DNA of 64,000 nucleotides, taken from positions 1,178,001 through 1,242,000 of the forward strand of contig NZ_CP059973.1 of NCBI RefSeq assembly GCF_009193295.2. The letters run 5' to 3'. Origin of the DNA: Bacteroides luhongzhouii (lineage in GTDB: Bacteria; Bacteroidota; Bacteroidia; Bacteroidales; Bacteroidaceae). Shown piece after piece: positions 1 through 64,000 of the stretch. Each line of letters starts with the position of its first letter. Position 1 is the first letter of the stretch. Below the pieces are notes generated by a model. The model made no database searches and was not told where the DNA came from. It saw only the letters and a program-made list of their open reading frames with translations. Made by a program: the position numbers and the translations under genes.

Positions 1-1
1 T

Positions 2-1816
2 GCTAATGTAGATAAAAGCATTGTTTTCCAATTAGGAAAACAAACCTATGAAGCACTAAAGAATACTATTTATACATTACCAGTCAATTCATCTAACGCA
101 ATTCCGCTAGTAGGAGAGCAAGTAGTTTCTATTACCAAAGAAAATCAAACATTAGATGCTATCACATTAGAACGAATTGCAGCTGAAGTAAAATTCACTA
201 TCAATAATACCTCTTCTGACTTCCAGCTAACTTCCATAGCATTAAAGAATATATATAAAATGTATTACTTTAGTAAGGGAACATTATCCCAAGGTAATAT
301 TGCAGACTATAGTGAAATCCCATGTACTATCGGTGAAGAAAATTATACCCATTACATAGCGGAGAACCTAATGGGAACAAATTCTAATATCACAACAGAC
401 AAAGACAAGGTAACAGATAAACTAGCGACTTTCATTGAAATTGTTGGTGAAAGAATGAGTGAAGGCAATAAAGAAATAGCAACTTTCAAAATGTTCATTG
501 GAGAAAATGAAAAAGATTTCAATGTAACAAGAAATAATGCATATAATTACAATATTAATCTTAATCTGGCAGATGCCAGTGATAAACGCATCACTATTGA
601 AAAGATTCCATTAGAAGGCATTGCAGCTGAAGCTAACTGCTATATACTGAATCCAAATTCAGAACATGAGCTACTGGTTCCTGTGAAACGAGTAAATGCA
701 TTTTGGGGAACAGAAGAAGGCGGCTTCAAAACAGATCATATGTTGAATGACGGAAACAACCAAGGAAAAGTAACTAAATGGATTGCCCGTATCATAACAA
801 AAGATAGTTCCAAGGAATTACTGAAATTCACCACCCAACAAGGAAGCTCCGCCAATGATTATATAGGAATCAAACCTACAGGAAACGAAGGTAATGTATT
901 AATAGGTATTTACGACGCAACAGCAGGAGAACCTGCTCAAGACGCTAAACCATTATGGAGCTGGCACATTTGGATTACAGATTATAATCCGGGAGGAGAT
1001 ATTAATGGAATAATTCCTGCAATTTCTCAAAACCCTGGAAAAGCAGATGTTACAGGAGGAGCTATCTACCGTTTTGGGGGAATTGATAACAATCAAACGA
1101 AAGATGGGTCCACCCAGGCAATGATGGATCGCAACTTAGGTGCACTAAGTGCAACACCAACTGACGGTGCGAAAACGATCGGTATGTATTATCAATGCGG
1201 TCGAAAGGATCCGATAATGACTGATTGGAGCCAAATCACTAAGTTAGGAACCAGCTCTTTAGGGGGAGACGTTTACTCCATTCATATCAAAACAGCAAAA
1301 GGTCCCGTATCTAAAGAAACAGCTGTGAAAAACCCGGATACCTATTTCTTGGGAGATGCAGACCATTTTACTTATAAAGACTGGTTAATTGAAGGCAGTG
1401 GTAGTACAGAATTATGGTACAAAAAGAGTGATGAAAAAACCAAAACACTATACGATCCATGTCCGGCAGGCTGGAGAGTGCCTTATAAAATGAACACTTA
1501 TGATGAAATAAACGGAGAAGACGTTGACAATGGTATATATCTTTGCCCTAATAATAGTTCCATAAAAACATTTTACCCGTTTGGAGGACATTTAAATGCC
1601 ATTACCGGTCAATATCCGGGAGGAAGTTTGTTTGAATACAAAACTGCACAAAATGGTTGGCTGGGCAGTTATCCGGACAATCCTAATAATGCCTATAGTT
1701 ATCATATATTCTCTGCAACATTAGTGGACGAATATGACGGACCATTCTTTCCCATCATGCCTAACAATGCAGACGGCAGATACTTAGGTTATAGCGTACG
1801 TTGTGTAAAAGAATAA
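2..1816 (+). CDS. Fimbrillin-like surface protein with C-terminal FISUMP-type domain (5' end outside window)
   Basis: The reading frame is open from base 2, so the start and signal peptide lie to the left of the window; the first in-window ATG at 260 is internal. The N-terminal part reads like a Bacteroidales fimbrillin/Mfa-like beta-sandwich (text such as AEVKFTINNTSSDFQLTSIA). The C-terminal ~180 residues match the Fibrobacter succinogenes major paralogous (FISUMP) domain, with MDRNLGA, YDPCPAGWRVP and a terminal YSVRCVKE. Such proteins are usually lipid-anchored or pilus-tip adhesins. The gene ends 21 bases before the SusC start, so it is probably the upstream member of the same operon and a surface partner of that transporter. 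The ligand is unknown. Family assignment is from motif recognition only. Confidence 0.75.
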   Translation, partial: ANVDKSIVFQLGKQTYEALKNTIYTLPVNSSNAIPLVGEQVVSITKENQTLDAITLERIAAEVKFTINNTSSDFQLTSIALKNIYKMYYFSKGTLSQGNIADYSEIPCTIGEENYTHYIAENLMGTNSNITTDKDKVTDKLATFIEIVGERMSEGNKEIATFKMFIGENEKDFNVTRNNAYNYNINLNLADASDKRITIEKIPLEGIAAEANCYILNPNSEHELLVPVKRVNAFWGTEEGGFKTDHMLNDGNNQGKVTKWIARIITKDSSKELLKFTTQQGSSANDYIGIKPTGNEGNVLIGIYDATAGEPAQDAKPLWSWHIWITDYNPGGDINGIIPAISQNPGKADVTGGAIYRFGGIDNNQTKDGSTQAMMDRNLGALSATPTDGAKTIGMYYQCGRKDPIMTDWSQITKLGTSSLGGDVYSIHIKTAKGPVSKETAVKNPDTYFLGDADHFTYKDWLIEGSGSTELWYKKSDEKTKTLYDPCPAGWRVPYKMNTYDEINGEDVDNGIYLCPNNSSIKTFYPFGGHLNAITGQYPGGSLFEYKTAQNGWLGSYPDNPNNAYSYHIFSATLVDEYDGPFFPIMPNNADGRYLGYSVRCVKE

Positions 1817-1837
1817 ATCACCAAAGAAAACAGGTAC

Positions 1838-4800
1838 ATGAATAAACACATTATTCTATTATTTATCATATTGTGCATTGGCCTTACAAGGGCCAGTGCA
1901 CAACATAGTATTACCGGTAAGGTGCTAGATGCTACTAACCAGGAGCCTATCCCATTTGCCAGTGTCACTATAAAGAACGTCAAGAGCGGAACAACTACTG
2001 ACAATAATGGTACTTTCACTCTGAAAGTAAATAATAACGATATTCTTATCGTCAGTTTTATGGGATATGAGACTAAAGAGGTTAACATTGGAACACAAAA
2101 GAAAGTCACGATATTATTATCAGAGTCCTCTGTTTTATTGGATGCTGTGGTAGTCACAGGATTTCAGAATCTCAAAAAAACAACTTTCACCGGCTCTTCC
2201 GTTAAAATCAAAGCTGATGATATTAATTTGCCTGGTGAAACAGACATAAGCCGTATGCTGGAAGGCAAAGCTGCCGGAGTATCGATTCAAAATGTATCAA
2301 GCACTTTCGGCAGTGCCCCTAAAATACGTGTACGTGGCGCAACATCTATCAATGGAGAAAACAAGCCGCTGTGGGTAGTAGATGGAATCGTCCTGGAAGA
2401 TGTAGTAAATGTATCTAATGACCAACTAGCAAGCGGTGATCCGACAACCCTGCTAGGTTCCTCCGTAGCAGGTATCAATACCAACGATATCGAAACAATT
2501 GACGTATTAAAAGATGCTGCCGCAACAGCATTATATGGAGCCAGAGCTATGAATGGAGTAGTTGTAATTACGACTAAAAGAGGAAAAGAAGGAAAACCAC
2601 GTATTCATTATAGCGGAAACTACACGGTACGGGCCAAACCACGTTATTCAGAATTCAATATTATGAATTCGGCCGATCAGATGTCTGTGTATGCAGAAAT
2701 GGAACGAAAAGGTTTATTAACCTCGGACATTGTAAACAACCAGTCTTCCGGTATTTATGGAATCATGTATAACAGAATTAACACATGGGATGAAACAAAA
2801 CAACAATACCTTTTAGAGAACACATATGCAGCCCGTCACAACTTTCTAATGGAACACGCAGCAGCTAATACAGACTGGTTCGATTTGCTATTTAGCAATT
2901 CCATAATGAATGAACATACATTAAGTGTATCAAGTGGTTCGCAAAAGTCGAAATCCTATATTTCCTTAGGCTTTTTGAACGATCCGGGATGGACTGTCGC
3001 CGACAAAGTGAACCGAGTCACAATGAACTTCCGAAATGACTACCAACTAAATGACAAAATCGGATTTAGTTTTCAAACAGTAGGTTCTGTCAGGATGCAG
3101 AATGCTCCAGGTTCATTAAGTCGTTCCAGTGATGTTGTAAGCGGTATTTCCTCACGTAATTTTGATATAAATCCATTCAATTATGCGCTAAACACAAGCC
3201 GTGCATTACGAGCATACGATTCAACTGGGGAACGGGAATATTATACACTCAACTTTGCCCCATTCAATATTTTAGAAGAGCTCGATAACAACTATATCAA
3301 ATTGAATGTAATAGATTTAAAAGCCCAAGCCGAATTTAACTGGCAAATTATCAAAGGATTGAAATACAACTTTACCGGAGCTATCCGCTATGTACGTTCA
3401 AAGCAAGAGCATGAAATACACGAAAATTCTAATATGGCAAATGCCTATCGTGCAGCCGGCAATTCTACCATTCGGGAAAACAATCCCTACCTCTACAAGG
3501 ACCCTAGTGATCCGTCAGCCGAACCGATTGTTGTTCTCCCCAAAGGGGGATTCTATAATACTGCCGAAAACTTATTATTAAATTATGATATTAGAAACTC
3601 TGTTAGTTTCAGCAAAATATGGAATGAGAAACATGAGTTCAACGCATTATTAGGACAACAAATCAAATATTCCGATAGACAAACGAACAGCAACACCGGC
3701 TACGGATTCCAATATGACATGGGAGGCACTGTTAGTATGAACTATCTTATAATGAAACAAATGATCGAGCAAAATTTTGATTATTATTCAAGAGCTTTGA
3801 CATACGATCGTTTTGCCGCTTTTTATGCAAATGTTGATTACACCTATGACAGACGATATTCCATCTCCGGAACAGTACGGTATGACGGCTCCAACACAAT
3901 GGCAAATTCCAGTTCAGCCCGCTGGTTGCCTACCTGGAATATCAGTGGAAAATGGAATATAGGTAATGAAATGTTCATGAAAGACTTTGTCTGGTTGGAT
4001 GCATTAGCGATACGTGCCGGCGTTGGATTAACAGCCAGTATGCCTCCATTATCAAATGCAACACCTATTTTTATAAATTCTAATACTACGCGCCCAAGTA
4101 CGGACATCGAATCAGGCATTGAAATTTACACATTAGGTAATTCTGATTTGACATGGGAAAAGAGTTATCAATCTAATTTTGGTTTTGATGCCACTTTCCT
4201 TAAAGGAAGGCTCGACTTCTCTTTTGACTATTTTATCCGAAACAGTTTCGACTTGTTAAGTGTAATAAAAGTCTCCGGAATTGGAGGAGAAAGATATAAA
4301 TGGGCCAATAGTGCCGACTTAAGCGCCTCCGGTTTCGATATAACATTGTCAGGAAAACCTATCATAACAAAAGACTTCATGTGGTCAAGCTCCTTCACTA
4401 TGGGATATTCCAAAAATGAAATCAAGAATTCAATGCAACAGCCACAAGTGAACACGTTAGTGGAAATCACAGGAGGAAACAAAAACGGATATCCGGTGAA
4501 CGGGCTTTTCTCTATACCATTTGCCGGTCTGAATCCTGAAAATGGTGTACCAATGTTCTATGATGAAAATGGTGATATCACCAGTGATATCAATTTTCAA
4601 AGTACCTCGACGGATTATTTGAAATACGAAGGACCGACAGACCCCAAATATACAGGAGGATTTAACAACTCCTTTACTTGGAAAGGAATCTCATTAGATA
4701 TTTTCTTCACTTTCCAAGCCGGAAATGTAATCCGATTGAATCCTGTATTTAACAGCATTTATAATGATTCTCAAGCAACCCCCAAAGAGTTCTTTAACAG

Positions 4801-5158
4801 ATGGGAATTCAGAGGAGATGAAAAACATACTAATATTCCTGCAATAGCTGATAAAGATCTGATATCGGATTTAAGCAGTACTTATCCTTATTCAGCATAC
4901 AATTATTCAGATATACGGGTAGCGAAAGGGGATTTCATCCGCCTTAAATCATTATCTTTAGGATATACCATTCCGCAGAAGCTTTTTAAGTCGTGGAAGT
5001 TATTCTCAGATATTCGTTTACGAGTAACCGGCAAAAACTTATGGTTACTATACTCTGATAAAAAATTGAATGGACAGGACCCTGAATTTGTCAATACCGG
5101 TGGTGTGGCCCAACCAATACAAAAACAAGTTATTTTTTCATTAGATGTCAGTTTCTAA
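1838..5158 (+). CDS. SusC/RagA-family TonB-dependent outer-membrane transporter
   Basis: The 1106-residue protein has an N-terminal signal peptide ending near ASAQ (residues 18-22). A carboxypeptidase-D-like CNA-B domain follows (about 24-100), then the plug, with LLDAVVVTGF and the SusC-type signature around KIRVRGATSINGENKPLWVV. The rest is a long beta-barrel ending in a hydrophobic beta-strand (VIFSLDVSF). SusC proteins form the barrel of a lipoprotein-lidded import complex energised by TonB. The SusD partner begins 14 bases downstream. There is no N-terminal STN/FecR-interacting extension, so direct anti-sigma signalling is unlikely. Its neighbours (fimbrillin-like adhesin, zinc metallohydrolase, DUF4302) suggest a substrate other than a simple polysaccharide. 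Confidence 0.95.
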   Translation: MNKHIILLFIILCIGLTRASAQHSITGKVLDATNQEPIPFASVTIKNVKSGTTTDNNGTFTLKVNNNDILIVSFMGYETKEVNIGTQKKVTILLSESSVLLDAVVVTGFQNLKKTTFTGSSVKIKADDINLPGETDISRMLEGKAAGVSIQNVSSTFGSAPKIRVRGATSINGENKPLWVVDGIVLEDVVNVSNDQLASGDPTTLLGSSVAGINTNDIETIDVLKDAAATALYGARAMNGVVVITTKRGKEGKPRIHYSGNYTVRAKPRYSEFNIMNSADQMSVYAEMERKGLLTSDIVNNQSSGIYGIMYNRINTWDETKQQYLLENTYAARHNFLMEHAAANTDWFDLLFSNSIMNEHTLSVSSGSQKSKSYISLGFLNDPGWTVADKVNRVTMNFRNDYQLNDKIGFSFQTVGSVRMQNAPGSLSRSSDVVSGISSRNFDINPFNYALNTSRALRAYDSTGEREYYTLNFAPFNILEELDNNYIKLNVIDLKAQAEFNWQIIKGLKYNFTGAIRYVRSKQEHEIHENSNMANAYRAAGNSTIRENNPYLYKDPSDPSAEPIVVLPKGGFYNTAENLLLNYDIRNSVSFSKIWNEKHEFNALLGQQIKYSDRQTNSNTGYGFQYDMGGTVSMNYLIMKQMIEQNFDYYSRALTYDRFAAFYANVDYTYDRRYSISGTVRYDGSNTMANSSSARWLPTWNISGKWNIGNEMFMKDFVWLDALAIRAGVGLTASMPPLSNATPIFINSNTTRPSTDIESGIEIYTLGNSDLTWEKSYQSNFGFDATFLKGRLDFSFDYFIRNSFDLLSVIKVSGIGGERYKWANSADLSASGFDITLSGKPIITKDFMWSSSFTMGYSKNEIKNSMQQPQVNTLVEITGGNKNGYPVNGLFSIPFAGLNPENGVPMFYDENGDITSDINFQSTSTDYLKYEGPTDPKYTGGFNNSFTWKGISLDIFFTFQAGNVIRLNPVFNSIYNDSQATPKEFFNRWEFRGDEKHTNIPAIADKDLISDLSSTYPYSAYNYSDIRVAKGDFIRLKSLSLGYTIPQKLFKSWKLFSDIRLRVTGKNLWLLYSDKKLNGQDPEFVNTGGVAQPIQKQVIFSLDVSF

Positions 5159-5172
5159 ATCCTCCTTATACA

Positions 5173-6855
5173 ATGAAAAGAATTAGAATATACTTATATA
5201 TTGGAATCATATCCTTTTGCACCAGTTGCTCTGACTTTTTGGACAAGGTGCCCGACGAACGAACTCAAATAGATTCTCCGGATAAAGTATCCGCATTATT
5301 AGTAAATGCGTATCCGAAAGTCTCTTATGCAGCTATTGTCAACACTCGTTGTGATTACATAACCGACTTCGGAAGTGTTTACTCGGGTGCGCAACCAGGA
5401 GCCTTATTCAGCTTTATGGGTGAAAATTTCTTATGGAAAGACGTAATAGAAAATGGGAATGACTCTTTCGAGAAATTCTGGACAGGATGTTATGCAGCTA
5501 TTGCAGTATCCAACCAGGCGCTAGCTTCTATCGACGAGCTGGGAACTCCTTCAAGCATAATCAACCAAAAGGGAGAAGCACTCATGACAAGAGCCTTCTC
5601 ACATTTTTGCCTTACTTCACTCTTTGCCCAGCAATATGATGAATCAACTGCATCGCTATATCCGGGTATTCCTTATGTAGAAAAACCCGAAACACGACCT
5701 GTAGAACAGTATGAACGGGAAACGGTGGCAGACACTTATAGAAAAATCACAAAAGATTTTGAAGACAGCTATCCTCTTATGACAGATGGAAGCATTTACA
5801 CTGCTCCCAAATATCATTTCAACAAAAAATCAGCCGCTGCCTTTGGTACCCGCCTTTATCTATTCATGAAACAATACGACAAAGTACTTGAGTATGCCAA
5901 TCAACTCATTTCCATACCGTCACAATTTGAAACATTGACGGATAGTAAAGGAGAACCTCTTAAAAATCAAGATGGCACACCGCAACAATATATCTCAAAA
6001 GATGATCCTGCATTTTCGTTTGTAAGCAACAACTTTCATCCTTTTGCAACAACTTACATGGATGCAAGTGGATATATTGAAATGCGTTCGTATTTCTGCA
6101 GTTCTTCCACCAATGCCAATTTATTGATTACAGAAGCATTGTCTTCAATCGCCTGGGGAGAATTACCCTTCTATTCAAGATATGGTTTATCTTCTACTGA
6201 CATTGGCAAGACAATCAATGCAGATAATGTTACAAATGGCATGTGGGCTATTCCCTATTACGGTACATCCAATTTCTACTTCATACCTAAATTTACCCAA
6301 TTTACTAAACAAGAATCTTTAGACGCATCCAACTTTTTGCCGTATGCCAATATTCCTGTTTTGAGAATGGAAGAAGTGTTATTAAACCGTGCAGAAGCCT
6401 ACCTAATGCTTAACCAATATGACAAAGCTATCGCTGATCTAAATTTATATGCCAGCCAACGTTTTGTTATAGCAAGAAGCCCGGCATCAAGCAGATACTA
6501 TGATTCTAAAGAATTATGTATTACACGCGATAAGATACTCAATTTCTATAAAACCAAACTTAATAATACTGATCACTTCATCAATAAGTACAATCAGACA
6601 GACTCTTGGAGTGATTTGAAAAAAGGTATCCTACTTGCAATACTTGATTTCAGAAGTATAGAGTTTTATAATGAAGGACTTAGATGGTATGATATTGTAC
6701 GCTGGAATATCCCCGTCACCCATACCCAGGCTAACGGCAGCAAGTCCAGCTTAATGCCGGACGACGACCGAAGGGTACTACAAATTCCGGAAATGGCAAC
6801 TATTTCGGGAATAAAACTTAATCCAAGAAATAACGTAAATAATACATGGGAATAA
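5173..6855 (+). CDS. SusD/RagB-family nutrient-binding outer-membrane lipoprotein
   Basis: The 560-residue protein starts with a lipoprotein signal peptide; Cys19 in CTSCSDFLDKVPDE is the likely lipidated residue, and that sequence is a typical SusD start. The tetratricopeptide-rich core includes the conserved VLLNRAEAYLMLNQYDKAI segment, and the C-terminal part carries GLRWYDIVRW, another SusD hallmark. SusD proteins cap the SusC barrel at the cell surface and help bind the ligand. The gene lies between SusC and a zinc metallohydrolase (one base away), clearly in one operon. The length is normal for the family. The ligand cannot be read from sequence. Confidence 0.94.
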   Translation: MKRIRIYLYIGIISFCTSCSDFLDKVPDERTQIDSPDKVSALLVNAYPKVSYAAIVNTRCDYITDFGSVYSGAQPGALFSFMGENFLWKDVIENGNDSFEKFWTGCYAAIAVSNQALASIDELGTPSSIINQKGEALMTRAFSHFCLTSLFAQQYDESTASLYPGIPYVEKPETRPVEQYERETVADTYRKITKDFEDSYPLMTDGSIYTAPKYHFNKKSAAAFGTRLYLFMKQYDKVLEYANQLISIPSQFETLTDSKGEPLKNQDGTPQQYISKDDPAFSFVSNNFHPFATTYMDASGYIEMRSYFCSSSTNANLLITEALSSIAWGELPFYSRYGLSSTDIGKTINADNVTNGMWAIPYYGTSNFYFIPKFTQFTKQESLDASNFLPYANIPVLRMEEVLLNRAEAYLMLNQYDKAIADLNLYASQRFVIARSPASSRYYDSKELCITRDKILNFYKTKLNNTDHFINKYNQTDSWSDLKKGILLAILDFRSIEFYNEGLRWYDIVRWNIPVTHTQANGSKSSLMPDDDRRVLQIPEMATISGIKLNPRNNVNNTWE

Positions 6856-6856
6856 A

Positions 6857-7855
6857 ATGAAAACAACAAATCACATTGCCAAATGGATACAAGCATATTT
6901 CATGCTACTATTCTGCATTAGTACTGTTATTTTCACTGCCTGTAATGAGGACAAACTCAATCTTGACCAAGAGATTTATGGATTGGGTGGAAATGACGAG
7001 CAAAAAAATGAACTGGATAAATGGTTATATGAAAACTATACCCAAGCTTATAATATCGAAGTGAAATATAAATGGAACAGTTATGAACTGAACACTACTG
7101 CCCAACTAGTCCCTATTATGGAACGCTTCGTAAAACCTTCTATGGATATGATTCAACGAGTTTGGTTTGAGCCTTATAAACAATTGGCAGGAGATAAATT
7201 TCTTAGAGAAATGACACCTAAGAAAATCATTTTGGTAGGTAGCCCGGAGTATAATGCAGATGGCAGTCAAGTATTGGGACAGGCTGAAGGTGCCCGTAAA
7301 ATTACATTGTTTGATGGTAACAGCTACAATCCGGGTGATGCAGACTGGATACGTTCTATCATGCATACCATCGAACACGAATTCGCCCATATTCTCCATC
7401 AAACCAAAATGTATGATTCCAGTTTCAAAGATATATCAGCCGGAGATTATAATCCGACAGGATGGACTTCCGAAACAGAAGTAAGCGCATTGCTTGCCGG
7501 ATTCTATTCCCCATATGCAATGTCGGGAGTTGATGAAGATTTCGTTGAAGTGGCCTCACTAATAATGGTGTATGGAAAAGAATGGCGTGACTATCGGATT
7601 AATTTACTCGAGAGTTTAACAACGTCTCCTCCTTCAGAAGGTGAGACCGCGGAAGAAACAGCACAACGTATCGCCCTTGCCAATCAGGCACAAACGGCTT
7701 TAACCAGATTATTGGCTAAAGAAGAAATTGTGGTCAATTACTTTAAAAATGTATGGAACGTACAGTTTTATGACAACGCAATGGGAAATAAAGGATTAGT
7801 GTCTTTAGTACAAGATGCTATTAATCAAATTGTAAATGAAAACACTCCAGAATAA
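6857..7855 (+). CDS. Substrate-import-associated zinc metallohydrolase lipoprotein
   Basis: The 332-residue lipoprotein has its lipobox at FTAC, with Cys29 as the likely anchor. It carries a zincin motif HEFAH at residues 174-178 inside HTIEHEFAHILHQ. A downstream DFVEVAS (228-234) could give the third zinc ligand, Glu231. The family is known as a zinc metallohydrolase or putative metallopeptidase encoded with SusC/SusD pairs, and the order SusC-SusD-HExxH lipoprotein-DUF4302 recurs in Bacteroidales. The start is one base after the SusD stop, so translation is probably coupled. It likely acts at the outer membrane, cutting a protein, peptide or glycopeptide before import. The true substrate is not known, and peptidase activity is inferred from the motif. 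Confidence 0.88.
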   Translation: MKTTNHIAKWIQAYFMLLFCISTVIFTACNEDKLNLDQEIYGLGGNDEQKNELDKWLYENYTQAYNIEVKYKWNSYELNTTAQLVPIMERFVKPSMDMIQRVWFEPYKQLAGDKFLREMTPKKIILVGSPEYNADGSQVLGQAEGARKITLFDGNSYNPGDADWIRSIMHTIEHEFAHILHQTKMYDSSFKDISAGDYNPTGWTSETEVSALLAGFYSPYAMSGVDEDFVEVASLIMVYGKEWRDYRINLLESLTTSPPSEGETAEETAQRIALANQAQTALTRLLAKEEIVVNYFKNVWNVQFYDNAMGNKGLVSLVQDAINQIVNENTPE

Positions 7856-7861
7856 AAAATC

Positions 7862-9223
7862 ATGAAAATAACTTATACATATTATCTTCTAATCTGTGTA
7901 GCACTGTGCAGTATATTTTCATCTTGCAGTAATGAGACCGACATTTATATGGAAAATCCTGACAAACGGATTCAATCTAAAATGCAAGAATATACTGATA
8001 TACTCACAGAAGCCCCCGATGGATGGATTGCAGAAATAAATACCCAATTAGGGGGTATTCATACCTTATGGATGCAATTCACTCCGGACAATCGAGTATC
8101 TATGATGTTCGATTATGTAGAATATTACCGTGACTTAAAATCGAGTCCGTTTGAAAGTAGCTATATACTAAAAGCACTACAAGGACCCACAATCTCATTT
8201 GATACATATTCTTTCTTATCCATCTTTGCTGATCCAAATCAGTTGATGAATGGTGCCGGACAAGCAGGAACCGGACTGGGAGCAGACTACGAATACGAAA
8301 TTATATCCTACAAAAACGACCAGTTCCTCCTAAAAGGAAGAAAAAACAAAATGGAAGCTACACTGACTAAAGCTACCAATGAAGAAAAAGAGGCCATCCA
8401 AGATGGTGCCTTAATGGAAAATCAGGATCAGGCCCCTATATATCAAAAGAAATACTTTACTTTCAATTATAAAGGACAAGCGTACGATTTTGTATCTAAT
8501 GGTAGAAAAACCGGTTTCTTATCCGCTTATAACGGAAATCCAACCCTACAAATAGAAGGTTCTAAAATAGACCTGAACGGAAATATCGTAATGATGAACC
8601 CGTTAATCCTTGATGGTTACGAAATTTATCAGTTCAACAAGACATCCACCGGATACACTACACAAGTAGGCAATGATATACTTGAAATTAAAGGAGGTAC
8701 TACACCAATTGTTCCTCTATTCAATGCACCTCCAGGAGCAATTCATCAGACAATGGTAGTGTACAACGATATGCAAAATCAATGGTCATCCGAATATTTT
8801 GATAAACATAAAGCTGCTGTTTCGAATTTATTTGCATTCACTCAAACTCAATTCTATATTGTGTATGTTGCCATACACATGTACACAGACGGAAGTATAG
8901 TGGAGATTGGTTATAAAATATATCAAAACGGTTCATTAGGAGCCGATACTTACGGATTCTATTATACATTCAACTATCAGAAGAATTCAGATGGTTCTAT
9001 CACTTTTGGAGATTATACACCGTTCGATACAAGCAATCCTAATCACGAAGAGTTCGACAAATGTCTGTCACCTATTTTAGATGGTTACTTTAAAAAACAC
9101 AAATTCTTCATTAAAAGCTGGCCGGCTTTGTACAACAATTCCAGCCAATATGTGATGTCCTCGCTAATTCCTGCAGAAGATAAGACACTTGGTGTCATGG
9201 TAGGCGTACCTATGACGTTCTAA
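7862..9223 (+). CDS. DUF4302-type lipoprotein
   Basis: The 453-residue protein has a lipoprotein signal peptide (Cys22 in FSSCSNETD). The opening ENPDKRIQSKMQEYTDILTE and the following APDGWIAEI match what I recall of DUF4302 proteins, which sit beside SusC/SusD/zinc-metallohydrolase operons. It has no catalytic motif I can recognise; the body looks beta-rich. The gene begins 6 bases after the metallohydrolase and is the last in the operon, followed by a hairpin at 9242-9266. A surface substrate-binding or accessory role is inferred from position alone. Confidence 0.8.
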   Translation: MKITYTYYLLICVALCSIFSSCSNETDIYMENPDKRIQSKMQEYTDILTEAPDGWIAEINTQLGGIHTLWMQFTPDNRVSMMFDYVEYYRDLKSSPFESSYILKALQGPTISFDTYSFLSIFADPNQLMNGAGQAGTGLGADYEYEIISYKNDQFLLKGRKNKMEATLTKATNEEKEAIQDGALMENQDQAPIYQKKYFTFNYKGQAYDFVSNGRKTGFLSAYNGNPTLQIEGSKIDLNGNIVMMNPLILDGYEIYQFNKTSTGYTTQVGNDILEIKGGTTPIVPLFNAPPGAIHQTMVVYNDMQNQWSSEYFDKHKAAVSNLFAFTQTQFYIVYVAIHMYTDGSIVEIGYKIYQNGSLGADTYGFYYTFNYQKNSDGSITFGDYTPFDTSNPNHEEFDKCLSPILDGYFKKHKFFIKSWPALYNNSSQYVMSSLIPAEDKTLGVMVGVPMTF

Positions 9224-9241
9224 AGTTTACTTTACATTTAT

Positions 9242-9266
9242 AGGGATGCCTGAAAACGGCATCCCT
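9242..9266 (+). terminator. Hairpin after the five-gene SusCD operon
   Basis: A 9-bp perfect stem AGGGATGCC / GGCATCCCT with a 7-base loop starts 18 bases after the DUF4302 stop. There is no long T-tract, so termination may be partial. Confidence 0.6.
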
Positions 9267-9335
9267 TACTCATTAAATAGATATAAGAAAGAAGTATTTG
9301 TTTTCCATCAAATGCATATAATCTAAAAGAATGCC

Positions 9336-9343
9336 TATCTTTG
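9336..9343 (+). promoter_or_regulatory. -7 element of the ychF promoter
   Basis: TATCTTTG fits the Bacteroides -7 consensus TAnnTTTG and lies 40 bases before the ychF start. No well-spaced TTTG -33 element is visible. Confidence 0.6.
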
Positions 9344-9383
9344 CAGTCGATTATCGATAACTAAATAAAAACGAAATAGATAA

Positions 9384-10487
9384 ATGGCATTGCAATGTGG
9401 TATTGTCGGACTACCGAACGTGGGTAAGTCGACACTTTTCAACTGTTTGTCGAACGCAAAAGCACAGGCGGCAAACTTCCCTTTCTGTACAATTGAACCC
9501 AATGTAGGTGTAATCACTGTTCCCGACGAACGTCTGAATGCACTCGCTGAATTGGTACATCCCCAACGAATTGTTCCTACAACTGTAGAAATAGTAGATA
9601 TCGCCGGACTGGTGAAAGGCGCAAGCAAAGGAGAAGGACTGGGAAACAAGTTCCTTGCCAATATCCGTGAGACAGACGCGATTATCCACGTACTCCGTTG
9701 CTTCGATGACGAGAACGTGACACACGTAGACGGAAGCGTAAATCCCGTCCGCGACAAAGAAATCATCGACTACGAACTCCAACTAAAAGATCTGGAAACG
9801 ATCGAAAGCCGTATCCAGAAAGTACAAAAACAAGCACAGACGGGTGGAGACAAAGCTGCAAAGTTGGCTTACGATGTACTCGTTCAATATAAAGATGCAC
9901 TGGAACAGGGAAAATCTGCACGTACAGTGACTTTTGAAACAAAAGACGAACAAAAGATTGCTCACGAACTGTTCTTATTGACCAGCAAACCGGTAATGTA
10001 TGTCTGCAATGTTGATGAAGCAAGCGCAGTAAACGGAAATAAATACGTAGATATGGTACGCGAAGCCGTAAAAGACGAGGATGCTCAGATCCTGATTGTC
10101 GCAGCTAAAACAGAAGCGGACATCGCCGAACTGGAAACGTATGAAGACCGTCAGATGTTCCTTGCCGAAGTAGGGCTGGAAGAGTCGGGCGTAGCACGTC
10201 TTATCAAATCTGCTTACAGACTCCTGAATCTTGAAACATATTTCACTGCCGGTGTACAGGAAGTACGTGCCTGGACATACGAAAAAGGATGGAAAGCTCC
10301 TCAATGTGCCGGAGTAATCCACACCGATTTTGAAAAAGGCTTTATCCGTGCCGAAGTTATCAAATACGAAGATTATATCCAATACGGCTCGGAAGCAGCT
10401 GTGAAAGAAGCCGGAAAACTGGGCGTGGAAGGAAAAGAGTATGTCGTACAGGATGGCGACATCATGCATTTCCGTTTCAACGTGTGA
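9384..10487 (+). CDS. ychF: Redox-responsive P-loop ATPase/GTPase YchF
   Basis: The 367-residue protein is the normal family length. The P-loop GLPNVGKST stands at the N-terminus, followed by DIAGLVKGASKGEGLGNKFL (G3/switch II) and a C-terminal TGS-like domain ending in YVVQDGDIMHFRFNV. YchF (Obg family, OLA1 homologue) hydrolyses ATP, binds ribosomes and has been linked to oxidative-stress responses. The start is supported by the upstream -7 box and by the conserved N-terminus MALQCGIVGLPNVGKST. panE and lgt follow on the same strand with short gaps, so they may be co-transcribed. Confidence 0.96.
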   Translation: MALQCGIVGLPNVGKSTLFNCLSNAKAQAANFPFCTIEPNVGVITVPDERLNALAELVHPQRIVPTTVEIVDIAGLVKGASKGEGLGNKFLANIRETDAIIHVLRCFDDENVTHVDGSVNPVRDKEIIDYELQLKDLETIESRIQKVQKQAQTGGDKAAKLAYDVLVQYKDALEQGKSARTVTFETKDEQKIAHELFLLTSKPVMYVCNVDEASAVNGNKYVDMVREAVKDEDAQILIVAAKTEADIAELETYEDRQMFLAEVGLEESGVARLIKSAYRLLNLETYFTAGVQEVRAWTYEKGWKAPQCAGVIHTDFEKGFIRAEVIKYEDYIQYGSEAAVKEAGKLGVEGKEYVVQDGDIMHFRFNV

Positions 10488-10534
10488 TTATCAGTAACCA
10501 CCGACGACTTATTAATTACTAATTCGCTAACAAT

Positions 10535-11452
10535 ATGAAATATCTCATTGCAGGAACGGGAGGTGTAGGCGGCAGTATCGCAGGATTCTTGTCGCTGGCA
10601 GGCAAAGATATAACTTGTATTGCCCGTGGAGCTCATTTGCAGTCGATTCAAACGAACGGTTTGAAACTGAAGTCGGATTTGAAGGGCGAACATACGCTCC
10701 GGATTCCGGCAACTACCGCTGAAGAATTCAATGGAAAAGCAGATGTGGTATTCGTATGCGTGAAAGGTTACTCGGTCGATTCTATCATAGAACTGATTAA
10801 AAGGGCAGCACACAAAGACACGGTCGTCATCCCTATACTGAATGTGTACGGCACAGGACCGCGCATACAAAAGCTGGTTCCGGAAGTTACTGTTCTCGAC
10901 GGATGCATCTATATCGTAGGTTTCGTATCCGGCACAGGAGAAATCACCCAAATGGGAAAGATATTCCGTCTAGTATATGGTGCCCATCACGGTACAATTG
11001 TAAAGCCCGGATTGCTGGAAGCCATCCAACAAGACTTGCAGGAAGCAGGCATAAAGGTAGACCTGTCATCGGACATCAACCGGGATACGTTTATCAAATG
11101 GTCGTTTATCTCTGCAATGGCTGTGACGGGCGCTTACTACGATGTTCCGATGGGAGAAGTACAGAAACCGGGAAAGATACGGGATACATTTATCGGACTT
11201 TCTACGGAAAGCGCCGCCTTAGGAAAGAAACTGGGCATTGAATTCCCGGAGGACCCCATCAGCTACAATCTGAGAGTCATCGACAAACTTGATCCCGAAA
11301 GCACTGCTTCCATGCAGAAAGATCTGGCACGCGGACATGACTCTGAAATACAGGGATTGCTCTTCGATATGATTGCAGCCGCCGAAGAACAAGGGATTGA
11401 TATACCAACATACCGAATGGTTGCGGAAAAATTCAAAGAACAGTCACTATAA
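10535..11452 (+). CDS. panE: Ketopantoate reductase family protein (PanE/ApbA)
   Basis: The 305-residue cytoplasmic protein begins with a Rossmann dinucleotide-binding motif, GTGGVGGSIAGF. It continues with VVFVCVKGYSVD and has a C-terminal helical domain with KWSFISAMAVTGAY, which contains the conserved Lys of the family. Ketopantoate reductase makes pantoate for coenzyme A using NADPH. Paralogues of the PanE/ApbA fold exist in Bacteroides, so the pantothenate role is probable, not certain. It sits 47 bases after ychF and 19 before lgt. Confidence 0.8.
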   Translation: MKYLIAGTGGVGGSIAGFLSLAGKDITCIARGAHLQSIQTNGLKLKSDLKGEHTLRIPATTAEEFNGKADVVFVCVKGYSVDSIIELIKRAAHKDTVVIPILNVYGTGPRIQKLVPEVTVLDGCIYIVGFVSGTGEITQMGKIFRLVYGAHHGTIVKPGLLEAIQQDLQEAGIKVDLSSDINRDTFIKWSFISAMAVTGAYYDVPMGEVQKPGKIRDTFIGLSTESAALGKKLGIEFPEDPISYNLRVIDKLDPESTASMQKDLARGHDSEIQGLLFDMIAAAEEQGIDIPTYRMVAEKFKEQSL

Positions 11453-11471
11453 ATAAATAACTACCAAGCCT

Positions 11472-12305
11472 ATGTATTCACTTCTCAACATCACCTGGAA
11501 CCCGAATCCCGAACTATTCAACCTGTTCGGCATTTCTATCCGTTATTACGGATTATTGTGGGCAGTAGGAATATTCTTTGCTTATGTTGTTGTTCACTAC
11601 CAGTACCGGGACAAAAAGATAGAAGAAAAGAAGTTTGACCCGCTTTTCTTTTACTGTTTCTTTGGTATTCTGATCGGTGCCCGCCTGGGACACTGTTTGT
11701 TCTATGATCCGGGATATTATCTGTCTCATTTCTGGGAAATGATCCTTCCCATCAAGTTTATGCCGGACGGAAACTGGAAGTTTACCGGATACGAAGGATT
11801 GGCCAGTCATGGCGGTACATTGGGATTGATAGTAGCACTTTGGCTGTATTGCCGTAAGACAAAGCTCCATTATATGGATGTGTTGGACATGATTGCCGTA
11901 GCTACTCCAATCACAGCCTGCTTCATCCGTCTTGCCAACCTGATGAACTCTGAAATCATCGGCAAGCCGACTGATGTACCCTGGGCATTCATTTTTGAAC
12001 GTGTGGATATGCAACCCCGCCATCCGGGACAGCTTTACGAAGCCATCGCCTATCTTATCCTGTTCTTCATCATGATTTATCTGTACAAGAATTATAGCAA
12101 AAAACTGCACCGTGGCTTCTTCTTCGGGCTTTGCCTGACTTATATCTTCACCTTCCGCTTTTTCATCGAATTCCTGAAAGAAAACCAGGAAGATTTTGAA
12201 AACAACATGATGCTCAATATGGGACAATGGTTAAGCGTTCCGTTTATAATAATAGGTGTCTATTTTATGTTCTTCTATGACAAGAAGAAAAAGAAAATAG
12301 CCTAG
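11472..12305 (+). CDS. lgt: Prolipoprotein diacylglyceryl transferase
   Basis: The 277-residue polytopic inner-membrane protein carries the Lgt signature region: [22 protein letters not shown] with the catalytic-site histidine, and HPGQLYEA. It transfers diacylglycerol from phosphatidylglycerol to the lipobox cysteine, the first step in maturing the many SusD-type lipoproteins encoded in this window. The C-terminus is a short basic tail (DKKKKKIA). A strong bidirectional terminator follows at 12316-12360, separating it from convergent mutS. Confidence 0.95.
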
Positions 12306-12315
12306 CCTAAATCAG

Positions 12316-12360
12316 AAAAAGAGGGATTAGCGGTTCAAACATCACTAATCCCTCTTTTTT
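12316..12360. terminator. Bidirectional terminator between lgt and mutS
   Basis: A 15-bp perfect stem (12316-12330 with 12345-12359) begins with five A and ends in a T-run, so it gives a U-tract on both strands. It lies between two converging genes. Confidence 0.88.
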
Positions 12361-12443
12361 TATCAATAAAATAAATACCATTTCCCTCTAATGCCAGGAA
12401 AACGATCGAAAACATACCCTAAGACATTATATACATTTTCGCT

Positions 12444-15062
12444 TTATTTCCCCCTGACTATCTTCTTTATATCATTCAGCTTATTCAGCGCTTCAATAGG
12501 AGTAAGATTATTCACATCAAGATTTAATATCTCATCGCGAATCTGACAAAGAATTGGATCATCCAACTGAAAGAAGCTTAACTGCATACCTCCACGATTC
12601 TCGCTCACTTCTGCCAACGGCTTACCTGTTATTCCCTGTTGACGATTATCGGATTCAAGTTGCTTCAATATTTCATTGGCACGCTTCACAATGCTCTTCG
12701 GCATACCTGCCATCTTTGCTACATGAATACCGAAAGAGTGCTCACTACCGCCACGTTCCAGTTTACGAAGGAAGATTACCTTGTTATCCACCTCTTTCAC
12801 TGATACATTATAATTCTTGATACGCTTGAAAGATTTCTCCATCTCATTCAATTCATGATAATGCGTAGCAAATAAGGTACGTGCTTTTGCTTTCGGATGT
12901 TCATGAATATACTCTACAATAGCCCAAGCAATGGAAATACCGTCGTACGTAGAGGTACCACGACCCAACTCGTCAAATAATACCAGGCTCCGGGAAGAAA
13001 CATTGTTCAGGATATCAGCCGCTTCATTCATCTCTACCATGAATGTAGATTCACCGACTGATATATTATCGCTCGCTCCTACGCGGGTAAATATCTTATC
13101 AACTAAACCGATATGAGCACTTTCCGCAGGAACAAACGAGCCGATTTGAGCCAATAGCGTAATCAATGCTGTCTGACGCAGAAGCGCAGACTTACCGGCC
13201 ATGTTCGGACCTGTAATAATAATAATCTGCTGTGTATTGCTATCCAGCATTACATCATTGGCAATATACTTCTCCCCTATCGGAAGTTGTTTTTCTATTA
13301 CCGGGTGACGCCCCTGACGAATATCCAATACGTCATTATCCTCAATAATCGGACGGATATAACGATTCTCACGGGCCACATTGGCAAATGACAACAGACA
13401 GTCCAGACGTGCAATCTGATTCGCATTAATCTGTATCTGTGGAATAAATTCCATCAATGACTGTACTAAGTCCGTATATAGCTGCGTTTCCAGAATCAGA
13501 ATCTTATCTTCCGCTCCCAAAATCTTTTCTTCATATTCCTTTAGTTCCTGCGTGATATAACGTTCTGCGTTGACTAACGTCTGTTTACGAATCCACTCTT
13601 TAGGAACTTTATCTTTGTGGACATTACGGACTTCGATGTAATAACCGAATACGTTATTATAAGCCACTTTCAAACTCGGAATACCCGTTTCCTCGCTCTC
13701 TCGTTGCTGTATCTTTAGCAGATAATCTTTTCCTGAATAGGAAATTTGCCGCAATTCGTCCAAGTCTGCGTTCACACCATCTTGAATCACTCCACCTTTA
13801 TTTATCAGTAAAGGAGGATCATTCTTAATCTCTTTGGCAATCCGGTCACGAATAGAAATACAAAGATTCAGCTGTTCGCCAATACGATTCAAACTTGCAT
13901 TATCAGCTTCCATACATGCCTGTTTTATCGGCTCAATCGCTTGTAAGGCAACTTTCAACTGAACGACTTCACGGGGCGACACACGCCCTACAGCCACTTT
14001 GGAAATAATACGTTCCAAATCTCCTATTAAATGCAACTGTTCTTCAATCAGTTCCTTAAAATCAGGCTGACGGAAGAAATATTCCACTACGTTCAAGCGT
14101 TCATTGATTGGTCTCTCATCCTTCAACGGAAAAACGATCCAACGTTTCAACAAACGCGCTCCCATCGGGCTGATTGTTCTGTCGATCACATTGAGCAGGC
14201 TACTTCCGCCATCGTTCATATTGCCAATCAGCTCGAGACTACGCACCGTAAACTTATCCAGACGGACGTATTTATCTTCTTCAATACGTGCTAATGAAGT
14301 GATGTGGCCAATCTGTGTATGCTGCGTCATTGTCAGATACTGCAGAATAGCGCCGGAAGCAATGATGCCATTCTTCAAGTGCTCCACTCCGAAACCCTTC
14401 AGATTCTTCGTTTCAAAGTGTTTCAGCAGTTTCTCACGGGCAGTCGTTTCTGTAAATACCCAGTCGTCCAACTCGAATGTGAAGAACTTATTACCGAAAT
14501 TACCTTCAAACATCAGGCGTTTGCCACGTTCAAAAAGAATTTCCTTAGGGGCAAAGTTATTCAACAGCTTGTCTATATAATCAAAAGGACCTTCTGCCGT
14601 AAGGAATTCACCGGTAGAAATATCGAGAAAGGCAACTCCACAGGAAGCTTTTCCGAAATGAACGGCAGCCAGGAAGTTATTCTCTTTATAGTTCAGTACA
14701 TTATCATTGATAGAAACACCGGGAGTAACCAATTCGGTAATGCCACGCTTCACCAGCTTCTTCGTCATTTTCGGGTCTTCCAGCTGGTCACAGATAGCAA
14801 CACGTTTTCCGGCGCGAACCAATTTCGGAAGATAGGTATCAAGGGCATGATGAGGAAAACCTGCCATCTCGATAGTTTTTCCTTTCCCATTGGCACGTTT
14901 TGTCAGTGTGATCCCTAAAATTTCGGCGGCAACGATGGCATCCGTAGAATATGTTTCATAAAAGTCACCGCAACGAAACAGCATCACTGCATCCGGATGT
15001 TTTGCCTTCAAATCCAGAAACTGTTTCATCATCGGGGTGAGGACGATCTCTTCTTCGTTCAC
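12444..15062 (-). CDS. mutS: DNA mismatch repair protein MutS
   Basis: The 872-residue protein is full length. The N-terminal mismatch-binding domain starts [16 protein letters not shown] and carries [14 protein letters not shown] text with the Phe-x-Glu-equivalent region. The core and clamp follow, then an ATPase domain with Walker [14 protein letters not shown], Walker [17 protein letters not shown] and the ATHYHEL switch. MutS binds mispairs and recruits MutL. The gene stands alone on the minus strand, with its own -7 box at 15111-15118 and a shared terminator downstream. Confidence 0.97.
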
Positions 15063-15110
15063 GGGTGTCTCCTTTTCTTCTTTATTGAGTACATAATGTG
15101 ATTATCCTTG

Positions 15111-15118
15111 CAAAGATA
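15111..15118 (-). promoter_or_regulatory. -7 element of the mutS promoter
   Basis: On the minus strand this reads TATCTTTG, a perfect TAnnTTTG match 49 bases upstream of the mutS start. No clear -33 element is seen. Confidence 0.65.
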
Positions 15119-15266
15119 ACGGTTTTTCAGCAGAGAATCAACGGTATGCTCCGATTCAATTTTCAAAATTAATGTTACATACCTTGAAATAAGGAGGAGT
15201 AATTTCTTAACAAGTAGGAGAAAACTATTAAAACGTGTTATAAAACATGCTATTTTTCTTGGATAA

Positions 15267-15297
15267 TTTGCTAATTTCCCAAGAGTCCGTATCTTTG
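15267..15297 (+). promoter_or_regulatory. Bacteroides promoter for a short RNA
   Basis: TTTG at 15267-15270 and TATCTTTG at 15290-15297 are separated by 19 bases, the full Bacteroides vegetative consensus. No protein gene follows on this strand until 26768; only the short hairpin-ended transcript unit is downstream. Confidence 0.8.
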
Positions 15298-15301
15298 CAA
15301 T

Positions 15302-15365
15302 GTGTTTTTCATAGTATTAGATTTAAGGTTAACAAAGGTTGGAGCAAGGCGTTGCTCCTTTTTTT
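15302..15365 (+). ncRNA. Probable ~64-nt small RNA with intrinsic terminator
   Basis: The unit begins just after a consensus promoter and ends in GGAGCAA-GGCG-TTGCTCC (15341-15358) plus seven T, a textbook intrinsic terminator. The body contains CATAGTATTAGATTTAAGG, which I recall as a motif repeated beside many Bacteroides genes, so this may be one member of a dispersed small-RNA family. No meaningful protein is encoded; ATG at 15300 gives only four codons and probably precedes the transcript start. Its targets are unknown. Confidence 0.7.
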
Positions 15366-15495
15366 ATGTCCGGACGTTTCCTATCAGAACAGCTATCTTT
15401 AAAACGACTCGTTTTTGCACCGTTTTGAATAAATATTAGATGCATCGGAATTTTATTTACTCTAGTAACAAAGAAAAAACGCTTAGTAATAGAGT

Positions 15496-15592
15496 TCTAT
15501 CTGACACCCGGGTCTCAATGGTACTGACACCCGGGTGTTGGCATACCTGAGACCCGGGTGTCATAGATGCTGAGACCCGGGTCTCAGATAGA
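15496..15592. repeat. Four-unit palindrome array with CCCGGG cores, 23-base period
   Basis: Four 16-base units start at 15502, 15525, 15548 and 15571, an exact 23-base period. They follow TGA[C/G]ACCCGGGT[C/G]TCA; unit 2 ends in TTG in place of TCA. The four left/right half combinations (C/G, C/C, G/C, G/G) each occur once. Unit 4 is a perfect palindrome and unit 2 nearly so, while unit 1 is the exact reverse complement of unit 3. Units 1 and 4 also pair with six extra bases (TCTATC and GATAGA), one mismatch in 22. The array lies 121 bases downstream of the regulator stop. Function unknown. Confidence 0.9.
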
Positions 15593-15712
15593 TTGTTTAT
15601 ACAGTGGAGAAAAATCTAAACTATATTATTTAATTTCTTTCCGTGCGGATCAGTTTATTTCTATACCGTTATGAGTGAAATTATAAATAAAGAATTAGGC
15701 AAAGTCTGCCAA

Positions 15713-18337
15713 TTACACTTCACTTATAAACTGCTCAAAACTATATTTAAAATCCTCATTCAATATTAGCTTATACTCCTTGGTGAATTGATCAAATGCA
15801 GTATATGCCATTCCCATACGTTTCAAATCGACCAAAGCTCGGCACTTAACACGAACAGACTCTTCATCTAGCGAATCAAATCGCAAAATACAATTTGAGA
15901 TTTGTATTCTCAAGTTATCATTTCCAGCAAATTGCCTGCTATCTCTTAACCGACTCAGAAGATCAATCATTGAATCGGAATAATCCGCTTTAAAACTATC
16001 TACCCAATCAAATTGCATGTTAGGAAGTAATTGACCAAACGAAGCCAGGCTCAGCAATTTTTCCAGATCTTCCTTATGGACTACATCTAAAGACGCCATC
16101 TTTTGTATTAACTGATTAGCTATGGTATAATCATTATATACATGTCCCTTATTAAGAAAGTACCAATAACCATTTGCTGATGATATCTCCGTGTCTCCCA
16201 CCTCTTCCAACAAAAGACGTATCTTACGTATATTTACGCTACGGTTGTTAGAGAAACTCTCCTCTGATTTATCATACCACAACAATTCCTTTAACTTGAT
16301 ATTGGAAATCCCCTTATTATTCTGATTGGAATAAAGAATAATAACAGACAATAATTGCCGCATAATGGGCGTGAGTTTTCCGGTAATATCTTTTAAATCC
16401 CGATTAATTACCTGAAATCCGTTCAGCATATAAATTCCCGGTGTGGTATTCAGCACAGGAGCTTCAAACGAGGAATACAGGTGGTCATTTTCTTGAATTT
16501 CTTTCTCACTATTTATATCTAAAACAATCCCTTCTTCTTTTTCACAAATATCTTGTCGCGAAATAGATATAACTTCTTTCTTATCATGCTTTCTGCCATT
16601 CTTCAATCTCCACCCGATTCCCCCTAAACCTGCTACACAAATACATATAAACAGCAATTTCCACCAAGTCCCCCTGTTGTCCTGTACCGTCATATTTTGA
16701 ATAGGCAACACAGGAGATGCAATAGAATAAATATTAGCTTCATAATTATTCCCCTCTACCTGATGAACTGTTACAGCGTAATAACATTTTTCTGAAGCAA
16801 GATAAATTAAATCTGCATGAGAATTAACATCCAAGAAAGTATAGGGTATTGTATCACCTAAAACGGTTTCTTGTCCATTCTCCAAATTTAAATCTTTTAA
16901 AACCAAAGAAGATAGAAAACGGCCTGAAGAAAAAAATAACCCTTTCGCATGTTCGCCTTTTTCTTCTTCATCAACTATCAGTGTAGAAGCAGCCACTTCG
17001 TCACAAAGATTCTCCGGCATAGACCACTTTTTCTCCAAAGAATAGTCATTCAGGTTTAATTTATACAAATCCTTATAATGAACAACCCCATATTCTTGCT
17101 TGCCCAAGTCATTTCCCAATCCTCCATAAATATAAATCAGCGAATCGGTCTTCCCAATGGCACTCAAATAACGAGGAGCGATCACATCCGACAACTCTCC
17201 CTTTATCACTTCACCCGACAGAGATATTCTATTCAACTCACGGGTATACAAGTGAAACCCATATCCCAGAATTTGTACAATCGATGAATCTTTTTGATTG
17301 AAAAACCGATTATGTTGTGTATAGGAAGACTGCCTTTTCCGTTGGATAGGAATAGACCAACTTTTCGTTTGAAAATTGAAAAAAGACAGATTCTCCCCAT
17401 CAGGCTTCTCAAAGTCATAATAAACCAACTGGCTACCTTTATCTTTCAAAGGAACAAAAAGAAACTGGTTAGTGATCCGATTTACATCAATCAATGGCGA
17501 GAATATATATTCTTTGGTTGTACTCTGTATTAAATCATATTTGACAATGCGATCTTTTGCAACAAAATAACAGGCAGACTGAGGTTCACATGGAACGGGA
17601 AAAGTCTTGGATGAGAAAGATAACGTTTTCATATGTTTCCAATACATATGCCTATTAATAATCCATTCCGGATTGGATGTAAAAGCGGTCATCCGCTGAA
17701 ACTTATCCTGAAGCAAAGTGTCAGATACTGCTTGTTCCAACGACCATTCATATTTTACGCAGCCAGGTGCCAGACCGATCTGCACATCCTTCAAAATAAT
17801 AGGAGCCACGTCCGAGGTTGTGTAAGAAGCCAATTTATTTGCACCAAAACAAACCTTAACAGAATGATTGTCCGGGAAATTAGCTTTCTCTTTAGAAATA
17901 AGAAGACCATTATTTCTGACATATAATGTATCATTCCCATACTCCAGTTCTATCTTTATCCTGTTCCATCTATGAATATCAATTGCTGCGGAAGAGTGCA
18001 GCTTTCCTAAATATTGCTGGTCTTTGATAAAACACAGATAAGGCTCTTCGTTCACAGGATTAACCAATATCAGATTGAGACTACTGCTATTACCGATAAT
18101 CATGCGGCATACATAACCAAAATGTTCGCCTTTTTCCCTAATTTTCAAATCAAAAGAGACTGATAAATAATCTTTAAAATCCACTCCCTGATTACCGGAC
18201 GGTATGATGAATGAAGTACGTTCATCTTTTGAATATTCATATGCACGAAAAGAAAGGCCTCCGAGATTTTCACCCCCCCAAATGACTATAGCCTTCGAGA
18301 TAAATAAAATATAAAGTAACAGTCGGATATATTTCAT
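15713..18337 (-). CDS. Membrane-anchored regulator: periplasmic sensor plus cytoplasmic winged-helix/BTAD (SARP-like)
   Basis: In this 874-residue protein I see a signal peptide (about 1-21) and a LamG/concanavalin-like beta domain (about 25-190). A region that looks like a kelch or beta-propeller fold follows (about 240-545), then one membrane helix near 557-576 (LLFICICVAGLGGIGW). The cytoplasmic part has an OmpR-type winged-helix segment from about 634 to 730 (GIYMLNGFQV ... SVNIRKIRLLLEEVG ... GYWYFL) and a helical BTAD-like region from 735 to 874. SARP activators have the same winged-helix plus BTAD order but are normally soluble. It lies just beyond the mannan-type PUL with its own promoter, and I infer it activates that PUL on sensing extracytoplasmic glycan. 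Domain limits are estimates by eye. Confidence 0.75.
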   Translation of the reverse strand: MKYIRLLLYILFISKAIVIWGGENLGGLSFRAYEYSKDERTSFIIPSGNQGVDFKDYLSVSFDLKIREKGEHFGYVCRMIIGNSSSLNLILVNPVNEEPYLCFIKDQQYLGKLHSSAAIDIHRWNRIKIELEYGNDTLYVRNNGLLISKEKANFPDNHSVKVCFGANKLASYTTSDVAPIILKDVQIGLAPGCVKYEWSLEQAVSDTLLQDKFQRMTAFTSNPEWIINRHMYWKHMKTLSFSSKTFPVPCEPQSACYFVAKDRIVKYDLIQSTTKEYIFSPLIDVNRITNQFLFVPLKDKGSQLVYYDFEKPDGENLSFFNFQTKSWSIPIQRKRQSSYTQHNRFFNQKDSSIVQILGYGFHLYTRELNRISLSGEVIKGELSDVIAPRYLSAIGKTDSLIYIYGGLGNDLGKQEYGVVHYKDLYKLNLNDYSLEKKWSMPENLCDEVAASTLIVDEEEKGEHAKGLFFSSGRFLSSLVLKDLNLENGQETVLGDTIPYTFLDVNSHADLIYLASEKCYYAVTVHQVEGNNYEANIYSIASPVLPIQNMTVQDNRGTWWKLLFICICVAGLGGIGWRLKNGRKHDKKEVISISRQDICEKEEGIVLDINSEKEIQENDHLYSSFEAPVLNTTPGIYMLNGFQVINRDLKDITGKLTPIMRQLLSVIILYSNQNNKGISNIKLKELLWYDKSEESFSNNRSVNIRKIRLLLEEVGDTEISSANGYWYFLNKGHVYNDYTIANQLIQKMASLDVVHKEDLEKLLSLASFGQLLPNMQFDWVDSFKADYSDSMIDLLSRLRDSRQFAGNDNLRIQISNCILRFDSLDEESVRVKCRALVDLKRMGMAYTAFDQFTKEYKLILNEDFKYSFEQFISEV

Positions 18338-18356
18338 AGCAGAAGCTTATTTGAAG

Positions 18357-18364
18357 CAAAGATA
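18357..18364 (-). promoter_or_regulatory. -7 element of the regulator promoter
   Basis: The minus strand reads TATCTTTG 19 bases before the start codon. This implies the regulator is transcribed on its own and not only by read-through from the SusC operon. The 11-base repeats seen at the PUL promoters are not present here. Confidence 0.6.
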
Positions 18365-18458
18365 TAAAAAATATGTATCTTCAATCTTAGGATATTAAAA
18401 TAATATAGATACTCTGCACCAACAATGAAAGATATCCGGCTGTTATAACTCCACATCC

Positions 18459-20483
18459 CTAGCGAACCGGCATTCGGGATGAGCGCAGTTCTCCTCTCAA
18501 ATATTTAGCTGCTTCACCTGCCAGCCAAAGATAATGATCGGCTGTCTCTCCTTCATAAGTGATAAAAGAACTTTCACCCACCGGAGGTGTATTTGTACAT
18601 TTAAAGAAAGCCGTCCCCTCATCTATCTCATCAAACATTGCCAAATAAAGACTCTCCGCTCCTGCATCTACAGCACCTGTCACCTGTTTCCAAAAGAAAC
18701 GTCCCCCCAATCTCGGAATCATGTTTTGCGGAGCATCTTTTTTCATATTATGCCAGCTAAACCCCGGAAACAGCACTGGCATATAATCCTTGCCATTCGT
18801 TTTACACCACTTTATATCTTCCTCTATCAATTTTCGAAAAGGTTCATACGTATTACTATCAAAACGTCCTACCAACCATGGATGAACAATATCCGCCTGT
18901 TTTACCAGTTCAAGTAATCTCGTATCAGAGACAGCATCTATCGTTAATGTCCGCCAATGAGTAGGTACACCTACCAATATGGAACAACCTTCACTCTTCA
19001 GGAAATCAATGATTTTCTTTACCTGCTCATATCCATATTTACGGTGATCATTAAACCCTATTCCCCAAACAGCGACCAACGGTTTTCCGTGATGATAAAC
19101 ATAATGATTGTTGCTCCGGGAAACTAGTTTATACTTCTCACACAGCTCTTTCCAGTCACGTATCAATATATCTTCTTCACCGGCTTCCATACCGGAAAGG
19201 TCATACATCAGGCAAATTGCCCGATCATACTTTTCTGCCGAAAGAACAGCATTATTCAATATTTTATTATAATTATCCTTTCCTTTCCGATTCCGTATAG
19301 AAACGACAAAACGTTGCATAAATACCCCATCAATTCCATATTGCTGCATCCACTTAAAATGCAAATCCGTAGTGGAGGCATCATACGAACTGAAGACCTT
19401 TGCAGGTGTTTCATCAGGTAACTTAAAAGCTGTTTCATAAGTTTTCTCATATTCCGAAACATCCGGCCAAAGATCAATGGTACATTTGCCCGGTTTGAAC
19501 TCTTTCTCTTTTTCAAAATGCTTCCAACCCAGCCCGGCACCGTCTTCAGGAGTATTAAACCAACCCTGATACCCTGCCATCACTAAATTCTTTATTGATT
19601 TGAAACGGACACGACTCATCGACTCCGTCGTTTTTGTCGCCGGATCAGACATCGCCACCTCTTCAGGAAGTTGATTTAAGGCAATGAATTCACTAACAAA
19701 CCGGTCCGGATATACTTTCACTAAATTCAAACCTTGATAACCCGTCCCCAATACTTTGCCTACCGGGCCTATCGTTATCATTTCCAAATTACCTTCCTTT
19801 CCATAAGCATTATTATGCAGATGCCCCGAAAAAACGGCATTCACTCCATATTTCTGAAACAAACGCACATATTTTTCTCGCATAGGCAAAGAGAAATTTG
19901 AATAATTTACAGGTTCATCCATCCGTTTCAGAAAAACAGAGCAATGAGTAAAAACAAATCTGAATCGGGCATCCTTCGTTTTCTGCAATTCCTGTTCCAG
20001 CCACTTAAATTGAACTTCTTCCCGCTCCTTGTCCTCTTCTTTTATTATATTTGAATCAATACCTATAAATGCACACTCACCATACCTGAATGAAAAATGA
20101 GTTTCTCCGTAGTTTTTTTTATAATTATCTATAGACGCCCGGCTAACTTTACCTATATCATGATTTCCCGGAATCATATAAACCTTTACTGAAGGGTCTA
20201 TTTGAGCAATCATTGACTTATAAGCGGCAATCTGTTCCTTACTCTTCGAGTTATTCACAAAATCACCGGTTATCACCACAAACGGAGGTTTCAACCGATT
20301 AATAGCTGTCACAGCCTTATTCATGGCCTCTGTTTCCGCAGAAATACTCTTGTTATTATCCATGAAGCCGAATTGAGGATCACTCAGTTGCAAAAAGAAA
20401 AAAGGCGTGGAACCGGCAGCTACCCCTTGGGATATGAAAATAGCCAAGAGAAAACAAATGACCGTTATTATTTTCTTTCTCAT
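18459..20483 (-). CDS. Metallophosphoesterase fused to a GH71/GH99-like domain
   Basis: The 674-residue secreted protein has a signal peptide of about 22 residues. The calcineurin-like phosphoesterase half (about 28-285) carries SDPQFG (34-39), GDFVNN (73-78), GNHD (106-109), FTHCS (178-182) and GHLHN (220-224), a complete metal-binding set. The C-terminal half (about 300-674) opens with AGYQGWFNTPEDGAGLGW and contains FDEIDEGT near the end. Its Glu619-x-x-Glu622 matches the paired glutamates of GH99 endo-mannosidases. The fusion suggests removal of a phosphoester together with cleavage at the adjacent mannoside. It is the last gene of the leftward operon, 60 bases after the GH99-like lipoprotein. 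Activity is inferred. Confidence 0.82.
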   Translation of the reverse strand: MRKKIITVICFLLAIFISQGVAAGSTPFFFLQLSDPQFGFMDNNKSISAETEAMNKAVTAINRLKPPFVVITGDFVNNSKSKEQIAAYKSMIAQIDPSVKVYMIPGNHDIGKVSRASIDNYKKNYGETHFSFRYGECAFIGIDSNIIKEEDKEREEVQFKWLEQELQKTKDARFRFVFTHCSVFLKRMDEPVNYSNFSLPMREKYVRLFQKYGVNAVFSGHLHNNAYGKEGNLEMITIGPVGKVLGTGYQGLNLVKVYPDRFVSEFIALNQLPEEVAMSDPATKTTESMSRVRFKSIKNLVMAGYQGWFNTPEDGAGLGWKHFEKEKEFKPGKCTIDLWPDVSEYEKTYETAFKLPDETPAKVFSSYDASTTDLHFKWMQQYGIDGVFMQRFVVSIRNRKGKDNYNKILNNAVLSAEKYDRAICLMYDLSGMEAGEEDILIRDWKELCEKYKLVSRSNNHYVYHHGKPLVAVWGIGFNDHRKYGYEQVKKIIDFLKSEGCSILVGVPTHWRTLTIDAVSDTRLLELVKQADIVHPWLVGRFDSNTYEPFRKLIEEDIKWCKTNGKDYMPVLFPGFSWHNMKKDAPQNMIPRLGGRFFWKQVTGAVDAGAESLYLAMFDEIDEGTAFFKCTNTPPVGESSFITYEGETADHYLWLAGEAAKYLRGELRSSRMPVR

Positions 20484-20543
20484 AAATTATTTGATTGTTA
20501 CCACGGGATACAACTATCTGATGTATCCCGCTATTAATAACTC

Positions 20544-21647
20544 TTATTTCTTAAACTGATTTCTGGTTGTCTTCAGAAATTCGGATTTGTTCTCCTCTGT
20601 CGGTTCCAAATTTGTCCCTTTCTGGTAATTATTCCATGAATTGACTAACACAATATTCTTACTTCCGATATTCCGCTTAGCTACATTACAGAAATTAATA
20701 TAATCAGCTGTCTCTCCATCTTGTCCGAAAGTATATTTATAACTTGAAGTCGAATTGACACGGTCATTATAAGAAGGAAAGATACAAGGGACAAAGTCTG
20801 TATTCCATTTGGCAATTGTAGTCTTCCAATTGGCCCAATTCAAATCAATAAAACTGAAAAAGGCATAATAACGGTCATACATATTCGTCGACCAGTCATT
20901 CACCGTCACTCCATCAAAAGAAGCAATCTGATGTTCCTCATAATTCACCGGAGCTACCCAACCGGTAGTAAATTCTCCAATCGTATAAAGATCATACCCC
21001 AATTCTGATACAGCCTTCTTCAATGCCGGAATGACCAAAGAATAATCAATACTCTTCAATGCAGAAGAAGAAAGGTTAGACGGAGTTATTAAAATTACCG
21101 GTCTTCCGTTCATTTTGTAATAGGCCTCCTCATTAAATAAAGGTACTAAAGTATTCGTAAAATCATTGATCATCTTATTCAAATTCTCTTCCTCGTGAAG
21201 CGGTTTGTCATTAGATACTTTCAGATGTTTGGTGTTATAATTGATCACTAAGCGGACTTTTGCATTGGTTGCCGTACGTGCAGCTTTAAAGTTTGTAATC
21301 AATGTATTATCTGCCGAAGCTGCATCCCAGGTAAATATAAGAAAGTCCAAGGCAGCCTCATCCGCCCAAGCAAGCTGTTGCTGTAACACTCCATTAGTTG
21401 TAGACAAATATTCACCCAACAAAGGAGTACCGGCATATATTTTCTTACCGGACTTTAACCAGCTGGAAGAGGAAGTTATATTGGTATAATAAGCACCGAC
21501 TATCGCATCCACAGGTAAATCCGTCTGTGGTATATCATACACATATTTGCTCTTATCAGGAGCCAAATGTTCGTCTTTATCACAAGATACAGCTAACAAA
21601 GCGATGAATCCGAGCAATATAATAGTTATCTTTTTCATATCCTTCAT
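20544..21647 (-). CDS. GH99-like surface lipoprotein lacking the catalytic glutamates
   Basis: The 367-residue lipoprotein has Cys22 (AVSCDKDEH) as its likely anchor; a start three codons later (second Met) is equally plausible. The body reads like a GH99/WbsX-type barrel, with VGAYYTNITSSSSWL, IFTWDA, GRPVILITPSN and a C-terminal NSWNNYQKGTNLEP. In active GH99-type proteins the last motif resembles NEWHEGTQIEP; here the first Glu is Ser337 and the second is missing or displaced. The gene starts 3 bases after the SusD stop, the usual place for a SusE/F-type surface glycan-binding protein. I therefore infer a binding rather than hydrolytic role. Confidence 0.75.
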   Translation of the reverse strand: MKDMKKITIILLGFIALLAVSCDKDEHLAPDKSKYVYDIPQTDLPVDAIVGAYYTNITSSSSWLKSGKKIYAGTPLLGEYLSTTNGVLQQQLAWADEAALDFLIFTWDAASADNTLITNFKAARTATNAKVRLVINYNTKHLKVSNDKPLHEEENLNKMINDFTNTLVPLFNEEAYYKMNGRPVILITPSNLSSSALKSIDYSLVIPALKKAVSELGYDLYTIGEFTTGWVAPVNYEEHQIASFDGVTVNDWSTNMYDRYYAFFSFIDLNWANWKTTIAKWNTDFVPCIFPSYNDRVNSTSSYKYTFGQDGETADYINFCNVAKRNIGSKNIVLVNSWNNYQKGTNLEPTEENKSEFLKTTRNQFKK

Positions 21648-21650
21648 TTT

Positions 21651-23333
21651 TTAATTATTCGTCAAATAAGGGTTAGTCTTAGTCGGCAATGCAAACCATA
21701 ACTTAGTCGACATGGCATCTTGTCCACCATCGAGATTCGCAATACCTTTCGTCAATTCATATTCATTGTTTGTTTTCTCGCTATCGGGATATACCAATCG
21801 CTGAGGAATATAAGCGTAAGGATTATCCTTGGTGCCGGCATTCACAGCACCATATCCGGTCTCCGGTTGGAAATGCGGTGGGAATTCCAATACTTGGCTA
21901 CGGCGAATCAGTGTCCACGCATCCAGCGATTGATAAAACATGGCTATATATTGCTGCATGATAATCTGGCGATAAATCGGATCAGGTTCATCAGATGTAA
22001 TAGCGGAAGATACAATGCCGATAAAATCTTTATAATAATCTTCACCTTCTTCTGTAACCGTCAGATCTGTCAATGTATTCCATTTAATTCCCGGAGTCTG
22101 AAGATAATTATTTACTTTCACACCGTCTATGTCGTATTGAGCCATTGAAGCGTTCACACCCGCATTGTAATAAGCTTCGGCTGTCTGCGAACCACTTCCC
22201 AGACCTTTATGAACCAATTCACTTTTCAACAGGCACACTTCTGCATAATTCATAATTACTTCTGCATAACTTTGCTCCGTGAATTTATCCTGTAATTGAG
22301 AGTAATCATCCGCCGTTTTTCCACTGTGCGGATTGGGAGACAAGCTGACTCCCGAAGGCAAATTAGAAACTTTCGGTTGTCCCCAATAAGGTGCCCAATG
22401 GAAGTTATCAGGCATAGAAGCAGCATTGGCAGGAGTGAAAAACTTCTCCAACCGCGGATCAGCATAGGGAGCCATATACATCAGAATCGATTCACCGGCA
22501 GAGTGAAGCTTATCCAAATTACTTTCACGGTTGATGACCAGATAATCATAAAAATAATTTCTTGTATCTGCGTTATCTCCCCATTGCAAAAGACAATTAT
22601 CTTCGTTACTTGTCATCAAGTTCTGTTCATTTTCCATAAGTTCATCAATCACTTCAGTCGCTTTCGAGCGGTCGGCATTACAAATACGTACCGCCAAACG
22701 CAAACGTAGTGAATTGGCAAACTTCTTCCATTTCAACAAGTCACTGGATTTCTGGCCTGAAGGAAAAATAGGGTCTTTTTTATAAACATCTCCATCCATC
22801 TTCAACCCGTCGGCACATACTTTCAGATCATTCAGCATAGCATAATAAATATCCGATTCTTTATCGTAAGGCACTCTTTCTGCAGCATTAAAAGCCTGAC
22901 TTTTGGGAATACCTCCCCAAATAGAAACGGCTTGTGAGAAAAGATAGTTTTCCCATATTTTAGCAATAAGTACACGATTGTGATATTGCTCGTCATTTCC
23001 CATTTGCGTTTGTATAAAGTGAACAGGAAAAATCGCATAATTATATACATTCTTCCAATATGAATCATTGGTTGAACCTTGATTTCCATACCGTTGCACC
23101 TGTCCACCGGTAGCTCCACCATAATAATGGCTATAGTTGGCCAACAACACTTTTTTCATGCTTCCGCAAAAAGCATTCAGCGTATAATAAGAACTCGTAT
23201 TGAACAAATATTCTGGATTAATCTCATTAAGTTCATTGGGATTGGCATTGGCAGATTCAAAGTCATTCGTACACGAAACGAAAGAAATGGCCATTGCCGC
23301 AAAACCGGCTAATAATATTTTAATCTGTTTCAT
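21651..23333 (-). CDS. SusD-like nutrient-binding lipoprotein (SusD_2 type) of the mannan-type PUL
   Basis: The 560-residue lipoprotein has Cys21 in SFVSCTNDFESANANPNELN, with the ANPNE text common in the second SusD-like family. Helical repeats follow, and the C-terminal part contains QQYIAMFYQSLDAWTLIRRSQVLEFP, typical of the family. It forms the surface lid of the SusC barrel encoded 12 bases upstream. The length fits the family. The ligand is inferred only from the adjacent GH99-like and GH92 genes. Confidence 0.92.
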   Translation of the reverse strand: MKQIKILLAGFAAMAISFVSCTNDFESANANPNELNEINPEYLFNTSSYYTLNAFCGSMKKVLLANYSHYYGGATGGQVQRYGNQGSTNDSYWKNVYNYAIFPVHFIQTQMGNDEQYHNRVLIAKIWENYLFSQAVSIWGGIPKSQAFNAAERVPYDKESDIYYAMLNDLKVCADGLKMDGDVYKKDPIFPSGQKSSDLLKWKKFANSLRLRLAVRICNADRSKATEVIDELMENEQNLMTSNEDNCLLQWGDNADTRNYFYDYLVINRESNLDKLHSAGESILMYMAPYADPRLEKFFTPANAASMPDNFHWAPYWGQPKVSNLPSGVSLSPNPHSGKTADDYSQLQDKFTEQSYAEVIMNYAEVCLLKSELVHKGLGSGSQTAEAYYNAGVNASMAQYDIDGVKVNNYLQTPGIKWNTLTDLTVTEEGEDYYKDFIGIVSSAITSDEPDPIYRQIIMQQYIAMFYQSLDAWTLIRRSQVLEFPPHFQPETGYGAVNAGTKDNPYAYIPQRLVYPDSEKTNNEYELTKGIANLDGGQDAMSTKLWFALPTKTNPYLTNN

Positions 23334-23345
23334 AATATTCTATCT

Positions 23346-26300
23346 TTAGAAGGTTAGTTTAATATCAAATCCGACAGAAGTCACGGGCGGCATTCCTCCA
23401 TATTCTATACCTTGAGCATTTCCTGATGAAGAAGAAGCCTCCGGATCTATGCCTTTAGGAGTGTTTTGATGAAGAATAGCCAAATTACGTCCTACCACAG
23501 CCAGTCGTAGACCACTAATCGGCAATTTCTTTATGACAGACTTCGGAAGACTGTAGGCAACAGAAAGTTCACGGAATTTAATATAGGAAGCATCAAATAC
23601 AGACCTTTCATCAAAACTGGCATAGCGGTTATTAGGTTTGACAAACAAGAGACAGGGCGTTCCGTCTTCAAAATAAGCATCCGGATATTGATAACCGGAA
23701 GTTGCCTTCGCACTACTCTCACCATAAATCACATTACTCAAATAGTATCCTTCACGTCCTTCGGCAGATTCGGCAACAACACCGGCTGTTGTCGCTCTAT
23801 TCCATGTTCCCGAATAAAGAGTTCCTCCAATACGTGCATCAAACAGGAAACTAACTGTAAAATTCTGAATTCTGAAATTGCTTCCAAAACTTCCCGTCCA
23901 TTTCGGCTCGGCACAACCCAAATACTGCGTATTATCCGTTACCAATATTTTACCTGAAGAATCGACTAATTTACGTCCCTGGTCATCACGTTTCCAAGCA
24001 CGTCCCCGAATGACTCCATAAGGCATACCTTCTTCCAGCATAATGCTGACATTACTTGATTTCAATAATTGCACATTGGGATTTCCGTCCACCACCTTTA
24101 TCACTTTCGACCGATTACGCGCCCAGTTGATATTCGCATTCCATTCAAACAGTTTGGTCTTGACCGGAGTGGCAGATAACACAACTTCCCATCCTTGATT
24201 ACGCACATGACCTGTGTTCAAAAACTTATAACTGTAACCACTAGGTACAGGTAACGCAACTTTCGTTATCAGATCATAGGCATCCGAACGATAATAAGTT
24301 ACATCTACACCCAAACGATTATGGAAAAAACGGAGATCAGCTCCAAGTTCCAAAGAGCGGTTACGTTCCGGCAAAAGTTGGTCATTATTCAAAGTTGTGC
24401 TGATGGTTTGCAGAGGTGAACCATTATAAATGCTACCCAACTTATAGGTTTGATTAATCCGATATGGATCTGTGTCAGAACCGGCATAAGCAAAAGAAGC
24501 ACGAATCTTACCGAACGACAAAATAGATGATTTGATTTTAAACGCATCGGTAAAAATAAACGTAGCACCAAAAGAAGGATAAAAATAAGAGCAATTATCC
24601 AGTGGTAAAGTAGACGACCAGTCATTGCGGGCCGTTACATCCAAATAGATATAACTATTGTAACCTAATGACAACGAACCGTAGGCAGAACGGATTATCT
24701 TCTTAGATTGCAGCTGAGAAACACTAGGATACTCATTCGAGTTAGAAATATTTTTGAAATCAGGAACCAATATGCTATTCACGCTTTCCGTTCTTTTCTC
24801 CGAGTTACGTTCATATCGGCTAATACCGGCAATGGCATTGACTGATATCTTATGAAATGTTTTATTATACATCAATAATGCTTCAAAATTAGTAGAAGTA
24901 CTGTTATTAATCCAGTTCTTCATGCCACCGTCCACATCACTACGTGCACCCAAGTTAAAGAACTCCATTCCCTTCCACCAATAAGCATCCAGTCCGGCCT
25001 TACCTACCGCCTTCAAGCCCGGAAGTAATTTTATTTCCAGATTCATCGATCCGCTCACCCTGTCACGCGTGTCAGAGTTTGTATTTTCATAAATATTCCA
25101 ATACGGATTATAACCACGTTCACCAATCGGAATCATTTCATTTCCATTTTCATCCTTATAATGTTTCAATACATCAATAGAAAGCGAACGAGGAAGAGTA
25201 ACAAACGCATATATAGGATTCTTATCCGAACCGTTCATATATTGACGGTTATCCACCTTCTCATGCGAGTAAGTCATTTTAGAATCTAAAGTCATCCATT
25301 TGGTAATCGTATTCATCAACCGGAGATTGAATATATCTTTAAAGCTTTCATTGATACCGTGTACCACACTATTCCCCTTACTTCTTGTATAAGATACGCG
25401 ATAATTATTCTTTTTCGAACCACCTTCCACAGCCAACGTATGTGTGTACCGATGGGCAGTTTCATAGAAATCCTTCACATTGTCCGGATGTGAAGAATGA
25501 GTGGTAAGCACACCATCATGCCCATAGATAACCTGATCCCACAAAGGTGCTCCCCAGCTACGCAATTTAGCACCTGCAGAAGAATTATAACCACTGAAAT
25601 TCGGTAAATCTGTCTGTAGCCTGTTACCATTAGGTTGAAGCGTCAGTTTGTGGTCAAGCAAATAAGAGTTTTCTCCCGTTCCCCAACCATTCTGATAATC
25701 TAAAAACTGATTCACTTTTTCAAATTGAAAATTTCCGCTATAAGATACTTTTGTTTTTTCGAATGTGCTCGAACGTTTAGTTGTCACCAATACAACCCCC
25801 TGTGCTGCACGCGAACCATAAAGTGCAGCTGCATTCGGTCCCTTCAGGATTTCAATACTTTCAATATCATCCGGATTGATATCCGCTACCGGATTACCAA
25901 GGTCGGTAGAACCTGTACCACCATCAACAGTCACACTTGTATCACCCGGTTCGTTTTCAATAATCATGCCATCAATCACGAATACAGGCTGTGAGTTTTC
26001 TGTCAGTGAGCTTGTTCCGCGAATAACAATACGCGCACTACCATTGCTCGTTCCCGGAGGAGTAATGGTAACCCCCGCCACCTTACCAGAAAGAGAAGAT
26101 ATCAGATTGCCACTACTATTCTCTGCCAAGGCTTCCGCATTTACACTCTGCCGTGAATAATTAAGACTCTTAGCTTCACGCGTCACTCCGAGAGCCGTAA
26201 CGACCACTTCATCAAGAGCCTTCGCCGTGCTGGCCAAAGATACATTTATATGAGTCAAACCGATAATTTTGACCGTTTTTGTCTCCATTCCGACATACGA

Positions 26301-26537
26301 AAATTTCAATTCTTGACATCCATTAGGCACATTAAGTGTAAACGTACCATTTATATCGGTAATTGTACCTACCGATTTAGCGTTCGTCTTACCATCCGGA
26401 TCAACAGCCACCACCGTAGCTCCTATGATAGGCATTCCATCCGCAGCATCTGTCACTTTACCCGTTATACGCTTTCCTTGCGCATAACCCGATACACTTA
26501 TTACTATAAAGAATAAGAATAGGAAATAGTTTTTCAT
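23346..26537 (-). CDS. SusC-like TonB-dependent transporter of the mannan-type PUL
   Basis: The 1063-residue protein has a signal peptide ending near GYAQ, a CNA-B/carboxypeptidase-D-like domain (RITGKVTDAADGMPIIGATV), then the plug with ALDEVVVTALGV and the signature SARIVIRGTSSLTENSQPVF. A 22-strand-type barrel ends in TSVGFDIKLTF. It is the first gene of the leftward operon, preceded by a promoter with 11-base-phased repeats shared with the divergent GH92 operon. It should import mannan-derived oligosaccharides across the outer membrane. There is no N-terminal STN extension, in keeping with control by the membrane SARP-like protein and not by an ECF/anti-sigma pair. Confidence 0.95.
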   Translation of the reverse strand: MKNYFLFLFFIVISVSGYAQGKRITGKVTDAADGMPIIGATVVAVDPDGKTNAKSVGTITDINGTFTLNVPNGCQELKFSYVGMETKTVKIIGLTHINVSLASTAKALDEVVVTALGVTREAKSLNYSRQSVNAEALAENSSGNLISSLSGKVAGVTITPPGTSNGSARIVIRGTSSLTENSQPVFVIDGMIIENEPGDTSVTVDGGTGSTDLGNPVADINPDDIESIEILKGPNAAALYGSRAAQGVVLVTTKRSSTFEKTKVSYSGNFQFEKVNQFLDYQNGWGTGENSYLLDHKLTLQPNGNRLQTDLPNFSGYNSSAGAKLRSWGAPLWDQVIYGHDGVLTTHSSHPDNVKDFYETAHRYTHTLAVEGGSKKNNYRVSYTRSKGNSVVHGINESFKDIFNLRLMNTITKWMTLDSKMTYSHEKVDNRQYMNGSDKNPIYAFVTLPRSLSIDVLKHYKDENGNEMIPIGERGYNPYWNIYENTNSDTRDRVSGSMNLEIKLLPGLKAVGKAGLDAYWWKGMEFFNLGARSDVDGGMKNWINNSTSTNFEALLMYNKTFHKISVNAIAGISRYERNSEKRTESVNSILVPDFKNISNSNEYPSVSQLQSKKIIRSAYGSLSLGYNSYIYLDVTARNDWSSTLPLDNCSYFYPSFGATFIFTDAFKIKSSILSFGKIRASFAYAGSDTDPYRINQTYKLGSIYNGSPLQTISTTLNNDQLLPERNRSLELGADLRFFHNRLGVDVTYYRSDAYDLITKVALPVPSGYSYKFLNTGHVRNQGWEVVLSATPVKTKLFEWNANINWARNRSKVIKVVDGNPNVQLLKSSNVSIMLEEGMPYGVIRGRAWKRDDQGRKLVDSSGKILVTDNTQYLGCAEPKWTGSFGSNFRIQNFTVSFLFDARIGGTLYSGTWNRATTAGVVAESAEGREGYYLSNVIYGESSAKATSGYQYPDAYFEDGTPCLLFVKPNNRYASFDERSVFDASYIKFRELSVAYSLPKSVIKKLPISGLRLAVVGRNLAILHQNTPKGIDPEASSSSGNAQGIEYGGMPPVTSVGFDIKLTF

Positions 26538-26593
26538 AATACTTAGTTATTAAATTAAAAAATACAGTATTGATTAATGCATTAAAGATGAAC

Positions 26594-26640
26594 CAAAGAT
26601 ATTTTATAGTGATTAATATTAGATTAATATTCTCTTAATG
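26594..26640 (-). promoter_or_regulatory. SusC promoter with three 11-base-phased activator repeats
   Basis: On the minus strand the -7 box TATCTTTG (26594-26601) is preceded by TATTAATC (26611-26618), TATTAATC (26622-26629) and CATTAAGA (26633-26640). Repeat starts are exactly 11 bases apart. The gap between the proximal repeat and the -7 box is 9 bases, and there is no TTTG at the -33 position. This arrangement resembles SARP-activated promoters, where heptad repeats occupy the -35 region. Confidence 0.75.
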
Positions 26641-26676
26641 GCGGGAGTTTACAAAAAAATATTTGTAGCAGATAGA

Positions 26677-26723
26677 TTTTAAGGTTACATTAAGCTTTCA
26701 TTAATCAAACTACCATATATTTA
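26677..26723 (+). promoter_or_regulatory. GH92 operon promoter with matching 11-base-phased repeats
   Basis: The plus strand has TTTTAAGG (26677), CATTAAGC (26688) and CATTAATC (26699), again at an exact 11-base period. A 9-base gap follows, then TATATTTA (26716-26723), a TAnnTTTG-like -7 box with its last base changed. The layout mirrors the SusC promoter on the other strand, which supports this weak -7 box and suggests one activator drives both operons. Confidence 0.7.
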
Positions 26724-26767
26724 CAGCAAATCTAATTAAAACCATCGAAAAATAAAAGAATCTGTTT

Positions 26768-29026
26768 ATGTACAAGAGAAAATTCATTCCGTTAGTACTG
26801 TTAATGATTTTAATCGTCAATGGATGCAGCAACAAACAAGAGGTAGTGTTAACTCCGGTTGACTATGTAAATCCTTATATGGGGAATATCAGTCATTTGT
26901 TAGTTCCTACTTACCCAACTGTCCATCTTCCCAATAGCATGCTCCGCATCTATCCGGAAAGAGCAGATTACACTTCTGATAAAATAAAAGGCTTACCGGT
27001 CATTGTCACCTCGCATCGGGGAAAGTCAGCATTCAGCCTGTCTTTTTATCAAGGAGCAGAAAGCGGATTACAACCGGTATATTACTATTGTTATGATAAT
27101 GAAGTGATAAAACCCTATTCCTATTCTTCCTATTTTGAAGAAGAAGAAGTTTCCACTAAATTCGCTCCCGCCCACCAGGCAGGAATCTATGAACTAAGTT
27201 TCCGGAAAAACGATGCTCCTTATTTAATACTTAGTACTACCAACGGTGAGCTTAAAACTACGGAGAATACCATTTCCGGCTATCAGAACATAGATCATCA
27301 AACCAAAGTATATGTTTATATGGAGACTTCTGCACTGCCGGAAAAAACGATGACTGTCAGCAAAGAAGAAATAAACCACGACCATGCTGCCATTAAAGGT
27401 AAGAATGTGGGTATCGCTCTCCTATATTCAACAGATATAAAAACAATCAAAGTTCGCTACGGCATTTCCTTCATTGATGAAAAGCAAGCAAAGGCCAACC
27501 TACAGCGGGAAATAAAAGATTATGATGTGGAAAACCAAATGAACATTGCCAAAAACATCTGGAACCAAACATTAAATAAAATCAAAGTGGAAGGAATAGA
27601 CGAAAATGCAAAAGCAATATTCTATACTTCCCTCTACCGGACTTACGAACGGATGATTTGCCTTTCGGAAGACAATCGCTATTACAGTGCTTTCGACAAT
27701 AGTATCCACAAAGATTCTGTTCCTTTTTATACCGACGATTGGATTTGGGACACGTATAGAGCCGTCCACCCCTTACGTGTTATCATCGAACCACAAATGG
27801 AAGCTGACATGATTCAGTCTTTTATCAGAATGGCACAGCAAATGGAACATAACTGGATGCCTACATTTCCTGAAGTTACGGGAGACAGTCGTAGAATGAA
27901 TTCCAATCACGGTGTAGCCACTGTTATCGATTCATATATAAAAGGAATCCGTAACTTTGATTTATCAGCCGCTTACGAAGCTTGTAAACTTGGTATCACT
28001 GAAAAAACATTAGCTCCGTGGTCAGGCATAAAGGGAGGTGAAATTACAAAATTCTATTGGGAAAACGGATATTTACCGGCATTGGCACCGGGAGAACAAG
28101 AAACAGCCGGCGAAGTACACCCATTTGAAAAACGCCAACCGGTAGCCGTCACTCTAGGTACATCTTACGATGAATGGTGTCTGGCACAAATAGCCAAACA
28201 ACTTGGATATGAGAAAGACTATAACTACTTTCTACAAGGGAGTAAAAACTATCGGAATATTTTCAACCCTGAAACAAAATTCTTCCATCCTAAGAATGCA
28301 AAGGGTGAATTTATAGAACCCTTTGATTATGCCACTGCCGGCGGACTGGGTGCCCGTGAAGCCTACGGAGAGAATAACGGCTGGATATACCGGTGGGATG
28401 TACCTCATAATATTGCTGATTTAATTGAACTGATGGGAGGGAAAGAAGCATTCAGAAATAATCTTGAAACGATGTATAACACCCCATTGGGCGAAGCCAA
28501 ATATGTATTTTATGCGCAATTACCGGACCATACGGGTAATGTAGGTCAATTTTCAATGGCTAATGAACCCAGTATGCACATTCCTTATCTGTACAACTAT
28601 ATAGGAGAGCCTTGGAGAACCCAAAAAAGAGTAAGGACATTGCTCGATGAATGGTTTAGAAATGACCTGATGGGACTCCCGGGCGACGAAGATGGCGGAG
28701 GAATGTCAGCATTTGTAGTCTTCTCCATGCTAGGTTTCTATCCTATTACTCCTGGTTTGCCTATTTATGTCATCGGAACTCCTATGTTTGAAAGAGCAGT
28801 TATTGAAACAGGAGCGGGCAAATCATTCGAAGTCATTGCGCACAACTATTCGCCGACAAATAAATATATCCAATCAGCCAAATTAAATGGCAAAGATTGG
28901 AACCAGTCCTGGTTCGAACATAAAGAACTGATGAATGGCGGCAAACTGGAATTTACAATGGGAAACACTCCCAATAAGAATTGGGCGGCAGACAGTGTGC
29001 CCCCTTCTTTTGAAATGAATAAATAA
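26768..29026 (+). CDS. GH92 alpha-mannosidase, lipoprotein
   Basis: The 752-residue lipoprotein has Cys20 (IVNGCSNKQ) as anchor. GH92 features are DYVNPYMGN at the N-terminus, ENNGWIYRWDVPHN (Glu535 as likely general acid), ANEPSMHIPYLYNY and GLPGDEDGGGMSAF with Asp640 and Asp642 as the probable base pair. GH92 enzymes are calcium-dependent exo-alpha-mannosidases, and some act on mannose-phosphate-mannose. The segment GQFSMANEPSMH departs from the GQYAHGNEPSHH text I recall in many members, so linkage or leaving-group preference may differ. It leads the rightward operon with two phosphoesterase genes. Confidence 0.93.
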   Translation: MYKRKFIPLVLLMILIVNGCSNKQEVVLTPVDYVNPYMGNISHLLVPTYPTVHLPNSMLRIYPERADYTSDKIKGLPVIVTSHRGKSAFSLSFYQGAESGLQPVYYYCYDNEVIKPYSYSSYFEEEEVSTKFAPAHQAGIYELSFRKNDAPYLILSTTNGELKTTENTISGYQNIDHQTKVYVYMETSALPEKTMTVSKEEINHDHAAIKGKNVGIALLYSTDIKTIKVRYGISFIDEKQAKANLQREIKDYDVENQMNIAKNIWNQTLNKIKVEGIDENAKAIFYTSLYRTYERMICLSEDNRYYSAFDNSIHKDSVPFYTDDWIWDTYRAVHPLRVIIEPQMEADMIQSFIRMAQQMEHNWMPTFPEVTGDSRRMNSNHGVATVIDSYIKGIRNFDLSAAYEACKLGITEKTLAPWSGIKGGEITKFYWENGYLPALAPGEQETAGEVHPFEKRQPVAVTLGTSYDEWCLAQIAKQLGYEKDYNYFLQGSKNYRNIFNPETKFFHPKNAKGEFIEPFDYATAGGLGAREAYGENNGWIYRWDVPHNIADLIELMGGKEAFRNNLETMYNTPLGEAKYVFYAQLPDHTGNVGQFSMANEPSMHIPYLYNYIGEPWRTQKRVRTLLDEWFRNDLMGLPGDEDGGGMSAFVVFSMLGFYPITPGLPIYVIGTPMFERAVIETGAGKSFEVIAHNYSPTNKYIQSAKLNGKDWNQSWFEHKELMNGGKLEFTMGNTPNKNWAADSVPPSFEMNK

Positions 29027-29032
29027 CAGAAT

Positions 29033-30136
29033 ATGAATAAAATATTATTTGTCCTTTTATCGCTTTTGACTTCTCTGCAATCATACTCCCAAGAGCAAAA
29101 TGAAAAAGAAGTTTCATTTCTCTTGTTGGGAGATATACACTATGATTTATTGGAAGATCACGATATGGAATGGTTATCCACCAAACCGGATGATCTGCGC
29201 CAAGTTACCAAAGAATATTCAGTATTCACGAAAAATACATGGCCGGAATTCTCCCGGATAATCAACGGGAAAGTTCAAAAACACCAACCGTCAATAAAAG
29301 CCGTTCTGCAAATGGGGGACTTGTCAGAAGGATTGGCCGGTTCTCCACAAAAAGCAATACAGATGGCTAACAGTGCCTTTAAAGCTGTCAACAAAATGAA
29401 TCTGAAAGTACCTTTTATTATGACTAAAGGTAATCATGATATCACAGGGCCAGGGGCTAAAGAAGCTTTTGAAAAAGTATACTTACCCAATATGGCAAGA
29501 TTGGCAGGACATCCATCCTTACAGTCAGCCAATTACACTACTACTCTTGATGATGCATTATTTGTGTGTTATGATCCATGGGATCGGAATCCGGAAGGGC
29601 TACAACAATTAGAAAAGTCACTAGCCGATTCGAAGGCAACTTACAAGTTTGTCATGTTACACGAGCCTGTGATTCCGGTAAACGAAAGATGCTGGCATGT
29701 ATTCCGACAAGACAATGCCAAGAGGGAACAATTACTGCAGATCATTGCCAGTCAACAAGCAATCGTGCTCTGTGCACATCTACATCTATACTCCGTTGTC
29801 TGTCGAGACACTCCTTGGGGACCTATCGTTCAGATTCTCGTCAACAGTGTCATCAAAGATAAAAATATGCCGGTTCCGAAAAATGTAGTTACAGACTATG
29901 GTCCTGAATTTGTAACGGCACACCCACAATGGCAACCTTCTACTCTACAACAGCGTATGGAATGGATTGATAAAGAAACTCCCCATATCCGTTTTTTCAA
30001 ACAAATGGATTTACCGGGCTACGGCATCCTTTCTATTGACAAAGAAAACAACCAGATGCAATTAGAATATTATGCCGCATTTGGAGAAAAGCCATACGAT
30101 ACAGTCAACATATCCGAATTACTTACTTCTAATTAA
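29033..30136 (+). CDS. Secreted calcineurin-like metallophosphoesterase
   Basis: The 367-residue protein has a signal peptide ending near SYSQ. The metal-site motifs are all present: LLGDIHYD, QMGDLSEG, TKGNHDITG, LHEPVIP and CAHLHLYS. Family members hydrolyse phosphomonoesters or diesters with a two-metal centre. The gene starts 6 bases after GH92 and is followed 13 bases later by an alkaline phosphatase, so it acts with mannan breakdown. A plausible role is opening a mannose phosphodiester before the alkaline phosphatase removes the remaining monoester. Substrate assignment is inference. Confidence 0.88.
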   Translation: MNKILFVLLSLLTSLQSYSQEQNEKEVSFLLLGDIHYDLLEDHDMEWLSTKPDDLRQVTKEYSVFTKNTWPEFSRIINGKVQKHQPSIKAVLQMGDLSEGLAGSPQKAIQMANSAFKAVNKMNLKVPFIMTKGNHDITGPGAKEAFEKVYLPNMARLAGHPSLQSANYTTTLDDALFVCYDPWDRNPEGLQQLEKSLADSKATYKFVMLHEPVIPVNERCWHVFRQDNAKREQLLQIIASQQAIVLCAHLHLYSVVCRDTPWGPIVQILVNSVIKDKNMPVPKNVVTDYGPEFVTAHPQWQPSTLQQRMEWIDKETPHIRFFKQMDLPGYGILSIDKENNQMQLEYYAAFGEKPYDTVNISELLTSN

Positions 30137-30149
30137 AAACATATTAGCC

Positions 30150-31286
30150 ATGAATGTAAAATTTAAAATTCACTTATTTATTCTTTCCTTATTCTTTTGC
30201 TATAATCTATCAGCACAAGAAATCGTCAAAGGAGATTTTAAGAACGAAAATCCACAAAGTTCGTATGTTCCTTCATTTGAAATGGATGCTACCGACAAAC
30301 CTGTCAAGAATGTTATTTTAATGATAGGCGACGGCATGGGACTGGCACATATCTGTTCAGGAATGTATGCTAATCAAGGACAGCTTACTATCACTAATTT
30401 AAAAACATGCGGTTTCGTCAGAACACAATCCGCCAACAAGTTTACAACAGATTCAGCAGCTTCCGGTACAGCTTACTCAACCGGAAAGAAAACTAAAAAC
30501 GGAGCACTCGGAATGGATGAAAATAACCAGGTTATTCCAAACCTACCCGAAAAGTTATCCGGTTATGGCTACATTTCAGGAATCGTTACTACTGACAATC
30601 TTGACGGAGCCACCCCTGCAGCTTTCTTTGCTCACCAACCGGAACGTGGAATGTCTAAAGAAATTTGGGCGGATCTTTCTAACAGTAAGCTGACATTCTT
30701 TTCTGCCGGTAGTTATGAACTATTTGAAAAACAAGCACCAAACGTTCAAAAGGAAATCAAAAAAGAGTTCACCATCATAGAGGAACCGAATGACAAAGCT
30801 ATCAAGAAATCTAAAAAACTGGGATATTTACCCACAAAGAGCAAAACGGCTTCTGTAAACGAAAATCGAGGAGATTTCCTTCCGTCTACCACCCAAATGG
30901 CTATTGACTATCTTTCGAACAGGAGTACTAACGGTTTCTTCTTAATGGTAGAAGGTGCCCGAATAGATAAAAGTGCGCACAGTAATGATTATTCGGCAGT
31001 TGTCCGTGAAGTATTGGACTTTGATAAAGCAGTAGAAGCCGCCATCAGATTTGCAGAAAAAGATGGAAATACATTAGTGATTATTTCAGCTGATCATGAA
31101 ACCGGAGCATTAGCTTTACGTGACGGAAACATAAAAGAAGGCAAAATGAAAGCAATGTTTGTATCTAAAGGACATACACCAATCATGGTTCCACTGTTTG
31201 CATACGGTCCACAATCCAAGCTTTTTGGCGGTGTTCAGGAAAACAGCGACGTAAGCAATAAAATTTTCCAATTACTCGCTAAATAA
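30150..31286 (+). CDS. Secreted alkaline phosphatase (PhoA type)
   Basis: I chose the ATG at 30150 (378 residues) because it gives a clean signal peptide ending at LSAQ; an upstream in-frame ATG at 30072 would lie inside the previous gene. Motifs are MIGDGMG (metal Asp), TTDSAASGTAYSTG with Ser102 as nucleophile, EGARIDKSAHSND and SADHETGALAL. It hydrolyses phosphomonoesters in the periplasm or outside the cell. As the last gene of the GH92 operon it likely removes phosphate from mannose phosphate. A terminator follows at 31315-31366. Confidence 0.93.
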   Translation: MNVKFKIHLFILSLFFCYNLSAQEIVKGDFKNENPQSSYVPSFEMDATDKPVKNVILMIGDGMGLAHICSGMYANQGQLTITNLKTCGFVRTQSANKFTTDSAASGTAYSTGKKTKNGALGMDENNQVIPNLPEKLSGYGYISGIVTTDNLDGATPAAFFAHQPERGMSKEIWADLSNSKLTFFSAGSYELFEKQAPNVQKEIKKEFTIIEEPNDKAIKKSKKLGYLPTKSKTASVNENRGDFLPSTTQMAIDYLSNRSTNGFFLMVEGARIDKSAHSNDYSAVVREVLDFDKAVEAAIRFAEKDGNTLVIISADHETGALALRDGNIKEGKMKAMFVSKGHTPIMVPLFAYGPQSKLFGGVQENSDVSNKIFQLLAK

Positions 31287-31314
31287 GATATAAAACAGAT
31301 CTGTCATTCAAACT

Positions 31315-31366
31315 GAAATAAGAAAGAGTTTCTTCTATATGAAAATAAGAAATTCTTTCTTATTTC
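31315..31366. terminator. Bidirectional terminator overlapping the EamA gene end
   Basis: A 20-bp stem (31315-31334 with 31347-31366, one mismatch) has a 12-base loop and lies between converging genes. Its right arm includes the last codons of the EamA gene. It is A/T-rich, with T-runs on both sides. Confidence 0.7.
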
Positions 31367-32235
31367 TTTTCTGCCTGATAGACTCCAAATATAATGCAAC
31401 CAGCCCCCAACAATGTAATCCACGTTATTTGTTCGTGAAGAATGAGTACCGAAGCCACCATTGTGACAAGCGGATTCAAATAAATATAGTTGGAAGCCCT
31501 GACGGTTCCCAACTGTTTTAAGACCACATTCCAAAGGACATAACATATCAAGGAAGCCAGAACAGCTAGAAATAAGAGATTGGATAATACAATCGGTTTT
31601 AAAAGTACATCAAAGTCCGGTTGCAGCGGATGAAGAAAAAAGGCGGGAAGTATGGTCAATACCCCATAAAAGAATATCTTACGGGTAATAAACAGGGTAG
31701 GATAACGCCCTGTCATTTTCTTTATTACCAAACTATAAAATGCCCATGACAGAGCGGCAAGTAAAGTAAGCAAATCCCCTACCGGAGATAATTTAAGTAC
31801 AAAACTACCGTTGAAGACCACCAGTCCCACCCCGATTAAAGCTAATATGGAACCATAAATCAAACCTTTGGTGGCTTTTTCACTCTTATAAAAGAGAAGG
31901 GAAAGAATGGTAGTAAGCAAAGGAGCTGTGCAAATGATGAAAGCGACATTGGATGCTTGCGTGATGCCCAAAGCTGTATTCTCTGTAAAGAAATAGAGCG
32001 AACCACCGAAGAAACCTCCTGCCATCAACCAAAGTTCGTCTTTCCAGTTACTCGTAAACAGACGTTTGGGAGAAATCACCCAAATGCCCAGATAAGCAAT
32101 GAGAAAACGATAAAAGAATATCTCCTGAGGGGTCAATCCGTGATTAATCAGAACTTTGGTTGATATAAAAGTCAATCCCCAGATGGCAACTACAAGTATC
32201 GCAATCAGATGGTAATATCCATGCTTCAATTCCAT
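31360..32235 (-). CDS. EamA/DMT-family transporter
   Basis: The 291-residue protein is almost wholly hydrophobic, with about ten predicted membrane helices in two EamA halves. It starts HLIAILVVAIWGLTFISTKV and carries GGFFGGSLYFFTENTALG and the second-half SWAFYSLVIKK. Family members export or import small metabolites; the substrate cannot be predicted. A divergent promoter region (32265-32326) separates it from the AAA/DUF1703 gene. It shows no functional link to the mannan-type PUL beyond convergent position. Confidence 0.9.
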   Translation of the reverse strand: MELKHGYYHLIAILVVAIWGLTFISTKVLINHGLTPQEIFFYRFLIAYLGIWVISPKRLFTSNWKDELWLMAGGFFGGSLYFFTENTALGITQASNVAFIICTAPLLTTILSLLFYKSEKATKGLIYGSILALIGVGLVVFNGSFVLKLSPVGDLLTLLAALSWAFYSLVIKKMTGRYPTLFITRKIFFYGVLTILPAFFLHPLQPDFDVLLKPIVLSNLLFLAVLASLICYVLWNVVLKQLGTVRASNYIYLNPLVTMVASVLILHEQITWITLLGAGCIIFGVYQAEKK

Positions 32236-32264
32236 AGTGATGGTGATGTTTGTTTAATAGAGTG

Positions 32265-32272
32265 CAAAGATA
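32265..32272 (-). promoter_or_regulatory. -7 element for the EamA gene
   Basis: Minus strand TATCTTTG, 29 bases before the start codon, forms a divergent pair with the promoter at 32295-32326. Confidence 0.6.
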
Positions 32273-32294
32273 GCGAGAAGTTATGGAATGTTTG

Positions 32295-32326
32295 TTTGGA
32301 GAAGTAACAAAAAGCCCGTACCTTTG
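32295..32326 (+). promoter_or_regulatory. Promoter of the AAA/DUF1703 gene
   Basis: TTTG at 32295-32298, a 20-base spacer and TACCTTTG at 32319-32326 give a complete Bacteroides consensus promoter, 39 bases before the start codon. Confidence 0.8.
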
Positions 32327-32365
32327 TTTATGTTCAAAGAAAGCTCCTAAAATAAGGTATAAGTT

Positions 32366-34117
32366 ATGGAAAAATATATAGCACCGGACAGGAAACGTAT
32401 CCCATACGGCATGATGAACTTTGCAGTAATCCGCCGCGACGACTGTTATTATGTGGACAAAACCCGGTTTATACCCATGATAGAAGAGGCGGACAAGTTT
32501 TTCTTCTTTATTCGCCCGCGCCGTTTCGGCAAAAGTCTCACAGTAAATATGTTGCAGCACTATTATGATATACTTGCCAAGGATAAGTTCGAAGCGCTGT
32601 TTGGCGACCTTTACATCGGAAAGCACCCTACACCTGACCGGAACAGCTATCTGGTGCTGTATCTCAACTTCTCCGGAATAGTCGGTGAACTGCACAACTA
32701 CCGCAAGGGCTTGGATGCACATTGTGGCACCACCTTTGAGAACTTTTGCAAAATATATACCGACTACCTGCCACAAGATACGGTAGAAGAATTGCGGACA
32801 AAAGAAGGAGCAGTGGAGCAACTGGACTTTCTCTACCAGGTATGTGCACGTGTCGGACAGAGAATTTACCTCTTTATTGACGAATACGACCATTTCACCA
32901 ATGCCATCCTCTCGGATATAGAAAGCCTGCACCGCTATACGGACGAAACACATGGCGAAGGTTATCTGCGTGCCTTCTTCAATAAAATAAAAGCCGGAAC
33001 CTATTCCAGCATCGAGCGTTGTTTCATCACCGGCGTAAGCCCCGTGACAATGGACCACCTCACAAGCGGTTTCAACATCGGAACCAACTACTCGCTCACA
33101 CCGGAATTTAACGAGATGATAGGTTTCACAGAAGAAGAAGTGCGCCAAATGCTCACTTACTATTCCACCACCAGTCCATTCAACCACAGTGTGGACGAAC
33201 TGATAGAAATAATAAAACCCTGGTATGACAACTACTGTTTTGCAGAAGAATGTTATGGTGAAACTACTATGTACAACTCCAACATGGTGCTCTACTTCGT
33301 CAAGAATTATATTCAACGAGGCAAAGCCCCCCGGGATATGGTAGAAGACAATATCCGTATCGACTACGAAAAATTACGTATGCTCATCCGGAAGGACAAA
33401 GAGTTTGCCCATGATGCCTCCATCATACAAACATTGGTGAGCGAAGGTTACGTCACCGGAGAACTGAAAAAAGGTTTTCCAGCCGTCAATATCACCAATC
33501 CCGACAACTTTGTAAGCCTACTCTACTATTTCGGTATGCTCACCATTAGCGGCACGTATGAAGGAAAAACTAAACTCACTATCCCCAACCAGGTAGTCCG
33601 CGAACAAATCTACACCTATCTGCTAAGTACCTACAACGAAGCCGAACTCAATTTCAGCAGTTACGAAAAGAACGAACTTGCCAGCGCTCTTGCCTACCGA
33701 GGTGACTGGAAAGCCTATTTCGATTATATTGCCGACTGTCTGAAACGTTACACCTCCCAGCGCGACAAGCAGAAAGGAGAATTTTTCGTTCATGGCTTCA
33801 CGCTTGCCATGACGGCACAAAACCGTTTCTACCGTCCCATTTCCGAACAGGACACACAGGCAGGCTATGTCGACATTTTCCTTTGTCCGCTACTGGATAT
33901 CTATTCCGACATGAAGCACAGCTACATTGTGGAGCTGAAGTATGCCAAGTATAAAGACCCCGAAAGCCGCGTAGAAGAACTGCGACTGGAAGCTATTGCC
34001 CAAGCCAATCGCTATGCTGACACTGATACGGTGAAGAGAGCAGTCGGCACTACACAACTTCATAAGATTGTGGTTGTGTACAAAGGAATGGATATGCCGA
34101 TATGCGAAGAGGTTTAA
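32366..34117 (+). CDS. AAA-ATPase-like / PD-(D/E)XK nuclease-like protein (DUF1703 type)
   Basis: The 583-residue cytoplasmic protein starts RRIPYG-type text (KRIPYGMMNFAVIRRDDCYYVDK), as in the AAA-ATPase_like family. It has a P-loop-like RPRRFGKSL and Walker B-like LFIDEYDHF. The C-terminal segment GYVDIFLCPLL ... YIVELKYAK supplies the D...ExK core of a PD-(D/E)XK nuclease fold. These proteins are common, multi-copy and of unknown function in Bacteroidetes; mobile or defence roles have been proposed. G+C content is visibly higher than in the adjacent PUL, suggesting a different history. It has its own full-consensus promoter and a terminator at 34234-34269. Confidence 0.88.
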   Translation: MEKYIAPDRKRIPYGMMNFAVIRRDDCYYVDKTRFIPMIEEADKFFFFIRPRRFGKSLTVNMLQHYYDILAKDKFEALFGDLYIGKHPTPDRNSYLVLYLNFSGIVGELHNYRKGLDAHCGTTFENFCKIYTDYLPQDTVEELRTKEGAVEQLDFLYQVCARVGQRIYLFIDEYDHFTNAILSDIESLHRYTDETHGEGYLRAFFNKIKAGTYSSIERCFITGVSPVTMDHLTSGFNIGTNYSLTPEFNEMIGFTEEEVRQMLTYYSTTSPFNHSVDELIEIIKPWYDNYCFAEECYGETTMYNSNMVLYFVKNYIQRGKAPRDMVEDNIRIDYEKLRMLIRKDKEFAHDASIIQTLVSEGYVTGELKKGFPAVNITNPDNFVSLLYYFGMLTISGTYEGKTKLTIPNQVVREQIYTYLLSTYNEAELNFSSYEKNELASALAYRGDWKAYFDYIADCLKRYTSQRDKQKGEFFVHGFTLAMTAQNRFYRPISEQDTQAGYVDIFLCPLLDIYSDMKHSYIVELKYAKYKDPESRVEELRLEAIAQANRYADTDTVKRAVGTTQLHKIVVVYKGMDMPICEEV

Positions 34118-34233
34118 AACAAAAAGTAACTCGCATGACAAGCGCATTATGCAAAAAACAAATAAGCTAACAATATGAATGTTTGCCAAAACAAGAGAAA
34201 AGAAGGTATGTTAAAACCTTTATAAAATAAAGA

Positions 34234-34269
34234 ATTACCCTCATCACAGCTATCTGTAATGAGGGTAAT
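34234..34269. terminator. Hairpin between the AAA gene and the GH78 gene
   Basis: An 11-bp perfect stem ATTACCCTCAT / ATGAGGGTAAT with a 14-base loop lies between converging genes. The U-tract is poor. Confidence 0.65.
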
Positions 34270-34343
34270 CACGTTAAAAAGAGAGTTTCGACACATCTCC
34301 TTAATATCAATTTCTACATGAAAAACTATCTCAACTATATACT

Positions 34344-36914
34344 TTATTTGGTCACCTTGTAAGTTCCACTTCCATAGTTCTTTGACTTCATCTCTCCGGG
34401 AAGGGTTACGGTAGCGGTAACACCCTTAGGAATAGTGAATTCCCAAATCCAGGTGTCGCCCTCGTATTTCCAGGCACTCTTGATGAGTCCGGCGGCGGAA
34501 CGATATTCGGCAGTCACGTGTCCCAGTCGTTTATCTGGAATAGGCTTCATGATGATATGTTTGAAGCCGGGAGTGGCGGGATCGGCTGCGATGCCGGCAA
34601 CGGTTTCCCAAATCCATTCACATACGCATCCGTAGGCATAATGATTGAAGCTGTTCATGCCGCGCGGTCCCATTCCCTTGTCTATCATATAGCTGTTCCA
34701 CCGTTCCCAGATGGTGGTGGCTCCATTGTCCACAGAGTACAACCAGCTTGGGTTCTTACGTTGGAAGAGTAGTTCATAGGCAATGTCTTCCATGCCATTC
34801 TCCGTGAGGGTGGCCATGAGGATGGATGTGCCCAAGAATCCGGTCTGCAAGCAAAGGTCGTGTTGTATGAAGTTTTCGCGCAGACGGTCTATCATCTTCG
34901 CTTTGGCTTCGCCTTCCACAAGCTGGTTCTTCAGGGCGAACAAGGCAGGAGTTTGCATAGTGTTGAGGATGGCGGTTTTGAAGGTGCCGTCTTCGTTGAG
35001 GAAGTTCTCTTTGATGTATGCCTTTGCCGAATCAGCCATTTGCTGGTACTTGGCGGCATTGCGACCGGTGGCGGTAGCCATGTCTCGCATCATGAAAGCA
35101 TCTATCACCCAGTAGGAAGCGCTTAAATAGTTCCAATAGCTGACGGCATCAGGGAGCGGACCTTGGGGAGAGAAAGCCAGTCCGCTACAACTTTCCAGCG
35201 GTTCGTAGCTCAACCAGTCAGCCCATTGGTAGTTGCCGTTCTCGCTGCAGAGGGTCTCGTGGTTATACTTGGTGTCGTTGATGTGGTTCATAAACAGGTC
35301 CATGGCGTTCCAGTTCTCCTCGATGATTTTCGTGTCATCGAATTGCTTCCATACCGTCCAGGGCACGATGATTCCGGCATCAGCCCAACCCAAACGCATT
35401 TTCTCATCGCCGTATTGTGCCAAGGGAGCCACTCCGGGAAATCCGCCCAAACTGTTCTGGGTGTCACGCATGTCACGCATCCACTTGTGAAAGAACTTCA
35501 TGGTGTTCGCAAAAAAAGTACCGGTTTCTGCGAACACTTGTGTGTCTGCTGTCCAACCCAGACGCTCGTCGCGCTGCGGACAGTCGGTGGGTATGGACAG
35601 GTAGTTGGATAACTGCCCCCAATAAGTGTTGGAGATGAGCTTGTTCACAAGGTCGTTGCCTGTGGTGATAGTGCCGGTCTCCAGTTCCTTTGTGATGGAA
35701 GTGACGGGGATGGACTTCAACGACTTGATGGCGACATTTCCGGTGGCAGTAATGGAGACGTAGCGGTAACCGAAGAAGGTGCAACGGGGATAATAGGCCA
35801 CATAGTTATCTCCGCCAGCAAAGGTGTAATCCAGACGGATACCGGTGTGGGGGATGCGCAGGTTTTCGCGATGGCAGCTTCCTTCCGGACCATCCATCCC
35901 ACGAATCTTGGCACCATTGCCATCATTGAGCAGCTCTGCGGGAAGACAGGTCAACACTGTTCCCTCGGCGGCTTTGAATACGAAAGAGGGTACGCCGGCA
36001 CAGTTTTGTCCGAAGTCCACCACTAACGTCTCTCCCGGGCTTACGGTCATCTCTGTACCCGATGCGAACTCACGGGCGATAATCACCTTACCGAATTCAT
36101 TCTCCTTCGCTCCTTCTACATTCTTCCAAACGTATGCTTTGACAGGAGCGAGGGCGAGATCTGTACGCAGATAGACTTCCGCTCCGTCCGAAGGCAGGAT
36201 GTCGCCAGAGAATTCGGTATTCTCTTCGGGTGTGGAGAGTTTGTCCACACATTCGTAGCCCATCGGTTCGCGTGCATCGTATTCTTCTCCATCAAAGATA
36301 CCGGCATGTTTCACCGGACCGGCAATTCCGGCTTTCCAGTTTTTAAGATCAGTACCGTAGCGCTTCTTGCTTCCGTCAGAAAAAGTCAGTTCCAATACAC
36401 CACGAAAGGCACATTTCTTGCCTATCATGCCGTCATATCCTCCGGGGGTTATAATTTTGTCACCCCACCATCCCGGCGTCACCTGTACGGAGAGCATGTT
36501 CTCGGCGTTTGGCTTAGTACGGATGATATCTGTAATATCATAGGTGAAAGAACGTTTGGTCTTCGCATAATGTGTAAAGCCCGGTTTCAGAAATTCCCCG
36601 CCTACGGGTTTCCCATTCACATACAACTCGTAAACTCCCAGTCCAGCGGTCATCCACTTGGCGGAGACAATTTTCTGTTCGTTTTTCACGGTGGACACGA
36701 ACCAACTTGCGCCATCGGCTGCGCGACCGTTGTTATGTCCTTTCACTACAGGGGCATCTACTGCGGAAATCCATTTGGATTCGTTCCAGGCTGATGCTTC
36801 CAATGCGTCAGTACGTTTTCCGACTTCGGTTGCGTTTATCAGTCCGCTATGCGAGAAAAGCACGAGAATCATTATCGGGATAAGATTCGCAAAACAATGG
36901 AGATTCATTTTCAT
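34344..36914 (-). CDS. GH78 alpha-L-rhamnosidase
   Basis: The 856-residue protein has a signal peptide (to about residue 28). Beta-sandwich domains follow (GVYELYVNGKPVGGEFLKPG near 93-112, typical of the Bac_rhamnosid_N region), then the six-hairpin catalytic barrel with CPQRDERLGWTAD (445-457), which holds an acidic pair 449-450. It releases alpha-L-rhamnose from plant polysaccharides or flavonoid glycosides. It stands alone, with a -7 box at 36985-36992. Its codons are richer in G+C than those of the neighbouring PULs, and it has no SusC/D beside it, so it may be an accessory gene acquired separately. Confidence 0.93.
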   Translation of the reverse strand: MKMNLHCFANLIPIMILVLFSHSGLINATEVGKRTDALEASAWNESKWISAVDAPVVKGHNNGRAADGASWFVSTVKNEQKIVSAKWMTAGLGVYELYVNGKPVGGEFLKPGFTHYAKTKRSFTYDITDIIRTKPNAENMLSVQVTPGWWGDKIITPGGYDGMIGKKCAFRGVLELTFSDGSKKRYGTDLKNWKAGIAGPVKHAGIFDGEEYDAREPMGYECVDKLSTPEENTEFSGDILPSDGAEVYLRTDLALAPVKAYVWKNVEGAKENEFGKVIIAREFASGTEMTVSPGETLVVDFGQNCAGVPSFVFKAAEGTVLTCLPAELLNDGNGAKIRGMDGPEGSCHRENLRIPHTGIRLDYTFAGGDNYVAYYPRCTFFGYRYVSITATGNVAIKSLKSIPVTSITKELETGTITTGNDLVNKLISNTYWGQLSNYLSIPTDCPQRDERLGWTADTQVFAETGTFFANTMKFFHKWMRDMRDTQNSLGGFPGVAPLAQYGDEKMRLGWADAGIIVPWTVWKQFDDTKIIEENWNAMDLFMNHINDTKYNHETLCSENGNYQWADWLSYEPLESCSGLAFSPQGPLPDAVSYWNYLSASYWVIDAFMMRDMATATGRNAAKYQQMADSAKAYIKENFLNEDGTFKTAILNTMQTPALFALKNQLVEGEAKAKMIDRLRENFIQHDLCLQTGFLGTSILMATLTENGMEDIAYELLFQRKNPSWLYSVDNGATTIWERWNSYMIDKGMGPRGMNSFNHYAYGCVCEWIWETVAGIAADPATPGFKHIIMKPIPDKRLGHVTAEYRSAAGLIKSAWKYEGDTWIWEFTIPKGVTATVTLPGEMKSKNYGSGTYKVTK

Positions 36915-36984
36915 ACTTATATGTATTTTTTAGTATTAAAAGATTAACTTTGAAATGCTGTTTAGTTTTATGGGACTTGCACAA

Positions 36985-36992
36985 CAAAATTA
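36985..36992 (-). promoter_or_regulatory. -7 element of the GH78 promoter
   Basis: The minus strand reads TAATTTTG, a TAnnTTTG match 71 bases before the start codon. No good -33 element is seen; an inverted repeat lies further upstream (37049-37095). Confidence 0.55.
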
Positions 36993-37048
36993 CAGAATTA
37001 TATGATATGACAGACGATTTCTGCATTTTTTTTGACTCAACGATGGTT

Positions 37049-37095
37049 TCTGTTCAATCTGGAGCTGACTCATAAGTCCGATCCGATTGAACAGA
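37049..37095. repeat. Inverted repeat upstream of the GH78 promoter
   Basis: TCTGTTCAATC (37049-37059) and GATTGAACAGA (37085-37095) are perfect 11-base inverted copies with centres about 36 bases apart. From the GH78 -7 box they lie roughly 57-103 bases upstream, a suitable place for an activator operator. A stem-loop is an alternative. Confidence 0.5.
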
Positions 37096-37398
37096 CAGCA
37101 GGAGCTTTCTACGTTAAATGATCGATTATCAAGCAAAACAATGAAATATTGTAAAATAATATAATTAACACATCCATTTAGTATATTGTAGGAATTATTT
37201 ATCAAAGAAGAAAAGAAGATGCCGGTTATTCATTGCAATCATTCTTTCTTCTTTACACAAAAACCTCGCAATTGAATAAACTCTATTCAAGTTTTTAATA
37301 AATAATGAAAAGGTTTATTATAAACGGTATCCTAATTTATTATAGACTCTTTTTTAACACTTTCAATACCTGAAATAGAATTATTGCAACAAAAATAG

Positions 37399-37424
37399 GC
37401 AAGAACCTTCACAGTTTCTTGCCC
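37399..37424 (-). terminator. Isolated hairpin in the leuS upstream region
   Basis: GGCAAGAA / TTCTTGCC with a 10-base loop; on the minus strand it is followed by TATTTTTG. No minus-strand gene is seen between it and leuS. The rest of the 36915-37648 gap is A/T-rich, with only the GH78 promoter, the inverted repeat and the leuS promoter recognised. Confidence 0.45.
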
Positions 37425-37586
37425 ATTCGTTATCCTCGTTATGCAATTCGCATATTAACCTATTGAACTTTATGTAATAAAATTTATATATTTCATTGCT
37501 ATTTCTTTATTATTATTGACCTCAAATATACAAAATAAAAACAAGAAAGTCAATAGGGAAAGCGTGGTTATCTGAAAATAAACACG

Positions 37587-37594
37587 TAAATTTG
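37587..37594 (+). promoter_or_regulatory. -7 element of the leuS promoter
   Basis: TAAATTTG fits TAnnTTTG, 54 bases before the leuS start. Confidence 0.55.
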
Positions 37595-37648
37595 TGCCTC
37601 GAATTAGAAATAACAGTATAAATCACTATAAATAAAAACTTTATCACT

Positions 37649-40483
37649 ATGGAGTACAATTTCAGAGAAATTGAAAAGAAGTGGCAGAAAAGGTGGGTAG
37701 AAGAGAAAACCTACCAAGTTACGGAAGATGATTCGAAGCAAAAATTTTATGTACTAAACATGTTTCCTTATCCATCAGGAGCCGGCCTACACGTAGGTCA
37801 TCCGCTGGGATACATTGCTTCGGATATTTACGCCCGTTACAAACGACTGCAAGGCTTCAATGTACTCAATCCGATGGGATATGACGCTTACGGTCTGCCG
37901 GCAGAACAGTATGCCATCCAAACCGGACAGCATCCTGCCATCACTACCGTCAACAATATCAACCGCTACCGCGAGCAGTTGGATAAAATAGGTTTCTCTT
38001 TCGACTGGAATCGTGAAATCCGTACTTGCGACCCGGAATATTATCATTGGACGCAATGGGCCTTCCAAAAAATGTTCAACAGCTATTATTGCAACGATGA
38101 ACAGGAAGCCCGTCCTATCGAAGAACTGGAAAAAGCCTTCGCCATCTACGGAAACAAAGGACTCAATGCCGCTTGCAGCGAAGATATCAGTTTCACAGCC
38201 GAAGAATGGAACGCCAAAAACGAAAAAGAAAAGCAAGAAATCCTGATGAACTATCGTATCGCTTATCTGGGCGAAACAATGGTAAACTGGTGTGCCGAAT
38301 TAGGAACAGTATTGGCTAACGATGAGGTAGTTGACGGAGTCAGCGAACGTGGTGGTTATCCTGTTATTCAGAAGAAAATGCGCCAATGGTGTTTGCGTGT
38401 ATCTGCGTATGCACAACGTTTGCTTGACGGATTAAACACGATCGAATGGACAGATTCTCTGAAAGAAACCCAAAGAAACTGGATCGGACGTTCGGAAGGT
38501 GCTGAAGTGCAATTCAAAGTAAAAGACAGTGATCTCGAATTCACTATTTTCACCACTCGTGCAGATACCATGTTCGGTGTTACCTTTATGGTATTGGCTC
38601 CGGAAAGTGAATTGGTGGCACAATTAACGACTCCTGAACAAAAAGCAGAAGTAGACGCCTACCTCGACCGTACCAAAAAACGTACGGAACGTGAACGCAT
38701 CGCCGATCGTAGTGTTACCGGTGTGTTCAGTGGTTCATATGCTATCAACCCGTTCACAGGCGAAGCAGTGCCCATATGGATCAGCGATTACGTACTGGCC
38801 GGATACGGAACAGGAGCTATTATGGCTGTACCTGCTCATGATAGCCGCGACTATGCATTTGCCAAACATTTCGGATTGGAAATCCGTCCGTTGGTGGAAG
38901 GTTGTGATGTAAGCGAAGAAAGTTTTGATGCAAAAGAAGGTATTGTTTGCAATTCTCCGCGTCCGGATGTCACTCCTTACTGTGATCTTTCATTGAACGG
39001 ACTGACCATCAAAGAAGCGATAGAAACGACCAAGAAATATGTAAAAGAGCATAATCTGGGCCGTGTGAAAGTGAACTACCGTCTGCGCGACGCCATCTTC
39101 TCACGCCAACGTTACTGGGGTGAGCCATTCCCTGTTTACTACAAAGATGGAATGCCTTATATGATTGACGAAGCCAGCCTGCCGCTAGAACTTCCGGAAG
39201 TCGCTAAATTCCTGCCTACCGAAACAGGTGAGCCTCCATTGGGACACGCAACTAAATGGGCTTGGGATACAGTAAACAAATGTGTCGTAGAAAATGAGAA
39301 GATTGACCATGTAACCGTCTTCCCGTTGGAGTTGAACACAATGCCGGGATTCGCCGGTTCTTCGGCTTATTATCTCCGCTACATGGACCCGCATAATCAT
39401 CAGGCATTAGTTGATCCGAAAATTGACCAGTACTGGAAAAATGTAGACCTATATGTAGGTGGTACCGAACATGCAACAGGCCACTTGATTTATTCTCGTT
39501 TCTGGAATAAATTTTTGTATGATATGGGTGTGTCTGTAATGGAAGAACCATTTCAAAAGTTGGTAAACCAAGGAATGATTCAAGGCCGCAGCAACTTTGT
39601 ATATCGTATCAAAGATACCAATACTTTCGTTTCGCTGAACCTGAAAGATCAGTACGAAGTTACTCCTATCCATGTGGATGTAAATATCGTATCTAATGAT
39701 ATTTTGGATCTGGAAGCATTCAAAGCATGGCGTCCTGAATATAAAACAGCCGAATTTATCCTCGAAGACGGGAAATATGTTTGCGGATGGGCAGTTGAAA
39801 AGATGAGTAAATCCATGTTCAACGTGGTTAATCCGGATATGATTGTTGAGAAATACGGTGCAGACACACTTCGTATGTACGAAATGTTCCTTGGTCCGGT
39901 AGAACAGTCCAAGCCATGGGATACAAACGGAATCGACGGTGTACACCGTTTTATCCGTAAATTCTGGTCATTGTTCTACAGCCGTACAGACGAATATTTG
40001 GTAACAGACGAACCTGCAACGAAAGAAGAATTGAAGAGCCTTCATAAATTAATCAAGAAGGTGACAGGTGATATTGAACAGTTCTCTTACAATACATCTA
40101 TCAGCGCATTCATGATTTGCGTAAACGAACTCTTCAACCTGAAATGTAGCAAAAAAGAGATTCTGGAACAGCTCGTTATCACTCTCGCTCCCTTCGCTCC
40201 GCATGTCTGCGAAGAGTTGTGGGATGTATTGGGACACGAAACTTCCGTATGCGACGCCCAATGGCCTGCATACAACGAAGAATATCTGAAAGAAGATACT
40301 ATCAACTATACCATCTCTTTCAACGGAAAGGCACGTTTCAATATGGAATTTGCAGCAGATGAAGCTTCGGACGCTATCCAGGCAGCAGTATTGGCCGACG
40401 AACGTTCGCAGAAGTGGATTGATGGCAAGACTCCGAAAAAGATCATTGTCGTTCCGAAAAAGATTGTAAACGTTGTAGTATAA
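37649..40483 (+). CDS. leuS: Leucyl-tRNA synthetase
   Basis: The 944-residue class I enzyme has the HIGH-type motif HVGH in [16 protein letters not shown] and KMSKS in [15 protein letters not shown]. The editing (CP1) domain includes [15 protein letters not shown] and the downstream Asp-rich [16 protein letters not shown]. It charges tRNA-Leu and hydrolyses mischarged products. It is slightly longer than many bacterial LeuRS proteins, as usual in Bacteroidetes. The start is supported by the conserved [14 protein letters not shown] beginning. A dyad repeat follows at 40490-40562. Confidence 0.97.
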
Positions 40484-40489
40484 AACAAA

Positions 40490-40562
40490 TTAGGCACGGA
40501 TTACGCGGATAACACGGTTTAGAGTTAATCAGAACCACGAAATCCGTGTAATCCGTGCCTAA
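40490..40562. repeat. Long imperfect dyad after leuS (GTAATCCGTGCC repeat)
   Basis: TTAGGCACGGATTAC (40490-40504) pairs perfectly with GTAATCCGTGCCTAA (40548-40562). Pairing continues imperfectly inward through GCGGATAACACGG and CCACGAAATCCGT. It starts 6 bases after the leuS stop and may serve as a terminator. I recall similar ATCCGTG repeats at many Bacteroides intergenic sites, so it is probably a dispersed element. Confidence 0.75.
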
Positions 40563-40578
40563 CATAATCACAAATCCT

Positions 40579-41496
40579 ATGCATAAATTAACAAAAGCGG
40601 AAGTAATGAGAGAAGTGAAAGATTACATCTATATCACTCTCGGATTGATAAGCTATTCTTTGGGATGGGCTGCATTCCTGTTACCTTATCAGATAACTAC
40701 CGGAGGAACTACCGGTATCGGAGCTATTATCTATTATGCAACAGGATTCCCAATCCAATGGTCATACTTCATTATCAATGCAGTTCTGATGACCTTTGCC
40801 ATCCGGATATTGGGTCCGAAATTCAGTATAAAAACTACTTACGCTATTTTTACGCTGACTTTTCTGCTTTGGTTATTCCAGTTGGTGGTGAACAATTATG
40901 TGGAAGCACCGGATATGACGCCGGACGGTAAACCGCTGTTGCTCGGTACAGGACAGGACTTCATGGCTTGTATTATCGGTGCAGCCATGTGTGGTGTAGG
41001 CCTTGGCATCACTTTCAACTACAATGGAAGTACGGGTGGAACAGATATTATCGCAGCCATCGTCAATAAATACAAAGACGTATCGCTCGGACGAATGATT
41101 ATGATTTGTGATGTATTCATTATCAGTTCCTGTTACTTTGTATTCCATGATTGGCGCCGGGTTATTTTCGGTTTTGTCACCTTGTTTATTATTGGTGTTG
41201 TGCTCGACTGGATTATCAACAGTGCCCGTCAATCAGTTCAATTCTTCATCTTTTCTAAGAAATATGATGAAATAGCCGACCGTATTATCAAAGACGCTGA
41301 CCGGGGAGTAACGGTACTCGACGGTACGGGATGGTACAGTAAAAACAATGTGAAAGTGTTGGTAGTACTTGCCAAGAAACGTCAGTCACTCGAAATTTTC
41401 CGTTTGGTAAAACGCATTGACCCGAATGCTTTTATCTCTCAAAGTTCTGTTATCGGTGTGTACGGCGAAGGATTCGATAAGCTAAAAGTGAAATAG
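40579..41496 (+). CDS. YitT-family membrane protein (DUF161 + DUF2179)
   Basis: I start at ATG 40579 (305 residues); a GTG at 40555 would place the start inside the dyad repeat. The first two thirds hold several membrane helices with glycine-rich loops (LLPYQITTGGTTGIGAIIYY, NGSTGGTDIIAAIVNKY), typical of YitT/DUF161. The soluble C-terminal domain (DRGVTVLDGTGWYSKNNVKVLVVLAKK) is DUF2179. The function of this family is not established; a transport role is often assumed. Neighbours are housekeeping genes on the same strand. Confidence 0.88.
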   Translation: MHKLTKAEVMREVKDYIYITLGLISYSLGWAAFLLPYQITTGGTTGIGAIIYYATGFPIQWSYFIINAVLMTFAIRILGPKFSIKTTYAIFTLTFLLWLFQLVVNNYVEAPDMTPDGKPLLLGTGQDFMACIIGAAMCGVGLGITFNYNGSTGGTDIIAAIVNKYKDVSLGRMIMICDVFIISSCYFVFHDWRRVIFGFVTLFIIGVVLDWIINSARQSVQFFIFSKKYDEIADRIIKDADRGVTVLDGTGWYSKNNVKVLVVLAKKRQSLEIFRLVKRIDPNAFISQSSVIGVYGEGFDKLKVK

Positions 41497-41543
41497 TAAC
41501 CGGTTGATAAGTATTGAACAACCTTGTTAAAACAAAAAATAAG

Positions 41544-42128
41544 ATGATGAAACGCAAACTTGTATTTGCTACCAATAATGCTCATAAACTGGAAGAAGTA
41601 GCCGCTATCCTGGGAAATCAAGTAGAATTACTAAGCCTCAATGATATCGGTTGCCAAACGGATATTCCCGAAACAGCTGAAACACTGGAAGGAAATGCGC
41701 TATTAAAATCTTCCTATATCTATAAAAACTATCATCTGGATTGTTTTGCCGATGATACGGGATTGGAAGTGGAAGCCTTGAACGGAGCTCCCGGAGTCTA
41801 TTCTGCTCGCTATGCAGGAGGTGAAGGACACGACGCCCAAGCTAATATGTTCAAACTTCTTCACGAACTGGAAGGAAAGGAAAACCGTAAAGCTCAATTC
41901 CGCACCGCTATTTCGTTGATACTGGACGGAAAGGAATACCTCTTTGAAGGAGTGATAAAAGGCGAAATAATCAAAGAAAAACGCGGTGATTCCGGATTTG
42001 GCTACGATCCTGTATTCAAGCCTGAAGGTTACGACCGTACTTTTGCCGAATTGGGAAATGATATAAAAAACCAAATCAGCCATCGTGCACTGGCTGTACA
42101 GAAACTTTGTGAGTTTCTGCAAAGCTGA
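41544..42128 (+). CDS. rdgB: XTP/dITP diphosphatase (RdgB/HAM1)
   Basis: The protein is 194 residues from ATG 41544; the next codon at 41547 is also ATG and equally possible, while an upstream TTG at 41514 is unlikely. Motifs are [34 protein letters not shown] and [10 protein letters not shown], diagnostic of the family. It removes non-canonical purine nucleoside triphosphates (XTP, dITP) to prevent their incorporation into DNA. It follows the YitT gene by 47 bases. Confidence 0.95.
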
Positions 42129-42159
42129 TTATACATACCCACTTAAAATATAAAACACA

Positions 42160-43002
42160 ATGAAGAAAATTACTTTATTTACTTTAGTTACGCTCCTATT
42201 GTGTACTTCGTGTGTAACAAAAAAGAAGTTCCTGCTTGCAGAGATGGCAGCTACCGCAAGCAAAGATAGTCTGCAAGAGTTGTTGAATAACTCTCGCGAA
42301 GTTGGTAACCAGCTATCGGCACAAGTCAAAAACCTCTTGCGTGATACGACCCAAATGGGGAACAGTATCCGCCAGTATCAGAGTATGTTGAATGTCAACA
42401 TGACTGAACAGGAAAAACTGAATGCGCTGTTGAGCCAAAAGAAAAATGAGCTGAACGAAAGAGAACGCACGATCAATGAATTGCAGGACATGATTAAGGC
42501 GCAGAATGATAAGGTACAGAATCTCTTGAGTAATGTAAAAGACGCATTACTTGGTTTTAGCACCGACGAGCTGACCGTTCGCGAGAAAGACGGAAAAGTA
42601 TATGTAGCGATGTCCGACAAATTATTATTTCAGTCAGGAAGTGCCCGCTTGGACAAACGTGGAGAGGAAGCTCTCGGTAAACTGGCCGAAGTATTGAACA
42701 AACAGACGGATATCGACGTATTTATCGAAGGACATACGGACAACAAACCGATCAATACTGTACAATTCAAGGATAACTGGGATTTAAGTGTGATCCGTGC
42801 CACTTCCGTAGTTCGTATCCTCATCAAGAATTACAATGTAAATCCTTTGCAGATTCAGCCTAGCGGCCGCGGTGAATATATGCCTGTTGATGACAACGAA
42901 ACAGCAGAAGGCAGAAGTAAGAATCGCCGTACGGAGATTATCATGGCTCCGAAACTGGATAAGTTGTTCCAGATGCTTCAAAGCTCGGAAGAATCCAAGT
43001 AA
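42160..43002 (+). CDS. OmpA-family peptidoglycan-associated lipoprotein
   Basis: The 280-residue protein has a lipoprotein signal (Cys18 in LLCTSCVTKKK). A long helical, probably coiled-coil stalk spans about 25-130, rich in Gln, Asn and Glu. The C-terminal OmpA-like domain (about 145-265) has FIEGHTDNKPI, NWDLSVIRATSVVRIL and EGRSKNRRTEI, which bind diaminopimelate-type peptidoglycan. It probably tethers the outer membrane to the cell wall. It ends with a strong bidirectional terminator at 43022-43059. Confidence 0.92.
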   Translation: MKKITLFTLVTLLLCTSCVTKKKFLLAEMAATASKDSLQELLNNSREVGNQLSAQVKNLLRDTTQMGNSIRQYQSMLNVNMTEQEKLNALLSQKKNELNERERTINELQDMIKAQNDKVQNLLSNVKDALLGFSTDELTVREKDGKVYVAMSDKLLFQSGSARLDKRGEEALGKLAEVLNKQTDIDVFIEGHTDNKPINTVQFKDNWDLSVIRATSVVRILIKNYNVNPLQIQPSGRGEYMPVDDNETAEGRSKNRRTEIIMAPKLDKLFQMLQSSEESK

Positions 43003-43021
43003 AAATTCAATAATCAACAAT

Positions 43022-43059
43022 AAAAAATCCTCTCGGTTAATAAACTGGGAGGATTTTTT
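43022..43059. terminator. Bidirectional terminator between the OmpA gene and nadA
   Basis: A 17-bp stem with two G-T wobbles (43022-43038 with 43043-43059), a 4-base loop, and A- and T-runs at either end. Confidence 0.88.
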
Positions 43060-43138
43060 TATCTTTAAAAAATTGAATTATTTTAAGACAATTCCTAACT
43101 GTTATTCATTCAAGAACAACAATAGAAATCAAATTTCT

Positions 43139-44077
43139 TTATAATCCCAACTTAGCCGAAATATCCAGCATCCGCTGAATCGGCTTCACTGCCTTCTTAG
43201 CCACCTCCGGATCTACCGTTATTTCCGGGGCTTCATTCTTCAGACACTCATAGAGCTTCTCTAACGTATTCAACCGCATGAAGCTACACTCGTTACATCC
43301 GCACGTACTATCGTTCGGAGGAGCAGGAATAAACGTTGTCTGCGGACACTTTTTCTGCATCTCATGCAAGATCCCCGATTCGGTAGCCACAATATACGTA
43401 TTTTCGGGATGGTTCACGGCATACTTCAACAAAGCAGCTGTAGAGCCTACTACATCAGCCAGTTTCAATACCGTACTCTTACACTCGGGATGTGCCAACA
43501 CCAACGCTTCCGGGTGCTGCGCTTTCAATTCCACCATCTTTTCAACCGAGAACTGTTCATGTACATGACAAGCTCCATCCCAAAGAAGCATATTCCTGTT
43601 CGTAACTGAGTTGATATAATTACCCAAATTCCTATCCGGGCCAAAGATTATTTTCTCATCTTTGGGGAAGCTTTCCACAATTTGCTTCGCATTGGTGGAA
43701 GTCACCACCACATCTGTCACTGCTTTCACGGCAGCTGTCGTGTTGACGTACGAAATAACGGTGTATCCCGGGTGCTCTTTGACAAACTGTGCAAACTGAT
43801 CCGCCGGACAACTGTCTGCCAACGAACAACCTGCTTCCATGTCGGGCACCAGTACTTTCTTGTCCGGACAAAGCACCTTTGCCGTTTCCCCCATAAAGTG
43901 AACGCCACACATCACAATAATATCCGCTTCCGTCTTGGCAGCCCATTGAGCCAATGCCAAACTGTCGCCAACGTAATCGGCGATGTCCTGTATCTCACCC
44001 TTCTGGTAGTAGTGGCCCAGAATGATTGCATTCTTTTCTTTCTTTAGCTCGTTAATAGCCTTTATGAGTTCATTCAT
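43139..44077 (-). CDS. nadA: Quinolinate synthase
   Basis: The 312-residue protein has ILGHYYQKGEIQDIADYVGDS at the N-terminus, MCGVHFMGETAKVLCPDKKV, and C-terminal cysteines in STCGCNECSFMRLNT that belong to the 4Fe-4S cluster site. It condenses iminoaspartate with dihydroxyacetone phosphate to quinolinate in NAD synthesis. nadB and nadC are not adjacent. The gene is monocistronic here and faces the OmpA gene. Confidence 0.96.
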   Translation of the reverse strand: MNELIKAINELKKEKNAIILGHYYQKGEIQDIADYVGDSLALAQWAAKTEADIIVMCGVHFMGETAKVLCPDKKVLVPDMEAGCSLADSCPADQFAQFVKEHPGYTVISYVNTTAAVKAVTDVVVTSTNAKQIVESFPKDEKIIFGPDRNLGNYINSVTNRNMLLWDGACHVHEQFSVEKMVELKAQHPEALVLAHPECKSTVLKLADVVGSTAALLKYAVNHPENTYIVATESGILHEMQKKCPQTTFIPAPPNDSTCGCNECSFMRLNTLEKLYECLKNEAPEITVDPEVAKKAVKPIQRMLDISAKLGL

Positions 44078-44578
44078 AATAATATTCTTATTTCTTTCCT
44101 TTTAAAAAAAATCCTTTGTTAGTAATGATAGCCTGTTAATAATGTTAGCAAATAAATACGATTTTTCTTGTCGGATAAGTTATTAGTCCATACTTCTGCT
44201 TTATGAGTCGGTTATGAACTGATGTAAAGGACAAGATATCCTATCCTACTTGCTTCATTATCAATGAAAGCATCGTTAAATGTCATCAAATGGAAGTTTG
44301 CTATTAACTCCCTGTTGATAAAGTGCAAAGTTAAAAACTTTATGGATATAAACAGGCAGATAAGTGCTGAAAAATATGTTTATGTCTGTGTAGAAAGTTT
44401 TGGGTTAGTTTTTTGGAATGTTCATAATGAAGTCCTCTTATACCTTCTTTTGAATAATGCAAGAATTATTTTTCAAAATCTTTGCCGATAGTTTTGACAG
44501 GTTTTAAACCGTTATCAACACCTTGTTAACTGAAAAGAATTACCTTTGTGGACAAGAACATAATAAAAGAAAAGACGT
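44078..44578. other. 501-base non-coding stretch with DnaA-box-like sequences
   Basis: This gap between divergent nadA and the trmH-type gene is A/T-rich. Two sequences differ by one base from the DnaA box TTATCCACA: TGTTGATAA at 44313-44321 (minus-strand TTATCAACA) and TTATCAACA at 44512-44520. A 75-codon open frame at 44264-44491 has no recognisable features and is probably not a gene. Confidence 0.4.
44541..44548 (+). promoter_or_regulatory. -7 element of the trmH-type gene
   Basis: TACCTTTG, a TAnnTTTG match, 30 bases before the start codon. Confidence 0.6.
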
Positions 44579-45106
44579 ATGCGTAAACTGAAAATAACAG
44601 AGCTGAACCGTATCAGTGCCGAAGAGTTTAAACAGGTTGAAAAACTGCCTCTGGTAGTAGTGTTGGATGATATTCGTAGTTTGCACAATATAGGTTCTGT
44701 GTTCCGTACTTCGGATGCTTTCCGTATTGAATGTATCTATCTGTGTGGTATAACAGCTACTCCGCCACACCCTGAAATGCATAAGACTGCGCTAGGTGCA
44801 GAGTTCACTGTCGACTGGAAGTATGTTAATAACGCTGTTGATGCTGTTGATAACCTCAAAAACGAAGGGTATATCGTTTATTCTGTAGAACAGGTGGAAG
44901 GAAGTATTATGCTTGATGAACTCCAGCTGGATAAAACCAAGAAGTACGCTATCGTTATGGGAAACGAAGTGAAAGGGGTACAGCAGGAGGTTATTAACCA
45001 TTCGGATGGTTGTATAGAGATTCCTCAATACGGTACAAAACATTCGTTGAATGTTTCCGTAACTACCGGTATTGTAATCTGGGATTTATTCAAAAAGCTA
45101 CGCTAG
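44579..45106 (+). CDS. SpoU/TrmH-family RNA ribose methyltransferase
   Basis: The 175-residue SPOUT-fold protein has the three family motifs: LDDIRSLHNIGSVFRTSDAF, YAIVMGNEVKGV and IPQYGTKHSLNVSVTTGIVIWD. The last contributes to the trefoil knot that binds S-adenosylmethionine. It 2'-O-methylates tRNA or rRNA; the exact nucleotide cannot be told, since TrmH, TrmL and RlmB share the fold. It lacks the long N-terminal extension of RlmB. Sequences resembling DnaA boxes flank it on both sides. Confidence 0.9.
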   Translation: MRKLKITELNRISAEEFKQVEKLPLVVVLDDIRSLHNIGSVFRTSDAFRIECIYLCGITATPPHPEMHKTALGAEFTVDWKYVNNAVDAVDNLKNEGYIVYSVEQVEGSIMLDELQLDKTKKYAIVMGNEVKGVQQEVINHSDGCIEIPQYGTKHSLNVSVTTGIVIWDLFKKLR

Positions 45107-45110
45107 CAGC

Positions 45111-45153
45111 TTATCCCCCATTGGTTAATAAATGGTTGATAACTGGTGGATAA
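45111..45153. other. DnaA-box-like cluster after the trmH-type gene
   Basis: TTATCCCCC (45111-45119), GGTTGATAA (45134-45142) and GGTGGATAA (45145-45153, minus-strand TTATCCACC) lie within 43 bases. They are followed by an A/T-rich run around 45170-45200 that includes TATATATATA. Matches to TTATCCACA have one or two differences. The rest of the 45107-45431 gap has only the palindrome at 45318-45363. Confidence 0.35.
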
Positions 45154-45317
45154 TGTAGTTAATTTGCTTATAATCAATATATATATAATTGTTCATAAGT
45201 ATAGAATCCAAGTGATGTAATAGTGCTCTTTGCAGGAGATATAGATACTACTTGCATATTGCTTATGTACGTCCTGTAAAAGCGGAATAAATATTGGTCA
45301 ATCGAGAATAAGAAAGG

Positions 45318-45363
45318 TTATCCCCCGACTTTATTAACCGGAGTTAGTAAAGTCGGGGGATAA
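45318..45363. terminator. Strong palindrome between converging trmH-type and GH27 genes
   Basis: A 16-bp perfect stem (45318-45333 with 45348-45363) has the core TCCCCCGACTTTA / TAAAGTCGGGGGA and a 14-base loop. No T-run follows directly on either strand, so it may block exonucleases or bind a protein as well as, or instead of, terminating transcription. Confidence 0.6.
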
Positions 45364-45431
45364 GTCACTATCAACACTAACACTACACGTTCCATTAGTT
45401 TATCTTTACCTGCCAATCATATAAAGCCGTT

Positions 45432-47384
45432 TCATTTTGCTGGTTCTATTTTTAGAAAAAGTACCCCATGTGAAGGTACGTCAGATTGGTATTTATTTAT
45501 ATAAATTCCTTTATCCTTTTGCTCCCAAAGATTACGCACTTTCTGTTTACCTTGAATATTCAGTTGCTCCCAGGAAATAGATATGTCCTGTTTATTATCG
45601 GATAGATTGAATAATCCGACTGCTATGGAACCATCTTTTAATGGTTTACTCCATACTTCAATTTCTTTATTATTATCAGCATATACTCTGCTACCTTGTA
45701 TACCGGCAATATCTTGGTTGATGGCTATTACTTCTCTATTACTTAATAGATTCATTGTAAAATCATCCATTTGTTCCAGATCGCATCCTATCAGTAAAGG
45801 TGCTGCTAGAATACTCCATAAAGTGATATGGGTATATTGTTCATTAGGAGATAAATGTGTGGAATGTATATTTTTTCCCCAGCCAACTTTTCCTACAATG
45901 AGCATATCCGGATCATTCCAACTGCCTGGTTTAGCAAATGATTGCCACTTATCCTGAAGGAAACCGATGGTAGTCATACTACACCAGGAATCATAAATAT
46001 CCCCTGTTGTACGCCAAACATTCGTGAGGTTGCTCCAGTCTTCTGCCAATTCAAATGGGGCAGCATTGGAGATACTGTATATGAAATCTCTTCCCGATTG
46101 ACGTAAAAGATATGACAGTTCTGCTGTATGAGCTATATCATTGGTTACCCAGTCGTACTTAATATAATCGAATCCCCATTCCGCCCATTGCTTTACATCA
46201 TTTTTGGCAAATGAAAATTCCCCGTGTCTGCGGCTTGAATTGACAACTATCCCATCACGTGTATCGGCGCTGCTACCAATGTACCCGGCAAAAGTTTGTA
46301 CCCATGGAGAAGAATATATTCCTATTTTGAGACCTTTACTATGCACATAATCAACGAGACTTTTCATATCAGGAAATTTATCGTTTGGCATTATTGCATT
46401 GTATTTTCCTCCGCGTACGCCTTGCCATCCATCATCGATATTTATATAAGCATATCCATAATTGACGAGTCCCAGTTCTACCATGCGATCGGCCATCCTT
46501 CTTATTTTCTTGTCATCAATGTCTGCTCCGAAAATGTTCCAGCTATTCCAACCCATAGGAGGAGTTAGACTTATCTTTTCACCGATTTCAAGAGTTAAGT
46601 CTTTAGTAGTTTCTCCATATTGATTTTTAGCCGAGATACGAACAGTATAAGTTCCCGGATTTATTGCTTTTCCCGTAATAATACCGGTATTGCTGTCGAT
46701 AGATAATCCTTCGGGTAAATTGGTTGCAGTTATATTTAGTGGTCTTTCTCCTGAAATAGGTACTGTAAACAGAAATGGATTTCCCGGACGGGCGCCATAT
46801 ATATAAGGAGCATTAATCATGGGCTGCTTTGTAATAGCAGGTGTTAGGATGTATTCTTGTTCACGTTCTTTTTTTATCGAAACAGGATCGACACCTTTCA
46901 CTTCAAATCTGGCATTTACCCAGTTGGTGCGATCTCCGGCTATTCCATCTCCTGCATGATCGACACGCAGAATGAGAGATTTTATACCTTTAGTAGAAAT
47001 ATCTATTTGTTTTGCTTTTTCTCCTGCATGCATAATTCCACTTCGCCAGATGATTTTACCATCTCCTAAAATTATAAATTCGGCACTGGCTTGTTTTAAC
47101 TCGTGTTCGGGTGCGGAATCATCTATTCCTGCAGATGCCTTGAAAGAGATTGTTTTGCCGTCGAGTTTTATGCGGAATACGCTTGCGGCATGTGTACCTA
47201 CACCCCGGTCAAATTTTTCTCCGGCAATAGAAAGTGGTGTTTTCCACATTGATTGATTGGCCATTGCTTTACCAGCAGATTGGTCGACGTTTGAGAGATC
47301 TAATTCATCTAACCACACTATGCGGGGAGCAGTCGTAAAACTCGAAAGTAATATAACTAATAATATAGATAAGTATTTTTTCAT
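45432..47384 (-). CDS. GH27 alpha-galactosidase with NPCBM and Ig-like domains
   Basis: The 650-residue secreted protein carries an N-terminal NPCBM domain (about 24-165, with DRGVGTHAASVF). An Ig-like putative domain follows (about 185-268, PEGLSIDSNTGIITGKA), then the GH27 barrel (about 272-640). The catalytic nucleophile is likely Asp411 in YIKYDWV and the acid/base Asp462 in RTTGDIYDSW; PPMGWNSWN marks the barrel start. It releases terminal alpha-galactose (or alpha-N-acetylgalactosamine or beta-arabinopyranose in some members). It diverges from the membrane regulator candidate at 47595 and probably belongs to the galactose/rhamnose PUL. Confidence 0.93.
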   Translation of the reverse strand: MKKYLSILLVILLSSFTTAPRIVWLDELDLSNVDQSAGKAMANQSMWKTPLSIAGEKFDRGVGTHAASVFRIKLDGKTISFKASAGIDDSAPEHELKQASAEFIILGDGKIIWRSGIMHAGEKAKQIDISTKGIKSLILRVDHAGDGIAGDRTNWVNARFEVKGVDPVSIKKEREQEYILTPAITKQPMINAPYIYGARPGNPFLFTVPISGERPLNITATNLPEGLSIDSNTGIITGKAINPGTYTVRISAKNQYGETTKDLTLEIGEKISLTPPMGWNSWNIFGADIDDKKIRRMADRMVELGLVNYGYAYINIDDGWQGVRGGKYNAIMPNDKFPDMKSLVDYVHSKGLKIGIYSSPWVQTFAGYIGSSADTRDGIVVNSSRRHGEFSFAKNDVKQWAEWGFDYIKYDWVTNDIAHTAELSYLLRQSGRDFIYSISNAAPFELAEDWSNLTNVWRTTGDIYDSWCSMTTIGFLQDKWQSFAKPGSWNDPDMLIVGKVGWGKNIHSTHLSPNEQYTHITLWSILAAPLLIGCDLEQMDDFTMNLLSNREVIAINQDIAGIQGSRVYADNNKEIEVWSKPLKDGSIAVGLFNLSDNKQDISISWEQLNIQGKQKVRNLWEQKDKGIYINKYQSDVPSHGVLFLKIEPAK

Positions 47385-47420
47385 TGTATTTGAAGATTAG
47401 TACAAAATAAATTCTTTCTG

Positions 47421-47428
47421 CAAATGTA
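47421..47428 (-). promoter_or_regulatory. -7 element of the GH27 promoter
   Basis: Minus strand TACATTTG, 36 bases before the GH27 start. The divergent partner promoter for 47595 is not clear. Confidence 0.5.
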
Positions 47429-47594
47429 TAGGATATGACTGGTGAAGTTGAATAAAAAAGAGAATAAAATGAAAACAAAAACTAGACAAAACGCAAATAA
47501 ACTACTTTATGCTTGACAATTACTAGATTTTATTTGTATTTTCACAGCGGATTTTTATTTCTAAGTAATTAGTTCGTGTTTAATTTTGATATAA

Positions 47595-48995
47595 ATGATG
47601 GACGAATATAAAGACAAAAGGTACATAAAGGAAATAATAAAAGAATATAATATTTTATTAGAGTCGTGGGGTTCTTCCGAGTCCTGGGACTTAAATCAAT
47701 TTAAAACACTGGAAAATATGATCTTCGAAACAACGAAGATCAATGTAAATGCTAACACACTTAAACGATTTTTTCAACAGAAGACAGGCAATCCACAGTT
47801 GGCGACAAAAGATGCTTTGTGTCGTTTTTTAGGTTATGCGGGCTATACTGACTTTGTGATGAAGAAAACAAAGAAAGAAGAGACTATCAGTATTCAGACA
47901 GAAGATGTTGTTGAAGAAACAGAGGAACATACAGATGATACAGACAAGGTAGATAGCCCCCAATTGGAGAAAGCGCCGAATAGAATGCCGAAAGATCAGG
48001 AAGAAGTATCGAATCGCGTCTATAAGAAAAATAAATGGTATGTAAATTTTGCTGTTATACTATTATTGATAATAGGCGGATATATGTTGTATACATATAA
48101 ATTGAAGGATATGTATGTGGAATATCTGATTTCAAAAATAGAATTTACTACTTCACAAGTAAAAGGAATATGCCCGCTTACAGTTACATTCTCCTATCAT
48201 ATACCAGCCTCATTATTTGAAGATATCACTGTTATGTATGAAGAAGCTAATGGGGATGTATCCGAAAGAAAACTAAATGAAAATATAGATAAAATAAATG
48301 CTACTTATATATATGAAGGTGAAGCATTCTGTCATCTGAAGTATAAAGATAGAATTATAAAGACCATTCCGGTAGAGTGTCGCAAGACGGGATGGTCGGT
48401 TTTTGCCCGTGAGGAAAGAAAGAAAATATTTCGGGTTTTTCCGATGGAGCAGGCTTACAATGATTCGGGATATGTAAGTTTGCCTATAGAAAATGTCCCA
48501 CAAGAGGCGCATACTAACCACATGTTTGTCAGCTATGTGTTCTATAAAGAAAAGTTGGTGGACGGAGATAATTTCATATACGAGGCACGCGTTCGTAATT
48601 CGAAGCAGGAGCATGCTGTTCCTTGTTCGGATATTATCATGTATATACATTCGGATACAGCTATGCATGGCTTTGCTATGAATGAAAACGGCTATGCATA
48701 TATCAAATTCATCAGTGGAGAAAATACCATTAAAGGTGATGAATATAATTTGAGCCGGTTTAATTTCAACTCTTCCGAATGGCATGTCATGACTATCAAA
48801 GTAGTGAATAAGAAAACTACCTTCTACGTAGATGGAGAAGAAGTGTTAGGAATGGATTATAAAGAACCTTTGGGATATGCCAATGAACTTACGTTAAGAT
48901 TTAAGGGATGCGGTGCTGTAGATTATGTGAAAGTCTGCAATCTTGATGGTAAGGTTGTATATGAAGAAAACTTCGATTCGAATAAAAGAGAATAA
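47595..48995 (+). CDS. Membrane-anchored protein with HTH-like N-terminus and LamG-like C-terminus (putative regulator)
   Basis: The 466-residue protein has a cytoplasmic N-terminal helical domain (about 5-90) with NANTLKRFFQQKTGNPQLAT and ALCRFLGYAGYTDFV. I recall this pattern from other Bacteroidetes proteins, and it resembles a DNA-binding helix-turn-helix unit. An acidic linker (95-140), one membrane helix (148-167), a PKD-like segment (about 180-270) and a C-terminal LamG or DUF1080-like beta domain (about 300-466) follow. The topology is N-terminus in, C-terminus out. It sits between GH27 and the GH105-GH2 operon and may sense the PUL substrate and control transcription. Neither DNA binding nor function is demonstrated. 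ATG at 47598 is an alternative start. Confidence 0.65.
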   Translation: MMDEYKDKRYIKEIIKEYNILLESWGSSESWDLNQFKTLENMIFETTKINVNANTLKRFFQQKTGNPQLATKDALCRFLGYAGYTDFVMKKTKKEETISIQTEDVVEETEEHTDDTDKVDSPQLEKAPNRMPKDQEEVSNRVYKKNKWYVNFAVILLLIIGGYMLYTYKLKDMYVEYLISKIEFTTSQVKGICPLTVTFSYHIPASLFEDITVMYEEANGDVSERKLNENIDKINATYIYEGEAFCHLKYKDRIIKTIPVECRKTGWSVFAREERKKIFRVFPMEQAYNDSGYVSLPIENVPQEAHTNHMFVSYVFYKEKLVDGDNFIYEARVRNSKQEHAVPCSDIIMYIHSDTAMHGFAMNENGYAYIKFISGENTIKGDEYNLSRFNFNSSEWHVMTIKVVNKKTTFYVDGEEVLGMDYKEPLGYANELTLRFKGCGAVDYVKVCNLDGKVVYEENFDSNKRE

Positions 48996-49009
48996 CACTT
49001 TCTTTTCCT

Positions 49010-49036
49010 ACAACCATCTTATACATAGATGGTTGT
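49010..49036 (+). terminator. Terminator after the membrane regulator candidate
   Basis: A 10-bp perfect stem ACAACCATCT / AGATGGTTGT with a 7-base loop is followed by a T-rich tail (CTTGTTTTG). Confidence 0.75.
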
Positions 49037-49100
49037 CTTGTTTTGTTCATATTTTGTTCATGTTTTGTTTTACCTTTTTCTCTCTTTTCTTAGCCTTTTG

Positions 49101-49134
49101 TTTGCAGGGTTGCGGATGATTTGGGATAGATTTG
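49101..49134 (+). promoter_or_regulatory. Promoter of the GH105-GH2 operon
   Basis: TTTG at 49101-49104 and TAGATTTG at 49127-49134 are 22 bases apart; the start codon is 63 bases downstream. Confidence 0.6.
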
Positions 49135-49197
49135 CAATTGTTATCATTGTCCTAATTGGGACGCGTTAGCTAAATCTATATAATCTGAAATGATCCG

Positions 49198-51009
49198 ATG
49201 AAAAAGAAGAAATGGATATGCTTGTTATTATCTGCATTGTTGGGGGTAGGTACTGCTCTTCCTCAACAAAGCAAAGAATCACCTGTAGAAAAAGTAAAGA
49301 AGATTGGTGATAAATTGATTAGAGAAACTCCCTTTGCCTACAAGTTGGGACTTGCTTCGTGTAGTACTTCTTTCAACACGTTAAACTTTGTGGATTTTGG
49401 ACGTACCTTTGGTTTGGGACAAGAAGCTGTGGCCTATGCCTATACACAGCTGTCGTTTCCACGTGATACCACCATGCGTGTAGAAACGGAGCATAACGAT
49501 GCCTGTAAAATCTGGTGTAACGGACAACTGGTTTATGAAAATAAAGGGAAACGGGATATTAAAATAAATCGGGGGGAACGAAGTATGAAGATGACTTCTT
49601 CATTTTTGCTCCCGTTGAAAAGTGGTAATAACGATGTGTTGATAAAGTCGGCCACCTTCGGTAAAGAATGGTGTGTATTTTTACAACCACCAAGTGATAA
49701 TGATGCCGTTTTATCCACTGCCCGAAGTTATCCTCAAATAGGATTAACCAATTTGAGTCATGTTGATAAACAAGTATCCGATCTTACCAACTGGCTCATT
49801 ATCGGACCTTTTCAAGGTGGCATTGACGTAGTGCATGAACCGGAACAGGAATTTAAGTTTGGATATATGTATAAAGGACTTCATGGTCCGGTAACCTGGA
49901 CAATTCCTAAAATAGAAGTACTCGGAGAAATGATAGACCCCGAAGTTTGGGGAACTACTTATCAATGGAATTACCATAATGGAGGTGTTGCCTGGGCTAT
50001 GCAGCAACTTGGTGAATTGACCGGAGCACATAAATATACTAAATGGGCAACTGACTTCTGCGACTATCAGATGGAAGGTATGCCATTTGTGGACTATCAA
50101 GTCAATCATTTGCGGGCATATAATTCAGCCAATGCAATGGTGATTAACTCCACATTGCTTGATTTTACATTAGCTCCTTCACTTCCCATTCTATACCGTT
50201 TGCGTATGGATAAGGATTTTAAGAATAGGGATATTTATCAGGCATACATAGATAAAATGATAAATTATGCACGTTTCGGACAAATCAGAAGTGAAGGAAT
50301 GAGCAACTATACCCGTGATACGCCGGAAAAATATACTGTATGGGTAGATGATATGTTTATGGGTATTCCTTTCTTGATACAAGCTGGATTATACAGCGAT
50401 TCACCGGAGTTACGAAAAATATTTTTCGATGATGCAGCCAATCAGATCATAGACTTTACGAAACACGTATGGAATAAAGACACTCATCTTTATATGCATG
50501 CCAATTATACATCACGTCCCGATGTTAAACTCCCTCATTGGGCACGTGCCAACGGGTGGGCTATCTGGGCTATGTCTGACGTATTGATGGCATTGCCTAA
50601 GAATCATCCCAAATACAAAGCAATACTCAAGCAATATCAGACTTTTGTCTATTCTCTGATAAAATATCAGAGTCCTGACGGATTCTGGCATAATGTAATC
50701 GATCGTAGCGATTCTCCCAAGGAAGTTTCGGGTACGGCTATATTTACAATGGGTATAATACGCGGTATCAGGTATGGCTGGCTGGATAAGAAAAAGTTCA
50801 TGCCGATTGCATTGAAAGGATGGGATGCAGTGGCATCCGAAATCGAAGACGATGGAACGGTACATAAAATCTGTATAGGAACCATGTGTACCGAAGATGT
50901 GAACTATTATATGAACCGTCCATTTTTCGATGATGATACGCATGGGTCATTTGCTGTCATATTCGCAGGTATAGAAGCGCAGCGGATGATGGATGAAGAC
51001 ACCAAATAA
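49198..51009 (+). CDS. GH105/GH88-like unsaturated uronyl hydrolase with N-terminal beta domain
   Basis: The 603-residue secreted protein has the signal peptide ending near ALPQ. The first ~240 residues form a beta-rich appended domain. The alpha/alpha barrel follows, with GGVAWAMQQLGELTG, WVDDMFMG (Asp384/Asp385 as the likely catalytic acid region) and HWARANGW (447-454). GH105 enzymes remove the 4,5-unsaturated uronate left by polysaccharide lyases from rhamnogalacturonan, arabinogalactan or related glycans. It leads an operon with the 1210-residue protein and GH2. A partner lyase is therefore expected nearby; see the 60173-61939 gene. Confidence 0.88.
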   Translation: MKKKKWICLLLSALLGVGTALPQQSKESPVEKVKKIGDKLIRETPFAYKLGLASCSTSFNTLNFVDFGRTFGLGQEAVAYAYTQLSFPRDTTMRVETEHNDACKIWCNGQLVYENKGKRDIKINRGERSMKMTSSFLLPLKSGNNDVLIKSATFGKEWCVFLQPPSDNDAVLSTARSYPQIGLTNLSHVDKQVSDLTNWLIIGPFQGGIDVVHEPEQEFKFGYMYKGLHGPVTWTIPKIEVLGEMIDPEVWGTTYQWNYHNGGVAWAMQQLGELTGAHKYTKWATDFCDYQMEGMPFVDYQVNHLRAYNSANAMVINSTLLDFTLAPSLPILYRLRMDKDFKNRDIYQAYIDKMINYARFGQIRSEGMSNYTRDTPEKYTVWVDDMFMGIPFLIQAGLYSDSPELRKIFFDDAANQIIDFTKHVWNKDTHLYMHANYTSRPDVKLPHWARANGWAIWAMSDVLMALPKNHPKYKAILKQYQTFVYSLIKYQSPDGFWHNVIDRSDSPKEVSGTAIFTMGIIRGIRYGWLDKKKFMPIALKGWDAVASEIEDDGTVHKICIGTMCTEDVNYYMNRPFFDDDTHGSFAVIFAGIEAQRMMDEDTK

Positions 51010-51035
51010 CTGATGTAAAAAACAAATATAATATT

Positions 51036-57952
<6,917 letters not shown>

Positions 57953-57997
57953 GTTTTTAAGTTTATAAAAGATCGTCCGAAGCACCTTGATCTTATG

Positions 57998-58035
57998 AAT
58001 CACCTTTGCTACAATGTATCGTAGTAAAGGTGATT
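57998..58035 (+). terminator. Terminator after GH2
   Basis: A 15-base stem AATCACCTTTGCTAC / GTAGTAAAGGTGATT with one G-T wobble, an 8-base loop and a T-rich tail (TCTTTCTTT). Confidence 0.8.
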
Positions 58036-58127
58036 TCTTTCTTTAGGAACCCTTCAATCTTTTCATTAGAATGGGGTGTGGTATAGGTCATTTAGTATTG
58101 TGCTATTATAGTAATTGTGTCTTTGTC

Positions 58128-58231
58128 CCATATATTGTGGGAAAGTATTCCCTACTAATTGGGAAAATATTCCCTCATTTTCTAGGAATAAATTCCCATA
58201 ATATAAGAGAATACTTTCCCACAATATATGG
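58128..58231. repeat. Four-unit palindrome array with GGGAA/TTCCC arms, 22-23-base period
   Basis: Units start at 58139 (GGGAAAGTATTCCC), 58161 (GGGAAAATATTCCC), 58184 (AGGAATAAATTCCC) and 58207 (GAGAATACTTTCCC). The outermost parts form a perfect 23-base inverted repeat, 58128-58150 with 58209-58231, running out through CCATATATTGT and ACAATATATGG. The array lies between the converging GH2 and GH78-like genes. It has the same plan as the array at 15496-15592 with a different sequence. Function unknown. Confidence 0.88.
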
Positions 58232-58287
58232 AACAATTGGAACTTGTTTATCTTTAACCAGAAGAAGGAAGAAGATAGTATCTTGAC

Positions 58288-58387
58288 TATGAGAAATACC
58301 TTGAAATACTATGAGAACAAGGTGAATTTTAAGCTAAAATAGAGGGTATATTATGAGAAATACTTTTTAATATAGTATTTCTCATAA
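58288..58387. repeat. Block with repeated TATGAGAAATAC and a 14-bp hairpin
   Basis: TATGAGAAATAC occurs at 58288 and 58352, its reverse complement GTATTTCTCATA at 58375, and a partial copy TATGAGAAC at 58310. The copy at 58351-58364 pairs perfectly with 58374-58387 over 14 bases with a 9-base loop; the 58288 copy could compete for the same partner. A further ATATGAGAAATG lies near 58431. The remainder of the gap up to 58530 shows nothing I recognise. Confidence 0.65.
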
Positions 58388-58530
58388 GCTATTTATTTGA
58401 TTATTTGTTGTTTATCAGTCATCAATGAGAATATGAGAAATGAAAATGAAAAATCGTTGGCAGAGCGCTGAATTTTTAATTGATGTACTCATGACTGCAC
58501 CGTTCTTGGCTTTTTAGGCACCATATTGAA

Positions 58531-60168
58531 TCACTTCTGAAATATTTCAGGGTATTTCCTGATAAAATAAACAGGTGTACAACTCCAAGCGTGGCAATAG
58601 CTGTTGATAGGATAAAAATCGTATGGAGAAATAAAGTCGTTTGTAGGATCGTATGCCTCCCAAAAAGTATCAGCTCCTTTGGCGATCATCCCTCCCCAAT
58701 AATTGACTAAAGCCTCTTTTGCTTCGAGGTTCATCCCGCAATCTATCAGTGACTGAATATAATAATGATACATATAAGGAGTGCCGGGATAACAAACATC
58801 TTGCGTTGTAGTCAATGCTGATAAAGCCTTTTTGCCTTCGGCTTTACCGGCAACTCCGCTTAAGATCATCCATATTTGTGAAGCATAGGAAATCTGCTTG
58901 TCACCTGTTCCGACGAAAAGGCCGGTTTTCCGGTTGTATAAGTTTTTTCGGGCAGCCTTTATCATTTTGTTAGTTAATGCAGGCAAGTCGGCAACTTCTT
59001 TTTCTTTTCCGAGCAGTTGAGCCAATTTGTAGGATTCCTTTAGCGCAAATATAGATACTCCTTGTAAAGGAACCTCTTTATACAAATCCTCTTTCCAATC
59101 GAAAAACACCCACCAGTCTTTCTTTACTTTCTCAAAATCCATCAATCCATCCGCCTTGACATTGGTACGGACAATATCCAGCTGCTTTTTAGCCACAGGC
59201 CACAAGTCTTTGACAGTTTCCATATCGCCCGTTGCTTCCAGGTAGTCTTTTAATGTTACATTATACAGTAGCGCATATTCATAAAGAAACTGTTTGTCCT
59301 GAGCTCTCGGTACAGGATTTTCAATTACTGTAGCCAACAGATATCCGTTCAGATCGCTCAATCCGGCTAATAAATACAAACACCGCTTTGTAAGGTCGTG
59401 TTGTTTGTAAGAATAATTGTTGCCAAGGGCTTCCAGGTATAAATCGCCGATCCAAAGACGCTGATCTCTTTTCGGACCATCTTCGTAAACGGTTTGCATA
59501 CATTCTTTCAGTGTATTGAGCCCGACACGATCTATTTTCCTTATCATGGGATCAACTGTCTGCGGAAGCTCTTCAGGTATATTTTTGGCAGAAGTTTGAG
59601 CCATACATTTCATATCATGTATGTTGAAATCATAATAAGGAGAACTGCCCAACAACTCGATTTTTACGTAGCGGAAAGCCAGCCTGCGTGAAAGAGTGAC
59701 TGTTTGCGGCACATACATTACAGAAACAACTTCGTCCTGAAGCCATGCCCTGCTTAAGCCTTCTTTATAAGAATCAAAAGGAACAGCCACTTCCGAAGGA
59801 ACTTCCCCGAAAGTCAATTTAAACCTTAACGGACCGTCGGCTGCAAGTCCGGTGCTTCTGACGGAGAAACTAAAATATCCGGTCAGATGCTCTCCGAAAT
59901 CAATCGTAATTTCTTTTTTCAGTCTGAAAGGCATAGAGTATAAAGAGTCGATAGGACTGACATCTACTGCTTTGTATTTCTGAAACGATTGTGCGTCGGG
60001 TACAATATCCACTACTTTCAGCGGCTTTTTCTCTGTGATGATAAGTTTCGGTTTATATTGTTCTGCTTTTTGTAGCCACTGCTTACGGTTGTTCCCATAA
60101 TAGTCTTGTGCAAAACAAGCCAATGCGGTGAATACCAGTGTCAGGCTGAATAAGATCGGTTTCATCAT
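58531..60168 (-). CDS. GH78-like (alpha-L-rhamnosidase-related) protein
   Basis: The 545-residue secreted protein (signal peptide ending near CFAQ) is shorter than typical GH78 enzymes. It has a beta domain (about 85-195; DFGEHLTGYFSFSV) and a six-hairpin barrel. The segment EDGPKRDQRLWIGDLYLEAL (229-248) lines up with the GH78 CPQRDERLGWTGD region but has Gln236 where Glu is usual. The catalytic acid may be Asp235 or Asp242, or the specificity may have changed. It is the last gene of the leftward SusC/SusD operon, 4 bases after the 588-residue gene. It is probably a rhamnosidase or related exo-enzyme. Confidence 0.75.
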   Translation of the reverse strand: MMKPILFSLTLVFTALACFAQDYYGNNRKQWLQKAEQYKPKLIITEKKPLKVVDIVPDAQSFQKYKAVDVSPIDSLYSMPFRLKKEITIDFGEHLTGYFSFSVRSTGLAADGPLRFKLTFGEVPSEVAVPFDSYKEGLSRAWLQDEVVSVMYVPQTVTLSRRLAFRYVKIELLGSSPYYDFNIHDMKCMAQTSAKNIPEELPQTVDPMIRKIDRVGLNTLKECMQTVYEDGPKRDQRLWIGDLYLEALGNNYSYKQHDLTKRCLYLLAGLSDLNGYLLATVIENPVPRAQDKQFLYEYALLYNVTLKDYLEATGDMETVKDLWPVAKKQLDIVRTNVKADGLMDFEKVKKDWWVFFDWKEDLYKEVPLQGVSIFALKESYKLAQLLGKEKEVADLPALTNKMIKAARKNLYNRKTGLFVGTGDKQISYASQIWMILSGVAGKAEGKKALSALTTTQDVCYPGTPYMYHYYIQSLIDCGMNLEAKEALVNYWGGMIAKGADTFWEAYDPTNDFISPYDFYPINSYCHAWSCTPVYFIRKYPEIFQK

Positions 60169-60172
60169 ATTA

Positions 60173-61939
60173 TTAATTCTCTTTGCTATCTATTACGTTC
60201 CAATTCCTGAAGTCATACACGCGTGATTCTTTTCCATGCGAAACATTCAGGAAACGTCCGTTCACAGCTTGTTCCATCCATGGGTTTGAATACAAAGGCC
60301 AATTTTCATAATCTATCTTTTCTCCGTTGACAAAACGTCCGTAATTATAGATAATTTTCAGTGTATCACCGCTAAGTGAGTGATAAATGGTCTGTCGATA
60401 TTCCGGATTGGTAACGATGTATTCCAGTTTCGTTGTTTTCAGTATATCTTCTGCAAACAGGTCTAAAGCTGTTTTCGTTCCTGTGGGTTGATATTTATCC
60501 GGCAAACAGGTCTCTATGACTGCGGCAGTACCACGTTGGTCGCAGCGTAACATCTTATGTTTTACTCCACGAAATACCCGGTCTTCGTCCCAGGTGTATG
60601 GATGACAGAATTTTACGGCAAACAGAACACTTCCCCCGTCAAAGAATATCCAACCGGATTCGTCCTCTTTCATTTGTTTTATCGCGTCGATAGGCACAAC
60701 TCCTGTCACATACGGATGAGGTTCTTCCGATTCTATTTTATACATGGCCAGCAACGTACCGTTATGCTGGAGCACTTGTTCGCGGCAAGTAGCTCCGAAA
60801 AGGCTTTCGGCTGATCTACCATAATGGCTGATGTGAGTCAGGAAGAAAGTACTTGCCGGCGCATCCGATTCCCACACCAGTTTCCACCGGCGCATCTGCG
60901 CGCTCCATCCCAAGCTGATTCCATCCCATTGACTAGCCAATCCATACGTTTTGTTGATATACGTATATTTCTTGAATCCCCATGGATAGTTGAGTTGTGC
61001 AAATGGAGTCATATCATGCGATTCTTTATGCACGTATGCCTTCTTTCTATCCGACGCTATATGCTGTATAATCTCTGGTACACGATAGGAAGAAACGGCT
61101 GCCAGTACAGAATAAAAACCTTCATTGTTCACAATCAATTCTCCGTTTTCATACTTTTGCTCTAATACCGGATTGGGACCACCACCAAAAAACAACCAGC
61201 CCAAAAGTGGATAAGGACTCATCATGTGGGGAGAACAAGCAAAATAATATTCCCGTAAAGAGGAAGAGATGAAATAACCATTCAACCATTCGGGTGCCAT
61301 GTTAAGTAAATGCCATTCAAGCGTCATTTGCACCTGTTTCTTAAATTCAGCATCCTTGCTGTGGTCGTATAAAGAAAGAAGGCAAGTGATATAGAATGTG
61401 CCGTATGTAGGAGAATCAAACTCTTTGATACCATAACGTACTGTCTTATCCATTACATCCATCAGTACTGAACGGCAATGTGTCATTACCGTGTCGGCTT
61501 TCCCCCAGTCGGGGAAAGCCAGTGCGGTAAGATATCCAGCTGTTTTAAACATTAGTCTATGATTTTCAGTACTTCCATCTGCCAGGTAATCCTCGCTCGT
61601 CATGCGTTTCCGTACCTTTTCTTTCAGTTCTTTCGTGTACACAGACTGAAAGCGTAGGTACGCATCGATATTCTGATGACAATCGAACATATCGAAGGGT
61701 GCATCTTCCTGCATCCGGTTCAGCATATCCAGGGCATACTTGACGTCTTTCTTTGTTTCCAGACGAGCCAGAACGAATCCCATTGCTGTCTTGATATCAT
61801 TATCTCCCCAATATTGGTCATTCGGCCGAGCTTTGGAGTAATAATCAAGGAGATACTTTTTCCGCTCGTCAAAAGAAGACGCAGAGGTGAGAGAGAGAAA
61901 CAGAAAAGCAAATGCCAGTAAAATCAACAGCTTTTTCAT
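60173..61939 (-). CDS. Secreted protein of unknown family, probably alpha/alpha-toroid (candidate lyase or hydrolase)
   Basis: I do not recognise this 588-residue protein. It has a signal peptide (to about 20), an alpha-helical first half rich in aromatic residues (about 25-300) and a beta-rich second half (about 380-580). The helical half holds DGSTENHRLMFKTAGY (Asn126-His127) and EFDSPTYGTFY (Tyr179). Several toroid polysaccharide lyases (for example PL8, PL15, PL17, PL21) use Asn, His and Tyr, with a helical toroid followed by beta-sandwich layers. The gene lies 2 bases after SusD and before the GH78-like gene. A lyase would supply the unsaturated ends needed by GH105, but this is inference. 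Confidence 0.55.
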   Translation of the reverse strand: MKKLLILLAFAFLFLSLTSASSFDERKKYLLDYYSKARPNDQYWGDNDIKTAMGFVLARLETKKDVKYALDMLNRMQEDAPFDMFDCHQNIDAYLRFQSVYTKELKEKVRKRMTSEDYLADGSTENHRLMFKTAGYLTALAFPDWGKADTVMTHCRSVLMDVMDKTVRYGIKEFDSPTYGTFYITCLLSLYDHSKDAEFKKQVQMTLEWHLLNMAPEWLNGYFISSSLREYYFACSPHMMSPYPLLGWLFFGGGPNPVLEQKYENGELIVNNEGFYSVLAAVSSYRVPEIIQHIASDRKKAYVHKESHDMTPFAQLNYPWGFKKYTYINKTYGLASQWDGISLGWSAQMRRWKLVWESDAPASTFFLTHISHYGRSAESLFGATCREQVLQHNGTLLAMYKIESEEPHPYVTGVVPIDAIKQMKEDESGWIFFDGGSVLFAVKFCHPYTWDEDRVFRGVKHKMLRCDQRGTAAVIETCLPDKYQPTGTKTALDLFAEDILKTTKLEYIVTNPEYRQTIYHSLSGDTLKIIYNYGRFVNGEKIDYENWPLYSNPWMEQAVNGRFLNVSHGKESRVYDFRNWNVIDSKEN

Positions 61940-61941
61940 AC

Positions 61942-63552
61942 TTAATATCCTTTACTTTGTTTCATTAATGGATTCGTTCTTAATTCACTTTCAGGGATCG
62001 GAAGATAATAGTCTTGTGGATCGTAATGTACAGTTCCTGCCTTTGTTGAAGGATATTTGGCCAATTCCTGTTCCAGTATTCCCCAACGGCAGATATCATA
62101 CCAACGGGTATTCTCAAAGAATAATTCTTTGTAGCGTTCTTCTTGAAGGATTTCCATGGTGACAGTTGAAAAATCTTCTCCTTTTGTACCGGGTACGTCA
62201 TAGTTGCTTTCGCCCCATGCGCGGCGGCGGACTTTGTTCACATACTCGGTAGCCACATCTACAGAGTTCAACTTGAGCATTACTTCGGCATACATCAGAT
62301 AAATATCTGCCAAGCGGATGATATCTACATTCTTGGTCGAGAATACAGGTGAAGACACGTTATAGAAGTCGGTATACTTGCGTGCGTAATATCTGTAATC
62401 GGGCACATTCGTATCTGCCTTTATAAATGTAATGCCGGTAGTGGTTGTACTCCAAGCCTGCCATGTATAATCGTATAATGTAGCTTCATACAGACGCGGA
62501 TCGTCGCCGAATCGTGCAGCAGTACGTTGATCGACGAAATAATTGTTCCAGGCACCCGGAGCTCCTCCGAAAATACGAACCAGGTGATGTTGAGGGGCAT
62601 CATCATAGGCACTTCCTGATGAGAGATAATATTGCAGGGAGAAGATACATTCAGGATTATTGTCCGTATGCTGGATGTAATCTGTAAAGTTGACCGGTTT
62701 GTCCAATTTAAAGCGGCTATCACCTATAACTTTCTCAAACTCTGTTTTGGCATTGGCAAAGTCACTCATGTATAGATACACTTTTCCAAGTAATGCGTGT
62801 ACGGCGGGTTTTTGAGCCCATCCTTGGTCTTTTGTATAATCAGTGTCTGTATAGCCGGGTCCGGGTACTGCCATATTGACCGGAATCTGGTTGTCTCCAA
62901 TGCAGGTTTCGGCTCTTTTCAGATCTTTGATTATTAATTGATAACATTCTTCAATAGTTGATCTGGCTGTAATAGCATTGCTAGCATCTGCAATACCTTC
63001 CATCAGAATAATTCCTTTCGCATCCTTATTGTTTGGATAAGTTCCCCCGAAAGAAGGTCCCTGTTCTCCGAATAGGCGTAATAGATCGAAATGTATAAAT
63101 GCTCTTAAGAATAGACTTTCACCCTGAAAGTTCATTACCATTGTCTTTTTCTCTTCATCCAGCGCTTCCAGGTCTACGTGGTCTATCAAGTCCAGCATGA
63201 GATTGGTAGAAGCCAAAGCTTTGTAATATTTAATGTAGGCCTCTTCTACATTCTTGTTGCTGGAAGTAAGCCCATTGATAGCCCATTGATTCCGTTGTTC
63301 TTCACCCAGCCAATCGATATCCATTTCATGCGACATGGTTGCCATATATTCGGTTTGTCTTCCATAAAGATGGATAGAACCGAGTGACCTGTAAGCACTT
63401 CCTAAAAACTCGCCTAACTTGGCAGGGTTTTTTTGTATAATTTCTCCAATATTATCGTCCGATACAGACGTTGTTAGAGGGTGATCCAGAAAATCGCTGC
63501 ATGCTGATGTCAGAAGCAGACATCCTGCTATGAACATATATTTAATTTTCAT
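61942..63552 (-). CDS. SusD-like nutrient-binding lipoprotein of the right-hand PUL
   Basis: The 536-residue lipoprotein has Cys18 (LLTSACSDFLDHPL) as its anchor. It contains the SusD texts GESLFLRAFIHFDLLRLFGE, IRLADIYLMYAEVMLKLNSV and ENTRWYDICRWGILE. It pairs with the SusC whose end lies 18 bases upstream. The ligand is inferred from neighbours to be a rhamnose/galactose/uronate glycan. Confidence 0.94.
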   Translation of the reverse strand: MKIKYMFIAGCLLLTSACSDFLDHPLTTSVSDDNIGEIIQKNPAKLGEFLGSAYRSLGSIHLYGRQTEYMATMSHEMDIDWLGEEQRNQWAINGLTSSNKNVEEAYIKYYKALASTNLMLDLIDHVDLEALDEEKKTMVMNFQGESLFLRAFIHFDLLRLFGEQGPSFGGTYPNNKDAKGIILMEGIADASNAITARSTIEECYQLIIKDLKRAETCIGDNQIPVNMAVPGPGYTDTDYTKDQGWAQKPAVHALLGKVYLYMSDFANAKTEFEKVIGDSRFKLDKPVNFTDYIQHTDNNPECIFSLQYYLSSGSAYDDAPQHHLVRIFGGAPGAWNNYFVDQRTAARFGDDPRLYEATLYDYTWQAWSTTTTGITFIKADTNVPDYRYYARKYTDFYNVSSPVFSTKNVDIIRLADIYLMYAEVMLKLNSVDVATEYVNKVRRRAWGESNYDVPGTKGEDFSTVTMEILQEERYKELFFENTRWYDICRWGILEQELAKYPSTKAGTVHYDPQDYYLPIPESELRTNPLMKQSKGY

Positions 63553-63570
63553 ATTTATATTTTTATCTGA

Positions 63571-64000
63571 TTAAAAACCAACATTAAGACCAAATGAAAT
63601 AGAACGGGATTGCGGATATTGTGTTAAATTATACACTCCCTGTTCGGCATTGTTATTGCCTATAAATTCAGGATCAAATCCTTTGAATTTAGTAAATGTC
63701 AGTGCATTTTCTACTCCTACATAAATTTTCAGTTTTGATAATTTCATTTTAGATACTACTGATTTATTGAAATTATATCCTAGCTGAATGTTTTTTAATC
63801 TCAAGTATGAACCATCTTCAACCATGTATGAGTTGGGCAATTGATAGTTGTGGGTAGCATTTCCCAGACGAGGTTGGCTGGTATGAGGATTGTTGGGTGT
63901 CCATGCATTCCACACATCTGGAGTTGAGTTCCAGTCAGCGTTCATATTTTCAAGGCATTGTTTGGTATTATTGTATATATCTCTGTCTGCTACTCCCTGC
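63571..64000 (-). CDS. SusC-like TonB-dependent transporter, C-terminal part (continues beyond window)
   Basis: The frame is open to the right edge, so the gene's 5' part lies outside; the methionine at 63945 is internal. The ~143 visible residues read GVADRDIYNN at the edge, then SQPRLGNATHNYQLPNSYMV and DGSYLRLKNIQLGYNF. They end SISFGLNVGF, the usual last strand of a SusC barrel. It is co-transcribed with SusD, the 588-residue protein and the GH78-like protein. Confidence 0.92.
   Translation of the reverse strand, partial: QGVADRDIYNNTKQCLENMNADWNSTPDVWNAWTPNNPHTSQPRLGNATHNYQLPNSYMVEDGSYLRLKNIQLGYNFNKSVVSKMKLSKLKIYVGVENALTFTKFKGFDPEFIGNNNAEQGVYNLTQYPQSRSISFGLNVGF

Follow-up and report, generated by a model that had tools for sequence, protein, structure and literature searches.

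The gap between the leftward and rightward operons of the PUL described here very probably holds a divergent, doubly activated promoter pair, read by a putative membrane-anchored SARP-type regulator belonging to the SusC operon. Comparison with relatives makes it likely that the Bacteroidales possess a further broad class of PUL control, in which membrane-anchored, Kelch-ectodomain, SARP-type one-component activators would recognise a cis code of phased TTAA heptads. The heptads would mark target promoters by their distance to the -7 box, 11n or 11n+1 bases, and the winged-helix recognition helix (NNR versus KN[SL][RK]) would determine whether TTAA is followed by T/G or by CC. PUL regulation is usually described via HTCS, SusR and ECF/anti-sigma systems. 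Bacteroides promoters are described here with a '-7 box' (consensus TAnnTTTG) and a '-33 element'.

The PUL and its candidate regulator

The window, that is the whole 64,000-nucleotide stretch of Bacteroides luhongzhouii DNA that was analysed, contains the following genes of the PUL:

23346..26537, minus strand: SusC-like TonB-dependent transporter with plug and carboxypeptidase-like domains, leftward operon gene 1
21651..23333, minus strand: SusD-like protein
20544..21647, minus strand: WbsX-family protein (also labelled GH99-like)
18459..20483, minus strand: metallophosphatase with a C-terminal GH99-like stretch (24 bits, below the 33-bit cut-off)
15713..18337, minus strand: candidate regulator, at the end of the leftward operon
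26768..29026, plus strand: GH92 enzyme, rightward operon gene 1
29033..30136, plus strand: metallophosphatase, rightward operon
30072..31286, plus strand: alkaline phosphatase, rightward operon

Between 18459 and 31286 the PUL combines a GH92 enzyme, two metallophosphatases, an alkaline phosphatase and a WbsX-family protein, and this gene content suggests a phosphorylated alpha-mannoside as substrate. The 121-base gap upstream of the regulator gene, inspected by eye, contains a perfect -7 box, TATCTTTG (18357..18364, minus strand), and no phased TTAA array; this box is possibly a separate, array-independent promoter of the regulator.

The regulator begins with a hydrophobic helix, a probable signal peptide, followed by an ectodomain that comprises a beta-rich N-terminal domain (laminin-G-like, a weak match) and a Kelch propeller, then by a probable transmembrane helix (residues 555-579) and a low-confidence linker (581-629). 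In the predicted structure, the C-terminus consists of a winged helix-turn-helix (wHTH, 634-728) and a BTAD (736-872), residues 625-874 having a pLDDT of 94. Structure comparison of these residues ranked AfsR and EmbR first, across both domains; aligned structurally, AfsR is 14% identical in sequence. A fold search with the full-length protein gave mostly propellers among the matches listed. Sequence searches of the C-terminus yielded no known domain in Pfam or NCBIfam and no PDB match by sequence or profile; the identity of the wHTH-BTAD was settled by structure comparison alone. The modelled output of the regulator combines an OmpR-type winged helix with a BTAD immediately behind it, in agreement with a preliminary description of this DNA, which had placed a winged-helix/BTAD protein at the end of the locus. 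Pfam, searched at E-values up to 10, detected neither a histidine kinase nor an AraC-type domain, nor the receiver that PhoB/OmpR response regulators carry at their N-terminus.

The one close ortholog found is that of B. xylanisolvens XB1A, a 94% identical protein with a 97% identical promoter region. Because this copy is too similar to inform phylogenetic footprinting, distant homologs were used for comparison. One plasmid match was found, which covers GH92 coding sequence only.

Phased heptad arrays in the SusC/GH92 gap

The gap between the two operons is 230 bases long, with an A+T content of 78%, and contains these promoter features:

26634..26640, minus strand: distal heptad CATTAAG, SusC promoter array
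26623..26629, minus strand: middle heptad TATTAAT, SusC promoter array
26612..26618, minus strand: proximal heptad TATTAAT, SusC promoter array, -7 box 10 bases on
26594..26601, minus strand: -7 box TATCTTTG of the SusC operon promoter, a perfect TAnnTTTG
26677..26683, plus strand: distal heptad TTTTAAG, GH92 promoter array
26688..26694, plus strand: middle heptad CATTAAG, GH92 promoter array
26699..26705, plus strand: proximal heptad CATTAAT, GH92 promoter array, -7 box 10 bases on
26716..26723, plus strand: -7 box TATATTTA of the GH92 operon promoter, 5/6 of TAnnTTTG

The heptad period is exactly 11 in both arrays, and the SusC and GH92 sides are alike in having 10 bases between the proximal heptad (read as YATTAAK) and the -7 box, or 11 bases from the end of the last TTAA to the start of the box. 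The heptad positions on both strands bear out the mirror-image pair with an exact 11-base period of the preliminary description, whose right-hand repeats (26677, 26688, 26699) are correctly placed. Its left-hand array is real as well, at coordinates shifted by one from those it gave (26611, 26622, 26633), and the repeats that it had ending 9 bases before the -7 box end 10 bases before it on both sides. The equal phase of the two arrays, whose distal TTAA centres lie 44 (4 x 11) bases apart, was also considered as meaningful; this reading was dropped because XB1A holds one extra base between the arrays.

A scan of the 64 kb at periods 8-15, using a heptad motif chosen after the fact, found triples scoring at least 19/21 only in the SusC/GH92 gap and only at period 11. 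When the gap was dinucleotide-shuffled, three exact TTAA at any period of 8-16, followed at any gap of 5-25 by a box of at least 5/6, arose on one or the other strand in 19 of 2000 shuffles, and the identical geometry on both strands in 0 of 2000. The exact pattern TTAA-7-TTAA-7-TTAA-11/12-TAnnTTT has three matches in the 5.76-Mb genome, two of them being the SusC and GH92 promoters and the third lying ahead of a SusC gene that adjoins a regulator paralog at 2255172-2257706; the reversed exact pattern has none. A scan of the same genome allowing up to two mismatches gave five matches (the two promoters, one with one mismatch, two with two) and one for the reversed control. Taken by itself, the GH92 array is an unremarkable repeat with a motif-free score of 14.7: the strength of the array evidence is the pair plus the relatives. 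Elsewhere in the window, a one-mismatch look-alike (44504-44548) lies ahead of a 175-aa ORF, and a similar promoter likewise precedes a 175-aa ORF at locus L055. The look-alike may thus represent a different, conserved type of promoter or else a target at a distance.

Phased TTAA arrays at relatives' loci

Regulator homologs are present in 57 of 149 genomes of the genus sample, 19 of 399 of the family sample (11 of these being genus members counted again) and 30 of 393 of the order sample, which represent 20 of the 206 Bacteroidales genera sampled, own genome included. The test set comprised 60 regulator loci (L035-L094), mostly the best-scoring places of the genus homolog search and not all of its places; three are paralogs from the own genome, and the window and its XB1A copy were left out. 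The set includes a remnant (L059), a 4-kb locus (L084) and a few others shorter than 20 kb. As controls, 20 random and 20 SusC-centred loci were used, all lacking a regulator homolog by blastp; the mean A+T of their intergenic regions is 68-69%, versus 68% in the test set. ORFs in comparison loci came from simple ATG-only calling.

A motif-free search for triples at score 17 yielded period 11 in 26 of the 222 distinct intergenic regions of the test set, period 22 in 21 and each of the remaining periods of 8-16 in at most 8; period 11 was mildly raised in the controls too (5/94 and 5/62), where it rested on different motifs. Exact triple TTAA at period 11 occurred in 23/222 test regions versus 0/156 control regions, and with one mismatch in 43/222 versus 3/156, the mean of 30 test-set shuffles being 4.1 and their maximum 8. 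Where such a triple preceded a perfect box by at most 45 bases, 28 of 28 distances, some promoters being counted twice, were 11, 12, 22, 23, 33 or 34. Upstream of the 125 perfect boxes of the test set, TTAA was counted 21, 16, 18, 12 and 9 times at offsets 11, 23, 34, 45 and 56 and no more than 5 times at any other offset, against a maximum of 4 at every offset for the control boxes (65 and 32).

The register rule '11n or 11n+1' was fixed after these TTAA-to-box distances had been seen, and the rotation control applies this one rule to all registers. At least three in-register TTAA were found at 77 of 310 promoters (39 of the 60 loci) versus 0 of 187 in the controls without deduplication, and, once deduplicated and with one base of play, at 46 of 279 promoters (31 loci) versus 0 of 210. 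Registers 4-10 and 13-21 gave 1-4 (controls 0 apart from a single 1), register 12, which overlaps, gave 29, and periods besides 11 gave 0-2. Without play, four of the 279 promoters follow 11 + 11n, the window spacing of 11/22/33, and 21 follow 12 + 11n. Merging look-alikes left 44 distinct arrays at 29 loci.

The preliminary description had proposed looking for the repeats at loci with a homologous regulator, and named their lack of conservation in orthologous loci as a refutation. At the homologous loci this refutation did not occur: the repeats are kept at many, though 21 of the 60, including the own paralog L037, have no promoter carrying three phased TTAA; some of the array-less loci show a TTAACC-like variant. 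Consensus scoring placed 30/60 loci at 14/15 or better for three TTAAK (best control 12), 3/60 at 16/18 or better for three WTAACC (best control 14) and 27/60 at neither. Outside the genus, an in-register array lay within about 1.5 kb of a homolog at 13 of 37 loci, with 14 in-register hits against 1-7 in wrong registers and no in-register array at 30 SusC controls; L252 carries five consecutive heptads. Five control loci (L135, L137, L145, L181 and L197) display 11-base direct repeats with other cores, e.g. GATAACATT in L135, and other winged-helix regulators may have codes of their own.

Relatives' arrays, in which 22-bp skips are common, come in two layouts. In layout 1 the three heptads are consecutive; the window and a few other loci have them at 11/22/33, but 11/23/34 is the commoner spacing. 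Layout 2, the skip layout, has one proximal heptad (11), separated by a skip of two turns from three heptads further upstream (34/45/56). Across the 149 genus genomes, the exact layout 2 pattern has 55 matches (reversed pattern 0). By the regulator coordinates of the genus homolog search, 32 of these have a regulator no more than 10 kb away and 38 have one no more than 20 kb away, while 12 lie more than 40 kb from any or on a regulator-less contig. The regulator is present in 19 of the 20 genomes with layout 2 (hypergeometric 2e-8, ignoring kinship). Layout 1 has 20 exact matches in 15 genomes (reversed pattern 1), 13 within 10 kb of a regulator and 7 on contigs without one. In six genomes a near-identical skip-layout array occurs 26-867 kb from the nearest regulator (G091:C8:235586, G001:C52:180159, G086:C1:6288279, G012:C1:104835, G093:C33:454445 and G107:C1:4859046); these may represent a single regulon member, conserved and remote from the regulator.

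BLAST to the window's genes labelled nine targets of the 44 arrays as SusC-like and nine as GH92. From the 49 array-bearing genes without a BLAST label, many of them near copies, 20 were scanned with Pfam, which returned GH2 (3), GH3, GH31 (2), GH43 (3), GH95 or GH95-like (2), fucosidase, MGH1/GH63-like and sialate esterase matches; six of the 20 have fn3, DUF4988, laminin-G or TIG/NHL domains, some matches being weak, and are probable surface proteins.

The recognition helices fall into two classes, NNR/NNL-type (32 array loci) and KN-type (17 array loci). The base after TAA is C at a mean of 4% of sites with the former versus 45% (TTAACC) with the latter (Mann-Whitney 4e-8). Since the regulator tree shows a single deep split between the helix classes, with 3 of 49 loci disagreeing, and one split amounts to one evolutionary event, the link between helix and motif is supportive only and not replicated.

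A natural break of the locus was also encountered. In genome G021 (locus L221, about 11569-11776) an 11.15-kb stretch corresponding to window 15377-26526 is absent between flanks that are 94-95% identical, so that everything from the far side of the regulator to the start of SusC is missing (SusC, SusD, WbsX, metallophosphatase and regulator); one weak, partial regulator match persists in this genome (25% over about 105 residues). The three heptads of its GH92 array are intact, and the orphaned SusC array is shorter by exactly 11 bases, one unit. This loss shows that the 11-base unit behaves as one repeat, and is silent on function. At L059 (genome G044, about 10188) all that is left of the regulator is a 94-96% identical C-terminal remnant beside the gene for alkaline phosphatase; here the PUL has probably been lost a second time.

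Proposed mechanism, alternatives and known systems

The preliminary description inferred that a membrane-bound SARP-like protein activates both operons at once; those of its elements that sequence can test hold up. In the mechanism that I propose, the Kelch propeller and beta-rich domain would sense, on the periplasmic side, a product derived from the PUL substrate, and the signal would pass through the one probable transmembrane helix and the flexible linker to a wHTH-BTAD whose fold is predicted and whose cytoplasmic location follows from the presumed topology. Protomers would bind side by side on the TTAA heptads, whose observed 11-base spacing would put them on one helix face. Since the proximal heptad lies at a fixed distance from the -7 box, the array would stand in for the -33 element, and the BTAD would hold sigma region 4 and core RNA polymerase, by analogy with AfsR. 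The SusC and GH92 operons would thereby be switched on jointly, and Bacteroidales relatives would use the same arrangement at their own PULs, with layout 1 or the skip layout.

The heptads cover the -33 position, and a protein bound there could equally stand in the way of polymerase. Conceivably, the regulator acts on the arrays as a repressor, or represses in the absence of ligand and activates in its presence, keeping the -33 zone blocked until the glycan appears. This is very improbable: on the upstream side of the -7 box the array keeps one fixed register, and TTTG in the -33 zone occurs at 0 of 77 phased promoters versus 16 of 142 control boxes, as expected of activator-dependent promoters, although the missing TTTG lends activation weak support because most control boxes lack it too. 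Moreover, AfsR, the closest structural relative, is an activator that docks sigma region 4 (PMC10936776).

It is very unlikely that another PhoB/OmpR- or AraC-type protein, encoded elsewhere, reads the arrays and that the regulator is linked to them by shared PUL residence. Direct repeats of 11 bp fit any OmpR-type winged helix, and some array promoters are distant from any regulator. On the other hand, promoters with three phased TTAA are found at none of the 20 regulator-less SusC-centred loci, exact triple TTAA at period 11 in 0/62 of their regions, and the regulator in all but one of the skip-layout genomes; the motif base tracks helix class, as one event. Pfam recognised no further regulator among the PUL genes plus ten other genes, a subset of the window's ORFs, and the sites of HTCS and SusR are spaced differently (see below). 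Least credible of all is a purely structural role of the A+T-rich repeats (phased bending, a UP-like element) with no specific reader: the gap is A+T-rich and an 11-bp period comes close to one helical turn, but control regions of equal mean A+T lack the exact triple, and bending does not need a TTAA core, a fixed box register or class-specific flanks.

If activation by the regulator is true, the regulons of many uncharacterised PULs, including distant members, become predictable from genomes through the promoter grammar, and the SARP activation mechanism extends from Actinobacteria to gut glycan degraders. A further question then arises: by what means could a protein tethered to the membrane occupy three to five sites at one promoter?

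A literature search with most subscription papers outside its scope found no paper on SARP-type PUL control, and none in the searched literature joining SARP with Bacteroides and PUL, or with polysaccharide utilization. Transmembrane transcription regulators are abundant in Bacteroidota according to a survey (PMC10269533) whose main text does not contain BTAD, AfsR or Kelch; term look-up in PMC3243724 and PMC12596196 found nothing.

HTCS and the regulator are both single membrane proteins with a sensor and a DNA-binding part (PMC11253607). The regulator differs from an HTCS in that no kinase or receiver was found in it by Pfam and in having a winged helix instead of an AraC-type domain. Like the putative regulator, an HTCS is encoded within the PUL under its control, and SusR-like regulators are likewise membrane-bound one-component PUL regulators. 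Because site spacings differ, the array system is neither: the heptads are 11 bp apart, whereas HTCS recognise two half-sites averaging 21 bp and SusR two sites 67 or 77 bp apart (PMC3878776). Relative to ToxR, CadC and TcpP, the domain order is reversed, with the ectodomain first and the winged helix last, and a BTAD is added.

Streptomyces SARP activators such as AfsR, and mycobacterial EmbR, share with the regulator an OmpR-type winged helix and a BTAD behind it. An 11-bp repeat period is typical of OmpR/PhoB-type winged helices in general and not of SARPs alone; it is the BTAD that singles out a SARP. A classical SARP is soluble, with its winged helix and BTAD at the N-terminus. The regulator, whose wHTH and BTAD are C-terminal, behind a probable transmembrane helix and a Kelch ectodomain, is for this reason SARP-like in output and not a classical SARP. 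Published SARP sites are direct heptad repeats 11 or 22 bp apart, upstream of the -10 and over the -35 element (PMC10936776, PMC10972967), with spacers of 4-15 nucleotides (PMC10972967) and with 8 bp separating the 3' repeat from the -10 element (PMC10936776). The arrays, which their neighbourhood designates as the regulator's candidate targets, follow this rule of 11 or 22 bp, with one base of play in most relatives; here, however, the elements are -7 and -33, the fixed gap is 10 bases to the Bacteroides -7 box, whose register may differ from that of a -10 hexamer, rather than 8, the core is an A+T-rich TTAA and the targets are PULs, not antibiotic clusters. Output and promoter grammar are SARP-like, whereas the architecture, the phylum and the role would be new for this kind of control.
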